Source: Olsenella profusa DSM 13989
GTDB taxonomy: Bacteria > Actinomycetota > Coriobacteriia > Coriobacteriales > Atopobiaceae
DNA: 64,000 bases
Assembly (NCBI RefSeq): GCF_030811115.1
Contig: NZ_JAUSQK010000001.1
Coordinates: 372,001-436,000 of the forward strand
Direction: 5' to 3'
Made by a program: the position numbers and the translations under genes. Below the pieces are notes generated by a model, which made no database searches, was not told where the DNA came from, and saw nothing but the letters and a program-made list of their open reading frames with translations. Numbering within the stretch: position 1 is the stretch's first letter; each line of letters begins with the position of its first letter. Below, piece by piece: positions 1 to 64,000 of the stretch.

Positions 1-270
1 GGCGGACTCCTTGTGAATGGGAACCCGCTTATAATCGGCAACACGCTGCATGATGCCGTCCACGTCATCGGTTGGACCATTGAAAAGCGGTGCGATGATG
101 TCGAGGTCGGTCTGGAAGTCAAGCTTAATGAACTCGTTGCCGGCGATACGGCGGCCCACCGACTCGGCAGCATACGTCTTGCCCACACGACGGGCGCCTC
201 TGATGAGCAGGGGGCGTGCGTTGTGCTCCTGTATCCATTTCTCTATCGTAGACTCGATCTGCCTCTGCAT
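1..270 (-). CDS. AAA+ ATPase, DUF4143-type (5' part only)
   Basis: Reading leftward from the ATG at 270 gives 90 codons that run off the window edge. Residues 20-33 hold a Walker A loop (GARRVGKT) in the setting LLIRGARRVGKTYAAES, typical of the large family of ATPases that carry a C-terminal DUF4143 nuclease-like domain. A later stretch (FIKLDFQTDLDIIAPLF) also fits that family. The start is supported by an AAGGAGCGAC ribosome-binding site just upstream. Family members are common accessory genes of unclear role. The DUF4143 half is not in the window, so the full-length call is inference. Two near-identical palindromes lie immediately upstream and may control it. Confidence 0.8.
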   Translation of the reverse strand, partial: MQRQIESTIEKWIQEHNARPLLIRGARRVGKTYAAESVGRRIAGNEFIKLDFQTDLDIIAPLFNGPTDDVDGIMQRVADYKRVPIHKESA

Positions 271-288
271 GTGTCGCTCCTTTTCATA

Positions 289-345
289 TTTCATGTACTC
301 AGAGTACATGAAATTAATTATTTCGTGTACTCTGAGTACATGAAA
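289..345. promoter_or_regulatory. Twin 25-bp palindromic operators
   Basis: Two inverted repeats stand at 289-313 and 321-345. Each has 12-bp arms around a single central base: TTTCATGTACTC / GAGTACATGAAA, with one base change (CGTGTACTC) in the second. Centres are 32 bp apart, about three helical turns, in an AT-rich gap. They sit 19-75 bp upstream of the leftward ATPase start, where its promoter must lie, so they look like binding sites for a dimeric repressor acting cooperatively. Confidence 0.65.
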
Positions 346-447
346 TATGTTCATGGAGTGACGTTATGTTGGGGAGCGCGCACGTTTTGCCATAAGCTGC
401 ACTGAATGACGCGCGTTTGTGTACAGGAGGACCAGGAGGACGGACCG

Positions 448-2058
448 ATGGATGATGGAGGCCAACACATGAATGCGCCTTCTCGTCCCACCACCGCGTC
501 ACCGACGCCCGACGGTGCCCGTGAGGTGCTTGCCGAATGCTTTGGCTACCAGAGCTTCCGTCCCGGCCAGGAGGAGGTCATCTCTGTCGTGCTTGCCGGG
601 CGAGACGCCCTCGCCGTCATGCCCACGGGTGCCGGGAAGTCCGCATGCTACCAGGTACCGGCGGCGCTGCTGGGAAGGCAAGGCCTCACGATCGTAGTGA
701 GTCCGCTCATCTCGCTCATGGGGGACCAGGTGCGCGGCCTCAAGGAGGCGGGCATACGTGGCTCGTACCTCAACAGCACGCTCACACAGCGTCAGCAGGG
801 GGTTGTGATGGCGCGCGCCCTCGCCGGCTGGTACGATCTCATGTACGTGGCACCCGAGCGGCTTGCCGAGCCGCACTTCGCGGAGTTTGCCGCCCAGGCG
901 CACGTGCCGCTCGTCGCCGTGGACGAGGCGCACTGCATCTCCCAATGGGGACAGGACTTCCGTCCGGCGTACCGTCGCATCGCATCCTTTGTCGATCACC
1001 TGCCCAAGCACCCACCCGTGGTGGCACTGACGGCGACGGCGACCCAGCGCGTGCGCGACGACGTGGTGAGGCTCCTGGGACTGCGCGACCCACAGACGGT
1101 GGTCACGGGCTTCGACCGGCCCAACCTCACGCTGGCCTCCTTCGAGCTCACGCCCAGGCGACGCGAGGCCTTCGTCGTGGACTTCTGCCTCTCGCACCCC
1201 GACCAGTCGGGCATCGTCTATGCGCTCACGCGCAAGGCGGTGGACCGCCTCGCGGAGGCACTGCGCAGCGAGGGCGTCTCGGTTGTCTCGTACCACGCGG
1301 GATATGACGCCACCGACCGCACGGCCGCCCAGCGCGCCTTCGTGAGCGACGACGCGCGCGTGATGGTGGCCACGAATGCCTTTGGCATGGGCATCGACAA
1401 GTCTGACGTGCGCTTCGTGCTCAACTGTGGCATGCCGCAGACGCTTGAGGAGTACTACCAGGAGGCCGGCCGTGCCGGACGCGATGGCGAGCCCGCCACC
1501 TGCATGCTGCTGTGGTGCAGAAACGACATCCGCACCTGCCATTACTTCATCGACAACGCCGAGTTTGCGCCGGAACTTTCGGAGGAGGAATGCCACACGC
1601 TCACGAGGCATCGCGAGAGCCTCCTGGGAGCCATGATCGGCTACGCGACGAGCGACGGCTGCCTGCACCAGCGCGTGCTCACGTACTTTGGGCAAGCGGG
1701 ACAGGGCGATGTGGGCGCATGCGATGCCTGCAGCGTCTGCCTGGGACAGCGGGCGGCGGACTACGTGGGAGGGCACGCCCTGCGCGGCGCCATCGAGCGG
1801 CCGACCAAGCGCGCCAACCCCGGCGCGCTTGCCTCCGACGAGGACGAGGCCCTGTTCCAAAGGCTGCGCCGCCTGCGCAAGGAGCTTGCGGACGAGGCCG
1901 GCGTGCCTCCCTACGTGGTCTTCTCGGACGCCACGCTGCGCGGCATGGCCACCGCGCGCCCTCGCACCCGCGACGAGCTCCTGCAGGTATCGGGCGTGGG
2001 AAAGACCAAGCTCAGGCGCTATGGCGACGAGTTCCTCTCGGAGATTCGAAGCGCGTAG
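448..2058 (+). CDS. recQ: ATP-dependent DNA helicase RecQ
   Basis: A 3'-5' DNA helicase for recombination and fork repair. Visible motifs in order are the RecQ N-terminal QxxFRPGQ box, Walker A (MPTGAGKSACYQVP), Walker B/DEAH (VDEAHCISQWGQDFRP), motif III (ALTATAT), motif V/VI with QExGRAGRDG, and a zinc site made of DGC followed by CDACSVC, which supplies all four cysteines. An HRDC domain closes the protein (VSGVGKTKLRRYGDEF). The length of about 536 residues is somewhat short of E. coli RecQ (about 610). AGGAGGA at 434-440 supports the ATG at 448; a second ATG at 469, with its own GGAGG, is possible. The gene is monocistronic, with a hairpin-rich repeat downstream. Confidence 0.95.
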   Translation: MDDGGQHMNAPSRPTTASPTPDGAREVLAECFGYQSFRPGQEEVISVVLAGRDALAVMPTGAGKSACYQVPAALLGRQGLTIVVSPLISLMGDQVRGLKEAGIRGSYLNSTLTQRQQGVVMARALAGWYDLMYVAPERLAEPHFAEFAAQAHVPLVAVDEAHCISQWGQDFRPAYRRIASFVDHLPKHPPVVALTATATQRVRDDVVRLLGLRDPQTVVTGFDRPNLTLASFELTPRRREAFVVDFCLSHPDQSGIVYALTRKAVDRLAEALRSEGVSVVSYHAGYDATDRTAAQRAFVSDDARVMVATNAFGMGIDKSDVRFVLNCGMPQTLEEYYQEAGRAGRDGEPATCMLLWCRNDIRTCHYFIDNAEFAPELSEEECHTLTRHRESLLGAMIGYATSDGCLHQRVLTYFGQAGQGDVGACDACSVCLGQRAADYVGGHALRGAIERPTKRANPGALASDEDEALFQRLRRLRKELADEAGVPPYVVFSDATLRGMATARPRTRDELLQVSGVGKTKLRRYGDEFLSEIRSA

Positions 2059-2087
2059 GGTCCGGCACGGTGCTTTCAGGGGTCGAC

Positions 2088-2174
2088 ATGCCACGTTCGG
2101 ACGGCGTCCTGTTCGCCGTTGCCCTCACCCCCATCGTGTGGGGTGCCTTGTTGATTGTGCGAGGTCTCCTGTAG
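2088..2174 (+). CDS. Possible 28-residue hydrophobic peptide
   Basis: A short open frame starts at an ATG with AGGGG six bases upstream. It encodes 28 residues with one strongly hydrophobic stretch (VLFAVALTPIVWGALLIV) preceded by MPRSDG. Its form recalls single-pass membrane peptides or small toxins, but nothing identifies it and chance is a real alternative. It lies 29 bp after recQ and just before the 83-bp repeat. Confidence 0.2.
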   Translation: MPRSDGVLFAVALTPIVWGALLIVRGLL

Positions 2175-2177
2175 ACC

Positions 2178-2260
2178 GTGCGACCTTTTTCGGCTGATGT
2201 TGTCTCGCATGCGGACTTTAGTCAGCACGCGAGACATTTGGGGCGATAAAACCTAGCACG
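2178..2260. repeat. REP-like 83-bp palindromic repeat, copy 1
   Basis: This segment is about 80% identical, by eye, to the reverse complement of 19546-19628. Its core (about 2201-2236) is an imperfect palindrome: TGTCTCGC.TGC.GACT facing AGTC.GCA.GCGAGACA. The outer ends GTGCGA and TAGCAC are also near-complementary. It lies between the converging 3' ends of recQ and the dehydrogenase gene. Confidence 0.6.
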
Positions 2261-2350
2261 ATATAGGTGAGACCTCGCATAATCGCATGGGCCCTCACAC
2301 GACCAGGTGCACAACCGGCACACGGTCGCGCGAGCAATCCTCCTACGTGC

Positions 2351-3292
2351 CTACTTGCGGTAGTCATAGAAGCCCTTGCCCGCATTGACGCCCGTCTCGC
2401 CGGCGTCGATCTTCTCCTTGAGCAGGGCAGCGATCCTATGCTCGACGCTGTCGGGATCCTTGGAGGCCGGGCTCATGGCGGCAATGTTATAGGCGGTCGT
2501 GAGCCCCACGATGTCCAGGATGCGGAAGGGGCCGGCGGGTGCGCCGGTGCCCAAGGTCCACGCGAGGTCGATGTCCTCGGGCGTGCCCACGCCGTTGGCC
2601 CACAGGCCCTCCGCGGCGTTGAGGAAGGGGACGAGCATGGAGTTGAGGAGGTAGCCCGGCTGCTCCTTCAGGACGCGCAGAGGGATCATGCGGATGGCCG
2701 CGGCGAACTCGACGACCTGTTCGAAGTAGCGCTTGTCGGTGCCGGCATGACCCATGACCTCGCCGGTGGGGTTCTTCCAGATCTCGTTGGCAAAGTGCAG
2801 GGCCAGAAACTTCTCGGGACGACCGGTGGAGGCGGCGAAGCTGCTGGGCAGCAGCGTGGAGGAGTTGGTGACGATGACGGTCCTCTCGGGAATGTGCTTG
2901 GCCAGCTCCGTGTAGAAGGCGGTCTTGGCGTCGGGGGCCTCGGCGACAGCCTCGATCACGAGGTCGGCATCGCCAAATGCCTCGTCCCAGTCGGTGGTGA
3001 GCCTGAGGCTCCGGTAGGCAGCCTCGACGCGCTCCTTGCAGGCGTCGAGCGCCTCGGGCGTGACGTCCTCCCTGGCGATGAGACCGTAGGCATAGGCCGC
3101 AGGATCGGTCTTCATGGCCTCAAGCGTATCGAGATAGATCTGGTGCAGGCGGTCGACCTTTGGCTGGGCGCGGCCGATGGAGGCCTCGGTGCGCAGCCAG
3201 ATGGCGACGTTGAGGCCACAGTAGGCGGCCTGGAAGGCGATCTGGCTTCCCAGCACGCCACCCCCGGCGACGGTGATGTTCTTGAAGTCCAT
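2351..3292 (-). CDS. 3-hydroxyacyl-CoA dehydrogenase, NAD-binding
   Basis: A 313-residue oxidoreductase of the 3-hydroxyacyl/3-hydroxybutyryl-CoA dehydrogenase family, which interconverts a 3-hydroxyacyl-CoA and its 3-keto form with NAD(P)H. The N-terminus has the Rossmann motif VAGGGVLGSQIAFQAA. The expected catalytic-His region is LALHFANEIW, where the usual HFFNP is altered. The C-terminal all-helical domain follows (LNSMLVPFLNAAEGL, GAPAGPFRILDIVGL). The single-domain length fits HbdA-like proteins of butyrate-type metabolism, but no thiolase or crotonase lies nearby, so the exact substrate is unknown. A flavin reductase gene lies 53 bp upstream on the same strand and may be co-transcribed. 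Confidence 0.85.
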   Translation of the reverse strand: MDFKNITVAGGGVLGSQIAFQAAYCGLNVAIWLRTEASIGRAQPKVDRLHQIYLDTLEAMKTDPAAYAYGLIAREDVTPEALDACKERVEAAYRSLRLTTDWDEAFGDADLVIEAVAEAPDAKTAFYTELAKHIPERTVIVTNSSTLLPSSFAASTGRPEKFLALHFANEIWKNPTGEVMGHAGTDKRYFEQVVEFAAAIRMIPLRVLKEQPGYLLNSMLVPFLNAAEGLWANGVGTPEDIDLAWTLGTGAPAGPFRILDIVGLTTAYNIAAMSPASKDPDSVEHRIAALLKEKIDAGETGVNAGKGFYDYRK

Positions 3293-3345
3293 GGGATGCT
3301 CCTTCGTGTTGCACGCTGAATGGATGTGTGGTCTGCCCCCTGATG

Positions 3346-3900
3346 CTATGCGATAAACGCCAGGAAGTCACTCACCTGTCGCCGAACGCGGGCGCGCTGC
3401 CCGTCGTCCAGCTCCACGACGCCGGAGCCCCATGCCGCCGGGGCAAGCGAGAACCCCTCGCCCGTTGCCTCGGCGCCGCCCATGACGTCCGCACCCACAA
3501 ACGACAGCAGCGAGCTCAGCTGGGCGCGCATCTCGGCCGTCGCGGTGCGACCACCGATGCCGCTCAGGGTGACCTTCTTGTCCTTGATGACCGTGGCGGC
3601 ACTCCCCTGCCTCACGGGACGGCTCATCCAGTCGACGAAGTCCTTCACATAGCCGGGATAGCTGCAGTTGTACTGGGGCGAGACGATCCAGAGGCCATCG
3701 GCGCCCTCGATCACCTTGCGTGCGTCGGCAACCGCCTCGGGGGTCGGCCACTCGAGGTCCTGGCTCATGCGCGGCAGCTTCTGGGCATCGAGGTCAACGA
3801 TGTCTGCCCTCCCCGCGAGCTCGTCCTTGATTGCCGTCATGAGCTGGGCGTTGAACGAGCCCTGCCTGTTGGAGCCCAAGACGAATGCTATCTGCTTCAT
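3346..3900 (-). CDS. NADPH-dependent FMN reductase family protein
   Basis: A 184-residue flavodoxin-fold oxidoreductase. It shows the N-terminal phosphate-binding loop after the first strand (LGSNRQGSFNAQL) and the hallmark SPQYNCSYPGYVKDFVDW segment, which binds the flavin ring and forms the dimer. Family members (YieF/ChrR/AzoR-like) reduce FMN, quinones or chromate. The start ATG at 3900 follows a GGAGCGAC-type ribosome-binding site. It is followed by the dehydrogenase gene on the same strand, perhaps as a two-gene redox unit. The physiological substrate cannot be told. Confidence 0.88.
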   Translation of the reverse strand: MKQIAFVLGSNRQGSFNAQLMTAIKDELAGRADIVDLDAQKLPRMSQDLEWPTPEAVADARKVIEGADGLWIVSPQYNCSYPGYVKDFVDWMSRPVRQGSAATVIKDKKVTLSGIGGRTATAEMRAQLSSLLSFVGADVMGGAEATGEGFSLAPAAWGSGVVELDDGQRARVRRQVSDFLAFIA

Positions 3901-4330
3901 ATGTCGCTCCTGCTATAGCAATTTTCGGTCACGTCATTCCTACCCGTCGCGTCGTCGGCCATGTGGGGAAGGAAGCTTTTGAGACCGCACCACCACAGAT
4001 GCACCACGGGACATGGGCGTACGGGTCACCGACCGAGGGCCGATTGCCGGGGATGTCACCACATCCAGGCAGACAGCTTCCCCGCCGCACTGGCGACGGC
4101 GATGTCCTTCATCGCGGCTGCGACGGCATCGTCGGCAGTGGCACCGATGTGCCAGCGGGCGACCTGCACCACGACCTTATCGACAGTGGACACGGCCGCG
4201 GAGTTGGGCACGGCCCCAAGCATGCCGAGCGTTCTCCTACCACAAGCGGCACATGAACGTCATCTCCGTGGCGAGCGGCGCGCTGCGGACTCGAAGGAGG
4301 CCCCACCCGGCACGAGGCCCTCCCAAAGGG
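3901..4330. other. 430-bp intergenic stretch with one doubtful small ORF
   Basis: This lies between the flavin reductase start and the 3' end of the ABC fusion gene. The only coding-like signal is the minus-strand frame at 4056-4223. Promoters for the reductase must lie at its left side, but I see no clear -35/-10 pair. Confidence 0.4.
4056..4223 (-). CDS. Small unknown ORF or gene remnant (55 codons)
   Basis: An ATG at 4223, with AGGAG about 11 bases upstream, opens a 55-residue frame with good GC-rich codon bias. It includes VVVQVARWHIGATADDAV and AAMKDIAVASAAGKLSAWMW. The Ala/Val-rich pattern looks like the C-terminal part of a larger globular protein, so it may be a remnant of a deleted gene. 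I do not recognise the family. Confidence 0.25.
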   Translation of the reverse strand: MLGAVPNSAAVSTVDKVVVQVARWHIGATADDAVAAAMKDIAVASAAGKLSAWMW

Positions 4331-5773
4331 TCATTCTGCCGAGGACGGTCTCGGCCATTCCTCGCGCCGCGCAGGGCCAAGCCGCACTGGAGCCGCATGG
4401 AGTAGCTCCACGTCACCGGACACATGCGAGGCCACGAGCAGCGTGCGCCCGCCGAGGTGGCGCGTGACGAAGGCAGCCGCGGCCTCATGCGAGACAGCAT
4501 CGAGTGAGGAGAAGGGCTCGTCCAGCACGACGGCCGCGCCGGGATGCGCGAGCGCCCGTACCAGCTCTACCCGCCTGCGCTGCCCACCGGAAAGCTCCGC
4601 AACAGGCCTGCCCAGCGCATCCTCGGAGAGAAGCTCCGCCAGAAGCGCATGCGCCTCGCCCCCAGAGAGCGCCCCCGCCGAGCAGAGCAGCACGTTTTGC
4701 TCGGCGGTCATAGCCTCTACCAGCCGGGAATCCTGGAACTGCACGGAGAGCTCGCCCCAGCCCGGCGCCAGAACCCATCCAGAGAGCGGGGCGAGAAGCC
4801 CACACGCGGTCCGTATCAGCGTGGTCTTCCCTGCCCCGGACGGGTCGTCGAGCACCGCACGCGACCCAGGGGCCAGCACCAAATCGCAGGTAGCAACAGC
4901 GACATCGCCGTAGCCCAAGGTCACACCCTCGAGAGCAATCCCTGATGGCGCTGGCGCCGCGACCCTACGCCGCTCACCCGCAGCTCGCGGCACGCTGGTG
5001 CCAAGCGCCCAACAACCCGTAGAGCGAAGCCACGCGAGGAAGGCCCTCTCGCACGCCCACGAGAGCGCCACCACCACGATGGTCCACGCAAAGAGGTCGC
5101 CTGTCTCAAGCAGGAGCTTTGCCTGGTAGATGCGCTCACCCATGGAGCCGCGCGGGCTGCCGATGAGCTCGGCGGCAACGCCAGCCTTCCAGGCCATGCC
5201 ACAAGCGTTCCTGCACGTTGCCACAAGGTATGGGAGGAGCTGCTGCCACGTGTCTGCTAGGAAGCATCGCCAGCCAGGCACGCCCATCACGCGCAGAAGC
5301 TCGCCCAGGCCGGGGTCGGCCGCGCTGCGCCCCTCAAGCACGCTGAAATAGATTGCAGGGAACACGGCGAGAAAGACGGCAATGGCCGATACCCTCACCG
5401 AACCCACCCACATGAGCAGCAGCACAATCACGCAGACTATGGGCACGCTCTTGAGAAAGCCCACCGCCGGGGCGAGAAGTTCGGCTAGGGTGCGCCAACG
5501 GTGTGCGAGAAGGCCGAGCACCAGGCCCAGCACAAACGCCACGGCAAAGCCTGCGGCTATCCTCGCCAGCGAGAAGCCCACGGTGGACCAGAAACCGGCC
5601 GTGGGCATGAGCTCCACCAGCCGCACGAGAACTGCCATGGGGCCGGCAAGCAGCAGCTCGGAACCCACGGCCATGCTCGCCAGCTGCCACACCACGAGCC
5701 AGAACGCCACGGCACCCGCGCGGCGCAGCACGCCGTGCGGGGTCATGGGTGCATTGCTGCTCTCGCCTGCCAC
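4331..5773 (-). CDS. ABC transporter, fused permease and ATPase (SsuC-SsuB type)
   Basis: One 480-residue chain joins an inner-membrane permease (about residues 15-255, several hydrophobic segments) to an ATP-binding domain (about 285-480). The permease has the EAA-like loop of nitrate/sulfonate/taurine importers (ACGMAWKAGVAAELIG). The ATPase has Q-loop VQFQDSRL, signature LSGGQRRRVELVRAL, Walker B VVLDEPFSSLD and switch His in VASHVSGD. The Walker A loop reads DPSGAGKT: the usual first Gly is Asp (codon GAC). These parts are normally separate genes. The start is uncertain: GTG 5773, or ATG 5746. It lies 12 bp after the binding-protein gene, forming one import operon. The substrate is unknown. 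Confidence 0.85.
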   Translation of the reverse strand: MAGESSNAPMTPHGVLRRAGAVAFWLVVWQLASMAVGSELLLAGPMAVLVRLVELMPTAGFWSTVGFSLARIAAGFAVAFVLGLVLGLLAHRWRTLAELLAPAVGFLKSVPIVCVIVLLLMWVGSVRVSAIAVFLAVFPAIYFSVLEGRSAADPGLGELLRVMGVPGWRCFLADTWQQLLPYLVATCRNACGMAWKAGVAAELIGSPRGSMGERIYQAKLLLETGDLFAWTIVVVALSWACERAFLAWLRSTGCWALGTSVPRAAGERRRVAAPAPSGIALEGVTLGYGDVAVATCDLVLAPGSRAVLDDPSGAGKTTLIRTACGLLAPLSGWVLAPGWGELSVQFQDSRLVEAMTAEQNVLLCSAGALSGGEAHALLAELLSEDALGRPVAELSGGQRRRVELVRALAHPGAAVVLDEPFSSLDAVSHEAAAAFVTRHLGGRTLLVASHVSGDVELLHAAPVRLGPARREEWPRPSSAE

Positions 5774-5785
5774 GCCTACGTTGGG

Positions 5786-6856
5786 CTAGCTCACGTAGTA
5801 GAAGTCGTCGCCGGGGAGGGCACCACCCACCGAGGAGGCGTCGGCATCGTAGAGAACCTGCAGGTAGCCGGAGAGTGCGGAGCGCATCTCCTCCCCCGTG
5901 GCGCACACGATGTTGCACTTGGGGATGGCCTTCTCGGCGATGGCCTCGCTGGCCACGATGCCGGCCTTCACCACGAGCGGCGCCGCGGCGGCAGGGTCGC
6001 CGTTCACGGCAGCGACGGACTCTGCGTGACGCGAGAGGAAATCGGCAACGGCCGCGGGGTGCGCGTCCACAAACTCGGAGCGGGCGATGGTCACGCCCAT
6101 CACGAACTGGCTGCCTGAGCTGCCAGCGTAGCGGTCCCAGACGTCGGTGAGGCTCACGGGCGCGGAGAGCGAGGAGTCCTTGGCCAACGTGGCCGTGGTG
6201 AAGGGCTCGGGCAGGATGGCGACGGCGGTGGGATCGGCCTGGATGGCCGCGGCGCACTCGCTGTGCTCGCTCTTGAACTCGATGGTCACCTGATCCTTGA
6301 TGCCGGCCTGGCCGAGCAGGTAGTTAAGGGTGTACTCGGGGCTTGCGCCCTGGCCGGAGAGGTAGACGGTGTGGCCGGCGACGTCCTCGAACTGCTCGAC
6401 CGTGGCATCGCCGGTGACAACGGAAAGCACACCCAGCGTGTTGACGTCGATCACGCGCACGCCGCTCTGGGTCTTGTTGTAGAGGATGGAGGCCACGTTG
6501 GAGGGCACGAGGGCAATGTCCGTCTCACCCTGGATTACCAGCGGCAGAACCTGGTCAGCGGCGCCGGAGATGGTGTAGGAGTACGTGATGCCGGTCGAGT
6601 CCTCGGCGGGCTCGGTGGGGGTGTCCTCGGTGGGGACGCCGGAGGTGGCGTCCATCATCGAGACCAGGCCGATGGTGGTGGGACCCTTGAGCGACGCCAC
6701 GCGGACGGTCACGTCCTCGCTGGCGGCGGAGCTCGTGGCGGTGGCGTCGGTGGACTGCGTCTGGCTGGTTCCACAGGCGGCGAGCGCGAGGCCAGCGGTG
6801 ATGGAGCCAAACGTGGCAAGCGCCTGACGACGGGTGATGTTGCTGTTCCTGAGCAT
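5786..6856 (-). CDS. ABC transporter substrate-binding lipoprotein (NMT1/SsuA-like)
   Basis: A 356-residue solute receptor for the adjacent fused ABC transporter. The ATG at 6856 has GAGGAGA upstream. The N-terminus combines a twin-arginine pair (NITRRQALATFG) with a lipobox (LALAACG), so it should be exported and lipid-anchored at the Cys. The mature part has the two-lobe pattern of NMT1/THI5/SsuA receptors, with GAADQVLPLVIQGETDIAL in the first lobe and AAIQADPTAVAILPEPFTT in the second. Longer upstream in-frame extension exists but lacks a signal sequence. The ligand is not predictable; no thiamine riboswitch is visible upstream. Confidence 0.88.
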   Translation of the reverse strand: MLRNSNITRRQALATFGSITAGLALAACGTSQTQSTDATATSSAASEDVTVRVASLKGPTTIGLVSMMDATSGVPTEDTPTEPAEDSTGITYSYTISGAADQVLPLVIQGETDIALVPSNVASILYNKTQSGVRVIDVNTLGVLSVVTGDATVEQFEDVAGHTVYLSGQGASPEYTLNYLLGQAGIKDQVTIEFKSEHSECAAAIQADPTAVAILPEPFTTATLAKDSSLSAPVSLTDVWDRYAGSSGSQFVMGVTIARSEFVDAHPAAVADFLSRHAESVAAVNGDPAAAAPLVVKAGIVASEAIAEKAIPKCNIVCATGEEMRSALSGYLQVLYDADASSVGGALPGDDFYYVS

Positions 6857-7140
6857 GGCTTTCTCCTCACATGTTGTCGACGCTGCAAGATGCCGGCGCC
6901 TCTCGTCTGTGGTGTGGCCGCTGTCGCACGGCCGACTGAGGGCGCCCTCCGTCCGGCCGGCTTTGCGACCTTGCGTTGGGCCACCCATTCTAGCTGACAC
7001 GGCCGGCCTGCACGCGGACACGCCGACGCGCTCCTTCCCCTTCGGGGCCACAGGCGTCCCCGCAGGCCGCCGCATTTCCCGCAGGCGCCTCCAAGCGATC
7101 CTCCGCCGGCATGGCGCAGGGGCGCAACTCATCACAGCAC
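6857..7140. other. Intergenic region with possible leftward promoter
   Basis: Upstream of the binding-protein gene. On the minus strand a TAGAAT hexamer (6987-6992) could serve as a -10 box about 130 bp before the start, but no convincing -35 matches it. The right part borders the decayed rpiB-like gene, and its lost 5' end may have been here. Confidence 0.3.
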
Positions 7141-7503
7141 GCCTCTGCGGAGCGCTTCAACTACCCCATAGGCGGCTACAGGGTGGCACGGATGGTCGCC
7201 CCGGGCGGGGCGGACGGCGGCGCGCTCATCTGCGGCACCGACGTGGGTATCAGCCTCGCGGCCAACAAGGTGAGGGCATCCGTGCCGTGGTGCGCTCGGG
7301 GCCCTACCCCGCCCGCCTCAGCCGCCAGCACAGCGACACTGACGTCGTAGCCCTCGGCGCGCGCGACCGGCATGGAGATCGCAAGGGACATCGTCGACGC
7401 CTGGCTGGGCGCCACATACGAGGGCGGGTGCCACCAGGCGCGCATCGAGACGATCTCCGAGATCGAGGAGACCCAGCGTCTCAGGGTGGTCAATGGGGCC
7501 TAG
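7141..7503 (+). pseudogene. Decayed ribose/galactose-6-phosphate isomerase (RpiB/LacAB family)
   Basis: Three consecutive pieces in different frames match the RpiB family in order. First comes SAERFNYPIGGYRVARMVA with the active-site loop ALICGTDVGISLAANKV. Then, after a frameshift near 7270, comes GPYPARLSRQHSDTDVVALG. After another shift near 7350-7365 comes GMEIARDIVDAWLGATYEGG up to the TAG at 7503. The N-terminal third is missing. The family isomerises aldose/ketose phosphates. The third piece is closer to RpiB than to LacB. It sits beside a sugar-operon regulator, suggesting a lost gene of the galactitol/tagatose system. Confidence 0.85.
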
Positions 7504-7526
7504 AGGCGAATCCACATGTCTGATTC

Positions 7527-8306
7527 CTACTCCAACATCAGGCGCGTACCCGACCCTTTCAACGCTGCCGCAACCACGCCCTCGGGATCCACGTCCATGA
7601 CGACGGCATCGAAGTCCACAAGCCCCGCGAAGCGGATGAGGCCGCTCGCGCCCACCTTGCTGGCATCCATGAGGCAGTACCGCCTGTCGGCCGCCCCGAG
7701 CATCGCATGCTTCAGCTCCGCCATCGCCTGGTAGTCGGTCATGAGACCACGCCCCGGCACGAAGCTGCTCGGGCACACGAAGACCTTGTCCGCGTGCAGC
7801 TCGGCCAGCGCCGCCATGGCGAGGGGGCCGGTGGTGTAGCGGTGCGCCTTGCGCAGCATCCCGCCCAGCATCACCACGTCGCAGCTGGGCATGGCGCGAT
7901 CGATGTGCTCGGCGATGGTGAGGTCCGCCGTCACCACCGTGAGCCCCTCGCGCAGCGAGAGTGCGCGTACCAGCTCGAGGGTCGTGGTGCCCGAGTCCAC
8001 CAGGAGCGTGTCCCCGTCCCCCACGAGCCGGGCGGCGCGCGCCGCTATGACCTGCTTTGCCTTGGCGTTCACGTTCACGCGACGGTCCTGCACCGAGACC
8101 GTGAGCCTGCGCGAGAGCGACGCGGCGCCGCCATGCGTGCGCCGCAGCTTGCCGTCGCGCGCCAGGGCGTCGAGATCCGCCCGCGCCGTCACGCGCGACA
8201 CGCCAAACGCCTGCGCAAGCTGGTCGACGCGCACGGCGGACTCACGTTCCAGGAGCTCCAGGATCGCCCTCTGCCGCTCCAGCGCCCCAAGGTGCGTGAC
8301 TGCCAT
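7527..8306 (-). CDS. DeoR/GlpR-family transcriptional regulator
   Basis: A 259-residue sugar-responsive repressor. The N-terminal winged helix (residues 9-60) has RQRAILELLERESAVRVDQL and the recognition helix VSRVTARADLDAL. It is followed by the linker box LRRTHGGAAS and a DeoRC effector domain with DSGTTTLELVRAL, the usual phosphosugar-binding loop. The start ATG at 8306 has GGAAGGAC upstream. It is divergent from the class II aldolase gene, whose start is 287 bp away, and probably controls it in response to a phosphorylated sugar. Its 3' end meets the rpiB-like pseudogene. Confidence 0.9.
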   Translation of the reverse strand: MAVTHLGALERQRAILELLERESAVRVDQLAQAFGVSRVTARADLDALARDGKLRRTHGGAASLSRRLTVSVQDRRVNVNAKAKQVIAARAARLVGDGDTLLVDSGTTTLELVRALSLREGLTVVTADLTIAEHIDRAMPSCDVVMLGGMLRKAHRYTTGPLAMAALAELHADKVFVCPSSFVPGRGLMTDYQAMAELKHAMLGAADRRYCLMDASKVGASGLIRFAGLVDFDAVVMDVDPEGVVAAALKGSGTRLMLE

Positions 8307-8592
8307 ATCCGTCCTTCCGACGTCCGCCGACCTGTGCCCGATGCCCCGTGCCATTGGAATTGTGTTGCTTTTGTCTTTCTTTCTCGCAAGTATACGGCAA
8401 TGCAGTTCCTTTCCTTTTGCGTTTCGAGATGATCCTGTCCTCCCCAATTGGAGGTGAGAAAAGCACGTGTAAGGGGAATTCTGTCTCTTCATACCTTATA
8501 CCTGCCTGTTTTATGCCTTTTCTAAAAGACAAGTCTCTCGCCCCCTGCTTACGCTGGGGCCACGTTACGACCCCAGCAGAAGGGAGCACCAC
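8307..8592. promoter_or_regulatory. Divergent control region, regulator and aldolase
   Basis: A 286-bp region, less GC-rich than its surroundings, between two divergent starts. Pyrimidine-rich runs (CTTTTGTCTTTCTTTCTCGC) and a TATACT hexamer on the minus strand (8390-8395, complement AGTATA) suggest promoter DNA. No confident paired promoter or operator could be assigned. Confidence 0.35.
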
Positions 8593-9444
8593 ATGTTTGT
8601 CACCACCAAGGACATGCTCGAGCGGGCACAGGAGGGCCACTACGCCGTCGGCGCGTTCAACGTGGAGAATCTCGAGTTCGTGATGGCCGTCATCAGGGCC
8701 GCCGAGGAGAGGAGGTCGCCGGTCATCATGCAGACCACGCCGGGCACGGTGAGGTACGCGAGCCTCGACTACTTTGTGGCCATGGCCCGCGTTGCGGCCG
8801 AGGACGCCTCCGTGCCCGTGGCGCTGCACCTCGACCATGGCGACGGCTTCGACCGCTGCGTCCAGGCCATGCGCGCCGGCTACACCTCCGTCATGATCGA
8901 CGGCAGCCACGTCCCCTTCGAGGACAACATCGACCTCACCGCCTCCGTCACCAAGGTCGCAGCCCCCATCGGCCTGCCCGTCGAGGCGGAGCTGGGCAAG
9001 GTGGGCGGCAAGGAGGATGACGGCCCGGCCGTGGAGGGCGAGAGCCCCTACACCGATCCGGACGAGGCCGTCGAGTTCGTGGCGCGCACGCGGTGCACGT
9101 CGCTGGCCGTGGGCGTGGGCACCGCCCACGGCGTCTACACGGGCACCCCTCACATCGAGCAGGGCGTCCTCAAGGAGATCCGCAGGAGGGTTGACGTGCC
9201 GCTCGTGCTGCACGGCACCTCGGGCGTCCCGGACGACCAGGTGGCCGAGGCCATCCAGAACGGCATCTGCAAGGTGAACTATGCCACCGAGCTGCGCCAG
9301 GCCTTCATGCGCGGCTTCATGGGACACATGGCGGAGAACCCGTCGTGCTTCGACCCCAAGAAGCCGTCGATCCCCGGCATGGACGAGATCCAGGCCGTCG
9401 TCGAGAGCCACATGGACAACCTGGGGTCCACGGGCAAGGCGTAG
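8593..9444 (+). CDS. Class II (zinc) ketose-bisphosphate aldolase, GatY/KbaY-like
   Basis: A 283-residue metal-dependent aldolase that splits fructose- or tagatose-1,6-bisphosphate into dihydroxyacetone phosphate and glyceraldehyde 3-phosphate. The catalytic Asp and zinc His lie in VALHLDHGDGF, with further zinc/phosphate residues in MIDGSHVPFEDN, VGVGTAHGVY and LHGTSGV. The length fits GatY/KbaY and short FBAs. A GAAGGGAG ribosome-binding site precedes the ATG. Since a lacABC set without lacD lies 9 kb away, it is the likely tagatose-bisphosphate aldolase of this pathway; specificity is inference. The next gene along is DUF4867, on the opposite strand. Confidence 0.9.
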   Translation: MFVTTKDMLERAQEGHYAVGAFNVENLEFVMAVIRAAEERRSPVIMQTTPGTVRYASLDYFVAMARVAAEDASVPVALHLDHGDGFDRCVQAMRAGYTSVMIDGSHVPFEDNIDLTASVTKVAAPIGLPVEAELGKVGGKEDDGPAVEGESPYTDPDEAVEFVARTRCTSLAVGVGTAHGVYTGTPHIEQGVLKEIRRRVDVPLVLHGTSGVPDDQVAEAIQNGICKVNYATELRQAFMRGFMGHMAENPSCFDPKKPSIPGMDEIQAVVESHMDNLGSTGKA

Positions 9445-9470
9445 GCCACGAACGACACGCACGGACCAGC

Positions 9471-9492
9471 GGCGGGCACCACGGTGCCCGCC
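9471..9492 (+). terminator. Hairpin after aldolase gene
   Basis: A perfect palindrome with 10-bp arms, GGCGGGCACC and GGTGCCCGCC, around AC, 27 bp after the stop codon. There is no T-run, so termination strength is unsure. Confidence 0.55.
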
Positions 9493-9497
9493 GCGCC

Positions 9498-9673
9498 GTG
9501 TGGGTGCTTCTCTGTGAGTGCCTTTCCCATCCATGTGGGTGCTAATCGGTTCGTGTGGGTGCTAATCTCCCGGCTTGGCTTCTCGTGACCTGCGATTTTA
9601 TCGACCCCTTCCGGGAGAATCGCACCCACACGCAGCAAAAGGCACCCACATGGGTGGAGATCGCACCCACACG
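9498..9673. repeat. Nested inverted array of GTGGGTGC motifs
   Basis: The motif CGTGTGGGTGC or CATGTGGGTGC occurs three times rightward (about 9497, 9532, 9552) and three times as its complement (about 9622, 9642, 9663), in mirrored order CG-CA-CG. The inner pair extends to 22 bp with two mismatches (to CTCCCGG/CCGGGAG). The whole could fold as a large cruciform or hairpin. It lies between converging genes. Confidence 0.65.
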
Positions 9674-9741
9674 CGGCTATCGGCGGCCCCGTCCGCTCAG
9701 CCGCCCCCCCATCACGGCTGGCGGACCTGACCCAGCGAAGC

Positions 9742-10404
9742 CTACCGAACGTCCGCCAGCGCCTCGCTCACGTCGATGTTCTCGCCCATGAGCCCCACAT
9801 GGGCGCCCTGCCGCGCCTTCTTTGTGCTCTCGTGTGTGATCACCCACTTGTTGGCGCCCCAGAGTATCGCACCGTCGCCATAGCGCGGCACATCCGCGGG
9901 ACGTGGCCCGTTGGTCCCCGCGGGCAGGGCCACCAGCATCCTGAAGCCCCGGTCGGCATGGGCATGACAGGGCGTGTAGTGCAGGGTGTCCGCATACACC
10001 TCGATGAGCGTCCCGGCAGGGACCAGGAAGGCCCGTACGCGGGACGTGTCCAGGCAGAAGCCGCCGTCCAGCTCCTCCCTCTTGGCAAGGAGCAGCACCA
10101 CATCGTCCGTCGGCAGGTTGAACTCGCTCGAGCGATGGTATTCCAGGCTGTTCATCTTGGTGTTGCGCCCGCAGACGCATCCCAGCTCCGTGGGCAGCCC
10201 CGCAAAGAAGAGGAGCTCCAGGTCGTGCGCTGCGGGCACCTCATGCAGCGCGGGAACGTCCGCCACATACGAGGTGCCCTCCTCGGCAAGCGGCACGCTC
10301 TCCCTGAGCGCCGCGACCATCTGATCGCACACTCCCTGGGGCACGTCATCCCACACCCTGCCATAGCGCGCGAAGCTGGGATCGGTGACTGGAACGATGT
10401 TCAT
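9742..10404 (-). CDS. DUF4867 family protein
   Basis: A 220-residue protein matching what I recall of DUF4867, a cupin-like family usually found in sugar PTS or sugar-acid operons. Visible features are VWDDVPQG near the start, ELGCVCGRNTKMNSLEYH in the middle, AFLVPAGTLIEVYADTLHYT and CHAHADRGFRMLVALPAGTN. The clustered His residues suggest metal binding, and ALHEVPAAHDLE is family-like. It probably acts as a sugar-phosphate isomerase or binding protein, but its function is not established. It is 81 bp downstream of the PTS fusion gene on the same strand and presumably co-transcribed. Confidence 0.7.
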   Translation of the reverse strand: MNIVPVTDPSFARYGRVWDDVPQGVCDQMVAALRESVPLAEEGTSYVADVPALHEVPAAHDLELLFFAGLPTELGCVCGRNTKMNSLEYHRSSEFNLPTDDVVLLLAKREELDGGFCLDTSRVRAFLVPAGTLIEVYADTLHYTPCHAHADRGFRMLVALPAGTNGPRPADVPRYGDGAILWGANKWVITHESTKKARQGAHVGLMGENIDVSEALADVR

Positions 10405-10485
10405 GGCAATCTCCCCTCGACGGAGGAGGCGCGCCCGGACAGGGACGCACCCCCTCGCATACCGTGCCTCTCCCTGCCTCGCTGG

Positions 10486-11928
10486 CTACTCGGGCGCGGC
10501 CTCGGTGCCAGCTCCGGAGTCATCCGCGGCAGGCGCGGCAAACGAGCCGGTCACCAGGCGGTCGGGCGTGCAGATGCCCGCCTGCACGTAGTCCTCGGCG
10601 TTGCGCCTCTGCATCTCGCGGCGGTACCACATGAAGAGCAGGAGGTACGCTGCGAGGGCAAGCGCGAAGAACAGCAGGAACTGCAGGTTGGTGCAGCCAT
10701 TGCCCAGCAGGAACGCCAGGAACTTCTCCACCAGCCCCTCCATGGTGGTGTCAGAGATGAGCTGCCCCGCGGCAAGGCCACTGGGGAACGCGCCCACCTG
10801 CATGGCCGTCTGCGTCACGAAGGGCGCGACGAGCGTGCCCGCCCACAGGAACACGGGAAGCACGATGGTGCCGATGATGATCATGCGCAGCATCTTGCCG
10901 CGCGTGACCACGAGCAGGGCAGGCGTGAGACCCATGGCGATGATGCCGCCCAGGGGCAGCAGGCCGTTGCCCGGCAGCACCAGCGACTCGAGGAGCATGA
11001 TGGGCGCGAGGACGTTGGCCGCGGCCCAGATCTCCGCTCGGCCCGCGAGGAACGGCCAGTCGAGGCCCACGTTGAGCGTGCGGCCCTTGAGCCGTTCGTT
11101 GGCGAAGTTTGAGATGCCCTGGGAGAGCGGCTCGATGGCCTCGATGAACCATGCGCCGATGAGCGAGAACAGCTCCAGGTAGACGGCGGCGGTGAACGCC
11201 AGCGTACAGATGCTCTTGATGTCCTCGTGCGCGAGCAGACCCACAAAGATGCCCAGGTAGATGCCGATGGAGAACTTGGATCCCCAGAAGCCCACCTTCT
11301 CGTTGAGCTTGGCGGCGTCAAAGTCATACCTGTCGAGGCCCGGCAGGAAGCGATCGAAGAACTTGTTGAAGACCATGATGATGGGGTTCATCATGTAGTT
11401 CATGTGTGTGGTGGTCATGGGGTTGCCCGGCGCGTCGATGAGGTCGTTGAACGTGGGGCGCATGACGTCGGAGTTCATGATCTTGAGGACGCCGATGAAC
11501 ACCACGAGCAGCGTGGCCACCCACAGCGGCGCACCGAAGTACATGCACGCCAGGCCCACGAAGGCCAGATGCCAGATGTCGAACACGTCCACATCGATCG
11601 TGTTGGTCCTGTCCAGCACGATCATGTCGTGCCAGGTAATGGGGTTGACCAGCTTCACGGGTACGAGGCAGGTGCACGTCGAGTACTCCGTCTCGGTGTG
11701 CGGCACGGCGATGTTGGGAAAGCGCGGATCGACAGGGGCCATGCTCAGCCCGGTGGGATAGGTCGCCTCGCGCCTCTTGACATGGGAGAGGTACCCCTCC
11801 CTCACGAGCCCGGCGGCCATCAGCCGTTCACCCAGCTGGTCGAACACCTCTTCCTGGCTCTGCGCGTCGATCACGTAGACCGCGTCACGCAGGAAGAGCT
11901 CGCCAAATACACTTCCCATGCCCATCAC
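10486..11928 (-). CDS. Galactitol-type PTS protein: truncated IIA joined to truncated IIC
   Basis: Residues 1 to about 100 match a GatA-type IIA domain, including the phosphorylatable His in NIAVPHTETE, but stop short of the usual 150. From about residue 103 (IDVDVFDIWHLAFVG) the chain matches the last three quarters of the GatC membrane component (NEKVGFWGSKFSIGIYLG, LESLVLPGNGLLPLGG). The first roughly 120 IIC residues and all of IIB are absent. This pattern fits an in-frame deletion from gatA into gatC of about 0.8 kb. No other gatA or gatB lies in the window, so galactitol uptake is probably lost. The IIC half keeps several hydrophobic segments. Start ATG 11928 or the next ATG. Confidence 0.8.
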   Translation of the reverse strand: MMGMGSVFGELFLRDAVYVIDAQSQEEVFDQLGERLMAAGLVREGYLSHVKRREATYPTGLSMAPVDPRFPNIAVPHTETEYSTCTCLVPVKLVNPITWHDMIVLDRTNTIDVDVFDIWHLAFVGLACMYFGAPLWVATLLVVFIGVLKIMNSDVMRPTFNDLIDAPGNPMTTTHMNYMMNPIIMVFNKFFDRFLPGLDRYDFDAAKLNEKVGFWGSKFSIGIYLGIFVGLLAHEDIKSICTLAFTAAVYLELFSLIGAWFIEAIEPLSQGISNFANERLKGRTLNVGLDWPFLAGRAEIWAAANVLAPIMLLESLVLPGNGLLPLGGIIAMGLTPALLVVTRGKMLRMIIIGTIVLPVFLWAGTLVAPFVTQTAMQVGAFPSGLAAGQLISDTTMEGLVEKFLAFLLGNGCTNLQFLLFFALALAAYLLLFMWYRREMQRRNAEDYVQAGICTPDRLVTGSFAAPAADDSGAGTEAAPE

Positions 11929-12270
11929 CCCTACCCCCTGCGCCGTGAGCGCTGCCGGATGGCGTCCTCACACCTCGAACGGACGTGCAGGCCCCTCCAC
12001 AGACGAGCCGCCTGTGTCCACACGACCCATGCTCGTACGACACGGCGCACCCACAGACCTGCACCGAAGCTGTTTGTGGGCTGAACACGTGAGACCAGCG
12101 TGCCGTGGCTCGGGAGCGACGCACGCGCTGGTACCAGCCAGTGACGGCACGCGCGGTTCGCACAGCAAACAGGGCGTGCATACAAAGCGCACGGACGGGC
12201 GGACCCCGTCGCCGCATGTCCGACGGTCACAGGGGACGTCGGTACCCGAAGGCGTCTTGTCTCACAGGGC
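11929..12270. other. Intergenic region upstream of the PTS fusion gene
   Basis: About 340 bp holding the leftward promoter region of the PTS fusion gene. TGTTTGTGGGCTGAACA (near 12070) loosely resembles the TGTTTG/CAAACA operator-like palindromes of the lac control region. I see no gene. Confidence 0.35.
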
Positions 12271-12301
12271 GGCGCCACCGGCCCCAAGGCCCGGCGGCGC
12301 C
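12271..12301 (-). terminator. Terminator hairpin of lacFEG operon
   Basis: GGCGCCACCGG facing CCGGCGGCGCC, with 12 of 14 positions paired, lies 26 bp beyond the lacG stop on the transcribed strand. A clear U-run is missing. Confidence 0.55.
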
Positions 12302-12326
12302 GTCCCCCTGCGATGCGTCTACGTGC

Positions 12327-13748
12327 CTACGTGTCCAGGAAGCGCTCCTGGGCCACCTCGGCGTACCAGCGCGCGGAGTCCTTGGGAATGCGCTCCTGCG
12401 TGTCAAAGTCCACGTAGAAGAGGCCATAGCGCTTGTTGTAGCCATTGTTCCAGCTGAAGACGTCCATGAGCGACCACACGAAGTAGCCCCGCAGGTGTGC
12501 GCCCTCGGCGATGGCCTTGAGCGCCCAGCGCAGGTGCTCGCGGATGTAGTGGATGCGCTCCTCGTCGTGCACCGCCCCCTCCTCCAGCCGGTCCTTGGAG
12601 GCCATGCCGTTCTCGGTGACATAGAGCTCCTTGTAGTGGGGCCACTGGCGACAGATGCGCATCACCAGGTCGTAGAGCCCCTGGGGATAGATCATCCAGT
12701 CCCAGTCGGTGCGCGGGATCTCGGGGCGTGCCACATACTCGCCGATGCCCTGGAGCGCATGGCGCTCCGTGCCCTTCTCGCCGGTGGAGTTGTGGTGGCA
12801 GTCGTTGGGACCGTCGTATGCCTTGAGGAAGTTGCTCTGGTAGTAGTTGATGCCCAGGCAGTCGTTGTGCGGCGCCGCGGCAGCGAGCTGCTCGAGGTCC
12901 TCGGGCAGAAGCTCCAGCCGCCCGCCCGCAAGGGCGGCGAGCCTGTTGGCACAGTCCAGCGTCTCCTCGGAGTACCTTCCGTCAAACGTGGCCTCCAGCA
13001 GGAACTGGTTGTTGAGCACGTCGTCGATGCGGGCCGCCTCGACATCGCCCGCCGCGGCGGGGTCATCCGGGTACTTGGTCGAGAGGGCATGGACGACGCC
13101 GATGGACCCGGGATGGCCCAGCTCCTCGAAGGCGCACACGGCGCGGGCGTGGGCGACCATCATGTTGTGCATGGCCTGGAAGGCCAGGTCGAGCCGATAG
13201 CGCTGGCCACGCGGCCAGGTGCCCTCGATGTACATGTTGGACACGACGGCCCAGATCTCGTTGAACGTGAACCAGTGCGTCACCTCGGGATACTCCGCGA
13301 AGCAGAAGCGCGCGTAGCGCTCGAAGGCATCGATGGCATGCCGGTTGAGGAAGTCCCCCTCACGGTAGAGCGCATCCGGCGAGTCAAAGTGGTGGAGCGT
13401 CACGTACGGCTCCACGCCCCGGGAGCGACATTCCGCGAAGAGCCGATGGTAGAACGCCACGCCCTCGGAGTTGGGCACGGAATCGTCCCCGTTGGGGAAG
13501 ATGCGCGACCATGCGATGGAGACGCGGATGCCGTTGATGCCATACTCCTGGCAGAGCCGCAGGTCCTCCGGATAGCGATGGTAGAAGTCACTCGCCGGGT
13601 CGGCGAAGAACAGGCCCTTCTCGTCCAGGTAGTCGTCCCAGGCAACCTTGCCCTTGCCGTGCGTGCGCGTCTCGCCCTCGCACTGGTAGGCCGCCGTCGC
13701 CGCGCCAAACACGAAGTCCTTGGGAAAGCGTGCGTCCTCCTGCGTCAT
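12327..13748 (-). CDS. lacG: 6-phospho-beta-galactosidase (GH1)
   Basis: A 473-residue cytoplasmic glycosidase that hydrolyses lactose 6-phosphate to galactose 6-phosphate and glucose. GH1 signs are the N-terminal FVFGAATAAYQCEG, acid/base Glu in HWFTFNEI, nucleophile Glu in LYVTENG, and the phosphate-binding end FSWNNGYNKRYGLFYVDF, where Ser, Lys and Tyr match LacG positions that hold the 6-phosphate. HHFDSPDALY also resembles LacG rather than 6-phospho-beta-glucosidases. The start ATG is one base after the lacE stop (TGACATG), with GGAGGCGAG inside lacE as its ribosome-binding site. It is the third gene of lacFEG. Confidence 0.93.
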   Translation of the reverse strand: MTQEDARFPKDFVFGAATAAYQCEGETRTHGKGKVAWDDYLDEKGLFFADPASDFYHRYPEDLRLCQEYGINGIRVSIAWSRIFPNGDDSVPNSEGVAFYHRLFAECRSRGVEPYVTLHHFDSPDALYREGDFLNRHAIDAFERYARFCFAEYPEVTHWFTFNEIWAVVSNMYIEGTWPRGQRYRLDLAFQAMHNMMVAHARAVCAFEELGHPGSIGVVHALSTKYPDDPAAAGDVEAARIDDVLNNQFLLEATFDGRYSEETLDCANRLAALAGGRLELLPEDLEQLAAAAPHNDCLGINYYQSNFLKAYDGPNDCHHNSTGEKGTERHALQGIGEYVARPEIPRTDWDWMIYPQGLYDLVMRICRQWPHYKELYVTENGMASKDRLEEGAVHDEERIHYIREHLRWALKAIAEGAHLRGYFVWSLMDVFSWNNGYNKRYGLFYVDFDTQERIPKDSARWYAEVAQERFLDT

Positions 13749-13749
13749 G

Positions 13750-15525
13750 TCACTCGCCTCCCTTGAGGGCGTCGGCGACGAAGCGCAGTGACTTCTCGCC
13801 ATCGCGCGTGAGGTCGATGTACTCCTTGCCCCCACAGGCCGCCGTGGCGACGCCCATGCGCGCGGCGTCCTTCTCGAGGTCAGGCAGGTAGGAGGCAACC
13901 TGCGGCGCCAGGATCACGAGGTCGTAGTCACCCATGATGTCCAGGTGCGCGCCATAGGCACCGGCGGCCGCCTCAAGGTCCACGCCATGCTCCTCGGCCG
14001 CCTTGGCAAGCGCGTTGGCCAGCAGGCCCGACGTGCCGCCACCGGCGCAGAGCACCAGCACGCGCTTGCCGTCGAGGGATGCGCCCGCAGCCGCGGGAGC
14101 GGCAGGTGCGGGAGAAGCGGTGGGCGCGGGGGAAGGCGCGGGGGCGGGAGCCGCCTCCTCGCGTGCGGGAGCGGGCGTGGCGCCCTCGGCTGCCGGCGCC
14201 TCCCCACGTGCCGCCTCGAGCGCCGCCTCGTCGGCGTCCTCCTGGTCGAGCAGCTGGCGGTCATACACGCGGAAGAACGGGTAGTACACCACGAAGTCGA
14301 CGCCAAGGGCCACCGCGACGTAGAGCAGCGAGAGTGGCTGCATGGCGCATCCCAGGAAGATGCCCAGAGGCGCAGGGGTCACCCAGGGAAGCACGTAGGT
14401 GAAGCTGTTCATGCCCAGGACGTCCACGAAGACCTTGAAGACCCACACGTTGAAGACGGGCGCCAGCACGAACGGAAGGAAGAACACGGGGTTGAGCACG
14501 AACGGCGCGCCAAAGAGTATGGGCTCGTTGACACCAAAGAGCACGGGCACCGCGGAGGCGCGGCCGATGGCCTTGAGCTGCTGGGAACGTGCCATGAAGG
14601 CGATCATGAGCGTGATCATGAGCGTGGCGCCCGTGCCGCCCATGGTGACCACGAAGTACTGCGTGCCAGGCGTGATGACGCTGGAGGCATGCTGCCCCGC
14701 CTGGACGAGCGTGAGATTGTTGGCCACGTTGTAGAACGCGATGGCGCCGATGGCCGGCTCCACGATGGAGGGGCCGTGCACGCCCACGAACCAGAAGAGG
14801 CCGATGGCGCCGTAGATGACCGCCAGGCCGGCATAGGTGTCGGCGGCCGAGAAGAGCGGCTGGAAGGCACGAATGACGCCCTCGGCGAAGCAGAAGCCGA
14901 ATACCCCACGGAAGAGGTGGTCGAACAGCCAGAACACGATCGTGGTGGCAGCGAACGGGATGATGTCCTTGAACGTCTGGGCGATGTTGGGCGGCACCTG
15001 CTCGGGCATCTTGAGCGTCACGTTGTTCTTGATGAGCACCTTGTAGATGCCACCCACCACAAACGCGGTCAAAAAGGCCGTGAGCAGTCCCTTCGAACCC
15101 AGATAGGAGGTGTCGAGACCCGTGAGGGACGTGCCGTCCGCCAGCTGCTGCACGATGTCGCCCGACGCCAGGATGGCAAAGCCCACGACGGACGCGAGCA
15201 TCGTGGAGACCGAGTTGATCTGGTTGGTCTTGGGCATCTCGCGGTTGAGGCCGTCAGTGAAGTGCTTGGCCGTGGTCGCCGCCACGAGCAGGCCCACGAT
15301 GCCCATGGAGTAGTTGTACGGCTTCATGAGGAAGTCGTTGACCTCCTGGGGCCACTGGTAGCCAAAGATGATGGGAATGTTGGCTATCAGCAGGAAGAGC
15401 GACGAGAAGATGATGATTGGCATGACCGAGATGAAGCCGTCGCGAATGGCCTTGAGGTACTTGTTACGTGCGACGGCGTCAAAGAAGGGCTTTCCCCTCT
15501 CAATGAGCGCGATCAGGCGTTCCAT
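13750..15525 (-). CDS. lacE: Lactose PTS permease, IICB component
   Basis: A 591-residue membrane enzyme that imports lactose and phosphorylates it. The N-terminal IIC domain (to about residue 430) has multiple membrane spans and family motifs such as GVHGPSIVEPAIGAIAFYN and FGVNEPILFGAPFVLNPVF. An unusually Ala/Pro-rich linker of about 55 residues follows. The C-terminal IIB domain carries the phosphorylated Cys in VLVLCAGGGTSGLLAN. AGGAAAGG precedes the ATG at 15525; an upstream in-frame extension is unlikely. It is downstream of lacF and upstream of lacG. Confidence 0.94.
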   Translation of the reverse strand: MERLIALIERGKPFFDAVARNKYLKAIRDGFISVMPIIIFSSLFLLIANIPIIFGYQWPQEVNDFLMKPYNYSMGIVGLLVAATTAKHFTDGLNREMPKTNQINSVSTMLASVVGFAILASGDIVQQLADGTSLTGLDTSYLGSKGLLTAFLTAFVVGGIYKVLIKNNVTLKMPEQVPPNIAQTFKDIIPFAATTIVFWLFDHLFRGVFGFCFAEGVIRAFQPLFSAADTYAGLAVIYGAIGLFWFVGVHGPSIVEPAIGAIAFYNVANNLTLVQAGQHASSVITPGTQYFVVTMGGTGATLMITLMIAFMARSQQLKAIGRASAVPVLFGVNEPILFGAPFVLNPVFFLPFVLAPVFNVWVFKVFVDVLGMNSFTYVLPWVTPAPLGIFLGCAMQPLSLLYVAVALGVDFVVYYPFFRVYDRQLLDQEDADEAALEAARGEAPAAEGATPAPAREEAAPAPAPSPAPTASPAPAAPAAAGASLDGKRVLVLCAGGGTSGLLANALAKAAEEHGVDLEAAAGAYGAHLDIMGDYDLVILAPQVASYLPDLEKDAARMGVATAACGGKEYIDLTRDGEKSLRFVADALKGGE

Positions 15526-15593
15526 GACAATCCTTTCCTGTGACGATGGATGCATGGGGCGGACATGCGGCGCATGGTCCGCCCCAGGCCGTG

Positions 15594-15905
15594 CTAGCGG
15601 TCGCGGTAGATGTCCAAAAGCGTGGTGATGATGTCGGCCAGGAGCATCGTGGTCATGAGGTGGTCCTGGGCGTGGATCATGATGAAGCCCAGCTCCGCGC
15701 TCTCCCCCTTGGCCTCGCGGCTCAGCAGGTCAAACTGCGACTTGTGCGCATCGTTGAGCAGGCCCTTCGCCTCCTCGACGAGGGCATCCACCTCGTCAAA
15801 CTTTCCCGCCTTGGCATCCTTGAGCGCCAAGAGCAGCTTGGTCCGTGCGTCACCCGAGTACGCGACGATCTCGAACCCGATGTTGGCAACTTGCTCCTTG
15901 TCCAT
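15594..15905 (-). CDS. lacF: Lactose PTS IIA component
   Basis: A 103-residue soluble phosphocarrier that passes phosphate from HPr to the LacE IIB domain. It has the trimeric helical IIA-lac pattern, with the phosphorylated His expected in GFIMIHAQDHLMTTMLLAD and the start NIGFEIVAYSGDARTKLLLA. The ATG at 15905 has GGAGAGAGGAG upstream; the longer open frame beyond it is non-coding. It is the first gene of the leftward lac operon, opposite lacR. Confidence 0.95.
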   Translation of the reverse strand: MDKEQVANIGFEIVAYSGDARTKLLLALKDAKAGKFDEVDALVEEAKGLLNDAHKSQFDLLSREAKGESAELGFIMIHAQDHLMTTMLLADIITTLLDIYRDR

Positions 15906-16555
15906 ACGAACTCCTCTCTCCTGTGTTCGACTCCTGCTATGTGAGACGGTCATCCCCTCCCGGTAGGGGCTGTCCGCTGATCCCGGCTCAGGTCGCTGGT
16001 GTGGCGGTAAGGCACAGGTGACGTGCGGTGGTATGCGACGTTCTGTTTGTTGCAAACATCCTCGCGCGCGGGAGCACAAGCTGGAGCCAGGTGTTGCGCT
16101 GATCGAACGAAAGGCCCAAACGCACAGCGTCGCGCCCAAAAACGAGCACGAAGGAAGCCATCTCGTTCGCAGGAGCAACACGTCCGCCACCATCACTCCA
16201 CGAGCATGCGGGGCGCTCCGCATGCAGGGCCGACCGGGCCGACGGAGGCCCGTGCGCACCGTCCCGTGCCTGCTTGAGACGTGCATGGGACCCGGTGGCC
16301 CCGTGCGCTCCCGAGCGTCACGGGCACGGGGGCCTGCCCGTGCGCACGCCGCTCCCGCACCGCCTTCGAGGCCGCCCAAGACAACGATCTGGCCTGTTCG
16401 TTTGTGTGCGCGATTCGAACAGGACCCGCGCTGTCGGGAGCAGCCAACTGTTCGCCCGACTGACAGCCGCCCCACGTTCGGGCCACACGCTCCCTCCCAG
16501 GCCTTGCGCGCACACGCAACCATCGGTATCGTTCGCGCAGACAGAGGAGGATGCC
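15906..16555. promoter_or_regulatory. lac divergent control region
   Basis: 650 bp between lacF and lacR. A TGTTTG-TTG-CAAACA palindrome lies at 16044-16058, and CCTGTTCG...CGAACAGG (8-bp arms) at 16393-16423. Another ACTGTTCG lies near 16450. These AACA/TGTT-edged sites are good candidates for binding by LacR-type DeoR regulators. For the rightward genes, TTGCGC (16504-16509) and TATCGT (16527-16532) form a promoter with 17-bp spacing. For the leftward genes, TTGCAA overlaps the first palindrome, but its -10 is weak. No gene is seen here. Confidence 0.55.
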
Positions 16556-17323
16556 ATGCTCAAGACCGAGAGGCGCGAGGCGATCTGCAAGCTGGTGGAC
16601 AAGCGCAACACCATCACCACGGTGGAGCTCGCCAGCGCGCTTGCGGTCTCGGAGATGACGGTCCGACGCGACCTCGCCGACCTTGCCCACATGGGACGGA
16701 TCGTGCGCGTCCATGGAGGGGCACGCAGCGTCCTGGGCGCACGGGGGACGGCGATCCCGCGCGAGTTCACCCACCATGAGAAGATGAGCGCACACGAGCA
16801 TGAGAAGGCGCAGGTGGCGAGTGCGGCGCTCGCCTACATAGATGAGGGCGGCACCATCTTCCTTGGTACGGGCACGACCGTGGAGCTGCTCGCCCGGCTG
16901 CTGCCCCTCATCCGCCTCAGGGTGATCACCAACAGCCTGCCCGTCGTCGATGCGCTCTGCAACCGTGAGGGCATCGACCTCTGCTGCATCGGCGGCACCT
17001 ACCGGCCCAGCACCGGCGCCTTCGTTGGCGCCATCGCCGAGGACGTGCTCTCTCATCTGGGAATCGACGCCGCCTTCATCGGGCTCAACGGCATCTTCGA
17101 CCACACCGCCTCCACCTCCAACACCCAGGAGGGCAGGCTGCAGCGCATCGCACTCGACCGCGCCAACCTCCGCTATCTCCTGGCCGACTCCAGCAAGCTG
17201 GACCGACGGGACTTCTATGGGTTCTACGACCTCGTCAACGTGGACGCCCTCATGACCGACCGACTCATCACCCCCGAGCAGGAGGCCGACCTCTCCCAGT
17301 ACACCAAGGTCGTGACGGGATAG
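16556..17323 (+). CDS. lacR: Lactose regulon repressor, DeoR family
   Basis: A 255-residue DeoR/GlpR-type repressor. The winged helix is ERREAICKLVDKRNTITTVE, with the recognition helix SEMTVRRDLADLAHMGRIVR and then VHGGARS. The DeoRC domain has FLGTGTTVELLARLL for phosphosugar binding and LADSSKLDRRDFYGF at the end. By family and position it should repress both lac units until tagatose or galactose 6-phosphate appears. AGGAGG is six bases before the ATG at 16556; upstream in-frame codons fall inside the control region. It heads the rightward lacRABC operon. Confidence 0.88.
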   Translation: MLKTERREAICKLVDKRNTITTVELASALAVSEMTVRRDLADLAHMGRIVRVHGGARSVLGARGTAIPREFTHHEKMSAHEHEKAQVASAALAYIDEGGTIFLGTGTTVELLARLLPLIRLRVITNSLPVVDALCNREGIDLCCIGGTYRPSTGAFVGAIAEDVLSHLGIDAAFIGLNGIFDHTASTSNTQEGRLQRIALDRANLRYLLADSSKLDRRDFYGFYDLVNVDALMTDRLITPEQEADLSQYTKVVTG

Positions 17324-17406
17324 CCGCCCTCGCACAACTCCCCACCGCGCATCCCGGACGTGCGCGAACGAGCATCTGACAGCAAAGACAGAGAAGGGAA
17401 GGCACG

Positions 17407-17829
17407 ATGAGAGTCGTACTGGCCTCAGACCCCGAGGGCACCGCCCTCAAGGACGACATTGCGGCATACCTGAGGGAACAGGGCCACGAGGTGGCCGACG
17501 AAGGCGAGCAGGCGGATTGCGTGGACGCCGCACTGAAGGTTGCCCACGCCGTCCTCGACGACCCCGCGAGCAGGGGCATCGTGGTCGATGGCTATGGTGC
17601 GGGAAGCTACATGGCCGCCAGCAAGGTCAAGGGCATGATATGCGCCGAGATCTCCGACGAGCGCTCCGCCTACATGACCCGCCAGCACAACAATGCCAAG
17701 GTCATCTGCCTTGGCGCCCAGATCGTGGGACCGGGGCTTGCCAAGAGCATCGCCCGCGAGTTCCTCGCGGCCGACTATGACGGCGGCCGTCACCAGATCC
17801 GCGTGGACATGCTCGACAAGATGGCATAG
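17407..17829 (+). CDS. lacA: Galactose-6-phosphate isomerase subunit LacA
   Basis: A 140-residue RpiB-fold subunit that pairs with LacB to convert galactose 6-phosphate to tagatose 6-phosphate. Family marks are the start [37 protein letters not shown] in place of the RpiB cysteine loop (LacA lacks the catalytic Cys), and [19 protein letters not shown]. The length matches the usual 142. AAGGGAAGG precedes the ATG. It lies between lacR and lacB, all rightward. Confidence 0.93.
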
Positions 17830-17891
17830 CGCCACGCTCGAAACCATCCCATCACCAGCAGCTGGGGGCATCCCCCAGAGAAGGGAGCACC

Positions 17892-18416
17892 ATGGCTACA
17901 AAGATCGTCGCCATCGGTTGTGACCACATCGTCACGGACACCAAGATGCACCTGTCCGACTCACTCAAGGCGCACGGCTATCAGGTCATCGACTGTGGCA
18001 CGTACGACACCACGCGCACGCACTACCCCATCTATGGCAAGAGGGTGGGCGAGCTCGTCGCCTCCGGGAAGGCGGACGCGGGCATCGTGCTGTGCGGAAC
18101 GGGCATCGGCATCAGCGAGGCCGTCAACAAGGTGCCCGGCGCGCGCTGCGCCCTCGTGCGCGACATGACCTCCGCGCTCTTCGCTCGCAGGCACCTGGGC
18201 GCCAACGTCTGCGGCTTTGGCGGACGCATCACCGGGGAGTTTCTCATCAACGACATCGCCAACGCCTTCCTCGAGGCAGAGTACGAACCCACGCCACAGT
18301 CCGATGCGCTCGTCGCCAAGATCGATGCCGTCGAGCACGCCGACCCCAACCAGTCCGACCCCCACTTCTTTGACGAGTTCCTCGAGAAGTGGGACCGCGG
18401 CGAGTACCACGACTAG
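17892..18416 (+). CDS. lacB: Galactose-6-phosphate isomerase subunit LacB
   Basis: A 174-residue RpiB-fold subunit and partner of LacA. The N-terminal [17 protein letters not shown], the catalytic cysteine loop [18 protein letters not shown] and [19 protein letters not shown] are LacB signatures, as is the C-terminal [18 protein letters not shown]. The ribosome-binding site is GAAGGGAG. It is 62 bp after lacA and 9 bp before lacC. A degraded RpiB relative at 7141-7503 shows that more than one isomerase of this fold once existed here. Confidence 0.95.
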
Positions 18417-18425
18417 GGCACGACC

Positions 18426-19364
18426 ATGATACTCACCGTTACCCTCAACACCTCCATCGACAAGGCCTACCAGCTCGACGGTGCCCTGGAGGCGGGCACC
18501 GTGATGCGCGTCGCCCGCTGTTCGAACAGCGCTGGTGGCAAGGGGCTCAACGCCTCGCGCGCCGTCGCCTCGTGCGGGGCGACCGTACTGGCGACGGGAT
18601 TCGTCGGCGGCCACAACGGAAACCTGCTCCTGGACCTCCTGGAGCGGGACAGCATCCCCCAGCGCTTCGTGCGCGTGGGAAGCGAGACCCGCTCGTGCAT
18701 CAACGTGCTCGAGAGCCAGGGGCGCTCGACGGAGTTCCTCGAACCGGGGGCCTCCGTCACCGACGGGGAGTTCGAACGGCTCTCCGCGCTCGTTGGCGAG
18801 GAGGCAGGACGTGCCGGCGTGGTCACCATGAGCGGTAGCGTCCCGGCGGGCCTTCCCAAGACCGCCTGGGCCAAGCTCGTGTCCACCGTGCGCGCCGAGG
18901 GCGTGCCCGTGGTTCTGGACAGCTCGGGCGCGTCCCTGGAGCACGCCGTGCGCGCAGCCACCAAGCCCACCGTCATCAAGCCCAACGTCGATGAGATCTC
19001 CCAGCTGGTCGGCCATCGCGTTGCGTCGACCCCCGAGGTCGTCGATGCGGCACGGCGCCTGCACGGCGAGGGCATCCGTGATGTCATCGTCTCCCTTGGC
19101 GGGGATGGGGCCGTCCTCGTCACCGACGAGGGGGCGTTCCGTGGGTCGTCGCCCTCCATCAAGGTGCTGAACCCCGTTGGCTCGGGCGACACGCTCGTCG
19201 GCGCCTATGCCGTGGCCATGGAGCGTGGGCTCCCTGCCCCGGAGCGCCTGCGCTATGCCATGAGCAGGGCAACGGCCAACTGCCTCTCCCCCGAGACGGG
19301 ACGCTTCGATGCCGACACCGCAGACGACCTGCTCGCCCGGACGGTGGTGGAACCCATCCACTAG
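18426..19364 (+). CDS. lacC: Tagatose-6-phosphate kinase (PfkB family)
   Basis: A 312-residue sugar kinase making tagatose 1,6-bisphosphate from tagatose 6-phosphate and ATP. The N-terminal substrate motif NSAGGKGLNASRAV and the C-terminal PfkB signature with catalytic Asp (NPVGSGDTLVGAYAVAME) are present. The hexose-phosphate 1-kinase subgroup also contains 1-phosphofructokinase, but the context after lacAB supports LacC. It is the last gene of the rightward lac operon. No lacD follows; a hairpin terminator does. Confidence 0.92.
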   Translation: MILTVTLNTSIDKAYQLDGALEAGTVMRVARCSNSAGGKGLNASRAVASCGATVLATGFVGGHNGNLLLDLLERDSIPQRFVRVGSETRSCINVLESQGRSTEFLEPGASVTDGEFERLSALVGEEAGRAGVVTMSGSVPAGLPKTAWAKLVSTVRAEGVPVVLDSSGASLEHAVRAATKPTVIKPNVDEISQLVGHRVASTPEVVDAARRLHGEGIRDVIVSLGGDGAVLVTDEGAFRGSSPSIKVLNPVGSGDTLVGAYAVAMERGLPAPERLRYAMSRATANCLSPETGRFDADTADDLLARTVVEPIH

Positions 19365-19382
19365 GGTCATCCTCATGCCCTG

Positions 19383-19418
19383 CCGCAGGTCCCGTCCCGT
19401 TTTGGGCGGGGCCTGCGG
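19383..19418 (+). terminator. Hairpin after lacC
   Basis: CCGCAGGtCCCG pairs with CGGGGCCTGCGG around a CCGTTTTGGG loop region, 19 bp past the lacC stop. There is no T-run after it, so it may also be processing-related. Confidence 0.55.
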
Positions 19419-19503
19419 CCATCCTGGGGCAACCCAAGCCCCAGAGTCGGTCGTGCAGGCACAGGGGGCCGAAGGCGTGACGGCGGACGCCACCCGATCC
19501 GGT

Positions 19504-19545
19504 CGTGCGAGGTTCCCCTCCCTTCGTGCGAGGTTCCCCTCCCGT
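19504..19545. repeat. 21-bp tandem repeats
   Basis: CGTGCGAGGTTCCCCTCCC(T/G)T is repeated twice (19504, 19525). A third CGTGCGAGGTT at 19546 opens the 83-bp REP-like element, so the tandem units seem to be copies of that element's end. Confidence 0.7.
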
Positions 19546-19628
19546 CGTGCGAGGTTTTCTCGCCAAAACTGCCTCGCGTGCTGACTTGAGTCCGCATGCG
19601 AGACAATATCGGCCAAAAAACCTAGCAC
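19546..19628. repeat. REP-like 83-bp palindromic repeat, copy 2
   Basis: Inverted relative to copy 1 at 2178-2260 and about 80% identical by eye. It has the same palindromic core, GCCTCGCGTGCTGACT facing AGTCCGCATGCGAGAC. It ends CCTAGCAC, matching the start CGTGCGAGG as an imperfect inverted end. Confidence 0.65.
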
Positions 19629-19630
19629 AA

Positions 19631-19718
19631 CGGAGCCCGTATGATGACGTGCGCACGATGATGCCCACACACGACGGAGCCCACATGATGACGCTCACAC
19701 GATGATGCCCACACACGA
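19631..19718. repeat. Two 44-bp tandem repeats
   Basis: Units at 19631-19674 and 19675-19718 are identical at 39 of 44 positions by eye (CGGAGCCC..ATGATGACG...CACGATGATGCCCACA). They lie between the REP-like copy and pth, with no gene content. A partial third unit (CGATG) follows. Confidence 0.7.
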
Positions 19719-19773
19719 CGATGTGACGACCCAAGGGCCCAACACGCATGGCCCAAGGCGCCCATCACCTTGG

Positions 19774-19779
19774 TACAAT
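19774..19779 (+). promoter_or_regulatory. Possible -10 box for pth
   Basis: TACAAT within GGTACAATGG lies 85 bp upstream of the pth start. The same decamer occurs 41 bp before the pyrE start (23064-23073). No clear -35 matches at either site. Confidence 0.35.
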
Positions 19780-19800
19780 GGCGCGCGAGGTCACAAGGCG

Positions 19801-19834
19801 GACGCTGCGCGAGGTGGTGCTCGCCAAGCCGCAG
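19801..19834. repeat. 34-bp direct repeat, pth leader copy
   Basis: These 34 bases are identical to 20059-20092 inside pth, where they encode TLREVVLAKPQ. In the leader the same reading frame is open and reads the same peptide. CACAAGG also precedes both copies. It looks like a short internal duplication placed just before the gene. Confidence 0.8.
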
Positions 19835-19858
19835 CAAGCCACATTGAGGGAGCAAGCG

Positions 19859-20452
19859 ATGCCCCAGCGCACGGACACCACACCAACGGACATCCGCCTC
19901 ATCTGTGGCCTGGGCAACCCTGGGGCCGACTACGAGCGCACGCGGCACAACGCCGGGTTCCTCACCATCGATGCCATCGCCCGGCGCGAGCGCGTCTCCT
20001 ACTGGAGGCGCGAGGTGGGCTGTCTCACCTGCCGCCTGCGCCACAAGGGACCGGACGGGACGCTGCGCGAGGTGGTGCTCGCCAAGCCGCAGGGCTACAT
20101 GAACACGAGCGGTGGTCCCCTCTCCAAGCTCATGCGCGAGCTGGGCCTCGCCCCCACCCAGATCCTCGTCGTCCACGACGAGGTCGACCTCTCGGCGGGC
20201 ACGGTCTCCGTCAAGCTGGGCGGTGGCCTCAACGCCCACAACGGACTCAGGTCCATCGCCAACAAGCTGGGCACACGCGACTTCGCCCGCGTGCGCGTGG
20301 GCACGGGGCGTCCGCCCGGCAGGATGAGCGTGGCGGACTTCGCTCTGCGGCAGCTCAAGGGCAACTTCCTCACGGACTTCGAACTCACCTGCGAGTCCGC
20401 GGCGGACGTCTGCATCTCCATCCTCGAGCGGGGCCTCCCCCGACAGGCCTAG
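19859..20452 (+). CDS. pth: Peptidyl-tRNA hydrolase
   Basis: A 197-residue esterase that frees tRNA from stalled peptidyl-tRNA. Conserved elements are ICGLGNPGADYERTRHNAGF, with the catalytic His and Asn, then KPQGYMNTSGGPL, VVHDEVDLSAGTVSVKLGG with the catalytic Asp, and AHNGLRSIANKLGTRDFARV. GAGGGAGC precedes the ATG at 19859; codons further upstream come from the duplicated 34-bp leader segment and are unlikely to be translated as part of Pth. A monocistronic context is likely. Confidence 0.95.
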   Translation: MPQRTDTTPTDIRLICGLGNPGADYERTRHNAGFLTIDAIARRERVSYWRREVGCLTCRLRHKGPDGTLREVVLAKPQGYMNTSGGPLSKLMRELGLAPTQILVVHDEVDLSAGTVSVKLGGGLNAHNGLRSIANKLGTRDFARVRVGTGRPPGRMSVADFALRQLKGNFLTDFELTCESAADVCISILERGLPRQA

Positions 20453-20595
20453 CGAGACACTCCGGACGCCGGACACACTTTTGGCCCGTTTGCACGCTGG
20501 CATGCCAGTGCTCATGAACTACACTAGTGAGCAGTGTTTGGAGAGGGTGTCCTGCTGTCGCAGGACACGCAGTGTGTTCGGAGAGGAGCACATAG

Positions 20596-21438
20596 ATGTA
20601 CAAAATCCTCGAGAAGACGCAGTTCTCCGAGAAGGTGTTCAAGTTTCGCATCGAGGCACCGGAGTTGGCCAGGCATGCCCATGCCGGCCAGTTCCTCATG
20701 GTGCGCGCCAACGAGACGGGCGAGCGCGTGCCCTTCACGTTCGCGGACTGGAACGCCGAGGAGGGCTGGGTCGAGTTCATCTTCATGGTGATCGGCAAGA
20801 CCACCACGATGCTTGCGAGCTACGAGGTGGGAGACTCCCTGCAGGACGTCACGGGGCCTCTGGGCCAGCCCACCGAGATGGCGCCCGGCACGTGGGCCGT
20901 CATCGGCGGCGGCGTCGGGCTGGCCATCGCCTACCCCGTCGCCCGCCAGTTTGCGGCCTCGGGCAACGAGGTGCACGCCATCATGGGCGCCCGCACCAAG
21001 GACCTACTGCTGTTGGAGGACCAGTTCCGCTCCGTGTTCGATGACGACCACGTGCACATCACCACGGACGACGGCTCCTACGGCGAGAAGGGCGTGGTCA
21101 CCGCACCGCTGGAGCGCCTGCTCCAGGAGGGCAAGGTCGACCACATCTTCTGCGTGGGGCCCGTTCCCATGATGAAGTTCTCGACCCTCACCGCCGAGAA
21201 GTACGAGACCCCCATCACCGCCTCGCTCAACCCCATCATGGTCGATGGCACGGGCATGTGCGGCTGCTGTCGCGTGGAGGTGGGCGGCAAGACCAAGTTC
21301 GCCTGCGTCGATGGTCCCGACTTTGACGCCACGAAGGTCGACTGGGACGACCTGCGCGCACGTCAGGCTGCATACCTTACCGAGGAGGGCCAGGCCCTCG
21401 AGGCCTACGAGGAGGCGATGTGCGCATGCCGGAGGTAA
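20596..21438 (+). CDS. nfnA: NfnA-like ferredoxin-NADP reductase, small subunit
   Basis: A 280-residue flavoprotein of the PyrK/dihydroorotate-dehydrogenase electron-transfer type. The N-terminal barrel binds FAD (GERVPFTFADWN), the middle Rossmann part has VIGGGVGLAIAYPVARQF, and the C-terminal [2Fe-2S] site has the Cys cluster GTGMCGCCRVEVGGKTKFAC. In NfnAB this subunit takes electrons from NADH and bifurcates between ferredoxin and NADP. AGAGGAGC precedes the ATG. It overlaps the start of the next gene, as expected for a coupled two-subunit complex. A nonbifurcating sulfide dehydrogenase role is an alternative. Confidence 0.88.
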   Translation: MYKILEKTQFSEKVFKFRIEAPELARHAHAGQFLMVRANETGERVPFTFADWNAEEGWVEFIFMVIGKTTTMLASYEVGDSLQDVTGPLGQPTEMAPGTWAVIGGGVGLAIAYPVARQFAASGNEVHAIMGARTKDLLLLEDQFRSVFDDDHVHITTDDGSYGEKGVVTAPLERLLQEGKVDHIFCVGPVPMMKFSTLTAEKYETPITASLNPIMVDGTGMCGCCRVEVGGKTKFACVDGPDFDATKVDWDDLRARQAAYLTEEGQALEAYEEAMCACRR

Positions 21439-22835
21439 ACGGTCGCTGGGTCGCGGACATGAAGGCGCCGCGCACCGCAGACAACGAGGAGCCCGCCGAG
21501 GAACGTGCCCACGACTTCCGTCCGGTGGACAAGGGCTTCACCGAGGAGATGGCCATCGCGGAGGCCGCGCGCTGCATGAGATGCAAGAAGCCCCTGTGCG
21601 TCGAGGGCTGCCCCGTGAACATCGACATCCCCTCCTTCATCGAGAAGATCTACGAGCGCAAGTTCGGCGAGGGCCTCGACGTCATCCACGAGCAGTCCAT
21701 GCTGCCCGCCATCTGCGGCCGCGTCTGCCCGCAGGAGAACCAGTGCGAGGGCGTCTGCATCCGTGGCCGCCGGGGCGAGCCCGTGGCCATCGGCCAGCTT
21801 GAGCGCTTCCTGGGCGACCAACCCGAGCTCGCCTCCACACCCGAGATGGCGCCTAGGAACGGCAAGAGGGTCGCCGTCATCGGCTCCGGCCCGTCCGGCA
21901 TCACCTGCGCCGGCGAGCTGGCCCGCAACGGCTTTGACGTCACCGTGTACGAGTCGTTCTTCACCGGCGGCGGCGTGCTGGTCTACGGCATTCCCGAGTT
22001 CCGTCTGCCCAAGGCGGTCGTCAAGCACGAGATCGACGGCCTCAGGGAGCTGGGCGTCACATTCGAGTACAACAGCGTCATGGGCAACCTGGCGGACGCC
22101 GAGGAGCTCCTGGGCGAGAAGGGCTTCGATGCGCTCTATGTGGCCACCGGGGCCGGCCTCCCCAAGTTCCTCAACATCCCCGGCGAGAACCTGCCCAACG
22201 TGTACTTTGCCAACGAGTACCTCACGCGCGTCAACCTCATGAGGGCCAACGAGTTCCCAAAGTTCGACACACCCACCAAACATGGCAGGCAGGTCATCGT
22301 CTTTGGTGGCGGCAACGTTGCCATGGATGCCGTACGCACGGCCAAGCGCCTGGGAGCCGACCGCGCCATCATCGCCTATCGCCGCACCGAGGCGGAGATG
22401 CCCGCCCGTAAGGCGGAGCTCCACCACGCCAAGGCCGAGGGCGTGGAGGTCATGCCGCTGGTCTCTCCCCTCGAGTTCCTCAAGGGCGAGGATGGCAACG
22501 TCTGCGGCGTGCGCGTGCAGCGGATGGAGCTGGGCGAGCCGGACGACTCCGGTCGCCGCCGCCCCGTCCCCATCGAGGGTGCCATCGAGGAGATCTCCTG
22601 CGACGTGGCCATCTCGGCCATCGGCACCAACGCCAACCCCTTTGCCCGAAAGATCGGTGGCATGGAGCTCAACAAGTGGGGCTATATCGTCGCCAACGAG
22701 GAGACGGGCCGCACGAGCAACCCCAGGATCTGGGCGGGCGGCGACATCGTCACCGGTGCCGCGACCGTCATCCTGGCCATGGGCGCCGGCAAGAAGGCGG
22801 CAGCGGACATGACCAAGGTGCTGCTTGGGCAGTAG
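21426..22835 (+). CDS. nfnB: NfnB-like NADPH-binding subunit (GltD family)
   Basis: A 469-residue GltD-like flavoprotein and partner of NfnA. The N-terminus carries two [4Fe-4S] Cys groups (ARCMRCKKPLCVEGCPVNID and ICGRVCPQENQCEGVCI). An FAD-binding Rossmann fold (VAVIGSGPSGITCAGELA) and an NADPH fold (VIVFGGGNVAMDAVRTA) follow, and AGGDIVTGAATVILAMGAGK closes the FAD domain. ATG 21426 lies inside the nfnA end, with AGGAGG at 21409-21414; GTG 21420 is an alternative. Translation is coupled to nfnA. A hairpin lies downstream. Confidence 0.9.
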   Translation: MPEVNGRWVADMKAPRTADNEEPAEERAHDFRPVDKGFTEEMAIAEAARCMRCKKPLCVEGCPVNIDIPSFIEKIYERKFGEGLDVIHEQSMLPAICGRVCPQENQCEGVCIRGRRGEPVAIGQLERFLGDQPELASTPEMAPRNGKRVAVIGSGPSGITCAGELARNGFDVTVYESFFTGGGVLVYGIPEFRLPKAVVKHEIDGLRELGVTFEYNSVMGNLADAEELLGEKGFDALYVATGAGLPKFLNIPGENLPNVYFANEYLTRVNLMRANEFPKFDTPTKHGRQVIVFGGGNVAMDAVRTAKRLGADRAIIAYRRTEAEMPARKAELHHAKAEGVEVMPLVSPLEFLKGEDGNVCGVRVQRMELGEPDDSGRRRPVPIEGAIEEISCDVAISAIGTNANPFARKIGGMELNKWGYIVANEETGRTSNPRIWAGGDIVTGAATVILAMGAGKKAAADMTKVLLGQ

Positions 22836-22867
22836 TCGGCACGCGACACACCATCCGCACAGGTGCG

Positions 22868-22892
22868 GCCCGGAATCAGGCAGGTTCCGGGC
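22868..22892 (+). terminator. Hairpin after nfnB
   Basis: GCCCGGAA and TTCCGGGC pair around a 9-base loop, 33 bp past the stop. There is no strong T-run. Confidence 0.55.
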
Positions 22893-22920
22893 TGCGTTGC
22901 TTGCGTGGGGCATGCCTGCA

Positions 22921-23015
22921 TGCCGTCCCGTAGCCAGATGCGTACGATGGTGACACCTCTAGGCGCCTTTGCCCCTTTTTTGTCGCAACGACGCACATCT
23001 GGCTACGGGACGGCA
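22921..23015. repeat. Long hairpin element, 23-bp arms
   Basis: The left arm (22921-22943) and right arm (22991-23015) are complementary over 23 bp, apart from two extra bases (CA) in the right arm. The loop is 47 bp and contains CTCTAGGCGCC and a T-run. It stands between nfnB and pyrE and may be a small repeat element or an additional termination structure for read-through. Confidence 0.7.
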
Positions 23016-23065
23016 CGGGAGGGGTGGTACGGGACCATCTGTCCCGCCCGTCCGAGACGCCACGG

Positions 23066-23071
23066 TACAAT
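23066..23071 (+). promoter_or_regulatory. Possible -10 box for pyrE
   Basis: TACAAT in GGTACAATGG, 41 bp before the pyrE start, the same decamer as upstream of pth. No clear -35 is seen. Confidence 0.35.
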
Positions 23072-23111
23072 GGACGAGGCACCCACCCGCCCATACACAC
23101 GGAGGAACCCC

Positions 23112-23795
23112 ATGCAGGACTACAGGCGCGCGTTCATCGAGTTCATGGTCACAAGCGATGTGCTCAGGTTTGGCAGCTTCACGCTCAAGAGCGGCCGCCA
23201 GTCCCCCTTCTTCATGAACGCCGGCGCCTACGTGACGGGCAGCCAGCTCGGCCGTCTGGGCCGCTTCTATGCCCAGGCCATCCATGAGAGCTTCGGCGAT
23301 GACTTTGACGTGGTCTTTGGTCCCGCCTACAAGGGCATCCCCCTGGCCGTTGTCACGGCCATCGCCTACCATGAGCTCTACGGCAGGGACGTCCGCTACT
23401 GCGCGGATCGCAAGGAGGCCAAGGACCACGGGGCCGACAGGGGCCAGCTCCTGGGCACCGAGCCCCACGACGGCGACCGCGTGGTCATCGTGGAGGACGT
23501 GACCACCTCCGGCAAGTCCATCGACGAGACCTACCCCAAGCTCAAGGGCGCGGCAGACGTCGAGGTCGTGGGCCTCATGGTCTCGCTCGACCGCAGGGAG
23601 GTGGGCAAGGGCGGAAAGGTCACCGCGCAGCAGGAGATCCAGGAGCGCTACGGCTTCCCCGTCGCCTCCATCGTGAGCATGGACGAGGTCGTGGAGGCGC
23701 TCCACAACCATGAGGTCAAGGGGCGGGTGGTGATCGATGACGCGCTCAAGGACGCCATCGATGCCTACTACGCGCGCTATGGCGTCAGGGCCTAG
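23112..23795 (+). CDS. pyrE: Orotate phosphoribosyltransferase
   Basis: A 227-residue enzyme making orotidine 5'-phosphate from orotate and PRPP in pyrimidine synthesis. It shows FTLKSGRQSPFFMNAG, FGPAYKGIPLAVVTAIAY, the catalytic Lys region DRKEAKDHG, and the PRPP loop VVIVEDVTTSGKS. The ATG at 23112 has GGAGGA upstream; longer in-frame upstream sequence overlaps the long hairpin and is not coding. No other pyr gene is adjacent, so it is an isolated gene here. Confidence 0.95.
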   Translation: MQDYRRAFIEFMVTSDVLRFGSFTLKSGRQSPFFMNAGAYVTGSQLGRLGRFYAQAIHESFGDDFDVVFGPAYKGIPLAVVTAIAYHELYGRDVRYCADRKEAKDHGADRGQLLGTEPHDGDRVVIVEDVTTSGKSIDETYPKLKGAADVEVVGLMVSLDRREVGKGGKVTAQQEIQERYGFPVASIVSMDEVVEALHNHEVKGRVVIDDALKDAIDAYYARYGVRA

Positions 23796-23857
23796 CACGC
23801 CTGCCGCCCAAGGCCACCCGCACGTCGCAGGAGCGTCACCGCAAGGCCCAGCGACGC

Positions 23858-24928
23858 CTATCGGTTGGCCTTGAGCGTGGCAAAGACCCTGGTGCTGTGA
23901 CGCCTCACGAACGAGATGAGCGTCCCCTCGTGGTAGCAGAGCAGGGGGTTCTGCGCCCTGATGGGCGCCAGCATGAGGTTCATCATCCGCGAGTGCGGAC
24001 GTGCCACCTGCACGGCGAGGCAGGCGCGCTCGCTGGAGATCATGCGTTTGATCTCGTGCAGCTTCTGCTCGCGCGTGAGCTCGCACTTGGGGTTGCATAC
24101 GTTCTCGATGCATCCCACCAGACGCTCGATGTAGCGACGCTGCACCATCTCCATGCTCGCCACGTCACCGTCCAGGCCCCAGTGCCGATAGAGGTCAAGC
24201 ATCCAGCTGTGTTCCTCCTCGCGCTTCTGGTACATGTTCGGTCGCCAGCGCGCCGTCTCGCTCTCGCTGCGCTGGCGGACGAAGTGGTAGTGGCCACGCG
24301 AGATGACGCCGACCCGCTCCACGTCGCGTATGTAGTCGAGCACGAAGGGGAAGTCATCCCAGAACGTCGGCCTGAAGCGGATGCCCAGCCGCTCGATGCG
24401 CTCGCGCAGGAAGAGCTTGCTCCAAGGCGGATAGAGCTGGTTGGCGTCAAAGAGCCGCCAGGCGGCCGCACGGAACTCCGCCTGCGTGCCGTAGACGGCA
24501 TCGTCACAGCTCTTGAGCTCGCTGGTATGTTGGTCGGCATCGCCATAGTACGTATCGATGAAGAAGCCTGCCACCACGAGCTCAAGGCGATTGGCGATGG
24601 CCAGGGCATGCAGGTCGTCGAGCATGGTGGGCTCAGCCCAGTCATCCGCGTCAAAGAACATCACATACGTGCCACGGGCACGGTCGAGCGCACGGTTGCG
24701 CGCCGCGGGGGCACCGGCATTCTCCTGATGGAACACGGTCACACGGATGTCGCGCTCGGCGATGGCGTCAAGCACCTTGCCCGTGCGGTCGGTGGAGCCA
24801 TCGTCCACGACCAACAGCTCGAAGTCCTCGAACGTCTGATGCTGGATGCTCTCGATGGCGCGACGCACGTACCCATCCACGTTGTAGGCAGGCATGATGA
24901 TTGTGATCTCGGGATGTTTGGGGCCCAT
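23858..24928 (-). CDS. Family 2 glycosyltransferase
   Basis: A 356-residue GT-A fold transferase. The nucleotide-sugar site is seen in IIMPAYNVDGYVRRAIESIQ, LLVVDDGSTDRTGKVL and GTYVMFFDADDWAEP (the DxD-like metal motif). The C-terminal half has no membrane span and is His/Arg rich, so it is likely a peripheral cytoplasmic enzyme for surface glycan. The ATG at 24928 (GGAGACGTGAG upstream) is preferred over an upstream ATG at 24985. There are no other polysaccharide genes nearby, so donor and acceptor are unknown. Confidence 0.88.
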   Translation of the reverse strand: MGPKHPEITIIMPAYNVDGYVRRAIESIQHQTFEDFELLVVDDGSTDRTGKVLDAIAERDIRVTVFHQENAGAPAARNRALDRARGTYVMFFDADDWAEPTMLDDLHALAIANRLELVVAGFFIDTYYGDADQHTSELKSCDDAVYGTQAEFRAAAWRLFDANQLYPPWSKLFLRERIERLGIRFRPTFWDDFPFVLDYIRDVERVGVISRGHYHFVRQRSESETARWRPNMYQKREEEHSWMLDLYRHWGLDGDVASMEMVQRRYIERLVGCIENVCNPKCELTREQKLHEIKRMISSERACLAVQVARPHSRMMNLMLAPIRAQNPLLCYHEGTLISFVRRHSTRVFATLKANR

Positions 24929-25108
24929 CTCACGTCTCCAAACCCATATGTTCCATATCAAACGCCCATATGCTTGAATTATCACATGAAACCATGCGTG
25001 CGGTGTGTACGCCCTATGGTCATGCGGGAACCCCCGATAAAATCACAGAATGGTGGCAGGCATCACCATGGTGCCTGGTCGTGTAGGGCCCGCGGCGGGC
25101 CAGGTGGC

Positions 25109-25936
25109 TCACCTCCAGGGCGTGAGCGGGCCGGACGGATAGTCCACGCCCACAAGCGTGAGGCCCTCTGCCGGTGCCGTGGGGCCGGCGGCCCTGCGGT
25201 CGCGCGCGGCCAGGGCATCCGCCAGCCACCGGGCGTCCCGCTGCCCGCGACCCACCTCCACGAGGCTGCCCACGATGATGCGCACCATGTTGTGCAGGAA
25301 GGCGTTGCCACGCACGTCCACGACGACCAGCTCCTCGCCCGCCTCGCATACCTGTGCCACCTCGATGGACGTCAGGTTGCGGCAGAGCGAGCGGCCACCG
25401 CGGATCAAGAGCTCCGCGGACGTCGCCTTGCAGAACGACGTGAAGTCGTGCTCGCCCACGAGGGCCTGCGCGGCGCACGCCATGGCACCAACGTCCAGAC
25501 GCTCGATGCCGCGGATCCACCAGGCATGGCCCCATGCCATCACGGGCCGCGCCATCCCACACACCAGACGATAGCGATAGTGGCGCCCCTGGGCGTCAAG
25601 GCGCGCCGAGAACCCCCGAGGAGCCTGGTACAGCCCCCGTAGGGCGAGGTCATCCGGCGTCAACGCCACGATTGACGAGCGCAGGCGCCGACCGGGCAAC
25701 GTGGCCTCCTCAACCGTGATGGGAACGCTCGCATGCTGACCGAGGGCATGCACCCCCGCATCGGTACGTCCGGCCACCTCCATCTCGATGGGGCGCCTGA
25801 GCACGGTCGTCAGCGCCTCGCGCAGCTCGCCGGCCACCGTGCGCCGTCCCGGCTGCTCGGCCCAGCCCGAGAAGCCCGCGCCACGATAGCCCAGATGCAT
25901 CACCATCGTGGCACCCCGGACCTCTCCCCTGCCCAT
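25109..25936 (-). CDS. truA: tRNA pseudouridine(38-40) synthase TruA
   Basis: A 275-residue enzyme that isomerises uridines 38-40 in the tRNA anticodon arm. Family signs are HLGYRGAGFSGWAEQPGRRT, the catalytic Asp in AGRTDAGVHALGQ, ARLDAQGRHYRYRL and RGNAFLHNMVRIIVGSLVEV. The ATG at 25936 shares a base with the stop of the acetyltransferase gene (TGATG), indicating translational coupling. An internal ATG ten codons on is a possible alternative. As often in Gram-positive bacteria, truA follows the rpoA-rplQ cluster. Confidence 0.94.
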   Translation of the reverse strand: MGRGEVRGATMVMHLGYRGAGFSGWAEQPGRRTVAGELREALTTVLRRPIEMEVAGRTDAGVHALGQHASVPITVEEATLPGRRLRSSIVALTPDDLALRGLYQAPRGFSARLDAQGRHYRYRLVCGMARPVMAWGHAWWIRGIERLDVGAMACAAQALVGEHDFTSFCKATSAELLIRGGRSLCRNLTSIEVAQVCEAGEELVVVDVRGNAFLHNMVRIIVGSLVEVGRGQRDARWLADALAARDRRAAGPTAPAEGLTLVGVDYPSGPLTPWR

Positions 25937-26553
25937 CAGGCGCCCTCCCCCATCCAGAGCCCCGCTGCGGCGAGCTCCGAGGGGGCGAGCGCCGCCGCAG
26001 GACGCACCGCGGCAGGGTCTGCATGATGCTCGCCGATCATCTTCTCCATCCACACCATGTCGTACCAACGGCCAAACTTGCAGGCGCACTGGTGGAAGAC
26101 GCCCACGCGACGGAAGCCCATGCGCTCATGGAAGCGTAGGCTGGCGTTGGTGAGGTACTCGTCCTCCCGCTGCGTGCAGGCGACGCAGGCGTTGAGGCTG
26201 AGGATGCCCTGTGCCTGCGACACGCCCTCGAGCGTGTCGTACAGCCTGCGTCCCACGCCCCTGCCGCGCGTGTCCGGACGCAGGTAGATGGTCGTCTCCG
26301 CAGACCAGTCGTAGCCCGCGCGCCAGTTGAGGCGCCCCGTGTGCGCATATCCCAGCAGGGTGCCCGTCGCGCCGTCCTGTGCGACCAGGTAGGGATAGTG
26401 CCTCAGGATGCGTGCCATGCACTCGGCACACTCGTCCACGGACGGAACGACCGTGTCGTAGCAGACGGCAGTCTTGCGCACGTAGAACGCATAGATGTCC
26501 ACCAGTTGCCCTGCATCCTCCGGCTGCGCCATACGCACTCTCACGTTACCCAT
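25936..26553 (-). CDS. GNAT N-acetyltransferase (phosphinothricin-type)
   Basis: A 205-residue acetyltransferase. The GNAT fold starts at VRMAQPEDAGQLVDIYAFYV. The acetyl-CoA loop is seen in LRPDTRGRGVGRRLYDTLE, followed by LNACVACTQREDEYLTNASL and FHERMGFRRVGVFHQCACKF, the pattern of the PAT/Pat-like branch. The C-terminal 25 residues are a low-complexity Ala-rich tail. GGAAGGTGG lies before the ATG at 26553; the upstream extension is not likely. It sits between rplQ and truA, with translation overlap to the latter. Substrate unknown. Confidence 0.85.
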   Translation of the reverse strand: MGNVRVRMAQPEDAGQLVDIYAFYVRKTAVCYDTVVPSVDECAECMARILRHYPYLVAQDGATGTLLGYAHTGRLNWRAGYDWSAETTIYLRPDTRGRGVGRRLYDTLEGVSQAQGILSLNACVACTQREDEYLTNASLRFHERMGFRRVGVFHQCACKFGRWYDMVWMEKMIGEHHADPAAVRPAAALAPSELAAAGLWMGEGA

Positions 26554-26646
26554 GCGACACCACCTTCCGTTGCGATGAAAGCGTGACGATATGCAGAGAG
26601 GGGCCCGCAGAGCGAACCCCTCGCATACCAACAGTGGTTAAGATGG

Positions 26647-27108
26647 CTACTCGGCGTCCTCTGCGGACTCCTCGACCTTCTCTACTTCTTTGACCTTCTC
26701 GACCTTCTTGACGCTGGACGAGCCAGCCTTGCCGGCCTTCCTGACGGACTCGGTCACGAGCTCGATGATGACGACCTCGGCGGCGTCACCTTTGCGGGGG
26801 CCGAGCCTCATGATACGCGTATAGCCGCCATTGCGGTCGGCCCACTGGCCCTGTGCGGCACGGTCGAAGACCTCGCGCACGAGCTCCTTGTCGCCCACCA
26901 GCCTGATGGCGAGGCGACGAGCGTGCAGGTCGCCCCTCTTGGCCCACATGACCACGCGGTCCACGTCGGAACGAATGGCCTTGGCGCGCGGCTCGAGGGT
27001 CTTGATGCGATCGTTGGCAAAGAGGGCCGCAACGAGGCCCCTCTTCATCGCCCTGGTATGGCTGGCATCGGTGCCGAGCTTCATACCCCTCTTCTTGTTG
27101 TGTCTCAT
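26647..27108 (-). CDS. rplQ: 50S ribosomal protein L17
   Basis: A 153-residue ribosomal protein. The start MRHNKKRGMKLGTDASHTRA and the body IKTLEPRAKAIRSDVDRVV with GYTRIMRLGPRKGDAAEVVI are standard L17. The last 35 residues form a Lys/Glu/Val-rich charged tail (KKVEKVKEVEKVEE), longer than in the shorter L17 proteins. The ATG at 27108 is the family start; six upstream codons are not. It is the last ribosomal gene of the alpha operon, 36 bp after rpoA. Confidence 0.97.
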   Translation of the reverse strand: MRHNKKRGMKLGTDASHTRAMKRGLVAALFANDRIKTLEPRAKAIRSDVDRVVMWAKRGDLHARRLAIRLVGDKELVREVFDRAAQGQWADRNGGYTRIMRLGPRKGDAAEVVIIELVTESVRKAGKAGSSSVKKVEKVKEVEKVEESAEDAE

Positions 27109-27144
27109 GGTCTGGTTACTCCTCATTCAAACGAGCGACGAACC

Positions 27145-28086
27145 CTAGGCCTTGAGACCAAGGCCCATCTCCTCGAGCTTGTCCTTGACTTCCTCGATGG
27201 ACTTGACGCCAAAGTTGCGGATGTTGAGCAGGTCGTTCTCGGAGAAATCGACCAGCTGGCGCACGGAGTGGATGCCGGCGCGCTTGAGGCAGTTGTAGGA
27301 GCGGACGGAGAGATCCAGATCCTCGATCTGCTTGTCAAGCTCGGTGTTGTCCTCCTCCCCGCCCTCGGCGAAGATCGAGACGTCCTCCTGGGGCTCCTCC
27401 TCCACGGAGACGCTCATGAAGGCACTCATGTGCTGATTGATGATGTTCGCGGCCTCGACGACGGCATCGCGCGGGCTCAGGGAGCCGTTCGTCTCCACCT
27501 CAAGCACGAGACGGTCGTAATCGGTGTGCTGGCCGACGCGACAGGGCTCGACGCTCTTGGCGCACCGATGCACGGGAGAGTAGAGCGAGTCCACATGGAT
27601 GATGCCGATGGGGTCGCTGTCGCGCTCGTTGTCGGCACCGGAGACGTAGCCGCGGCCGCACCCGATGCGCATCTGCATGGAGAGGTGGGCACCCTCGCCC
27701 AGCGTGCAGATCACATGGTCGGCATTGACGAGCTCGAACTCGGCAGGAACCTTGAAGTCCCCACCCGTGACGGTGCAGGGACCATCGATCGAGATGGAGG
27801 CGGTCGCCTCGCTACCCGTGCCCACGCTGCGGAACACGAGGCCCTTCACGTTGAGCACGATGTCGGTGACATCCTCGTAGACGCCCTCGACGGTCGTGAA
27901 CTCGTGCTGAACGCCATCGATCTGGATGGCCTCGACCGCAGCGCCCTCGAGGGAGGACAACAGCACGCGACGCAGGGAATTACCCAACGTATCGCCATAG
28001 CCGCGCTCGAGCGGCTCGGCGGAGATGCGCGCCACGTTCTCGCTGACCTCCTCAACGGAAACCTGTGGGCGGATGAATTCTGACAT
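27145..28086 (-). CDS. rpoA: RNA polymerase alpha subunit
   Basis: A 313-residue subunit that nucleates polymerase assembly and contacts activators and UP elements. The N-terminal dimerisation domain includes GYGDTLGNSLRRVLLSSLEG, and the acidic linker EEEPQEDVSIFAEGGEE precedes the C-terminal helix-hairpin-helix domain (LSVRSYNCLKRAGIHSVRQL, NFGVKSIEEVKDKLEEMGL). It lies between rpsD and rplQ. The C-terminal domain is closely echoed at the end of RpoC in this same window. Confidence 0.98.
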   Translation of the reverse strand: MSEFIRPQVSVEEVSENVARISAEPLERGYGDTLGNSLRRVLLSSLEGAAVEAIQIDGVQHEFTTVEGVYEDVTDIVLNVKGLVFRSVGTGSEATASISIDGPCTVTGGDFKVPAEFELVNADHVICTLGEGAHLSMQMRIGCGRGYVSGADNERDSDPIGIIHVDSLYSPVHRCAKSVEPCRVGQHTDYDRLVLEVETNGSLSPRDAVVEAANIINQHMSAFMSVSVEEEPQEDVSIFAEGGEEDNTELDKQIEDLDLSVRSYNCLKRAGIHSVRQLVDFSENDLLNIRNFGVKSIEEVKDKLEEMGLGLKA

Positions 28087-28108
28087 GAAATCCTCCTACC
28101 TGTTCGCG

Positions 28109-28702
28109 TTACTTGGAGTAAAGCTCGACGATGAGCTGGGCATCGATCTCGAGATCGATCTGGTCGCGGACAGGAGTCTGAAGCACGGTGCCCTGGAGCC
28201 TTTCGATGTCAACCTCGAGCCATGCGGGAACGGCCATGTGCTCGGAGGAGACGATGGCCTCCTTGATGGGGAGCAGATCCTTGGCCTTGGGGGCCACAGA
28301 TACGACGTCTGCGGCCTTCACCTGGTAGGAGGGGATGTCGACGCGCTTGCCGTTCACGTTGATGTGACCATGGCGCACGGTCTGACGGGCCTCCTTGCGG
28401 GTGCGGGCAAAGCCGAGGCGGAAGACCACGTTGTCGAGACGGCTCTCGAGCAGGCTCATCAGGTTGTCACCGGTGATGCCCTCGGTCTTCATGGCCTTGT
28501 CGTAGTAGCCACGGAACTGCTTCTCGAGGACGCCATAGATGAACTTGGCCTTCTGCTTCTCGCGCAGCTGGGCGCCGTACTCACTCTCCTGACGGCGGCG
28601 ACGGCGGGGCTGACGGTTGGACTTCTTGTTGATGCCCATCGCGATCGGATCGATCCCGAGCTGGCGGCACCTCTTGAGGACAGGGGTCCTATCAACTGCC
28701 AT
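28109..28702 (-). CDS. rpsD: 30S ribosomal protein S4
   Basis: A 197-residue primary 16S rRNA-binding protein and member of the alpha operon. It has the S4 RNA-binding fold (LESRLDNVVFRLGFARTRKE, HGHINVNGKRVDIPSYQVK) and the N-terminal TPVLKRCRQLGIDPIAMGI. No zinc-cysteine pairs are seen in the N-terminus, so this is the zinc-free form. It lies between rpsK and rpoA. Confidence 0.97.
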   Translation of the reverse strand: MAVDRTPVLKRCRQLGIDPIAMGINKKSNRQPRRRRRQESEYGAQLREKQKAKFIYGVLEKQFRGYYDKAMKTEGITGDNLMSLLESRLDNVVFRLGFARTRKEARQTVRHGHINVNGKRVDIPSYQVKAADVVSVAPKAKDLLPIKEAIVSSEHMAVPAWLEVDIERLQGTVLQTPVRDQIDLEIDAQLIVELYSK

Positions 28703-28720
28703 GTGTTCTGTCCTTCCTTG

Positions 28721-29119
28721 CTACACGCGACGACGCTTGCACGGACGGCAACCGTTGTGCGGAATGGGGGTCTTGTCCTGAATGCCCGAGACCTCGAGGC
28801 CGGCGGCCTGGAGCGAGCGGATGGCGGTCTCGCGGCCGGAACCGGGGCCCTTCACGAACACGGCGACCTTGTGCAGGCCGTGCTCCATGGCCGCCTTGGC
28901 GCACGCCTCGGCTGCGACCTGGGCCGCGAATGGGGTGGACTTGCGGGAGCCCTTGAAGCCCACGGTGCCGCCCGACTGCCATGCGATGACGTTGCCCGCG
29001 GGGTCGGTGATGGAGATGATGGTGTTGTTGAACGTGCTCTTGATGTGGGCCTGGCCCACGGCGATGTTCTTGCGCTCGGCGCGGCGGACGCGCGTGTGCT
29101 GCTGGTTCTTCTTAGGCAT
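28721..29119 (-). CDS. rpsK: 30S ribosomal protein S11
   Basis: A 132-residue platform protein. It shows [58 protein letters not shown] and the basic end [11 protein letters not shown]. The ATG at 29119 gives the standard length; the longer upstream frame overlaps rpsM. It lies 10 bp after rpsM and 18 bp before rpsD. Confidence 0.97.
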
Positions 29120-29129
29120 GCTCTGCTCC

Positions 29130-29501
29130 CTAGCCCCTCTTCCTGGCACCGATCTGACGCTTCTTGCCCTTGCGAGTGCGAGCGTTGGTGTGGGTGCGCT
29201 GGCCATGGACGGGGAGGCCCTTGCGGTGACGGAGGCCGCGGTAGCAGCCGATCTCCATCAGGCGGGCGGTGTTCTGACGCACCTCGCGGCGGAGGTCGCC
29301 CTCCGTGGTGAAGTGAGTGCCGATGCAGTCACGGATCTTGGTGACCTCATCCTCGGTCAGGTCCTTGACGCGGGTGTCGGGGTTCACGCCGCACTCGGCG
29401 CAGATTCGCTTGGCGCTGGTTGCGCCGATGCCATACAGATAGGTAAGACCGACCTCGGTGCGCTTGTCGCGCGGGAGGTCGACACCGTTGATACGTGCCA
29501 A
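29130..29501 (-). CDS. rpsM: 30S ribosomal protein S13
   Basis: A 123-residue head protein contacting the P-site tRNA. Standard segments are [54 protein letters not shown] and the basic tail [16 protein letters not shown]. It follows rpmJ by 15 bp, in the normal order rpmJ-rpsM-rpsK-rpsD-rpoA. Confidence 0.97.
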
Positions 29502-29516
29502 CTTCGAGCTCCTCTC

Positions 29517-29630
29517 TTAGCCCTGACGCTGCTTGTGGCGGGGGTTTTCGCAGATCACGTACACCTTGCCATGGCGACGAATGATCTTGCACTTGTCGCA
29601 CATCTTCTTAACCGAAGGACGTACCTTCAT
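29517..29630 (-). CDS. rpmJ: 50S ribosomal protein L36
   Basis: A 37-residue ribosomal protein, short enough to be missed by length filters. It reads [20 protein letters not shown] and ends NPRHKQRQG. The zinc residues Cys, Cys, Cys and His are all present (CDKC, then VICENPRH), so it is the zinc-binding C+ form. GGAAGGAAGC lies upstream; ATG at 29630 or the adjoining ATG at 29633. It lies between infA and rpsM. Confidence 0.97.
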
Positions 29631-29746
29631 CATGCTTCCTTCCGGTAGTTCTCATACGAACCGTCGTGCTACCGGTAGAGCCAGGTGGAGCTGGCCTACC
29701 TTATCTTGTCGCCCAGCCGCAGGCGTGAACGTCGATGCTGCCATCG

Positions 29747-29965
29747 CTACTTGTAGCGATAGGTGATGCGACCCCTCGTGAGGTCGTAGGGGGAAATCTC
29801 GACGACGACCCTGTCGCCGGGAAGGATTCGAATGTAGTTCATGCGAATCTTGCCAGAGATGGTGCACAGGATGGTCTTGCCGTTTTCGAGCTCGACGTTG
29901 AACATTGCATTGGGAAGGGGTTCGATAACCTTACCCTCGAGCTCGATGCCGTCTTGCTTTGCCAC
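29747..29965 (-). CDS. infA: Translation initiation factor IF-1
   Basis: A 72-residue S1-like OB-fold protein that blocks the A site during initiation. The start is GTG at 29965 (GTG-GCA-AAG-CAA), giving the family length and the N-terminus [20 protein letters not shown]. The core [20 protein letters not shown] and [20 protein letters not shown] is standard. It is 115 bp downstream of map, so a separate promoter in the AT-richer leader is possible. 116 bp to rpmJ. Confidence 0.96.
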
Positions 29966-30080
29966 CTTACCTACTTTCTGTCGCGAGCCACAGCAATTCC
30001 GTATCATACAGAAAACCACACATATTCATCCCTCCCCCGCACGGAACTACACATTTCCTGCGAAGAGGGAGGGTGTGTCA

Positions 30081-30968
30081 TCAGCTCTCAGGGGCGTCCG
30101 CGGACTCTGGGGGAGCGTCCTGGCCCTCGGGCGCCTCCCCTTCCGACGCGCCCTCCGCCTGGGCATCGTCCGCCCCCTCCGCATCGGAGCCACCCTGCAT
30201 CGCACACCACGGGCCAAGCTCGTCCGCCGTAAGGATGAGGGGGCCGTCCTCGGTGATGGCAACGGTGTTCTCGAAGTGAGCCGCCGGCATGTCGTCATCC
30301 GTGACCACCGTCCACCCATTGGGCAGCGTGTGATTGTCATAGGCGCCAAGCGTGATCATGGGCTCGATGGCAATGACCATCCCCACCTGCAGCTTGACTC
30401 CGCGGCCCCGCTTGCCATAGTTGGGGACGTTGGGATCCTCGTGCATGGCATGGCCGACGCCGTGGCCCACGTACTCGCGCACCACGCCATAGCCGTTCTC
30501 CTCGGCAAGCGACTGCACCGCATGGCCGATGTCGCCGAGATGGTTGCCAGGAAGCGCCTGCTCGATGCCCGCCTTGAGGCAATCACGCGCGACATCGCAC
30601 AGCCCTTGCACGGTGGTGGAGACGGCGCCCACATAGAACGTCCAGGCATTGTCACCCACCCAGCCACCATACGTGGCACCCGCGTCGATGGAGATGATGT
30701 CGCCCTCCGAAAGCGTGACGGTGGGCGAGGGGATGCCATGCACGATCTGCTCGTTGGTGGAGGTGCAGATGCTTCCCGGAAAGCCATCGTAGCCCTTGAA
30801 CGTGGGCCTTGCCCCACACTCGCGGATGAAGAGCTCGACCGCCCGATCTATCTCCTTGGTGGAGACACCCGGACGCACGAGGCTGCCCGCCCGGCGCAGA
30901 GCCTGCTTGGCGAGCGACCCCGCAGCCCCCATCTGCTCGATCTCGGCCTCTGTCCTGATGTGAATCAT
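30081..30968 (-). CDS. map: Type I methionine aminopeptidase with acidic tail
   Basis: A 295-residue metalloprotease that removes N-terminal Met. The five metal ligands are recognisable in the pattern ISIDAGATYGGWVGDNAWT (two Asp), GHGVGHAMHEDPNVPN (His), and the Glu in AIEPMITLG with another in NTVAITEDGPLILT. The core ends near residue 250. The last 45 residues are an Ala/Glu/Asp-rich low-complexity tail (DAEGADDAQAEGASEGEAPE), unusual for type I enzymes and of unknown role. Start ATG overlaps the adk stop by four bases (ATGA), so they are coupled. Confidence 0.95.
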   Translation of the reverse strand: MIHIRTEAEIEQMGAAGSLAKQALRRAGSLVRPGVSTKEIDRAVELFIRECGARPTFKGYDGFPGSICTSTNEQIVHGIPSPTVTLSEGDIISIDAGATYGGWVGDNAWTFYVGAVSTTVQGLCDVARDCLKAGIEQALPGNHLGDIGHAVQSLAEENGYGVVREYVGHGVGHAMHEDPNVPNYGKRGRGVKLQVGMVIAIEPMITLGAYDNHTLPNGWTVVTDDDMPAAHFENTVAITEDGPLILTADELGPWCAMQGGSDAEGADDAQAEGASEGEAPEGQDAPPESADAPES

Positions 30969-31591
30969 AGGCCCAGCAGGGACTTGACGTCCGCGTAGAC
31001 CTCGTTCACGTCGCGATCGCCGTCGACCTGCTTCAGGATGCCGTGACCGGCGTAGTACTCCACGAGGGGTGCCGTCTTATTCCCGTAGGTCTCCAGGCGC
31101 TGGGCGATCGTCTCGGGTTTGTCATCGTCACGCTGGTACATTTCGCCGCCGCAGCGGGGACACGCATCCACGCCCGCTTGGGCGGTGTAGCCACACTCGC
31201 GGCAGGTACGACGTGAGCTCAGACGATTGATGATGACCTCGGGCCTGACATCCACGAGCAGCGCGACGTCGAGGTCGATGCCCATGTCCTTGAGCTCGGA
31301 GTCGAGCACGACGGCCTGCTGGCTGTTGCGCGGGAAGCCATCAAGGATGAAGCCCCTCTTGGCATCGTCCTCCTGCAGGCGCTCCTTCACGAGGTTGATC
31401 ACGAGCTTATCGGGCACGAGCCTACCCGCGTCCATGTAGCCCTTGGCCTCCTTGCCCAGCTTGCTCTGCGCCTTGACGGCGGCACGGAGCAGGTCGCCCG
31501 TTGAGATGTGCGCAAGACCGTACTCGGCGACGAGCCGCTGTGCCTGCGTACCCTTACCAGCGCCCGGGGCGCCTAGGAGAACGATGTTCAT
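30965..31591 (-). CDS. adk: Adenylate kinase
   Basis: A 208-residue nucleotide kinase for AMP + ATP to 2 ADP. P-loop LLGAPGAGKGTQAQRLVAEY, AMP site ISTGDLLRAAVK and FILDGFPRNSQQA are present. The LID domain has a zinc site of the long form with CREC and CPRC. The ATG at 31591 has GAGAGAGGAAAG upstream. secY usually directly precedes adk; here a 494-bp gap with a terminator and a repeat element separates them, so adk-map probably use their own promoter, which I could not pin down. Confidence 0.97.
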   Translation of the reverse strand: MNIVLLGAPGAGKGTQAQRLVAEYGLAHISTGDLLRAAVKAQSKLGKEAKGYMDAGRLVPDKLVINLVKERLQEDDAKRGFILDGFPRNSQQAVVLDSELKDMGIDLDVALLVDVRPEVIINRLSSRRTCRECGYTAQAGVDACPRCGGEMYQRDDDKPETIAQRLETYGNKTAPLVEYYAGHGILKQVDGDRDVNEVYADVKSLLGL

Positions 31592-31810
31592 GCTTTCCTC
31601 TCTCTCGAGTGGTGTCTTCGTCCCTCTGACCAACGTGTGCATGAGTCAAGTCTACACGCCTCGTCCTCGTTCTGGCACGGGTTTCCGGCAGAGAGGGGTC
31701 CTCGGCGCACACAGTTCCCACCCCTGTGCGCCGGGTGGGCCTCCAGGGACCCGGCTCGGGCATCCGTGACGGTATATCAGAGCCACGTTAGAGCCACGCG
31801 ATGGCGGCAT

Positions 31811-31986
31811 GGGAGCGAAAGGGCCCCAAGTGCGTGCCGACATCGAGGCGCAGGGTGGATTCGTCGGGGAGTCGGGGGCAACCCAGCGCCCTCGCGGACC
31901 TCGATCCTGGGCTTTCGTCGCTCGCGGGTGTCGCCAACGCGCCGTGGGCACGCAACCGAGCACGCACTTGGGGCCCTTTCGCTCCC
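31811..31986. repeat. TIR element copy A
   Basis: 176 bp with perfect 27-bp terminal inverted repeats, GGGAGCGAAAGGGCCCCAAG followed by TGCGTGC, and its exact complement at the right end. The interior matches the reverse complement of copies C and D. The left flank (GATGGCGGCA) matches the left flanks of C and D in the same orientation, so the interior is flipped relative to the flank. No ORF is recognisable. It lies between secY and adk. Confidence 0.85.
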
Positions 31987-32032
31987 CTATGGGCACATTA
32001 CCCGCACAGCGGGTGGGGTCCCTGTATGGGAA

Positions 32033-32058
32033 GGGGCCCGGCCCGAAGGCCCGACCCC
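32033..32058 (-). terminator. Probable terminator of spc operon after secY
   Basis: On the minus strand, 27 bp after the secY stop: a GC-rich stem of about 10 pairs with a TTCG tetraloop, read GGGGTCGGGCC-TTCG-GGCCGGGCCCC, followed by TTCCC. The U-run is weak. Confidence 0.6.
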
Positions 32059-32085
32059 TGAGACTTCCGCCGCACGATGCGGAAC

Positions 32086-33369
32086 CTACTTGAAGAATCC
32101 CTCGTAATTGTGCATCTTGAGCTGAGACTCCAGCTGGGAGATGGTATCCATCGCCACACCGACCATGATGAGCACCGAGGTGCCACCGAAGGCCTGCAGG
32201 AGCTGGTTGCCTGTGAGGGAGAACAGGATCGACGGAATCACGGCAAGGGCTGCCATGAAGAGGGCCCCGGGGAGCGTGATGTGGTCGAGCACACCCTTGA
32301 TGTAGGACGCGGTGGCGCTGCCGGGACGAACGCCGGGGATGAAGCCGCCGGCCTTGCGGAGCTGGTCGGACGTCTCGTCGGGATTGAACACCATGGAGGT
32401 GTAGAAGTACGCGAAGAAGACGATGAACAGCACCGAGAGCACCCAGTTGAGCCAGCCGGAGGCCAGCGCGTTGGCGACCGTCTGCACCCATCCCACGTTG
32501 GGGAAGAAGACGGCGAGCTGGGCGGGCAGGTACAGCAGAGCGGAGGCGAAGATGATGGGCACGACGCCGGCCGTGTTTACCTTGACGGGCAGGTAGGTGG
32601 ACTGCCCGCCCATCATGCGGCGACCGACGACGCGCTTGGCGTACTGTACCGGGATGCGGCGCTGGCCACGCTCGATGCGCACGATGAACGGGATGATCAG
32701 CATGATGACGACCAGCGTCACGATGGTGATGAGCGAGCCCATGTCGGAGGTGTTCCACGTCTGCGCGAGCGTGGGGCCAAGGCCGGCCATGATGTTCACG
32801 AAGATGATGAGCGACATGCCGTTTCCGATGCCGTACTGGGTGAGCACCTCGCCCAGCCACATGATGATGATGCCACCCGTGAGCAGCACCACCACCACGA
32901 TGACGTTCTCGAGCATCTCGGGGACGCCCGGCATGGCGGAGAAGTTGATGCCCTGGCTCTTGAACAGGAACAGGTAGCCGATGGCACTGACGAATGCCAG
33001 CGCGATCGTGAGATAGCGCGTGTACTGCGTGATCCGGTTCTGGCCGGCCTCGCCCTCCTTGGCAAGCTCGCCGAGGGACGGCACGACCGCCTGCATCATC
33101 TGGAGGATGATCTGCGCCGTGATGTAGGGCATGATGCCCAGGCTGAACACGGAGACGCGGGCGAGGCTGCCACCCGAGTACAGGTTGAGCACCGCGAGCG
33201 CGCCGCCCTGTGACGTGATGGCCTGGCCCGCCTCGATCCACTGCCTAAAGGGGATGCCCGGTGCGGGAATGTAGGCGCCCAGTCGGTACAGGAGGAGGAT
33301 CCCCACCGTGATGAGGAGCTTCTTCCTGAGCTCAGGAACCTTGAAGGCGTTAGCGATTCCCCTTAGCAC
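32086..33369 (-). CDS. secY: Protein translocase subunit SecY
   Basis: A 427-residue channel of the Sec translocon with ten hydrophobic helices. Recognisable are the N-terminal [16 protein letters not shown], the plug area [34 protein letters not shown], and the C-terminal loops [13 protein letters not shown] and FVWGI-like region. The start is GTG at 33369, overlapping the end of rplO by seven bases. It is followed by a terminator-like hairpin and a repeat element in place of adk. Confidence 0.96.
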
Positions 33370-33812
33370 GCCTCTTCGACCTTTCCGCCGGCGGCTTCTA
33401 TCTTGGCCTTGGCAGAGGCGGAGACCTTGTCGACCTTGACGGTGAGCCTCTTGGAGAGATCGCCGTCGCCCAGGACCTTTACGGGGATGTAGTCATGCTT
33501 GATGACGCCCTTGGCCCTGAGAGACTCGGCATCGACGATCTCGCCATCCTCGTAGAGGCCCTCGAGACGGGCGACGTTGACGGGCGCGAACGCCACGCGG
33601 TTGCGGTTCTTGAAGCCGGGGAGCTTGGGCAGACGCATGGCGAGCGGCTGCTGGCCACCCTCGAAGCCGGCGCCCTTGCCGCCACCGGTGCGGGAGAGCT
33701 GACCCTTGGTGCCCCGCCCGGCCGTGGTGCCGTAGCCGGAGGAGGTGCCACGGCCAATGCGCTTGCGGGCCTTCCGCGCGCCCTCTGCGGGACGAAGATC
33801 ATTGAGCTGCAT
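33363..33812 (-). CDS. rplO: 50S ribosomal protein L15
   Basis: A 149-residue protein of the large subunit. N-terminal [20 protein letters not shown] with the Gly-rich loop [17 protein letters not shown] and [20 protein letters not shown] is typical. A short C-terminal part ends [10 protein letters not shown]. It lies 11 bp after rpmD and overlaps the secY start. Confidence 0.97.
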
Positions 33813-33823
33813 GTGGGTGACTC

Positions 33824-34015
33824 CTAGTTCTCTTCTACCTCAACAAGGTGCTTGACCTTGAAGATCATTCCACGAACGCTCGGGTTGTCGGGCAGCACGG
33901 AGACGTCGCCGATCCTGCGAAGTCCCATGGCGCGGCAGGTGCGAGTCTGGTCCTCCTTGACGGAGGCAACGGCGCTGCGCACGAGCCTGACGGTAAGCTT
34001 CTTCTCGTCTGCCAT
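33824..34015 (-). CDS. rpmD: 50S ribosomal protein L30
   Basis: A 63-residue protein. [40 protein letters not shown] and [16 protein letters not shown] match the L30 fold. It lies three bases after rpsE, so it is tightly coupled. Confidence 0.96.
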
Positions 34016-34018
34016 GCC

Positions 34019-34540
34019 TTACGCCTCCTTCCCGTTGAACATCTCGGAGACGGTGAGGCCACGACGGTCGGCGGCCTCCTCGGGACTGGTGAGGGACTTG
34101 AGGCCCTCGGCGGCAGCCTTGATGCTGTTGAGGGCGTTGTCCGTGCCGAGGGACTTGGACAGCACGTTGGTGATGCCCGCAAGCTCGAACAGGGGACGGA
34201 CCGGACCGCCGGCAATGACGCCGGTACCCTCGATGGCGGGCTTGATCAGGACGCGGCCCGCACCGTAGTGGCCCTCGACGGCGTGGGGGATGGACCCACC
34301 CTCGGTGAGGGGCACCTTGAACATGCTCTTCTTGGCGTCGTCGGCGGCCTTCTGGATGGCCAGGGGCACCTCGGCGGACTTGCCCATGCCGATGCCAACG
34401 TTACCCTTGCCGTCGCCCACGACCACGAGGGCGAGCAGGCTCATGCGGCGGCCACCCTTGACGGTCTTGGACACACGGTGGATGTAGACTACGCGCTCCT
34501 GAAGATCGGAGTCATTCTGGCGCTTGCGATCACGTGGCAT
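34019..34540 (-). CDS. rpsE: 30S ribosomal protein S5
   Basis: A 173-residue decoding-accuracy protein. The double-stranded RNA-binding N-domain ([20 protein letters not shown]) with [20 protein letters not shown] is followed by the C-domain ([37 protein letters not shown]). It lies in the normal order rplR-rpsE-rpmD. Confidence 0.97.
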
Positions 34541-34550
34541 TCAAATCCTC

Positions 34551-34919
34551 CTAGAACTTCAGGCCCGCTGCACGGGCACCGTCTGCGAGAGCCTTCACAC
34601 GGCCGTGGTAGATGCGGCCACCGCGGTCGAAGGTGACCTTGCTCACGCCAGACTTCAGGGCGCGCTCGCCGATGAGCTTGCCGACGAACTCGGCGGCCTC
34701 CTTGTTGGAGCCGATCTTGCCCGTGGCACGGAACTCGGGGCTCAGCGTGGAGGCGGAGCAGATGGTCTCGCTGGTCACGTCATTGACGACCTGAGCATAG
34801 ATATGCGCGTTGGTGCGATGCACGGTGAGGCGGGGGCGCTTGGCGGTGCCAAAGACCTTGGCGCGGACGCGACGCTTGCGACGCTCGAGACCCGCCTTCT
34901 TTGCCTGGTACTTGTTCAT
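34551..34919 (-). CDS. rplR: 50S ribosomal protein L18
   Basis: A 122-residue 5S rRNA-binding protein. [36 protein letters not shown] and [22 protein letters not shown] are characteristic. It lies 63 bp after rplF and 10 bp before rpsE. Confidence 0.97.
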
Positions 34920-34982
34920 TCGTTCTCCTTAGCTACGCCATCACCTGACGGGGTGATGGTCTTTCCTCTGGGCTGGTGAGGC

Positions 34983-35519
34983 TTACTTGGCAGCCTTGCC
35001 GAGCTTCCTGCGGATGTGCTCGCCCTCGTAGTGGATGCCCTTGCCCTTGTACGGCTCGGGCGGCCTCTTGGCGCGCACCTCGGCGGCCACCTGACCCACC
35101 TGCTCCTTGGAGATGCCCTTCACCGTGATGTGGGTGTTGTCGGGCACCTCGAAGGTGATGTTGTCGGGGCAGGCGTACGCGACGGGGTGCGAGTAGCCCA
35201 GCGAGAGGTCGAGGTCCCTGCCCTTGAGCGCGACACGGTAGCCGACGCCCGCGAGCTCGAGCTTCTTCTCGAAGCCCTCGGAGACGCCGAGCACCATGTT
35301 GTTGATGAGCGTGCGCGTGAGGCCCTGCTGGGCGTTGGACTCGGTGGTCTCGTCGTTGCGGACCACGCAGATCTCCTCGCCCTCCTGCCTGATGGTCACG
35401 AGGTCGGAGAACGTGCGCTCGAGCTCGCCCTTGGAGCCCTTGACGCTCACGTGGCCGCCGTCGATGGTCACGGTCACACCGGCAGGGACCGTGACAGGCT
35501 TCTTACCAATACGAGACAT
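34983..35519 (-). CDS. rplF: 50S ribosomal protein L6
   Basis: A 178-residue protein of two related domains near the factor-binding site. MSRIGKKPVTVPAGVTVTID begins it, with LINNMVLGVSEGFEKKLELA in the middle and the C-terminal signature KRPPEPYKGKGIHYEGEHIR. The ATG at 35519 fits the family; nine upstream codons are not used. It lies between rpsH and rplR. Confidence 0.97.
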   Translation of the reverse strand: MSRIGKKPVTVPAGVTVTIDGGHVSVKGSKGELERTFSDLVTIRQEGEEICVVRNDETTESNAQQGLTRTLINNMVLGVSEGFEKKLELAGVGYRVALKGRDLDLSLGYSHPVAYACPDNITFEVPDNTHITVKGISKEQVGQVAAEVRAKRPPEPYKGKGIHYEGEHIRRKLGKAAK

Positions 35520-35546
35520 TGTCTCCTCCTTACTTCCTGTCAATCC

Positions 35547-35945
35547 TTACCAGATGTAGCAGACGACCTCGCCGCCGATGCCCAGCTTGCGAGCATCGCG
35601 GTCGCACATCATGCCCTTGGAGGTGGAGATGACGGCAGTGCCCAGACCACCCAGCACGCGAGGAAGGCCCTCGGCGGAGGAGTAGATGCGCAGGCCGCAC
35701 TTGGAGATGCGCTTGATGCCGCGGATGATGCGGGCGTGCTTCCTACCGTACTTGAGGGTGACATGCAGCGTCTTCTGGGGCTTGGTGTCCTCCACCTCAT
35801 AGGACTCGACATAGCCCTCCTCGCAGATGACGCGGGCGACCTCGACCAGCACCTTGCTCGAGGGCATGGAGACCTCGGGCTTGCCGGCGGAGTTTGCGTT
35901 GCGGATGCGCGTCAGCATGTCTGCGATGGGATCAGTGACCTTCAT
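35547..35945 (-). CDS. rpsH: 30S ribosomal protein S8
   Basis: A 132-residue 16S rRNA-binding protein and, in other bacteria, translational repressor of the spc operon. DPIADMLTRIRNANSAGKPE, ISKCGLRIYSSAEGLPRVLG and GGLGTAVISTSKGMMCDRDA with the C-terminal GGEVVCYIW are standard. It lies between rpsN and rplF. Confidence 0.97.
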   Translation of the reverse strand: MKVTDPIADMLTRIRNANSAGKPEVSMPSSKVLVEVARVICEEGYVESYEVEDTKPQKTLHVTLKYGRKHARIIRGIKRISKCGLRIYSSAEGLPRVLGGLGTAVISTSKGMMCDRDARKLGIGGEVVCYIW

Positions 35946-36032
35946 TGATTCTGTCTCCTTCGTTAGTGATGAACCAGCGCGTGCGGTTCACACGGGCCCC
36001 TGGCGGGTGTGCCTGCACGCGAGAGCCCCGAC

Positions 36033-36218
36033 CTACCAGCTTGCCTTGCGGACGCCGGGAAGCTCGCCCTTGCTCGCGAGTTCGCGGAAGCACACGCGGC
36101 ACAGGCCGAACTTGCGATACACGGAGTGGGGACGCCCACAGCGCTGGCAACGGCTCTGCTTGCGCGTAGAGTGCTTCGGCTCACGCGACGCCTTGACGAT
36201 CATCGATGTCTTAGCCAC
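36033..36218 (-). CDS. rpsN: 30S ribosomal protein S14, zinc type
   Basis: A 61-residue type Z (zinc-binding) S14. The zinc ligands are [21 protein letters not shown] (two CxxC pairs), and it ends [11 protein letters not shown]. The short form is typical of Gram-positive and actinobacterial spc operons. It lies between rplE and rpsH. Confidence 0.97.
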
Positions 36219-36271
36219 AAATCCTCCTTCAGGAAGAGGCCCCGGCTCCCCGGGGCAACTTGCACGTTTGG

Positions 36272-36832
36272 TTAGTCCTGCTTGAACGGGAAGTGGAAGG
36301 CCTCAAGCAGCGCCTTGCCCTCCTCGTTGGTGTTGGCGGTGGTGACGATGGTGATGTCCATGCCACGGGTGTGGTCGACCTTGTCGTAGTCGACCTCCGG
36401 GAAGATCAGCTGCTCGGTGACGCCCATGGAGAGGTTGCCGCGGCCATCGAACGACTTGGGGCTGATGCCACGAAAGTCGCGGATGCGCGGGATGGCGATG
36501 GCGATGAGACGGTCGAGGAACTCCCACATGCGGTCGCCACGGAGCGTGACCTTGGCGCCGATGGGCATGCCCGCACGCAGATGGAAGGTAGCGATGGACT
36601 TGCGGGCGCGGGTGACCAGGGGCTGCTGGCCGGTGATGGCGCGCAGGTCGGCAATGGCGCCGTCGATGGCCTTGGAATCGGTGGCCGCCTCGCCGACGCC
36701 CATGTTCACGACGATCTTCTCGAACTTGGGAACCTGGTTGACGTTCGTGTACGCGAACTTCTTCTGGAGCTCGTCACGCACGGTGGCGACATAGCGCTCC
36801 TTGAGGCGCGGGACGTACTTCTCTTCTGCCAT
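36272..36832 (-). CDS. rplE: 50S ribosomal protein L5
   Basis: A 186-residue 5S rRNA-binding protein. [61 protein letters not shown] and [20 protein letters not shown] are family segments. The ATG at 36832 has GGAGTG upstream. Normally rplX lies directly upstream; here 2.16 kb of inserted DNA intervenes, so rplE to secY must be started by a promoter in 36833-37148. A TACAAT hexamer on the minus strand near 36976-36981 is a candidate -10. Confidence 0.97.
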
Positions 36833-37148
36833 GTGACACTCCTTGACTCTTGGGGTCTTAAGCACGGGGTTGGCCACTGTTCGGTTACCCTCGCACCTCC
36901 TGGCCTGGCATGCCAGGAGCCATATGTGCCTGACCTGGTCGAGACAGAATCGTCCCCACCCAGTCATACGGATTGTAATGGTACGCGTTTGGGAAAGCGA
37001 TTGCCAGCGGGCATGGCCTGCATCCACCCTCCCCGTGGCAAATCCACAATTGCCAGCCCTGTCGGCCCTGATGAGCCCCCATCGCGCCCCGCCCTTCCCA
37101 TGCCTGCAGCCCCTGGCGACAGGCAGGGATCCGTACTCTGGCGGTGCG
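36833..37148. promoter_or_regulatory. Likely promoter region for rplE-secY
   Basis: 316 bp upstream of rplE without genes. On the minus strand TTACAATCC lies near 36975 and could hold a -10 (TACAAT), without a good -35. A perfect 14-bp palindrome CCTGGCATGCCAGG (about 36900-36915) sits between it and the gene and might be a regulatory site. Because a terminator follows rplX, some start signal here is required. Confidence 0.4.
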
Positions 37149-37345
37149 GGGAGCGAAATGGCCCCAAGTGCGTGCTGGCCTCGCGTCCCATCCCCGCCAG
37201 GAGAGCATCCAGCGAGCCCACATAGGGAAAGGAAATCTTCTTTCGTCGCAAAAACAACGCTTTGGTCCAGCTGAGCGCACCGATCTGCACCTTCTAGGGA
37301 CCCAACACCCGCTATGCAGCACGCACTTGGGGCCATTTCGCTCCC
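37149..37345. repeat. TIR element copy B
   Basis: 197 bp with 29-bp perfect terminal inverted repeats (GGGAGCGAAATGGCCCCAAG then TGCGTGCTG, and complement). The interior differs from copies A, C and D and is AT-richer in the middle (CTTCTTTCGTCGCAAAAAC). It lies 190 bp before the nuclease-like gene. Confidence 0.85.
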
Positions 37346-37534
37346 AATCGCTCACTCTAGGCTATAACTGCGCGTCAATCAATCCGGGAAAGAACCATAC
37401 ACCTCCTGTCAGACACGTGCAGCAATCCACCTTTCTTTAAGGTGCCGCTCAAGGAACCACTGAGCGAGTAGGGCTTTCCCCTCCATGCATCCCCTATGGT
37501 CTTTGTACTCTGCCAGATGAGCCGGGGGGTGCCC

Positions 37535-38707
37535 ATGATTGTCGTCTCACATGAGAGTGCGCTTGCCCTGTGGCGCTCGACCGCCGAAGAGCCGCGGGGC
37601 ATTGACGTACACGCATGTGATGGGATCTTCAGCCCCGTGTTGGGTGCTGGGCAGAGGATCGACCGACGCGCAGGCGGGGCACGGGCCACCTGTGGCTTTT
37701 GGCAGCGACATCAGCGAGAGCCTGATCCTCAGTACCAGTTAAGCCCCCGTGCATGGCCCGGGAAGCAAGCGTCCCTCACCGCAGGCGCGTGCCGTTGTGC
37801 CCTGGGAGAGCTACACCACCTGCGCCACGCGATCGAGGTCGATGGCATCACACATGTGCTCTGCCCCTCTCGGTCTGGACGCACCGACGTGCCTGACATC
37901 AAGGCGCACCTGTGCACGAGGAAGCTTTCCGGCAGGGACCTCTACGTCCTCACGGATGGCGTGCTCGTCTGCAGCCCCGAACTCACCCCCCTTCATCTAG
38001 CGCGCGGAGCCACCCAAGCCAAGGTTGCGCTTCTGGCAACAGAACTCTGCGGCCTTTACAGCCTGGATGAGACGACACGGGATACTGGCGCGGGGTTCAA
38101 GGGCAGAAAGGCACCCCTCACACAGCCGCGTCTCATCGCGCACATGCTCGATCGTCATCCGGGTGCCCCGGGAAGTCCACTGCTGCGTTGCGTGCTCCCA
38201 TTTGTCGCACCCTATGCCGCCTCCCCCATGGAGGCCAAGATTACCCTGCTCCTCTGCCTCCCCCGAAGGTGGGGAGGGTACGGTCTGCCGCTCGCCAGCC
38301 TGAACGCGTCCATAAGGCTCTCGCCTCAAGGCGAGGTGCTGATGGGGCTCCCCGCCATTGCGGGTGACCTCAGCTGGCCCCAGTCTCATGTGTCCATTGA
38401 GTACGACAGCACGGCCGCGCATGGCATCAGCATGCGCGGCACATGGATGACGCACGACGACGTCAAGCGAACCATGCGTGAGGTCGAGCGACGTCGCAAG
38501 CGCGACGAGACGAGGCTCTCGGCCCTCAGTGCATCGGGTTGGCAGGTGTATCCCCTGGTCGACACCACGGTGCATGATCGCGAGGCACTTGACGCCGTCG
38601 CGCGTGCCGTCGCCCGAAAGCTAAGGAGAAGGCTCAAGCGGGACACGGCGGAGTCTCTGGCGCATCAGATGCGTCTCCGAAAGGGGCTCGGGTTCGAGCG
38701 CTCATGA
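37535..38707 (+). CDS. DUF559/Vsr-like nuclease-domain protein, possible AbiEi-type N-terminus
   Basis: A 390-residue protein on the opposite strand to the ribosomal genes. The C-terminal part fits a PD-(D/E)XK fold of the DUF559/very-short-patch-repair type: Glu233 (SPMEAKITLLLCLP), Asp278 (AGDLSWPQSH) and Glu289-Tyr-Asp291 (VSIEYDSTAAHG), then RRRKRDETRLSALSASGWQV, the usual helix and GW-x-V strand. The N-terminal 200 residues (VSHESALALWRS, LTDGVLVCSPEL) resemble the accessory part of AbiEi-like antitoxin/nuclease proteins, but this is weak. GGGGGG lies before the ATG at 37535. Role unknown; candidate defence or mobile gene. Framed by TIR elements B and C. Confidence 0.6.
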   Translation: MIVVSHESALALWRSTAEEPRGIDVHACDGIFSPVLGAGQRIDRRAGGARATCGFWQRHQREPDPQYQLSPRAWPGKQASLTAGACRCALGELHHLRHAIEVDGITHVLCPSRSGRTDVPDIKAHLCTRKLSGRDLYVLTDGVLVCSPELTPLHLARGATQAKVALLATELCGLYSLDETTRDTGAGFKGRKAPLTQPRLIAHMLDRHPGAPGSPLLRCVLPFVAPYAASPMEAKITLLLCLPRRWGGYGLPLASLNASIRLSPQGEVLMGLPAIAGDLSWPQSHVSIEYDSTAAHGISMRGTWMTHDDVKRTMREVERRRKRDETRLSALSASGWQVYPLVDTTVHDREALDAVARAVARKLRRRLKRDTAESLAHQMRLRKGLGFERS

Positions 38708-38737
38708 TGTGATGTTTAGCCATACGATGGCGGCAGA

Positions 38738-38922
38738 GGAGCGAAATGGCCCCAAGTGCGTGCTCGGCTGTGTGTTCATGACGCGTCGGCGGTGTCCATG
38801 GATGGCAAAAGCCCAGGATTGGGATTCGCTGAGATTCGTGAAGGCGGCAGATGGCTCCCGATTTCCCGATGGGGCCGCCTTACGTCTCGATGTCGGCACG
38901 CACTTGGGGCCAGTTCGTTCCC
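38738..38922. repeat. TIR element copy C
   Basis: About 185 bp. The left end is GGAGCGAAATGGCCCCAAGT-GCGTGC; the right complement has a few mismatches (GGGAACGAACTGGCCCC). The interior is related to A (inverted) and to D (direct), e.g. AAGCCCAGGATTGGGATTCG shared with D. It lies between the nuclease-like gene and the rplX terminator. Confidence 0.85.
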
Positions 38923-38936
38923 TCAAGAACACAAAA

Positions 38937-38964
38937 GGGTGCCCCGGTCTCAGCCGGGGCACCC
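38937..38964 (-). terminator. Strong intrinsic terminator after rplX
   Basis: On the minus strand an 11-bp perfect stem GGGTGCCCCGG / CCGGGGCACCC with a CTGAGA loop is followed by TTTTGTG, 27 bp past the rplX stop. It should end the S10-side transcript before rplE. Confidence 0.85.
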
Positions 38965-38990
38965 AGAACGTTCGCCTATGGGATCAGGAG

Positions 38991-39308
38991 CTAGACTTCC
39001 TCGCCGGACCTCTTGGCATAGCGAACCTTGGTGCCGTTCTCGTCGAAGCGATAGCCAACGCGGGTGGGCATGTCGGTCTTAGGGTCGATCAGCGCGACGT
39101 TGGACACGTCGATGGCGGCCTCCCTCTCGACGATGCCACCCTGCTCGCCCATCTGCGTGGGCTTCTGGGCCTTCTTGACCATGGCGACGCCACGGACGAC
39201 GACCTTGCCCGCGGTCGGGATGGCGCGCACGACCTCGCCGCGCTTGCCCTTGTCCTTGCCGGAGAGGACCTCCACCTGGTCGCCCTTCTTAATCTTCATC
39301 TTAGGCAT
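38991..39308 (-). CDS. rplX: 50S ribosomal protein L24
   Basis: A 105-residue assembly-initiating protein with a KOW motif ([20 protein letters not shown]) and [20 protein letters not shown]. The ATG at 39308 has GGGGAG upstream; a GTG at 39317 is less likely. It is followed by a terminator, and rplE, its usual next gene, is 2.16 kb away. Confidence 0.96.
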
Positions 39309-39321
39309 GCTGCTCACTCCC

Positions 39322-39690
39322 CTACAGCGTCTCGGGTGCGAGCGAGACGATCTTCATGTACTTGCGATCGCGCAGCTCGCGGGCCACGGGCCCGAAGATG
39401 CGCGTGCCCTTGGGCTCGCCGTCCTTGTTGACCAGCACGCAGGCGTTCTGGTCGAAGCGGATGTAGCTGCCATCCTTGCGGCGCTGCTCCTTGACGGTGC
39501 GCACGATCACGCAACGGACGATCTCGCCCCTCTTGACGCCACCGCCGGGAGTCGCCTCCTGTACGGCCGCCATGACGACGTCGCCCAGGCCAGCGTAGCG
39601 GCGCTTGGAGCCACCAAGGACCTTGATGCACTTCACACGCTTGGCGCCGCTGTTATCAGCGACGTTGAGCATGGTCTCCATCTGAATCAT
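39322..39690 (-). CDS. rplN: 50S ribosomal protein L14
   Basis: A 122-residue protein. [40 protein letters not shown] and [20 protein letters not shown] with [24 protein letters not shown] are standard. It lies 13 bp before rplX. Confidence 0.97.
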
Positions 39691-39771
39691 TGCGGTTTCC
39701 TTCGAACTCTCTCCCCCAAAGAGGTGCGGCCACGCGAGCGCCGCACGTTATGGGAGGGCATGGATGGGTCG

Positions 39772-40038
39772 TTACTTGGCGCGCTCCACGATCTCCTCGA
39801 CGCGCCAACGCTTGGTCTTGGAGAGGGGACGGGTCTCCATGACGCGCACGGTGTCGCCGAGGCCACACTCGTTCCTCTCGTCATGGCAGTGGAGCTTCTT
39901 GCGTACGGTCATCATCTTACCGTACTTGGGGTGATGCTTGCGGTACGTGACCTGCACCGTGACGGTCTTGTCGCCGGAAAGTGAGATGACCTCACCGGTG
40001 CGGACATGACGTGCGTTCCTGCCTTCGGTTTCTGCCAT
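39772..40038 (-). CDS. rpsQ: 30S ribosomal protein S17
   Basis: An 88-residue OB-fold protein. [40 protein letters not shown] and [20 protein letters not shown] are family features. It lies between rpmC and rplN. Confidence 0.97.
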
Positions 40039-40053
40039 TTCTCATCTCTCCTG

Positions 40054-40269
40054 CTACTTCTCAGCAGCGGACTGCTCCGCTGCAATCTGACGAGCACGCA
40101 TCTCGGTCTGGACGCGGGCGATGTCACGCTTGACGATGGTCACGCGTGCGGTGTTGTCCAGTTGGCTGGTTGCCATCTGGAAACGGAGGTTGAAGAGCTC
40201 CGCGCGACCATCCTCGAGCTTCTGGGCGAGCTCCTCGTCGGAGAGCTCCTGGACGTCCCTGTACTTCAT
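40054..40269 (-). CDS. rpmC: 50S ribosomal protein L29
   Basis: A 71-residue two-helix protein at the exit tunnel, where nascent-chain factors dock. DVQELSDEELAQKLEDGRAE and LFNLRFQMATSQLDNTARVT are standard. Its ATG directly follows the rplP stop (TAGATG), so the two are translationally coupled. Confidence 0.96.
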   Translation of the reverse strand: MKYRDVQELSDEELAQKLEDGRAELFNLRFQMATSQLDNTARVTIVKRDIARVQTEMRARQIAAEQSAAEK

Positions 40270-40698
40270 CTACTTTGCCTCCACGTCCTGATCGGCGCGG
40301 GTAATGATCTTGGTCTTGATGGGAAGCTTGTGCTGCGCCAGGCGCAGGGCCTCCCTGGCAGTCGCCTCGTCGATCTCGCCAATCTCGAACATGACGCGAC
40401 CGGGCTTGACGACGGCCACCCACTCCTCGGGGTTGCCCTTGCCCTTGCCCATGCGGGTCTCGGCGGGCTTCTTGGAGACGGGCTTGTCCGGGAAGATGGT
40501 GATCCATACCTTGCCGCCACGCTTCATCTGGCGGGTCATGGCGACACGGGCGGCCTCGATCTGACGGTTGCTGATCCAATGGGCCTCGAGGGCCTGGATG
40601 CCCCACTGGCCAAAGTGCAGCTCGGTGTTGCCCTTGGCCTGGCCCTTCATGGAGCCACGCTGCACCTTACGGTGCAGGACACGCTTGGGAGCTAGCAT
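40270..40698 (-). CDS. rplP: 50S ribosomal protein L16
   Basis: A 142-residue protein near the peptidyl-transferase centre. [40 protein letters not shown] and [20 protein letters not shown] are family segments. The ATG at 40698 shares a base with the rpsC stop (TAATG). It is flanked by rpsC and rpmC with no gaps. Confidence 0.97.
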
Positions 40699-41411
40699 TA
40701 GCGGCCCCTCCTCTCGTTGCGGGAGCGACGGGGACGGCTGGAGCCCTCGAGCTCGGGATGCAGCGCAGGCTGTCCCTTGAGCTGCTCGCCCACATAGATC
40801 CACACCTTGACGCCACAGGCACCCATGGTCGTGCGGGCAGTTGCCTCGCCAAAGCCGATCTTGGCGCGCAGGGTGTGCAGGGGCACGCGGCCCTCGCGGT
40901 ACCACTCGCGACGGCCCATCTCGGCGCCGTTGAGGCGGCCGGAGCACTGGATGCGGATGCCGAGGGCGCCCGCCTTGCGCGCGGACTGGACGGCCTTGCG
41001 CATGGCGCGACGGAAGGCCACACGGCCCTCGAGCTGCTCGGCGATCGACCTGGCGACGAGCTGGGCGTCGATCTCGGGGCGCTTGACCTCGATGACGTCC
41101 ACGTTCACATGGCCCTTCTCCACGCCGGTGAGCTTCTCGAGTTGGGAGCGCAGGACGTCGATCTCGGCGCCCTTCTTGCCGATCACGATGCCCGGACGGG
41201 CGGTGTAGATGGTGATCCTGAGCTTGTCGCCGGCGCGGTCGATCTCGACGCGGGAGAGCGCGGCGGAAGCGAGGCGCCTCTCAAGGAACGTGCGAATCTC
41301 GAGGTCGGAACCGAGCGTCTTGGCATAGTTCTTCTTATCGGCGTACCAACGGGAACGCCACTGCTCGGTGACACCGAGGCGGAAGCCGGTAGGCTGTACC
41401 TTCTGACCCAT
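40698..41411 (-). CDS. rpsC: 30S ribosomal protein S3
   Basis: A 237-residue protein of the mRNA entry site with a KH domain ([20 protein letters not shown]). N-terminal [20 protein letters not shown] and C-terminal [20 protein letters not shown] with [14 protein letters not shown] are standard, and it ends with an Arg-rich tail. The ATG at 41411 fits the family; upstream codons overlap rplV. Confidence 0.97.
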
Positions 41412-41418
41412 GCTTTCC

Positions 41419-41781
41419 CTACGCCTCCTTTCCAGGTGCGACGACGACGGTGATGTGGCTCGTGCGCTTGTTGATGCGCGAGGCGGAACCCTTGGCACGC
41501 GGACGGATGCGCTTGAGCGTGGGGCCCTCGTCGACAGAGGCGCGCTTGATGACCAGGTTCCTGCCGCGCAGGCCGTTGTTGTTCTCGGCGTTGGCGACGG
41601 CGGAGTTGATGGCCTTGGCCACGGGCTCGGCGGCGGCACGCGTGGAGAACTGTAGCGCCTCGAGCGCCTGCTCGACGCCCTTGCCACGAACCATGTCCAC
41701 GACCATGCGAACCTTGCGGGGAGCCATGCGCACGTACCTCGCGACGGCCCTCACCTCGTTGGAGGAGGTGTTGTCTGCCAT
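41419..41781 (-). CDS. rplV: 50S ribosomal protein L22
   Basis: A 120-residue protein lining the exit tunnel. [40 protein letters not shown] and [20 protein letters not shown] with [12 protein letters not shown] match L22. It lies 13 bp after rpsS and seven bases before rpsC. Confidence 0.97.
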
Positions 41782-41794
41782 GTCTCAGTGCCCC

Positions 41795-42055
41795 CTAATC
41801 CTGCTTGTGGCCACGGAAGGTGCGGGTCTGGGAGAACTCACCCAGCTTGTGGCCGACCATGGACTCGGTGATGTACACGGGTACGTGCTTGCGACCATCG
41901 TGGACGGCAATCGTGTGACCCACCATCTCGGGGAAGATGGTGGAGGCACGCGACCAGGTCTTGATGACCTCCTTCTTGCCGGACTCGTTCATGGCAGTGA
42001 CGCGCGCAAGGAGGCGAGTCTCCACGAACGGACCCTTCTTGAGACTTCTGCTCAT
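41795..42055 (-). CDS. rpsS: 30S ribosomal protein S19
   Basis: An 86-residue head protein. [40 protein letters not shown] and [20 protein letters not shown] are standard. It lies between rplB and rplV. Confidence 0.97.
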
Positions 42056-42081
42056 GCTTTCGATCTCCTAAGGCTCGTGTG

Positions 42082-42918
42082 CTACTTGGAACGACGACGA
42101 CGGATGATGAGGTGGTTGCTGGCCTTCTTGGGGTCGCGCGTCTTCTTGCCCTTGGTGGGGACGCCCCATGGGGTGACGGACGGACGGCCGGACGTGTGGT
42201 TCTTGCCCTCGCCGCCGCCATGCGGGTGATCGACCGGGTTCATGACCGTACCACGGACGGTGGGGCGGACGCCCTTCCAGCGGTTGCGCCCGGCCTTGCC
42301 GATCACGATGTTGGAGTGCTCGGCATTGCCGACCTCGCCGATGGTCGCGCGGCAGGTGAGCAGCACGCGACGCAGCTCGGAGGAGGGCATGCGGAGCACG
42401 GCGTAGCCGTTGTCCTTGCCCATGAGCTGGATGGAGGTGCCGGCTGCGCGCGCCATGGCGGCACCCTTGCCCGGCTGGAACTCCACGGCGTGGATGAGCG
42501 TGCCCACGGGAATCTCGGAGAGGGGCATGGCGTTGCCGGGCTTGATGTCGACGTCGCTGGTGCCCGAGAGCACGGTGTCGCCCACCCTGAGACCCTCGGG
42601 TGCCAGGATGTAGGCCTTGGCGCCGTCAACGTAGTGCAGAAGCGCGATGAGGGCGGACCTGTTGGGATCGTACTCGATGGTGGCCACCTTGGCGGGCACG
42701 CCGTCCTTGTTGCGCTTGAAGTCGATCCTGCGGTACTTGCGCTTGGTGCCACCGCCCTGGTGGCGGGTGGTGATGTGGCCATTGTTGTTACGGCCGGCCT
42801 TCTTGTTCAGCGGCCCGAGAAGCGACTTCTCGGGCGTGCTGGTGGTGACCTCCGCAAAGTCGGAGACCGTCTGCCAACGACGACCAGCGCTCGTGGGCTT
42901 GAGGTGCCTTACTGCCAT
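42082..42918 (-). CDS. rplB: 50S ribosomal protein L2
   Basis: A 278-residue protein required for peptidyl transfer. It has [20 protein letters not shown], the OB/SH3 body, and the conserved His region [20 protein letters not shown]. The ATG at 42918 has GGGAGCG upstream. 135 bp of untranslated sequence, including a GC-rich hairpin near 43013-43045, separates it from rplW, wider than usual for this operon. Confidence 0.97.
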
Positions 42919-43053
42919 TACTCGCTCCCTTTCTTCCGTTGGCCGTCACGTCCAGGGAGTTGCGTGACGACACCGGATTACCACGGTACCGCGCGTATCC
43001 ATCATGCGCGGCATGCAAGCCCGCAGGCACGGGGCCTGCGGGCGGATTGCCAG

Positions 43054-43356
43054 CTAGTCCTTCTGGGACTGGTTGTTGGCGAAGACCTCGATCTGCTCAC
43101 CGTCGGCGATGGTGACGATGGCCTTCTTCCAGGTTCGGGTCTTGCCGGCGACGTAGCGCACGCGCTTGGTCTTGGGCTTCACCCACATGGTGTTGACCTT
43201 CTTCACGTGGACGTCGAAGAGCCTCTCGACGGCATCCGCGATCTCCTCCTTGGGAGCGGTGCGGGCGACCTCGAAGCTGTACTTGTTCAGGGACATCTGG
43301 TCGAAGGAACGCTCGGTGACGATCGGGCGGATGATGACCTCGTACGGGGAGTTCAT
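43054..43356 (-). CDS. rplW: 50S ribosomal protein L23
   Basis: A 100-residue exit-tunnel protein that docks trigger factor and SRP. YEVIIRPIVTERSFDQMSLN, KYSFEVARTAPKEEIADAVE and VNTMWVKPKTKRVRYVAGKT are family marks. Its ATG is immediately after the rplD stop (TAAATG). Confidence 0.97.
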   Translation of the reverse strand: MNSPYEVIIRPIVTERSFDQMSLNKYSFEVARTAPKEEIADAVERLFDVHVKKVNTMWVKPKTKRVRYVAGKTRTWKKAIVTIADGEQIEVFANNQSQKD

Positions 43357-43983
43357 TTAAGCGAGCACCTCCTCAAGCTGCTTGGCGACGGCGGTGGTCA
43401 TGACGAGCGCACCGTTGTCGAGGAGGACACGGGTGTTGGCCTCGGAGGTGCCATAGACGACGACCTTGGGGAGGTTGCGGAAGGACAGGTAGGTGATGAC
43501 GTCGTCATCGTCCACGACGAGGGTGACGCGCTTGCCCTCGAGCCCGAGCGCCTCGATGACGGCGGCAGCCTGCTTGGTGGACGGCCTCTCGAAGGAGAGG
43601 TCGTCGACGAGCACGAGCTCGGCGTCGGCGACCTTGCCGGAGAGGGCGGACCTCATGGCCAGCTTCTTCATCTTGTTGTTGGCGCGCTTGGTGTGCAGGT
43701 GTGGGGTGGGGCCGAAGGCGACGCCGCCGCCCGCCCACTGCGGGGCGCGGATGGTGCCCTGGCGGGCGCGGCCGGTGCCCTTCTGGCGCCAGGGCTTCGC
43801 GCCGCCACCAGAGACGGCAGAGCGGTTCTTGGTGGAGTGGGTGCCCTGGCGCAGCGACGCCTCATAGGCGACGACGACCTGGTGCATCACCGGGACGTTC
43901 GGCTCGATGCCGAAGACGCTGTCGGAGAGCTCGACCGTGTCGGTCGCCTTCCCCTGCGCGTTCCTTACTTCGATCTTGGACAT
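43357..43983 (-). CDS. rplD: 50S ribosomal protein L4
   Basis: A 208-residue exit-tunnel protein; in some bacteria it represses the S10 operon. [40 protein letters not shown] and [16 protein letters not shown] show the central loop, and [20 protein letters not shown] lies in the C-terminal fold. It lies between rplC and rplW. Confidence 0.97.
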
Positions 43984-44025
43984 GCTGTTCTCCTTGGTAA
44001 CCTAGGGTCTACGTGACGTGGGCCC

Positions 44026-44652
44026 TTAGGCCATGCGGACCTGGACGAGGGCGTTCTTGCCACCAGGAACGGCACCCTTGATGAGCATGAGGTTCTGCTC
44101 GGCGTCGACGCGAACGAGCTTGAGGTTCTTGACGGTGACGCGCTTGTCGCCCATGTGGCCGGCCATGTGCAGGCCCTTGCGGACGCGGGCGGGGTAGGCG
44201 CACTGGCCGATGGAGCCAGGCTTGCGCTGGTTGCGGCTACCGTGGGTCATGGGACCGCGAGAGAAGTTCCAACGCTTGATGGTGCCCTGGAAGCCCTTGC
44301 CCTTGGAGGTGCCGATGACATCGACGGCCTTGATGTCGACAAAGTCCTCGACCGTGACCTTGTCGCCGCACTCGTACTCCTCACCGGGGGCAACGCGCAC
44401 CTCGCGGAGGTAGCGCATGGGCTCGACGCCGTGTGCGTCAAAGTGACCTTGGGCGGGCTTGTTGACATGCTTGGGCTTGATGTCTCCGAAGCCGATCTGG
44501 ACGGCGTCGTAGCCGTCGGTCGCCTTCGTCTTCACCTGCGAGACGGTACAGGGGCCAGCCTGGATGACGGTGACGGGAACGACGTTGTCGTCCTCATCCC
44601 ACACCTGCGTCATTCCGAGCTTGCGGCCAAGGATGGTGCTGACCATGCTCAT
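44026..44652 (-). CDS. rplC: 50S ribosomal protein L3
   Basis: A 208-residue protein of the peptidyl-transferase region. ILGRKLGMTQVWDEDDNVVP, GKGFQGTIKRWNFSRGPMTH and GSRNQRKPGSIGQCAYPARV are standard. It is the first gene of the cluster here; rpsJ is not upstream. Start ATG 44652, or 44646 two codons later. The leader is about 125 nt from the proposed promoter. Confidence 0.97.
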   Translation of the reverse strand: MSMVSTILGRKLGMTQVWDEDDNVVPVTVIQAGPCTVSQVKTKATDGYDAVQIGFGDIKPKHVNKPAQGHFDAHGVEPMRYLREVRVAPGEEYECGDKVTVEDFVDIKAVDVIGTSKGKGFQGTIKRWNFSRGPMTHGSRNQRKPGSIGQCAYPARVRKGLHMAGHMGDKRVTVKNLKLVRVDAEQNLMLIKGAVPGGKNALVQVRMA

Positions 44653-44782
44653 TCCTTACCTTCGGTGGTCATGGGACCTGTGGGACAGCTCCTCTGCCCT
44701 CCCCAGCGGACCACATCCTGTGTTGCTACGCCGCAGGTAGATGTCCTCGACACAGAACGACCCCCCTGAGTGCAGCTCGTTT

Positions 44783-44811
44783 AGTGTACATGCTCGCACG
44801 CTCGTTCACAA
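44783..44811 (-). promoter_or_regulatory. Promoter for the ribosomal protein operon
   Basis: On the minus strand, TTGTGA (44806-44811) and TACACT (44783-44788) are spaced by 17 bp. Transcription would start near 44776, leaving about 125 nt of leader before rplC. Confidence 0.65.
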
Positions 44812-44961
44812 TCTCTGCGCACAACTTTTTTGGCGTTCTAGCTGCAGCTTGAGTATCCACGGCGTCGGGCGTCTCCCTGGCCGCACGCGGGGGAGGCGCA
44901 CGGGAACTGCGTGAGGCGGCCAGGCCTCGTCAGGCGCGCGATGCACGTATCGAGGTGCCGT

Positions 44962-45147
44962 TGGAGCGTTTTGGGCTGAAGTGCGTGATGGCCTTGGGGC
45001 CAAGGGGCCAAAATGGGCGATTCCATCGTCTTGGGATCCCGTCGGAGGCTGTAGCGGCGTCCATGTAGGTACATAACCGCACATGATGGATGCATTTGGA
45101 TGGGGTCTCGGCGTAACCCATCACGCACTTCAGCCCAAAACGCTCCA
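44962..45147. repeat. TIR element copy E (divergent subfamily)
   Basis: 186 bp with perfect 29-bp terminal inverted repeats, TGGAGCGTTTTGGGCTGAAG then TGCGTGATG and the complement. The outer GGAGCG and inner AAGTGCGTG are shared with copies A-D, while the middle of the arm differs but stays perfectly paired. The interior carries TTGGGGCCAAGGGGCC, reminiscent of the A-D arm, and no ORF. Confidence 0.85.
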
Positions 45148-45176
45148 CTGCGGCACAAGATCGAAGGCCCCGTATG

Positions 45177-45211
45177 GCAGGAGGGCCCACATCCCTGTGG
45201 GCCCTCCCTGC
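45177..45211 (-). terminator. Terminator hairpin after Cna-B adhesin
   Basis: GCAGG(A)GGGCCCACA pairs with TGTGGGCCCTCCCTGC around TCCC, giving about 15 pairs with one bulge, 38 bp beyond the stop on the minus strand. There is no long U-run. Confidence 0.65.
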
Positions 45212-45248
45212 GGCACGTCAGCCCCGCGCTCGTGCCTGTCTGTGCCCG

Positions 45249-46976
45249 TTACTGCTCGCGCCTGCGCAGGAGAGCCGCAAGGGCGATGCAACCGGTGGCT
45301 GCCAGGGCGGCAATGGCCGCGATGGTCATGATGCGGCCGGAGTCATCACTCGTCTGGGGCAGGTTGTCGCTCGGCCGTCCCGACGCGGGGGAAACGGGCG
45401 CGTTGGGCGTATGGGCGTTGGTGATCGTGAAGCCCGTCGTCGCATCGCCCGAGACGGTGGCCGTGTAGCCCTCGGGCGTGCCCACTTCCTGGACGGTGTA
45501 GGCGATGTCGCTGCCGTCCTCCTTCTGGAGCAGGTCCGTCCAGGTATGGGTCCACTGGTTGTCGGCACCCAACGTGACGGGGTCGCCCACGGGCTGTCCG
45601 TTGGCGTACAGCTGGACCAAGACGGAATCCGGACGGATGCCATCCTGGTCGTTCGCGTCATCCCAGGCCTTCGTGACCGTAACGGACGTCCTGATGGGCC
45701 TGTCAACGACGGTCTGCACGGCCGCGCCGGTGCCGTCCACCGTGAGCGTATATTCCTGGTCGTTCAGCTCGTAGCCCGCGGGAGCGATCTTCTCCCTGAC
45801 CGTGTACGTGCCCTGCCTGAGGGCGCCCGAGGTCACCGTGCCATCCGCGCCCGTCGTGAGGTCGAAGGTCGACCCATCGGGAGACGTCACCGTGAACACA
45901 GCGCCAGCCAGCGGCGTCGTGCCATCCTCATCCACCTTGGTGATCCTGATGACGCCGGTATGCTCCCCGTCACCCGTACCGCCTGAGGCCGCAAGATGGT
46001 GGGATGCGGTGGACGTGTAGGTCCTGGTGCCGCCCGTGAGAGTCATCCTGTTGTGCAGCGTCATCCCCGGCGTATAGGTCGTGCTGTACTGCAGGAAGTA
46101 GGCGTCGCTGGTGTCCCCAAGGCTCAACGTGAACGACTTTCCGTCGGGCGCCATCTGCAGCATGCCATCGGCGACGAGCTCATCGGAGGTCCAGCTCTGC
46201 AGGGTGTCCGTGACGTCACCGTACTGTGAGTAGTTGACCTTCCTGAGGGAGAAGCTGTCGGCAACGTACGTCTGGTTCTGGTCGTCAAGTGAGTCGGTGA
46301 TGGTGCCATTCTCCAGAGGGGACTTGCTCAGGTTGATGCGCGCCTGCCACGTTGCCTGGTTGGGGTTGTCCGTGGAGTCGACGCCCCACTTGGCCAGGTG
46401 CTCCTCCGTGATCGGCTGGGACCCGGTGACGACGACGCCCGTCTGGGCCGTCGTGGAGTGACCCGAGACCTCCCCATTGACCGTCACCGTAAAGGTGTTG
46501 GGGCTGTCCATCTTGACCTTGGTCTCATCAAAGCGGGAGGCCAGGTGCATGGTGCCCTTGACGTTGTACCTGTTCTCCACCGCATCGGAGAAGACGACGT
46601 GCACCGTGCCGCCCGTGTCACCCGCACCTGGATCGACCGTGGCATGGGCCACGACGTTGCCCTGCGTGTCCGTGAGGTCGAATTCGCGCGCCGTCGTGTC
46701 GGACGGGAACCTCATGTTGTCGGGCAGGGTGACGTCGAAGTAGTCGCCCGCATGGACGTCCGTGCCGTGGCTACTGGCATCCCAGTCCATTGCCAGGTAG
46801 AACGTGCTCGTGTGAAAGACCGAATCCACGTCCTGGTGTTCCAGGTTCTGGATCTTGAGACTCGTGATCGTGGTGTCAACCACCTTGCCCGCCGCATGGG
46901 CGGGGATAGGCATGAGCACCCCCATGCCCAGCGCAAACACGAGCACCGTCAGGAGGCGCAGTCCCCATCTTACCAT
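45249..46976 (-). CDS. LPXTG-like surface adhesin with Cna-B domains
   Basis: A 575-residue secreted, wall-anchored protein. A signal peptide (VFALGMGVLMPIPAHAAG) is followed by an MSCRAMM-like Ig adhesive region (about 30-335; GDYFDVTLPDNMRFPSD). A SpaA-type Cna-B repeat (GVIRITKVDEDGTTPLAGAV) and a second Cna-B repeat (VTVTKAWDDANDQDGIRPDS) come next, both likely with internal isopeptide bonds. The sorting signal is LPQTSD, with Ser in place of Gly of LPXTG, then a membrane span and RRREQ. It is monocistronic: a terminator separates it from the pilus operon and a promoter candidate precedes it. It may be an ancillary pilin or separate adhesin. Confidence 0.85.
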   Translation of the reverse strand: MVRWGLRLLTVLVFALGMGVLMPIPAHAAGKVVDTTITSLKIQNLEHQDVDSVFHTSTFYLAMDWDASSHGTDVHAGDYFDVTLPDNMRFPSDTTAREFDLTDTQGNVVAHATVDPGAGDTGGTVHVVFSDAVENRYNVKGTMHLASRFDETKVKMDSPNTFTVTVNGEVSGHSTTAQTGVVVTGSQPITEEHLAKWGVDSTDNPNQATWQARINLSKSPLENGTITDSLDDQNQTYVADSFSLRKVNYSQYGDVTDTLQSWTSDELVADGMLQMAPDGKSFTLSLGDTSDAYFLQYSTTYTPGMTLHNRMTLTGGTRTYTSTASHHLAASGGTGDGEHTGVIRITKVDEDGTTPLAGAVFTVTSPDGSTFDLTTGADGTVTSGALRQGTYTVREKIAPAGYELNDQEYTLTVDGTGAAVQTVVDRPIRTSVTVTKAWDDANDQDGIRPDSVLVQLYANGQPVGDPVTLGADNQWTHTWTDLLQKEDGSDIAYTVQEVGTPEGYTATVSGDATTGFTITNAHTPNAPVSPASGRPSDNLPQTSDDSGRIMTIAAIAALAATGCIALAALLRRREQ

Positions 46977-47246
46977 TCTTCCTCTTCCTTTCCCGGAAAC
47001 AGGCCCAACGCACAGTCAATGACAGCGAGCCACCAGCTCCCGCAATGACCCGTCGTGGCGACACGGAGCATAGGATCAGTCCTCCCCACGAACAGACGCG
47101 AAATCCGCCGTGCCCAGCTCACACACGCGAACCACCTGCACTTCCCTTCACATCTCCATATAAGGACAAGCGCAGACGTCTAGCAGTCAAGACCCTATCC
47201 ATAGCTTTGTGTCAGCTTCGATGACACTGTCCTCTTACTGAAATAG

Positions 47247-47276
47247 AACATAGTGTTCCATCAAACTCCAGGTCAA
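47247..47276 (-). promoter_or_regulatory. Promoter candidate for Cna-B adhesin
   Basis: On the minus strand TTGACC (47271-47276) and TATGTT (47247-47252) are spaced by 18 bp, about 265 bp upstream of the start, so the leader would be unusually long. Confidence 0.45.
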
Positions 47277-47405
47277 TGGATGTTGCTGGGAAGACATAAT
47301 TATCACTAAGCAACCATCAACCTCAATTGGCTATCAGCTTTCTGCTTCTCAGTTGTTCATGGGAACCGCACTGATGCCATAGGTGTGGCCGTCGGAGCAA
47401 GAAAA

Positions 47406-47429
47406 GGGTCGAGCAGCTCTGCTCGACCC
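47406..47429 (-). terminator. Terminator of the pilus operon
   Basis: On the minus strand GGGTCGAGCA pairs with TGCTCGACCC around four bases and is followed by TTTTCTTGC, about 36 bp after the minor pilin stop. A classic intrinsic terminator. Confidence 0.85.
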
Positions 47430-47464
47430 TCTATCGACCGACCCTGTTGCGATCGTCTGGGACG

Positions 47465-48211
47465 TTACTGGTGACGCGCCGCGCGCTCCCGACGTCTCCG
47501 GGATATACCCAGCACGAGCGCGATGGCACCGACGACGCAGATGCCCAGGCTCAGCTGAATCAACCCCCACATCGCATCATTCGTCTGGGGAAGCCTGAGG
47601 CCTAGGATCGTGGGGCCTGCCGGGGGATTGCTCTGCGGCGTCTCCCCGCCCACGAACGAGTGGTCGAAGGCAACGCCATCGAGCTTATCGCCCGAGGACA
47701 GGTTCTTGACCGTCACCCAGCCCAGCTTGAGACCACCCGCGTCATCGTTCTCTATGGCGACCTTGATCTCCCACACGGTTCCGTCGACCGTCATGCCGGG
47801 CGTCGCGGAGGCGTCGGTCACACAGCGAAGCTGGTAGGTATACACGCCAACGCGCGAAAACGCGAGGTCGCCGGTGGGCGTCGCGGTGCCTGCGGAGAGC
47901 GTGATCTCATATGATGCGTCACCATCCATGGTGAACGCATAGGTGTCCCCCTGCGCGCCGCTGGGCAGGGGAGCCGTCGCGTCCATGCGCCTGAGCTCAT
48001 AGTCAAAGGAGGTGTCCAATCCCGCAGGAATGGCACCAGTCTTCGATAGGCTCTGTGTCACCTCAATGGTGCGTGGTTCAGAGGATGCATCGGTGGCCGC
48101 CCATGCACGGGAGGGGGCGCAGTGCAGCGCAAGCATGAACGTGAACGCAAGGGTCCCAAGTATCGCAAGAACCTCGTCCCGCGCGCGTAGCTGTCTCGTT
48201 GTCGTGCCCAT
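47465..48211 (-). CDS. Minor (FctB-like) pilin
   Basis: A 248-residue surface protein with a signal peptide (LGTLAFTFMLALHCAPSRAWA), one Spy0128-type pilin domain (about 45-190; DTSFDYELRRMD, SRVGVYTYQLRCV) and the sorting signal LPQTND, then a hydrophobic span and RRRRERAARHQ. Its position after the sortase equals that of FctB, the wall-anchoring base subunit of streptococcal FCT pili. The LPXT motif suggests attachment by a housekeeping sortase. It lies six bases after the sortase gene and is last in the operon. Confidence 0.75.
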   Translation of the reverse strand: MGTTTRQLRARDEVLAILGTLAFTFMLALHCAPSRAWAATDASSEPRTIEVTQSLSKTGAIPAGLDTSFDYELRRMDATAPLPSGAQGDTYAFTMDGDASYEITLSAGTATPTGDLAFSRVGVYTYQLRCVTDASATPGMTVDGTVWEIKVAIENDDAGGLKLGWVTVKNLSSGDKLDGVAFDHSFVGGETPQSNPPAGPTILGLRLPQTNDAMWGLIQLSLGICVVGAIALVLGISRRRRERAARHQ

Positions 48212-48217
48212 GACGCC

Positions 48218-49144
48218 TTACTCCTTCGAATCACTGTCCGTGGCCTTGGCTCGCCTGCGCGAGGGTGCTCCGACAACCCAGGCGATCAGCAAGAATATCA
48301 GCAGCCCAATGCCAATCCGTGCCCACAGAGCCAGACCCTTCCTCCCTGTGTCTGACAGCGAACGATCGACTGCCTGCTGAGCATAGGGATTGTCATACGT
48401 CTGATCGGTAATGCGACCGACCACGACATGCCGTTGGTTCGTCCCTGAGCCACATGTCGAAAGAACGAGCATGTGGTCACTTGCCTGCAGGCCATCGTCC
48501 ACCCACTGCGTCGCATGTTCCTTGAGATAGGCAAGGAATTCTCCCGTGGAGGGGGATGAACCCACAGTCGTGCTGTACACCACCTCATCGTGGGCATCCA
48601 CCAGCAGATACGCGCACACCTCAACGCCATGGCCCATGCCACTGAAGTAGATGTTGCCGTACCGGTGCTGCTGAAAGAAGTCAGCGTCCCCATATTTGTC
48701 AAGATCGCCAAACATGAGGGAGTTCTCCATGTGGTGGCCGAAGATGACCGTACTTGCATCCGAGAAGTCCCGCGCGTTGCGCCAGTCCAGGAACAGGGAT
48801 CCGGAGAGGGCAAACTCACCCTTAGGGTTGGTGTTGAGATACCCCTCGTTATCCTTGCCTTGGACGAGCGGGTAGTCGACCCCCGTGCCATAGAGCGTGA
48901 GCCATCCGACCACATCAGGGTTCATGGCCTGAAGCTCCGCAAAGCTCGGATCGTCATCGGATGAGGGTCGATATGAGGCAAAGGTCTCCTCCCCCGCCTG
49001 ATCCTCCACGCGATTGTTGTCAAGTACCGAATAGGCCGTAAAGAGAACCACGAGCAACAGCACGGAAAGGACTATTCCGTCGACCAGCCAGTTTGTGAGC
49101 CGGATGGCCCCCTTGGCCAGCCGACGGAATAGCGCGTGCTGCAT
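48218..49144 (-). CDS. Class B sortase (pilin polymerase candidate)
   Basis: A 308-residue membrane transpeptidase. The N-terminal anchor (IVLSVLLLVVLFTAYSVL) is followed by a class B core: MNPDVVGWLTLYGTGVDYPL, catalytic His in VIFGHHMENSLMFGDLDKY, Cys in LVLSTCGSG and Arg in RHVVVGRI. A second hydrophobic segment near the C-terminus (ARIGIGLLIFLLIAWVVG) is a feature of some pilus sortases. The ATG abuts the major pilin stop (TAAATG). In FCT pili the class B-type sortase after the major pilin builds the fibre; the same is likely here. Confidence 0.88.
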   Translation of the reverse strand: MQHALFRRLAKGAIRLTNWLVDGIVLSVLLLVVLFTAYSVLDNNRVEDQAGEETFASYRPSSDDDPSFAELQAMNPDVVGWLTLYGTGVDYPLVQGKDNEGYLNTNPKGEFALSGSLFLDWRNARDFSDASTVIFGHHMENSLMFGDLDKYGDADFFQQHRYGNIYFSGMGHGVEVCAYLLVDAHDEVVYSTTVGSSPSTGEFLAYLKEHATQWVDDGLQASDHMLVLSTCGSGTNQRHVVVGRITDQTYDNPYAQQAVDRSLSDTGRKGLALWARIGIGLLIFLLIAWVVGAPSRRRAKATDSDSKE

Positions 49145-50317
49145 TTACCTCTCGAGCTTCCTCTTGGCGGTGCCGTAGAGGACCATGCCCGCGACGGCAA
49201 CCGCTCCCATCAGGACGAAGGGAAGGTTGTTGACGATGAGGCCGGTGGGGGTGATGTCCTGGTACTTGTTGGTCATCGTGCCGGTGTTGGTCTTCTCGCC
49301 GACGAGCACGCCCTGCTGCGTCGTGACGTTGTTGCCGTTGGCGACGGCGGCATAGGACTGCGTGTAGCCGTCGACGGAGGCCTCGGAGATCTCGTACTTG
49401 GTGCCAACGAGGAGATTGGCGAAGGTGACGCCCTGGGCATCGGCAGCGGTGAACGTGATGGTGCGGCTCGTGGCGCCAGCGGCGACCGTGCCCGCATCGG
49501 TGATGGTGGCACCGCCCTTGACGACGGGGTTGATGGCGTTCAGGACGTCAGCGGCCGTCTTGCCGGCAGGCAGGACAGAGGGAGCCGTGAAGGTGACGGT
49601 GAACGCAAACTGCTTGCTCTTGTCGCCCTGGGCACCCGTGACCGTCTTCGTGACCACAAGGTTCGTGTTGGGATGGTTGGGGTTGTCGGGGTTGTCGGGG
49701 TTGTCGGGGTTGGGGTTGTCCGGCTGGTCGTTCGTGTTCTCGGTGTACTTGTTCTGGTCGAACGGGATCGTGTCACCGGAAACCTTGTCGTCGTTGGTGG
49801 TCGTGGCCACATCGCCCTTGGCAACGACGACGGCACCGAACTGGAAGCCACCACCGTCCTTGGGCACGACGGTCGCGATCAGCGTATAGGTCTGGCCATC
49901 AAACTGGAACTCGCCATTGGAGGGGCCATTGGTGACGCTTTGGTTCTCCTTGATGGTCCAGGCGTACACGCCGGCGTGCGTGAAGTTGCTCGCGTCGGTG
50001 GCGCCACCAAACTTGATGGCACCCGTGCCCGTGTTGTTGGCCGTACTCGTCGCATCGCTGAGCGTGATGTCCTCAACGGTGGCGGCCGGACCGTCGGTGT
50101 AGGTCTGCTCGCTGCCGTTGCCCGTGCTTAGGGCCTTGGGCGTGATGGTGTAGCTGAACGTGGCGGTAACCGTGGACCCCTCGTTCATCTGGAGGGTCTT
50201 CCGTACCTGGGGCACCTTGGCGGCATCCGCCGCAAACGCCGGGCTCGCAAACCCAAATGCCGCAGCCGCAAGTGCCATGACAAGCGCCAGCGCGGTCCAC
50301 CTTCTGCTCTTTCTCAT
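49145..50317 (-). CDS. Major pilin, FctA/Spy0128-like
   Basis: A 390-residue pilin. A signal peptide ends ASPAFA-AD. Two Spy0128-type domains follow, with linker Asn/Pro/Asp repeats (NPDNPDNPDNPNHPN). Each shows the usual Lys strand (VRKTLQM; VVTKTVTG) and an acid (TIKENQ; EISEAS), with the Asn in TNKYQD likely making an isopeptide bond. The sorting signal reads ITPTGLIVNNLPF with the hydrophobic tail FVLMGAVAVAGMVLYG, like the (E/Q)VPTG signal of streptococcal FctA. AAAGGA precedes the ATG at 50317; 16 in-frame upstream codons are not used. Confidence 0.85.
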   Translation of the reverse strand: MRKSRRWTALALVMALAAAAFGFASPAFAADAAKVPQVRKTLQMNEGSTVTATFSYTITPKALSTGNGSEQTYTDGPAATVEDITLSDATSTANNTGTGAIKFGGATDASNFTHAGVYAWTIKENQSVTNGPSNGEFQFDGQTYTLIATVVPKDGGGFQFGAVVVAKGDVATTTNDDKVSGDTIPFDQNKYTENTNDQPDNPNPDNPDNPDNPNHPNTNLVVTKTVTGAQGDKSKQFAFTVTFTAPSVLPAGKTAADVLNAINPVVKGGATITDAGTVAAGATSRTITFTAADAQGVTFANLLVGTKYEISEASVDGYTQSYAAVANGNNVTTQQGVLVGEKTNTGTMTNKYQDITPTGLIVNNLPFVLMGAVAVAGMVLYGTAKRKLER

Positions 50318-50378
50318 ACGTACACGTCCTTTCGCTTGTGCGCGTTCCCGCGCCCTACCTACCATATGTAAGCGGATG

Positions 50379-50948
50379 TCAGAAGTTCCTTCTTCTCACA
50401 ACCGTCATTACCTTGCCTTCGGTTCCCGATTCAATGTCCACCGGACCGTACAGCCTGCTGTCCTTCGACCCGGTGCGGTTATCGCCCATGACGAACACCT
50501 GGCCCTCGCCTACGGTTATGGGATACGAGATCCCTGCCGTGAAGGGCAGCGTCTCCGCATAGATGCGGTCCTCGCTCTGGTGGTATCCGTTCACCACCAG
50601 CCCGTCACTCGTGAAGTCGACCGTGTCCCCCGCAACCGCAATGACCCTCCTCAGCTCCTTCGTGCCCCCATCGTCCACCACGATCACATCACCTGCCGCA
50701 TACTCCTTCTGCAGCCGGTAGTAGACGATGAGGTCCCCCTCTCGAAGCGCGGGATCCATGCTCCCATCAGGCTGCTGGACCATGCCAAAGAGGAACACGA
50801 AGACCATTGCGACGAACCCAAGCACAAACGCGACCTTGAGAACAAGGAGCACGAGCTCCGCGACAAGGGAGGGTTCGTGCGCAGGGGCGTCAGCCTCACC
50901 GGTAGCGCCCCTCGCTGGCGAGGCCGCATCCATCACATGCCGAGGCAT
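50379..50948 (-). CDS. SipA/LepB-like signal peptidase of the pilus operon
   Basis: A 189-residue type I signal peptidase homologue. One membrane anchor (LLVLKVAFVLGFVAMVFVFL) is followed by box B with Ser (QQPDGSMDPALREGD), box D (KELRRVIAVAGDTVDF) and box E (VFVMGDNRTGSKDSRLYGPV). The catalytic Lys expected in box D (usually KRV) is Arg (AGG AGG codons), while the Ser is kept. In streptococci SipA, which has lost its catalytic residues, is a chaperone needed for pilus assembly. The ATG at 50948 shares a base with the adhesin stop (TGATG). 61 bp to the major pilin gene. Confidence 0.85.
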   Translation of the reverse strand: MPRHVMDAASPARGATGEADAPAHEPSLVAELVLLVLKVAFVLGFVAMVFVFLFGMVQQPDGSMDPALREGDLIVYYRLQKEYAAGDVIVVDDGGTKELRRVIAVAGDTVDFTSDGLVVNGYHQSEDRIYAETLPFTAGISYPITVGEGQVFVMGDNRTGSKDSRLYGPVDIESGTEGKVMTVVRRRNF

Positions 50949-53688
50949 CACTCCCCTCGCCTGAACTTGAACCGGAACCTTGTACCAGCAACGCTCAGGG
51001 CTGCCAGAATGGCACCAGCCCCAATGAGCAAGGGTGCATGGGAGCCGCCCACCGAGCCAACGAGGCCGGTGATTGGCACGTCCTGCTTGCTGTTCGTGAA
51101 GCTCACCGTCGTGTCGCCCGCGAGCGAGAAGCTCGACTCAACGCCCGTGCCATCGGTCGCGGTGCCATTGTCAACGGTATAGCTGGCGGAATAGCCATCG
51201 GCGTTGGTCTCCTTGATGGTGACGTGGTCGCCAGGCAGCAGTACCTTCCCGTCATCGGGGGCAATGCCCTCCTGCTCGCCATCCGCAAGCGATGCCGTCC
51301 TCTCGAGGATGGTCTCACCGCCACGTGTGACCGTCACGTCAAAGTCGAACTTCTTGGTCCTGTCTGACAGATCACCCGTCACGCCCTTCTTGACGGTCAG
51401 GGAGGGTATCTCGCGATTCGAGACGATGACCGGCGTGTCAGGATCATCGTGCCGAATCGCGAAGGTGTTGGTGTCCTGCCCATACACGGTGACGGTGGTG
51501 CTGTAGTCGCCTGCGCTCGTGCCCGACGGATACCCGGTCTCCGCAACCGTATAGGTGTCCTCGAGACGCAGGTTGGTCATGACCTTGCGCTCTCCGGGCC
51601 TCAGGTCATACGTCTGGTCATATCCGTTGCTGCTGGTGACGTGAATGGCATAGGTCTGGCTGGGATCATCACTCGTCACCTCGTTGCCCTGCTTGTCATA
51701 GAGCCTCTTCTCCACGACGAGCAGCGTGGGATTGACCTGAGGGATGGGGAACGGGGAATCTTGGCGGTGCCCCGTCGTATCGATATAGCTAAGCCTGGCG
51801 TCGCCATTGGTGGCATACATGCCATCGGTGGGACTGGCATCCAATATGCTGTCATCGACCTCGACGCGATAGTGCAGCTCGGCATACTTGACGTCGGGAT
51901 GACTCGCGTCGATGGGTGTCGTGAGCGTGCCGAGGTCGTCCCAGTGCAGCCTCTTCTCGTTCGCATCGTAGCTTGCCGTACCCTGCGTGGCGGTGATGTC
52001 CGCGATGCTGCCGCCCGGGACGCTGAAGCCCGTCCCCAGGGGATCCGTCACCGATGCATCCTGCACCGCATCATTGATCCTACCGGCGATATCCTGATAA
52101 ATCTGACTCAGGTCGGAAGGGCTTGCGGTGTAGCTGTGATTCGGGGTGGCAATGTCCTGGAGGATCCCCGTCCCCCTGGGGCCGGCCTCCAGGGCGATCG
52201 TCCACATGGTGGACCCGTCGTCCTTGGCAAAGCCAGACTCGGCTATCGCGCTGTTGCCATTGTTGTAGCGTGCCTCACGTCCTCTGTACCAGCCATACTG
52301 CTGTGTCAAGGTACCACCGTTGCCCACTCTTGACGTGTGGTCGAACTGTCCTTCTGGCACCGCCGTAGAGGTCTCGTAGTGCCCGCCGACGGCAGTCAGG
52401 TAGTCGTTTGGGCTAAGGATCCCATAGCTGTACGTCGGCTCGCCGTCGGACAGCAGCACGATGTTCTTGATATGTAGCGTGCCTCACGTCCTCTGTACCA
52501 GCCATACTGCTGTGTCAAGGTACCACCGTTGCCCACTCTTGACGTGTGGTCGAACTGTCCTTCTGGCACCGCCGTAGAGGTCTCGTAGTGCCCGCCGACG
52601 GCAGTCAGGTAGTCGTTTGGGCTAAGGATCCCATAGCTGTACGTCGGCTCGCCGTCGGACAGCAGCACGATGTTCTTGATATCAGCCGTCGAGCTGGCAA
52701 GCAGCTGCCTCGCCCGGTAGATACCCGCCTGGGTAAAGGTGCCGCCGTTGGCGCGGAGGCCATTGATGGCCCTCTTGAGGGCGGCGGCGTCATTCGTCAG
52801 CTCCTGGTTGGTCTTGACAACGGAGTCGTAGGAGACCACCGCAATGTGCGTGTTGCTGCCACCACCGTTGGACAGCAGCGTGTCGACGAAGCTGTTGGCC
52901 GCCTCCCGTGCCTCCTCGATACGATAGTTGTCCCGCATGCTGCCCGAGGTGTCGATGACGAGGACGATGTCACTCGTCTTCCTCGAGTCCTTGCCCTCCA
53001 CGCGCAGGGTCACGTCCCATGTGTTGACCATACCCGGAACTGGCGTGGCCGTCTTGAAGAGCATGACCTCGCCCGGGCTCTGGGGATGGTCGGTCCCTAT
53101 GGTGGGACCTGTTGGCGAGTTGCCTCTCATAAGCTGGGCGTTCAGGCGGTTGCGCAAGCCATTGCCGGTGCCAAAGCCAGGCGCGGTGGGTGCACTGTAG
53201 TTGTCCGGAAGCCCTGTGGACGATTCGGGACCCGTGAGGTGGTCGAGGTTCTCCCCCTTCGTGGGATCGGAATCATCGACCGTACCCCGTCCGTCAGCGG
53301 TGTCAGTCCCCTTGGCGTCGGCATTGGTCCCATCCGCGGCCACGGCCTTGAAGTTCGCGACATACGCGGCCGTCTTCTTGGGAGGTGTGAAGGTAGCGTC
53401 GGTGCTCACCTCCTTGCCATCGCACGTCCAGTCAACGAATGCGTAGCCATCGGAGGGCCTGGCGGTAACCGCAGCCACATCGCTGGCATCTCCAACGGCA
53501 AATGTCTGAGTCAGGGCGTCCTGTGGATCCAGCGTGCCGCCCTCGCCAGCCGTAAACGTGATGGTCACTGTTCCCGACGTGGCATCCTCAGCATACGTCC
53601 TCACGGTGGCACCACGTGCCATCGCGAAGCATGCCACGAGAACGATCGCGGTCAGAGTTATCCAGACCTTGGCAAACCTCTTTCTCAT
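50948..53688 (-). pseudogene. VWA pilus-tip adhesin, frameshifted by 209-bp duplication
   Basis: Removing one 209-bp copy gives a single 844-codon frame. It has a signal peptide, a Big/InlB-like repeat (FTAGEGGTLDPQDALTQTF), a VWA domain with intact MIDAS (VLVIDTSGSM, then GGTFTQAG and LLSDGEP), two Cna-B-like domains (LVVEKRLYDK; LTVKKGVTGD) and a sorting signal VPITG, close to VPPTG of streptococcal Cpa. As read, the N-terminal piece ends in a stop at 52396-52398 and the C-terminal half is off frame. Start ATG at 53688, with GAGAGG upstream. First gene of the pilus operon, overlapping sipA. Confidence 0.85.
52264..52681. repeat. Perfect 209-bp tandem duplication
   Basis: Units 52264-52472 and 52473-52681 appear identical. 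They cover part of the VWA-encoding region (from LLSDGEPTYSYG to YRGREARY). Since 209 is not a multiple of three, the reading frame is broken; one copy restores it. Confidence 0.9.
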
Positions 53689-53930
53689 CACTGCAACCTC
53701 TCGTTTGGCTACGTCCTAGCCCGTACGCCCGTGTGAGATGACTTTAGAAACCTTAAAGAGCGTGCCACGAACCAATGTCGAGCATATGCGGTTGGCCATT
53801 GCATTCCGCCGCTCAATCACCCAGCTCTAATTACCATAACAGATACCTCAATTATTTCTTTGCGAAACCTTGCGTTTTTTTGCTCACAACCGTTCGCGTT
53901 GGCACTCGCTTCGTACATAGCTATCCCCTC
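53689..53930. promoter_or_regulatory. Upstream region of pilus operon
   Basis: AT-richer leader of the adhesin gene on the minus strand, including the left target duplication of the insertion sequence. A promoter must lie here or further right, but no well-spaced -35/-10 pair is clear. Confidence 0.4.
53849..53930. repeat. Left direct repeat of IS (target duplication)
   Basis: 82 bases identical to 55900-55981; the match continues seven more bases to the left (GATACCT/CC) with one mismatch. Confidence 0.9.
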
Positions 53931-55899
53931 CACTCTTCCGCAGCAACAAATCCTGAATAGAGCGCAGGACACCTACTCCAAGCAGCCCGGATGGGCTTTA
54001 CTTTTTTGTCAAGTTTATAGAATGTTATGCGCGTTGTATTGTGTTGTATGTGCTAATATATGGGGTGGCCTTCGAGAGCGGAGGGGCGGAAGATGTTTCT
54101 GAAGAGGACCCCACAGAGGAACGGACGGGTGAAGCTCTCTGTATGTGAGAGCTACCGGGTCGGCAAGAAGACCAAGCAGCGCCAAGTGAGGTCTTTGGGC
54201 TATATCGACGAGCTCGAGGAGGAGCATCAAGACCCCATCGAGTGGGGACGGGCCCAGGCCCTTGAGATGACTCGCGAGAAGAAAGAGGGCGAGCAGGCTC
54301 TTCCCCTCGAGATCCACCCCCTGGAGAAGATCGACAGGAGGGGGACCAACAGGAAGAACCTGGGGTGCGCGATCGCGCTTGCCGTCTACAGCGCCCTGGG
54401 GATCGAGCAAGTGCTGCGCAACTACCTGCGCGGCAGGAGCGTGGCATACGACCTCAACAGCGTAACGAGGCTGCTCGTGACAGAGCGGATCCTAGGGCCA
54501 GGGTCCAAGCGCGCAGCCTGGCAGAACAGGGAGAGGTACTTCTTCAAGAGCGACTTCACGGACGATGATCTCTACAGGGCCTTAGACGAGCTCGCGAGGG
54601 CCAAGGACAAGGTCGTCTCCTCCATGAACAGGCGGATAGCGGCCGCGGGCATGAGGGACATGTCCTGCGTCTACTACGACGTCACCAACTACTACTTCGA
54701 AAGCGACGCCCAGGACGAGCTGAGGAAGCGCGGGGTCTCCAAGGAGAACAGGAGGAGCCCGATCGTGCAGATGGGGCTCCTGCAGGACGAGAGGGGCATC
54801 CCCATCTGCTACAGGAAGTTTTCGGGCAACACCCCAGACGCCCAGACCATGATCCCCGTGCTCTCCGACCTCAAGCGCGACTACGGGATGGACAGGCTCA
54901 TAGCCGTCGCCGACAAGGGCCTCAACTCGTCGGACAACATAGCGGCGGCCGTGGCCAGGGGGGACGGCTTCGTCTTCTCCCAGTCGGCACGCGGCACCAA
55001 GTCGGACGCCGCCCTGAAGAGGTGGCTCACGGACGACCAGGGCTACCGCCACATGGGAGACGACTTCAAGATCAAGAGCAAGCAGGGCTTCAAGGCCTGC
55101 CACATCAAGGCAGGGGATACGAAGGGCGGAAAGCCCAAGGACATAAGGATTCCCGTGAAGTACGTCGGCTTCTGGTCAAGGAAGTACCAGGAGCGTGCCC
55201 GCCACGACAGGGCCAAGGTGATCGAGAGGGCACGCACGCTCATTAAAAGCCCCGCCGCCTTCAGCGCCCATGAGGCCCATGGGGCGGCAAAGTACGTGAG
55301 GGGCCTCACCTTCGACAGGGACACGGGCACTATTGCCGATGCCCGCAAGCTCTCCCTGGATGAGGATGCCATCAGGGAGGCAGAGGACTTGGACGGCTAC
55401 TACCTCGTCGTCACAAGCGAGACAGACTGGCAGGACGAGAAGATACTCGATGCCTACCGGGAGCTCTGGCGGATAGAGGAGTCCTTCAAACTCACCAAGT
55501 CAGAGCTCAGGACCAGGCCCGTCTACGTCTGGACGGACGCCCATATAGAGGCCCACTTCCTCACGTGCTTCGTGGCCCTCACGATCCTTCGGATCCTGCA
55601 GTGCCAGACGGGTGTCCCCGCGGCCCACATAAGACGTGAGATCAAGGCCATGTCAGCCACGAACTTCGATTCCAACTGGTGGGTGTTCGACCACAGGACG
55701 GACGAGTCTGACGCCCTGGCCGCCTCCTGTGGCCTCGAGGAGCTCAAGCTCAAGTTCCTCACAACCAAGCAGGCCAAACAGGTCTTAGCTAAGGCAAATA
55801 GGCTAACGCTCCAACACAGAGGATAGTCAGCCACCCATCAACAGAACCGCAGCTAACCAGTACTGTCTTTGCTATCTAGCTGCGGAAAATGGGATACCC
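53931..55899 (+). mobile_element. IS1634-family insertion sequence
   Basis: A 1.97-kb element with one transposase gene. The ends show a short imperfect inverted repeat around TTCCGCAGC (about 53937-53945 and, inverted, 55879-55887). It is flanked by 82-bp direct repeats; very long target duplications are known for IS1634 and IS1549 relatives. Confidence 0.85.
54093..55826 (+). CDS. IS1634-family transposase
   Basis: A 577-residue DDE transposase that moves the surrounding element. The start fits the family (MFLKRTPQRNGRVKLSVCES, AGGGGCGGAAG upstream). The catalytic residues appear as Asp in SCVYYDVTNYYFES, Asp in LIAVADKGLNSSDN and Glu in YRELWRIEESFKLTKSEL, the Y-R-E signature of the IS4-like superfamily. 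The frame is intact, so it may still be active. It points away from the pilus operon and toward rpoC. Confidence 0.93.
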   Translation: MFLKRTPQRNGRVKLSVCESYRVGKKTKQRQVRSLGYIDELEEEHQDPIEWGRAQALEMTREKKEGEQALPLEIHPLEKIDRRGTNRKNLGCAIALAVYSALGIEQVLRNYLRGRSVAYDLNSVTRLLVTERILGPGSKRAAWQNRERYFFKSDFTDDDLYRALDELARAKDKVVSSMNRRIAAAGMRDMSCVYYDVTNYYFESDAQDELRKRGVSKENRRSPIVQMGLLQDERGIPICYRKFSGNTPDAQTMIPVLSDLKRDYGMDRLIAVADKGLNSSDNIAAAVARGDGFVFSQSARGTKSDAALKRWLTDDQGYRHMGDDFKIKSKQGFKACHIKAGDTKGGKPKDIRIPVKYVGFWSRKYQERARHDRAKVIERARTLIKSPAAFSAHEAHGAAKYVRGLTFDRDTGTIADARKLSLDEDAIREAEDLDGYYLVVTSETDWQDEKILDAYRELWRIEESFKLTKSELRTRPVYVWTDAHIEAHFLTCFVALTILRILQCQTGVPAAHIRREIKAMSATNFDSNWWVFDHRTDESDALAASCGLEELKLKFLTTKQAKQVLAKANRLTLQHRG

Positions 55900-55981
55900 C
55901 AATTATTTCTTTGCGAAACCTTGCGTTTTTTTGCTCACAACCGTTCGCGTTGGCACTCGCTTCGTACATAGCTATCCCCTC
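55900..55981. repeat. Right direct repeat of IS (target duplication)
   Basis: Identical to 53849-53930 over 82 bp. It marks the right edge of the insertion sequence. Confidence 0.9.
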
Positions 55982-56056
55982 TACCCCATAGGGCGCATGT
56001 TGGTGGATAGAATACGGAGGATGCACGAGTCCCCTTCGTATGCCGCGCGGCGGCAT

Positions 56057-56232
56057 GGGAGCGAAATGGCCCCAAGTGCGTGCCCAGGCACGTGCCCATG
56101 GCACGTCGACGACGTCCACGGATGACAAAGGCCCAGGATTGGGATTCGCGAAGGCGCCAGATGGCCCCCGGTTTCCCTGTGAGCTTGCCTTGCGCCCTGA
56201 CGTCGGGACGCACTTGAGGCCATTTCGCTCCC
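56057..56232. repeat. TIR element copy D
   Basis: 176 bp. The left end is GGGAGCGAAATGGCCCCAAG-TGCGTGC; the right end is the complement with two differences (GGACGCACTTGAGGCC). The interior is in the same orientation as copy C, sharing CCCAGGATTGGGATTCG. The left flank CGGCGGCAT matches the flank of A. It lies between the IS and the rpoC terminator. Confidence 0.85.
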
Positions 56233-56429
56233 TCGAGAGCATCATGACCATCCGCATAGCGGATGGTCTGCCCTTGGCTGGGGCACGACCCTTCGGGGCC
56301 GACGACCCGGACGATCACCGTGCCAGAGGGTGAAGCCTTCTGCCATATGACGGGAGTCCATCGGCCGAATGGGTGGACCTGCATGCCGCGCGAAGGGCGC
56401 GCGGCACAGGGCTGGGGGCCCTGTATGAA
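56233..56429. other. Hairpin-rich spacer after copy D
   Basis: No gene is seen. GACCATCCGC / GCGGATGGTC form a perfect 10-bp hairpin at 56246-56268, and GCCGCGCGAAGGGCGCGCGGC forms another near 56385-56405. Confidence 0.55.
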
Positions 56430-56466
56430 GGTCGGGCCCCCACCGCACTGCGATGGGGGCCCGACC
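56430..56466 (-). terminator. Terminator hairpin after rpoC
   Basis: Perfect 12-bp arms GGTCGGGCCCCC and GGGGGCCCGACC around 13 bases, 37 bp past the rpoC stop on the minus strand. The U-run is weak (TTCATAC). Confidence 0.7.
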
Positions 56467-56502
56467 TGCTGACTCCTTGCGGCGATACCACCTGTAGGGG
56501 AC

Positions 56503-60945
<4,443 letters not shown>

Positions 60946-60950
60946 GTTCG

Positions 60951-64000
<3,050 letters not shown>

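Follow-up and report, generated by a model that had tools for sequence, protein, structure and literature searches.

Does a reading frame that runs unbroken from one cut domain of a sugar transporter into another encode a recycled membrane protein, or is it only the remnant of a lost system? The question is raised by a gene of Olsenella profusa DSM 13989, which lies in a 64,000-nucleotide stretch of the genome (hereafter the window, meaning the whole stretch analysed) and in which part of a Gat-family PTS EIIA is fused to part of the corresponding EIIC. The best explanation, in which we place high confidence, is a probably recent, strain-specific and repeat-linked deletion, the fusion being a non-working remnant of a probable galactose PTS.

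The fused reading frame and its domains

The frame opens with a GTG codon at 11928 on the reverse strand and runs for 480 codons to 10486 with zero internal stops or frameshifts; it consists of residues 1-103 of GatA followed by GatC residue 118 onwards (Table 1). An in-frame fusion of truncated IIA and IIC had been proposed in the original prediction, and the open frame and Pfam matches bear out both its coordinates and its description. The PTS_EIIA_2 match covers residues 20-100 of the fusion, which correspond to profile positions 12-86 of 144, and is cut at its C end; the EIIC-GAT match covers residues 102-380 (profile 104-389 of 394) and is cut at its N end. An ordinary domain fusion was rejected, because the junction truncates both domains and the genes are separate in relatives.

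A working Gat-family PTS permease would need a complete EIIA domain, an EIIB and a complete EIIC membrane domain, and none of the three is found here. The GatA-like N-terminus of about 100 residues was correctly recognised from the start, and an AVPHTE motif beginning at fusion residue 74 presumably holds the active His of EIIA. Although this motif is present, the EIIA domain is incomplete, as its Pfam match stops at profile position 86. There is no gatB match at the locus, in agreement with the original prediction. The EIIC domain lacks its first 117 residues, or about a quarter of GatC, rather than the 120 originally suggested, and a hydropathy scan gave 9 hydrophobic peaks in the intact GatC versus 6 in the fusion. 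In the streptococcal gatABC (pneumococcal SP0645-6-7), as in O. profusa F0195, the Gat-family EIIA, EIIB and EIIC are encoded by three genes; unlike these systems, the window strain is without EIIB and has both EIIA and EIIC cut.

Table 1. Positions in the window of the fusion, its parts and the neighbouring genes.
Feature	Position	Strand	Evidence
Fused gatA'-'gatC ORF, 480 aa	10486..11928	-	Open frame; both Pfam matches (EIIA_2, EIIC-GAT) truncated at junction
gatA part, residues 1-103 (EIIA without last 62 residues)	11620..11928	-	Nucleotide alignment with F0195 gatA
gatC part, GatC residue 118 to end	10486..11619	-	Nucleotide alignment with F0195 gatC
Deletion junction, imperfect 22-bp direct repeat	11605..11626	-	F0195 arm-to-arm comparison placed on window sequence
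DeoR-family regulator	7527..8492	-	PF00455, PF08220
Class II ketose-bisphosphate aldolase (GatY/KbaY-like)	8593..9444	+	PF01116; TIGR00167 over cut-off; best-scoring model GatY under cut-off
DUF4867 cupin protein, open frame intact	9742..10404	-	Pfam PF16161; solved relative 9gyy, E 7.6e-35
lacG-like 6-phospho-beta-galactosidase	12327..13748	-	NCBIfam TIGR01233 635.5 bits, cut-off 561.2
Lactose-type PTS IIC-IIB	13750..15555	-	TIGR00410, TIGR00853 over cut-off; TIGR00394 581.7 bits, under cut-off 614.4
Lactose-type PTS IIA	15594..15920	-	PF02255
Two PF02502 isomerase genes (lacA, lacB-like) and PfkB kinase (lacC-like)	17407..19364	+	Pfam

The deletion and its breakpoints

An intact form of the locus is found in Olsenella profusa F0195 (G002), a strain assigned to the same species, which has separate gatA, gatB and gatC genes at the same place (locus L006). 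These encode proteins of 165 aa (start L006:3705), 101 aa and 493 aa (counted from the GTG at L006:4656), respectively. The alignment of the two strains has a single gap of 993 bp, which begins at codon 104 of gatA and ends at codon 117 of gatC. A deletion from gatA into gatC had been suspected originally, together with a proposal to compare intact gatABC-DUF4867 loci in relatives; the F0195 locus, with DUF4867 in the same place, confirms the deletion itself, and the alignment replaces the suggested size of about 0.8 kb with 993 bp.

In F0195 the two breakpoint arms match at 19 of 22 positions, as an 8-bp and an 11-bp block flanking a 3-bp mismatch, and since at the mismatch the window has the bases of the gatC arm, the crossover is placed within the 8-bp block (window 11619-11626). 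We infer slippage or recombination between these short imperfect direct repeats as the mechanism, which, probably recently, would have taken gatB entirely, along with the final 62 codons of gatA and the initial 117 of gatC. Further, gatA and gatC of F0195 share one reading frame, and a deletion leaves it open whenever its length is divisible by three; with odds of about one in three, an open frame is by itself no evidence of function. The deleted kilobase has zero matches elsewhere in the DSM 13989 genome, where two gatB relatives remain (32% and 28% identical).

Identity to F0195 is 97.2-97.6% at the deletion junction; it is 97.9% in one flanking matching block, 98.4% in the other and 93.8% in the sequence between the two. 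A diverged tract extends from about window position 11250 to 9750 (88.8-94.8% identical per 250 bp). The 250-bp blocks that flank it mostly reach 97-100%, with two exceptions, 12001-12250 (91.2%) and 9501-9750 (78.8%). A single event that combined deletion with sequence replacement was rejected: the diverged tract starts away from the junction, and the deletion and the divergence therefore look separate.

Several other features of the region were observed. Window positions 9769-10912 (1144 bp, the 3' end of gatC and DUF4867) are 98.3% identical to G023:C20:1-1144, from a genome of another genus, and represent either a recombination tract or contamination of the G023 genome; this contig begins inside gatC, so the presence of a fusion there is not visible. 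The aldolase gene (8593-9444) differs from its neighbours in being identical at every base in both strains, which may reflect a recent exchange of this gene. A dispersed palindromic repeat of GTGTGGGTGC-like units occupies window 9496-9684, with inverted arms at 9513-9573 and 9611-9671. When the surrounding 2.9 kb was used as a query, 71 matches were obtained in the strain's own genome and 75 in F0195. These totals include the locus itself and count palindromic copies on both strands, and nearly all among the matches listed fall in this repeat.

Fate of the fused product

We searched 84,980 species genomes and obtained 212 stretches with one of six peptide patterns, 194 of which encode a relative; the best 80 of these were kept and compared together with 4 more loci. 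The gatA, gatB and gatC genes stand in order on one strand in 78 of the 84 compared loci, and the other six (L014, L046, L049, L062, L138, L139) are cut by contig ends. In 40 loci chosen from the 84, gatA encodes 148-181 aa and gatC 465-503 aa, with no internal stop in any. At family level the fusion query has a match in 84 of 140 genomes, and among the matches listed only that in the strain's own genome extends across query residues 1-480. Conservation of the same fusion in many species would speak against a remnant; among the 84 compared loci and the matches listed for the 140 family genomes, we did not see a second A-C fusion. A literature search likewise found no published A-C PTS remnants, a result that says little. 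Other arrangements were observed in Firmicutes loci, namely a second gatA match after gatC in L052 and two tandem gatB matches in L012, L013, L040 and L042.

The 40 chosen loci share 129 invariant GatC positions, of which 25 lie in the part lost from the fusion, and 13 invariant GatA positions, of which 4 are lost. Relative to F0195, dN/dS is 0.15 for the gatA part (dS 0.057) and 0.153 for the gatC part (dS 0.168), low values that mainly record constraint from the time when the genes were still intact. When G024 served as outgroup, 9 synonymous and 8 non-synonymous changes fell on the window branch of the gatC part, against 21 and 10 on the F0195 branch; these are few changes, and 15 sites are ambiguous. 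For the gatA part the corresponding counts are 3 and 1 on the window branch and 1 and 0 on the F0195 branch (1 site ambiguous). When the gatC tail was compared with G023, using F0195 as outgroup, the window branch again had few changes (1 synonymous, 1 non-synonymous). These substitution counts would fit a recent loss, and numbers this small would also fit a fusion under some constraint.

AlphaFold models were built using alignments A3 and A4, leaving out the mixed GatA/GatC alignments A1 and A2, which were poor. The intact F0195 GatC (mean pLDDT 78.5, pTM 0.79) was predicted to have the same fold as the solved galactitol EIIC, GatC of Leminorella grimontii (PDB 9u82; TM 0.76/0.83). The fusion, which lacks about a quarter of GatC, gave a mean pLDDT of 60.8 and a pTM of 0.60, with a TM of 0.50/0.53 to 9u82, a drop that is partly due to the missing residues. 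As the N part also had one relative in the alignment, we treat this model as weak evidence. The fusion probably does not work as a permease.

The original prediction left the choice between a dead remnant and a recycled membrane protein. We favour the former, most likely a sugar-transporter remnant that is dead and specific to this strain, and a case of ordinary gene loss, and neither conservation of the fusion nor selection on it was found that would support recycling. A fused protein that is still made and has a new job, for instance as a membrane scaffold or as a competitor for PTS phosphate carrier proteins, would agree with the open frame, the kept gatA start, the dN/dS of 0.15 and the 103 of 104 retained invariant GatC positions that are unchanged in the window. 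However, such conservation is also expected if the deletion is recent, and the fusion was found in one genome only among those searched. It is also without three GatC hydrophobic peaks and the C-terminal part of EIIA, and the one retained invariant GatC residue that is altered, Pro412 (numbered from L006:4659), has become Leu while F0195 and G023 keep Pro. A new job of this kind thus seems very unlikely to us. More specifically, a stable membrane protein with a truncated EIIA tethered to a partial EIIC, kept for a new and perhaps regulatory role in the lactose/galactose locus, would be extremely unlikely.

An artefact of assembly or culture, deletion during laboratory passage included, would imply that the strain or its natural population has an intact gatABC, and an intact locus is indeed present in the sister strain. 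The window genome is, however, a single contig (2.6 Mb), and the longest exact block common to the breakpoint arms is 11 bp, which we judged too short for an assembly collapse. An artefact is highly improbable, although the deletion could have arisen during laboratory passage, and a non-working remnant of a deleted transporter stands as our preferred reading.

Substrate, neighbours and meaning

The genes around the fusion form what we take, by established knowledge, to be a lactose/galactose tagatose-6-phosphate cluster (Table 1); the lacG-like start at 13748 was inferred, the scanned ORF having begun at 13898. Homologous gat genes were also found near lactose PTS and lacG matches in several Firmicutes loci (e.g. 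L051, L063, L065, L074). One S. mitis genome and one S. pseudopneumoniae genome have a single EIIC match each to the F0195 GatC, at 58% (tblastn) or 62% (where the match passes a stop codon). Against the NCBIfam galactitol IIC model the intact F0195 GatC scored 204.6 bits, with a cut-off of 542.2. Given the lactose/galactose neighbourhood and the streptococcal relatives (about 58-62% GatC identity, the pneumococcal protein not itself being compared), together with the low galactitol-model score, the lost system, originally read as a galactitol PTS, would most likely be a galactose PTS. In S. mutans the presence of a galactose PTS reportedly belongs to the non-core genome, judging by the title of the 2013 study of Zeng et al.; compared with that strain-variable system, the loss here is by an internal deletion that left a fused remnant.

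In excerpts of PMC3302838, the pneumococcal gatABC is described as a galactose transporter that is induced by lactose and galactitol, with no growth on galactitol seen, and its mutant as slower on 0.1% galactose and only slightly slower on 0.3%. Excerpts of PMC4380338 describe the same system as homologous to the galactose PTS found in S. gordonii, S. mutans and S. oligofermentans, with an affinity that is apparently not very high. By analogy, we would expect the strain to lack one route for galactose rather than to have lost growth on galactitol, and the effect may be modest. DSM 13989 should have lost its PTS route for free galactose; still present are LacG, the lactose PTS and the genes of the tagatose-6-phosphate pathway, and further Gat-type systems lie elsewhere in its genome, at C1:82381-84666 and C1:1084909-1086618. 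F0195 has an extra Gat-type EIIA/EIIC pair (G002:C29:38166-40211), to which none of the matches found in the window genome corresponds. A broken LacAB/RpiB-like isomerase remnant was also observed at window 7111-7455 on the forward strand, a PF02502 match with one TAG whose F0195 counterpart has two.

The DUF4867 gene, with which the fusion, if recycled, was originally thought to be kept, is the next downstream gene in both strains and has an open frame in each. In F0195, where it lies at L006:6219, it adjoins the intact gatC, which leaves it without any special tie to the fusion. The solved relative of its product, 9gyy, is a metal-binding cupin, and the E-x-H-xxx-E and H motifs, which hold the metal ligands according to excerpts of PMC11968277, are apparently kept in the window protein when aligned with 9gyy, with the residue numbering unconfirmed. 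In those excerpts the authors propose that it serves sugar metabolism as a mutarotase or in ring opening, an activity that is undemonstrated. To assign it such a role on galactose- or tagatose-6-phosphate in this locus would be a guess.

Finally, an open frame that covers two annotated domains can represent the scar of a deletion and not a designed fusion, and the gene described here is a clear example of a transporter operon lost in one step between short repeats. Beyond this one-step loss and the strain difference that it predicts the case is ordinary; that predicted difference is one of galactose use between strains of an oral bacterium.
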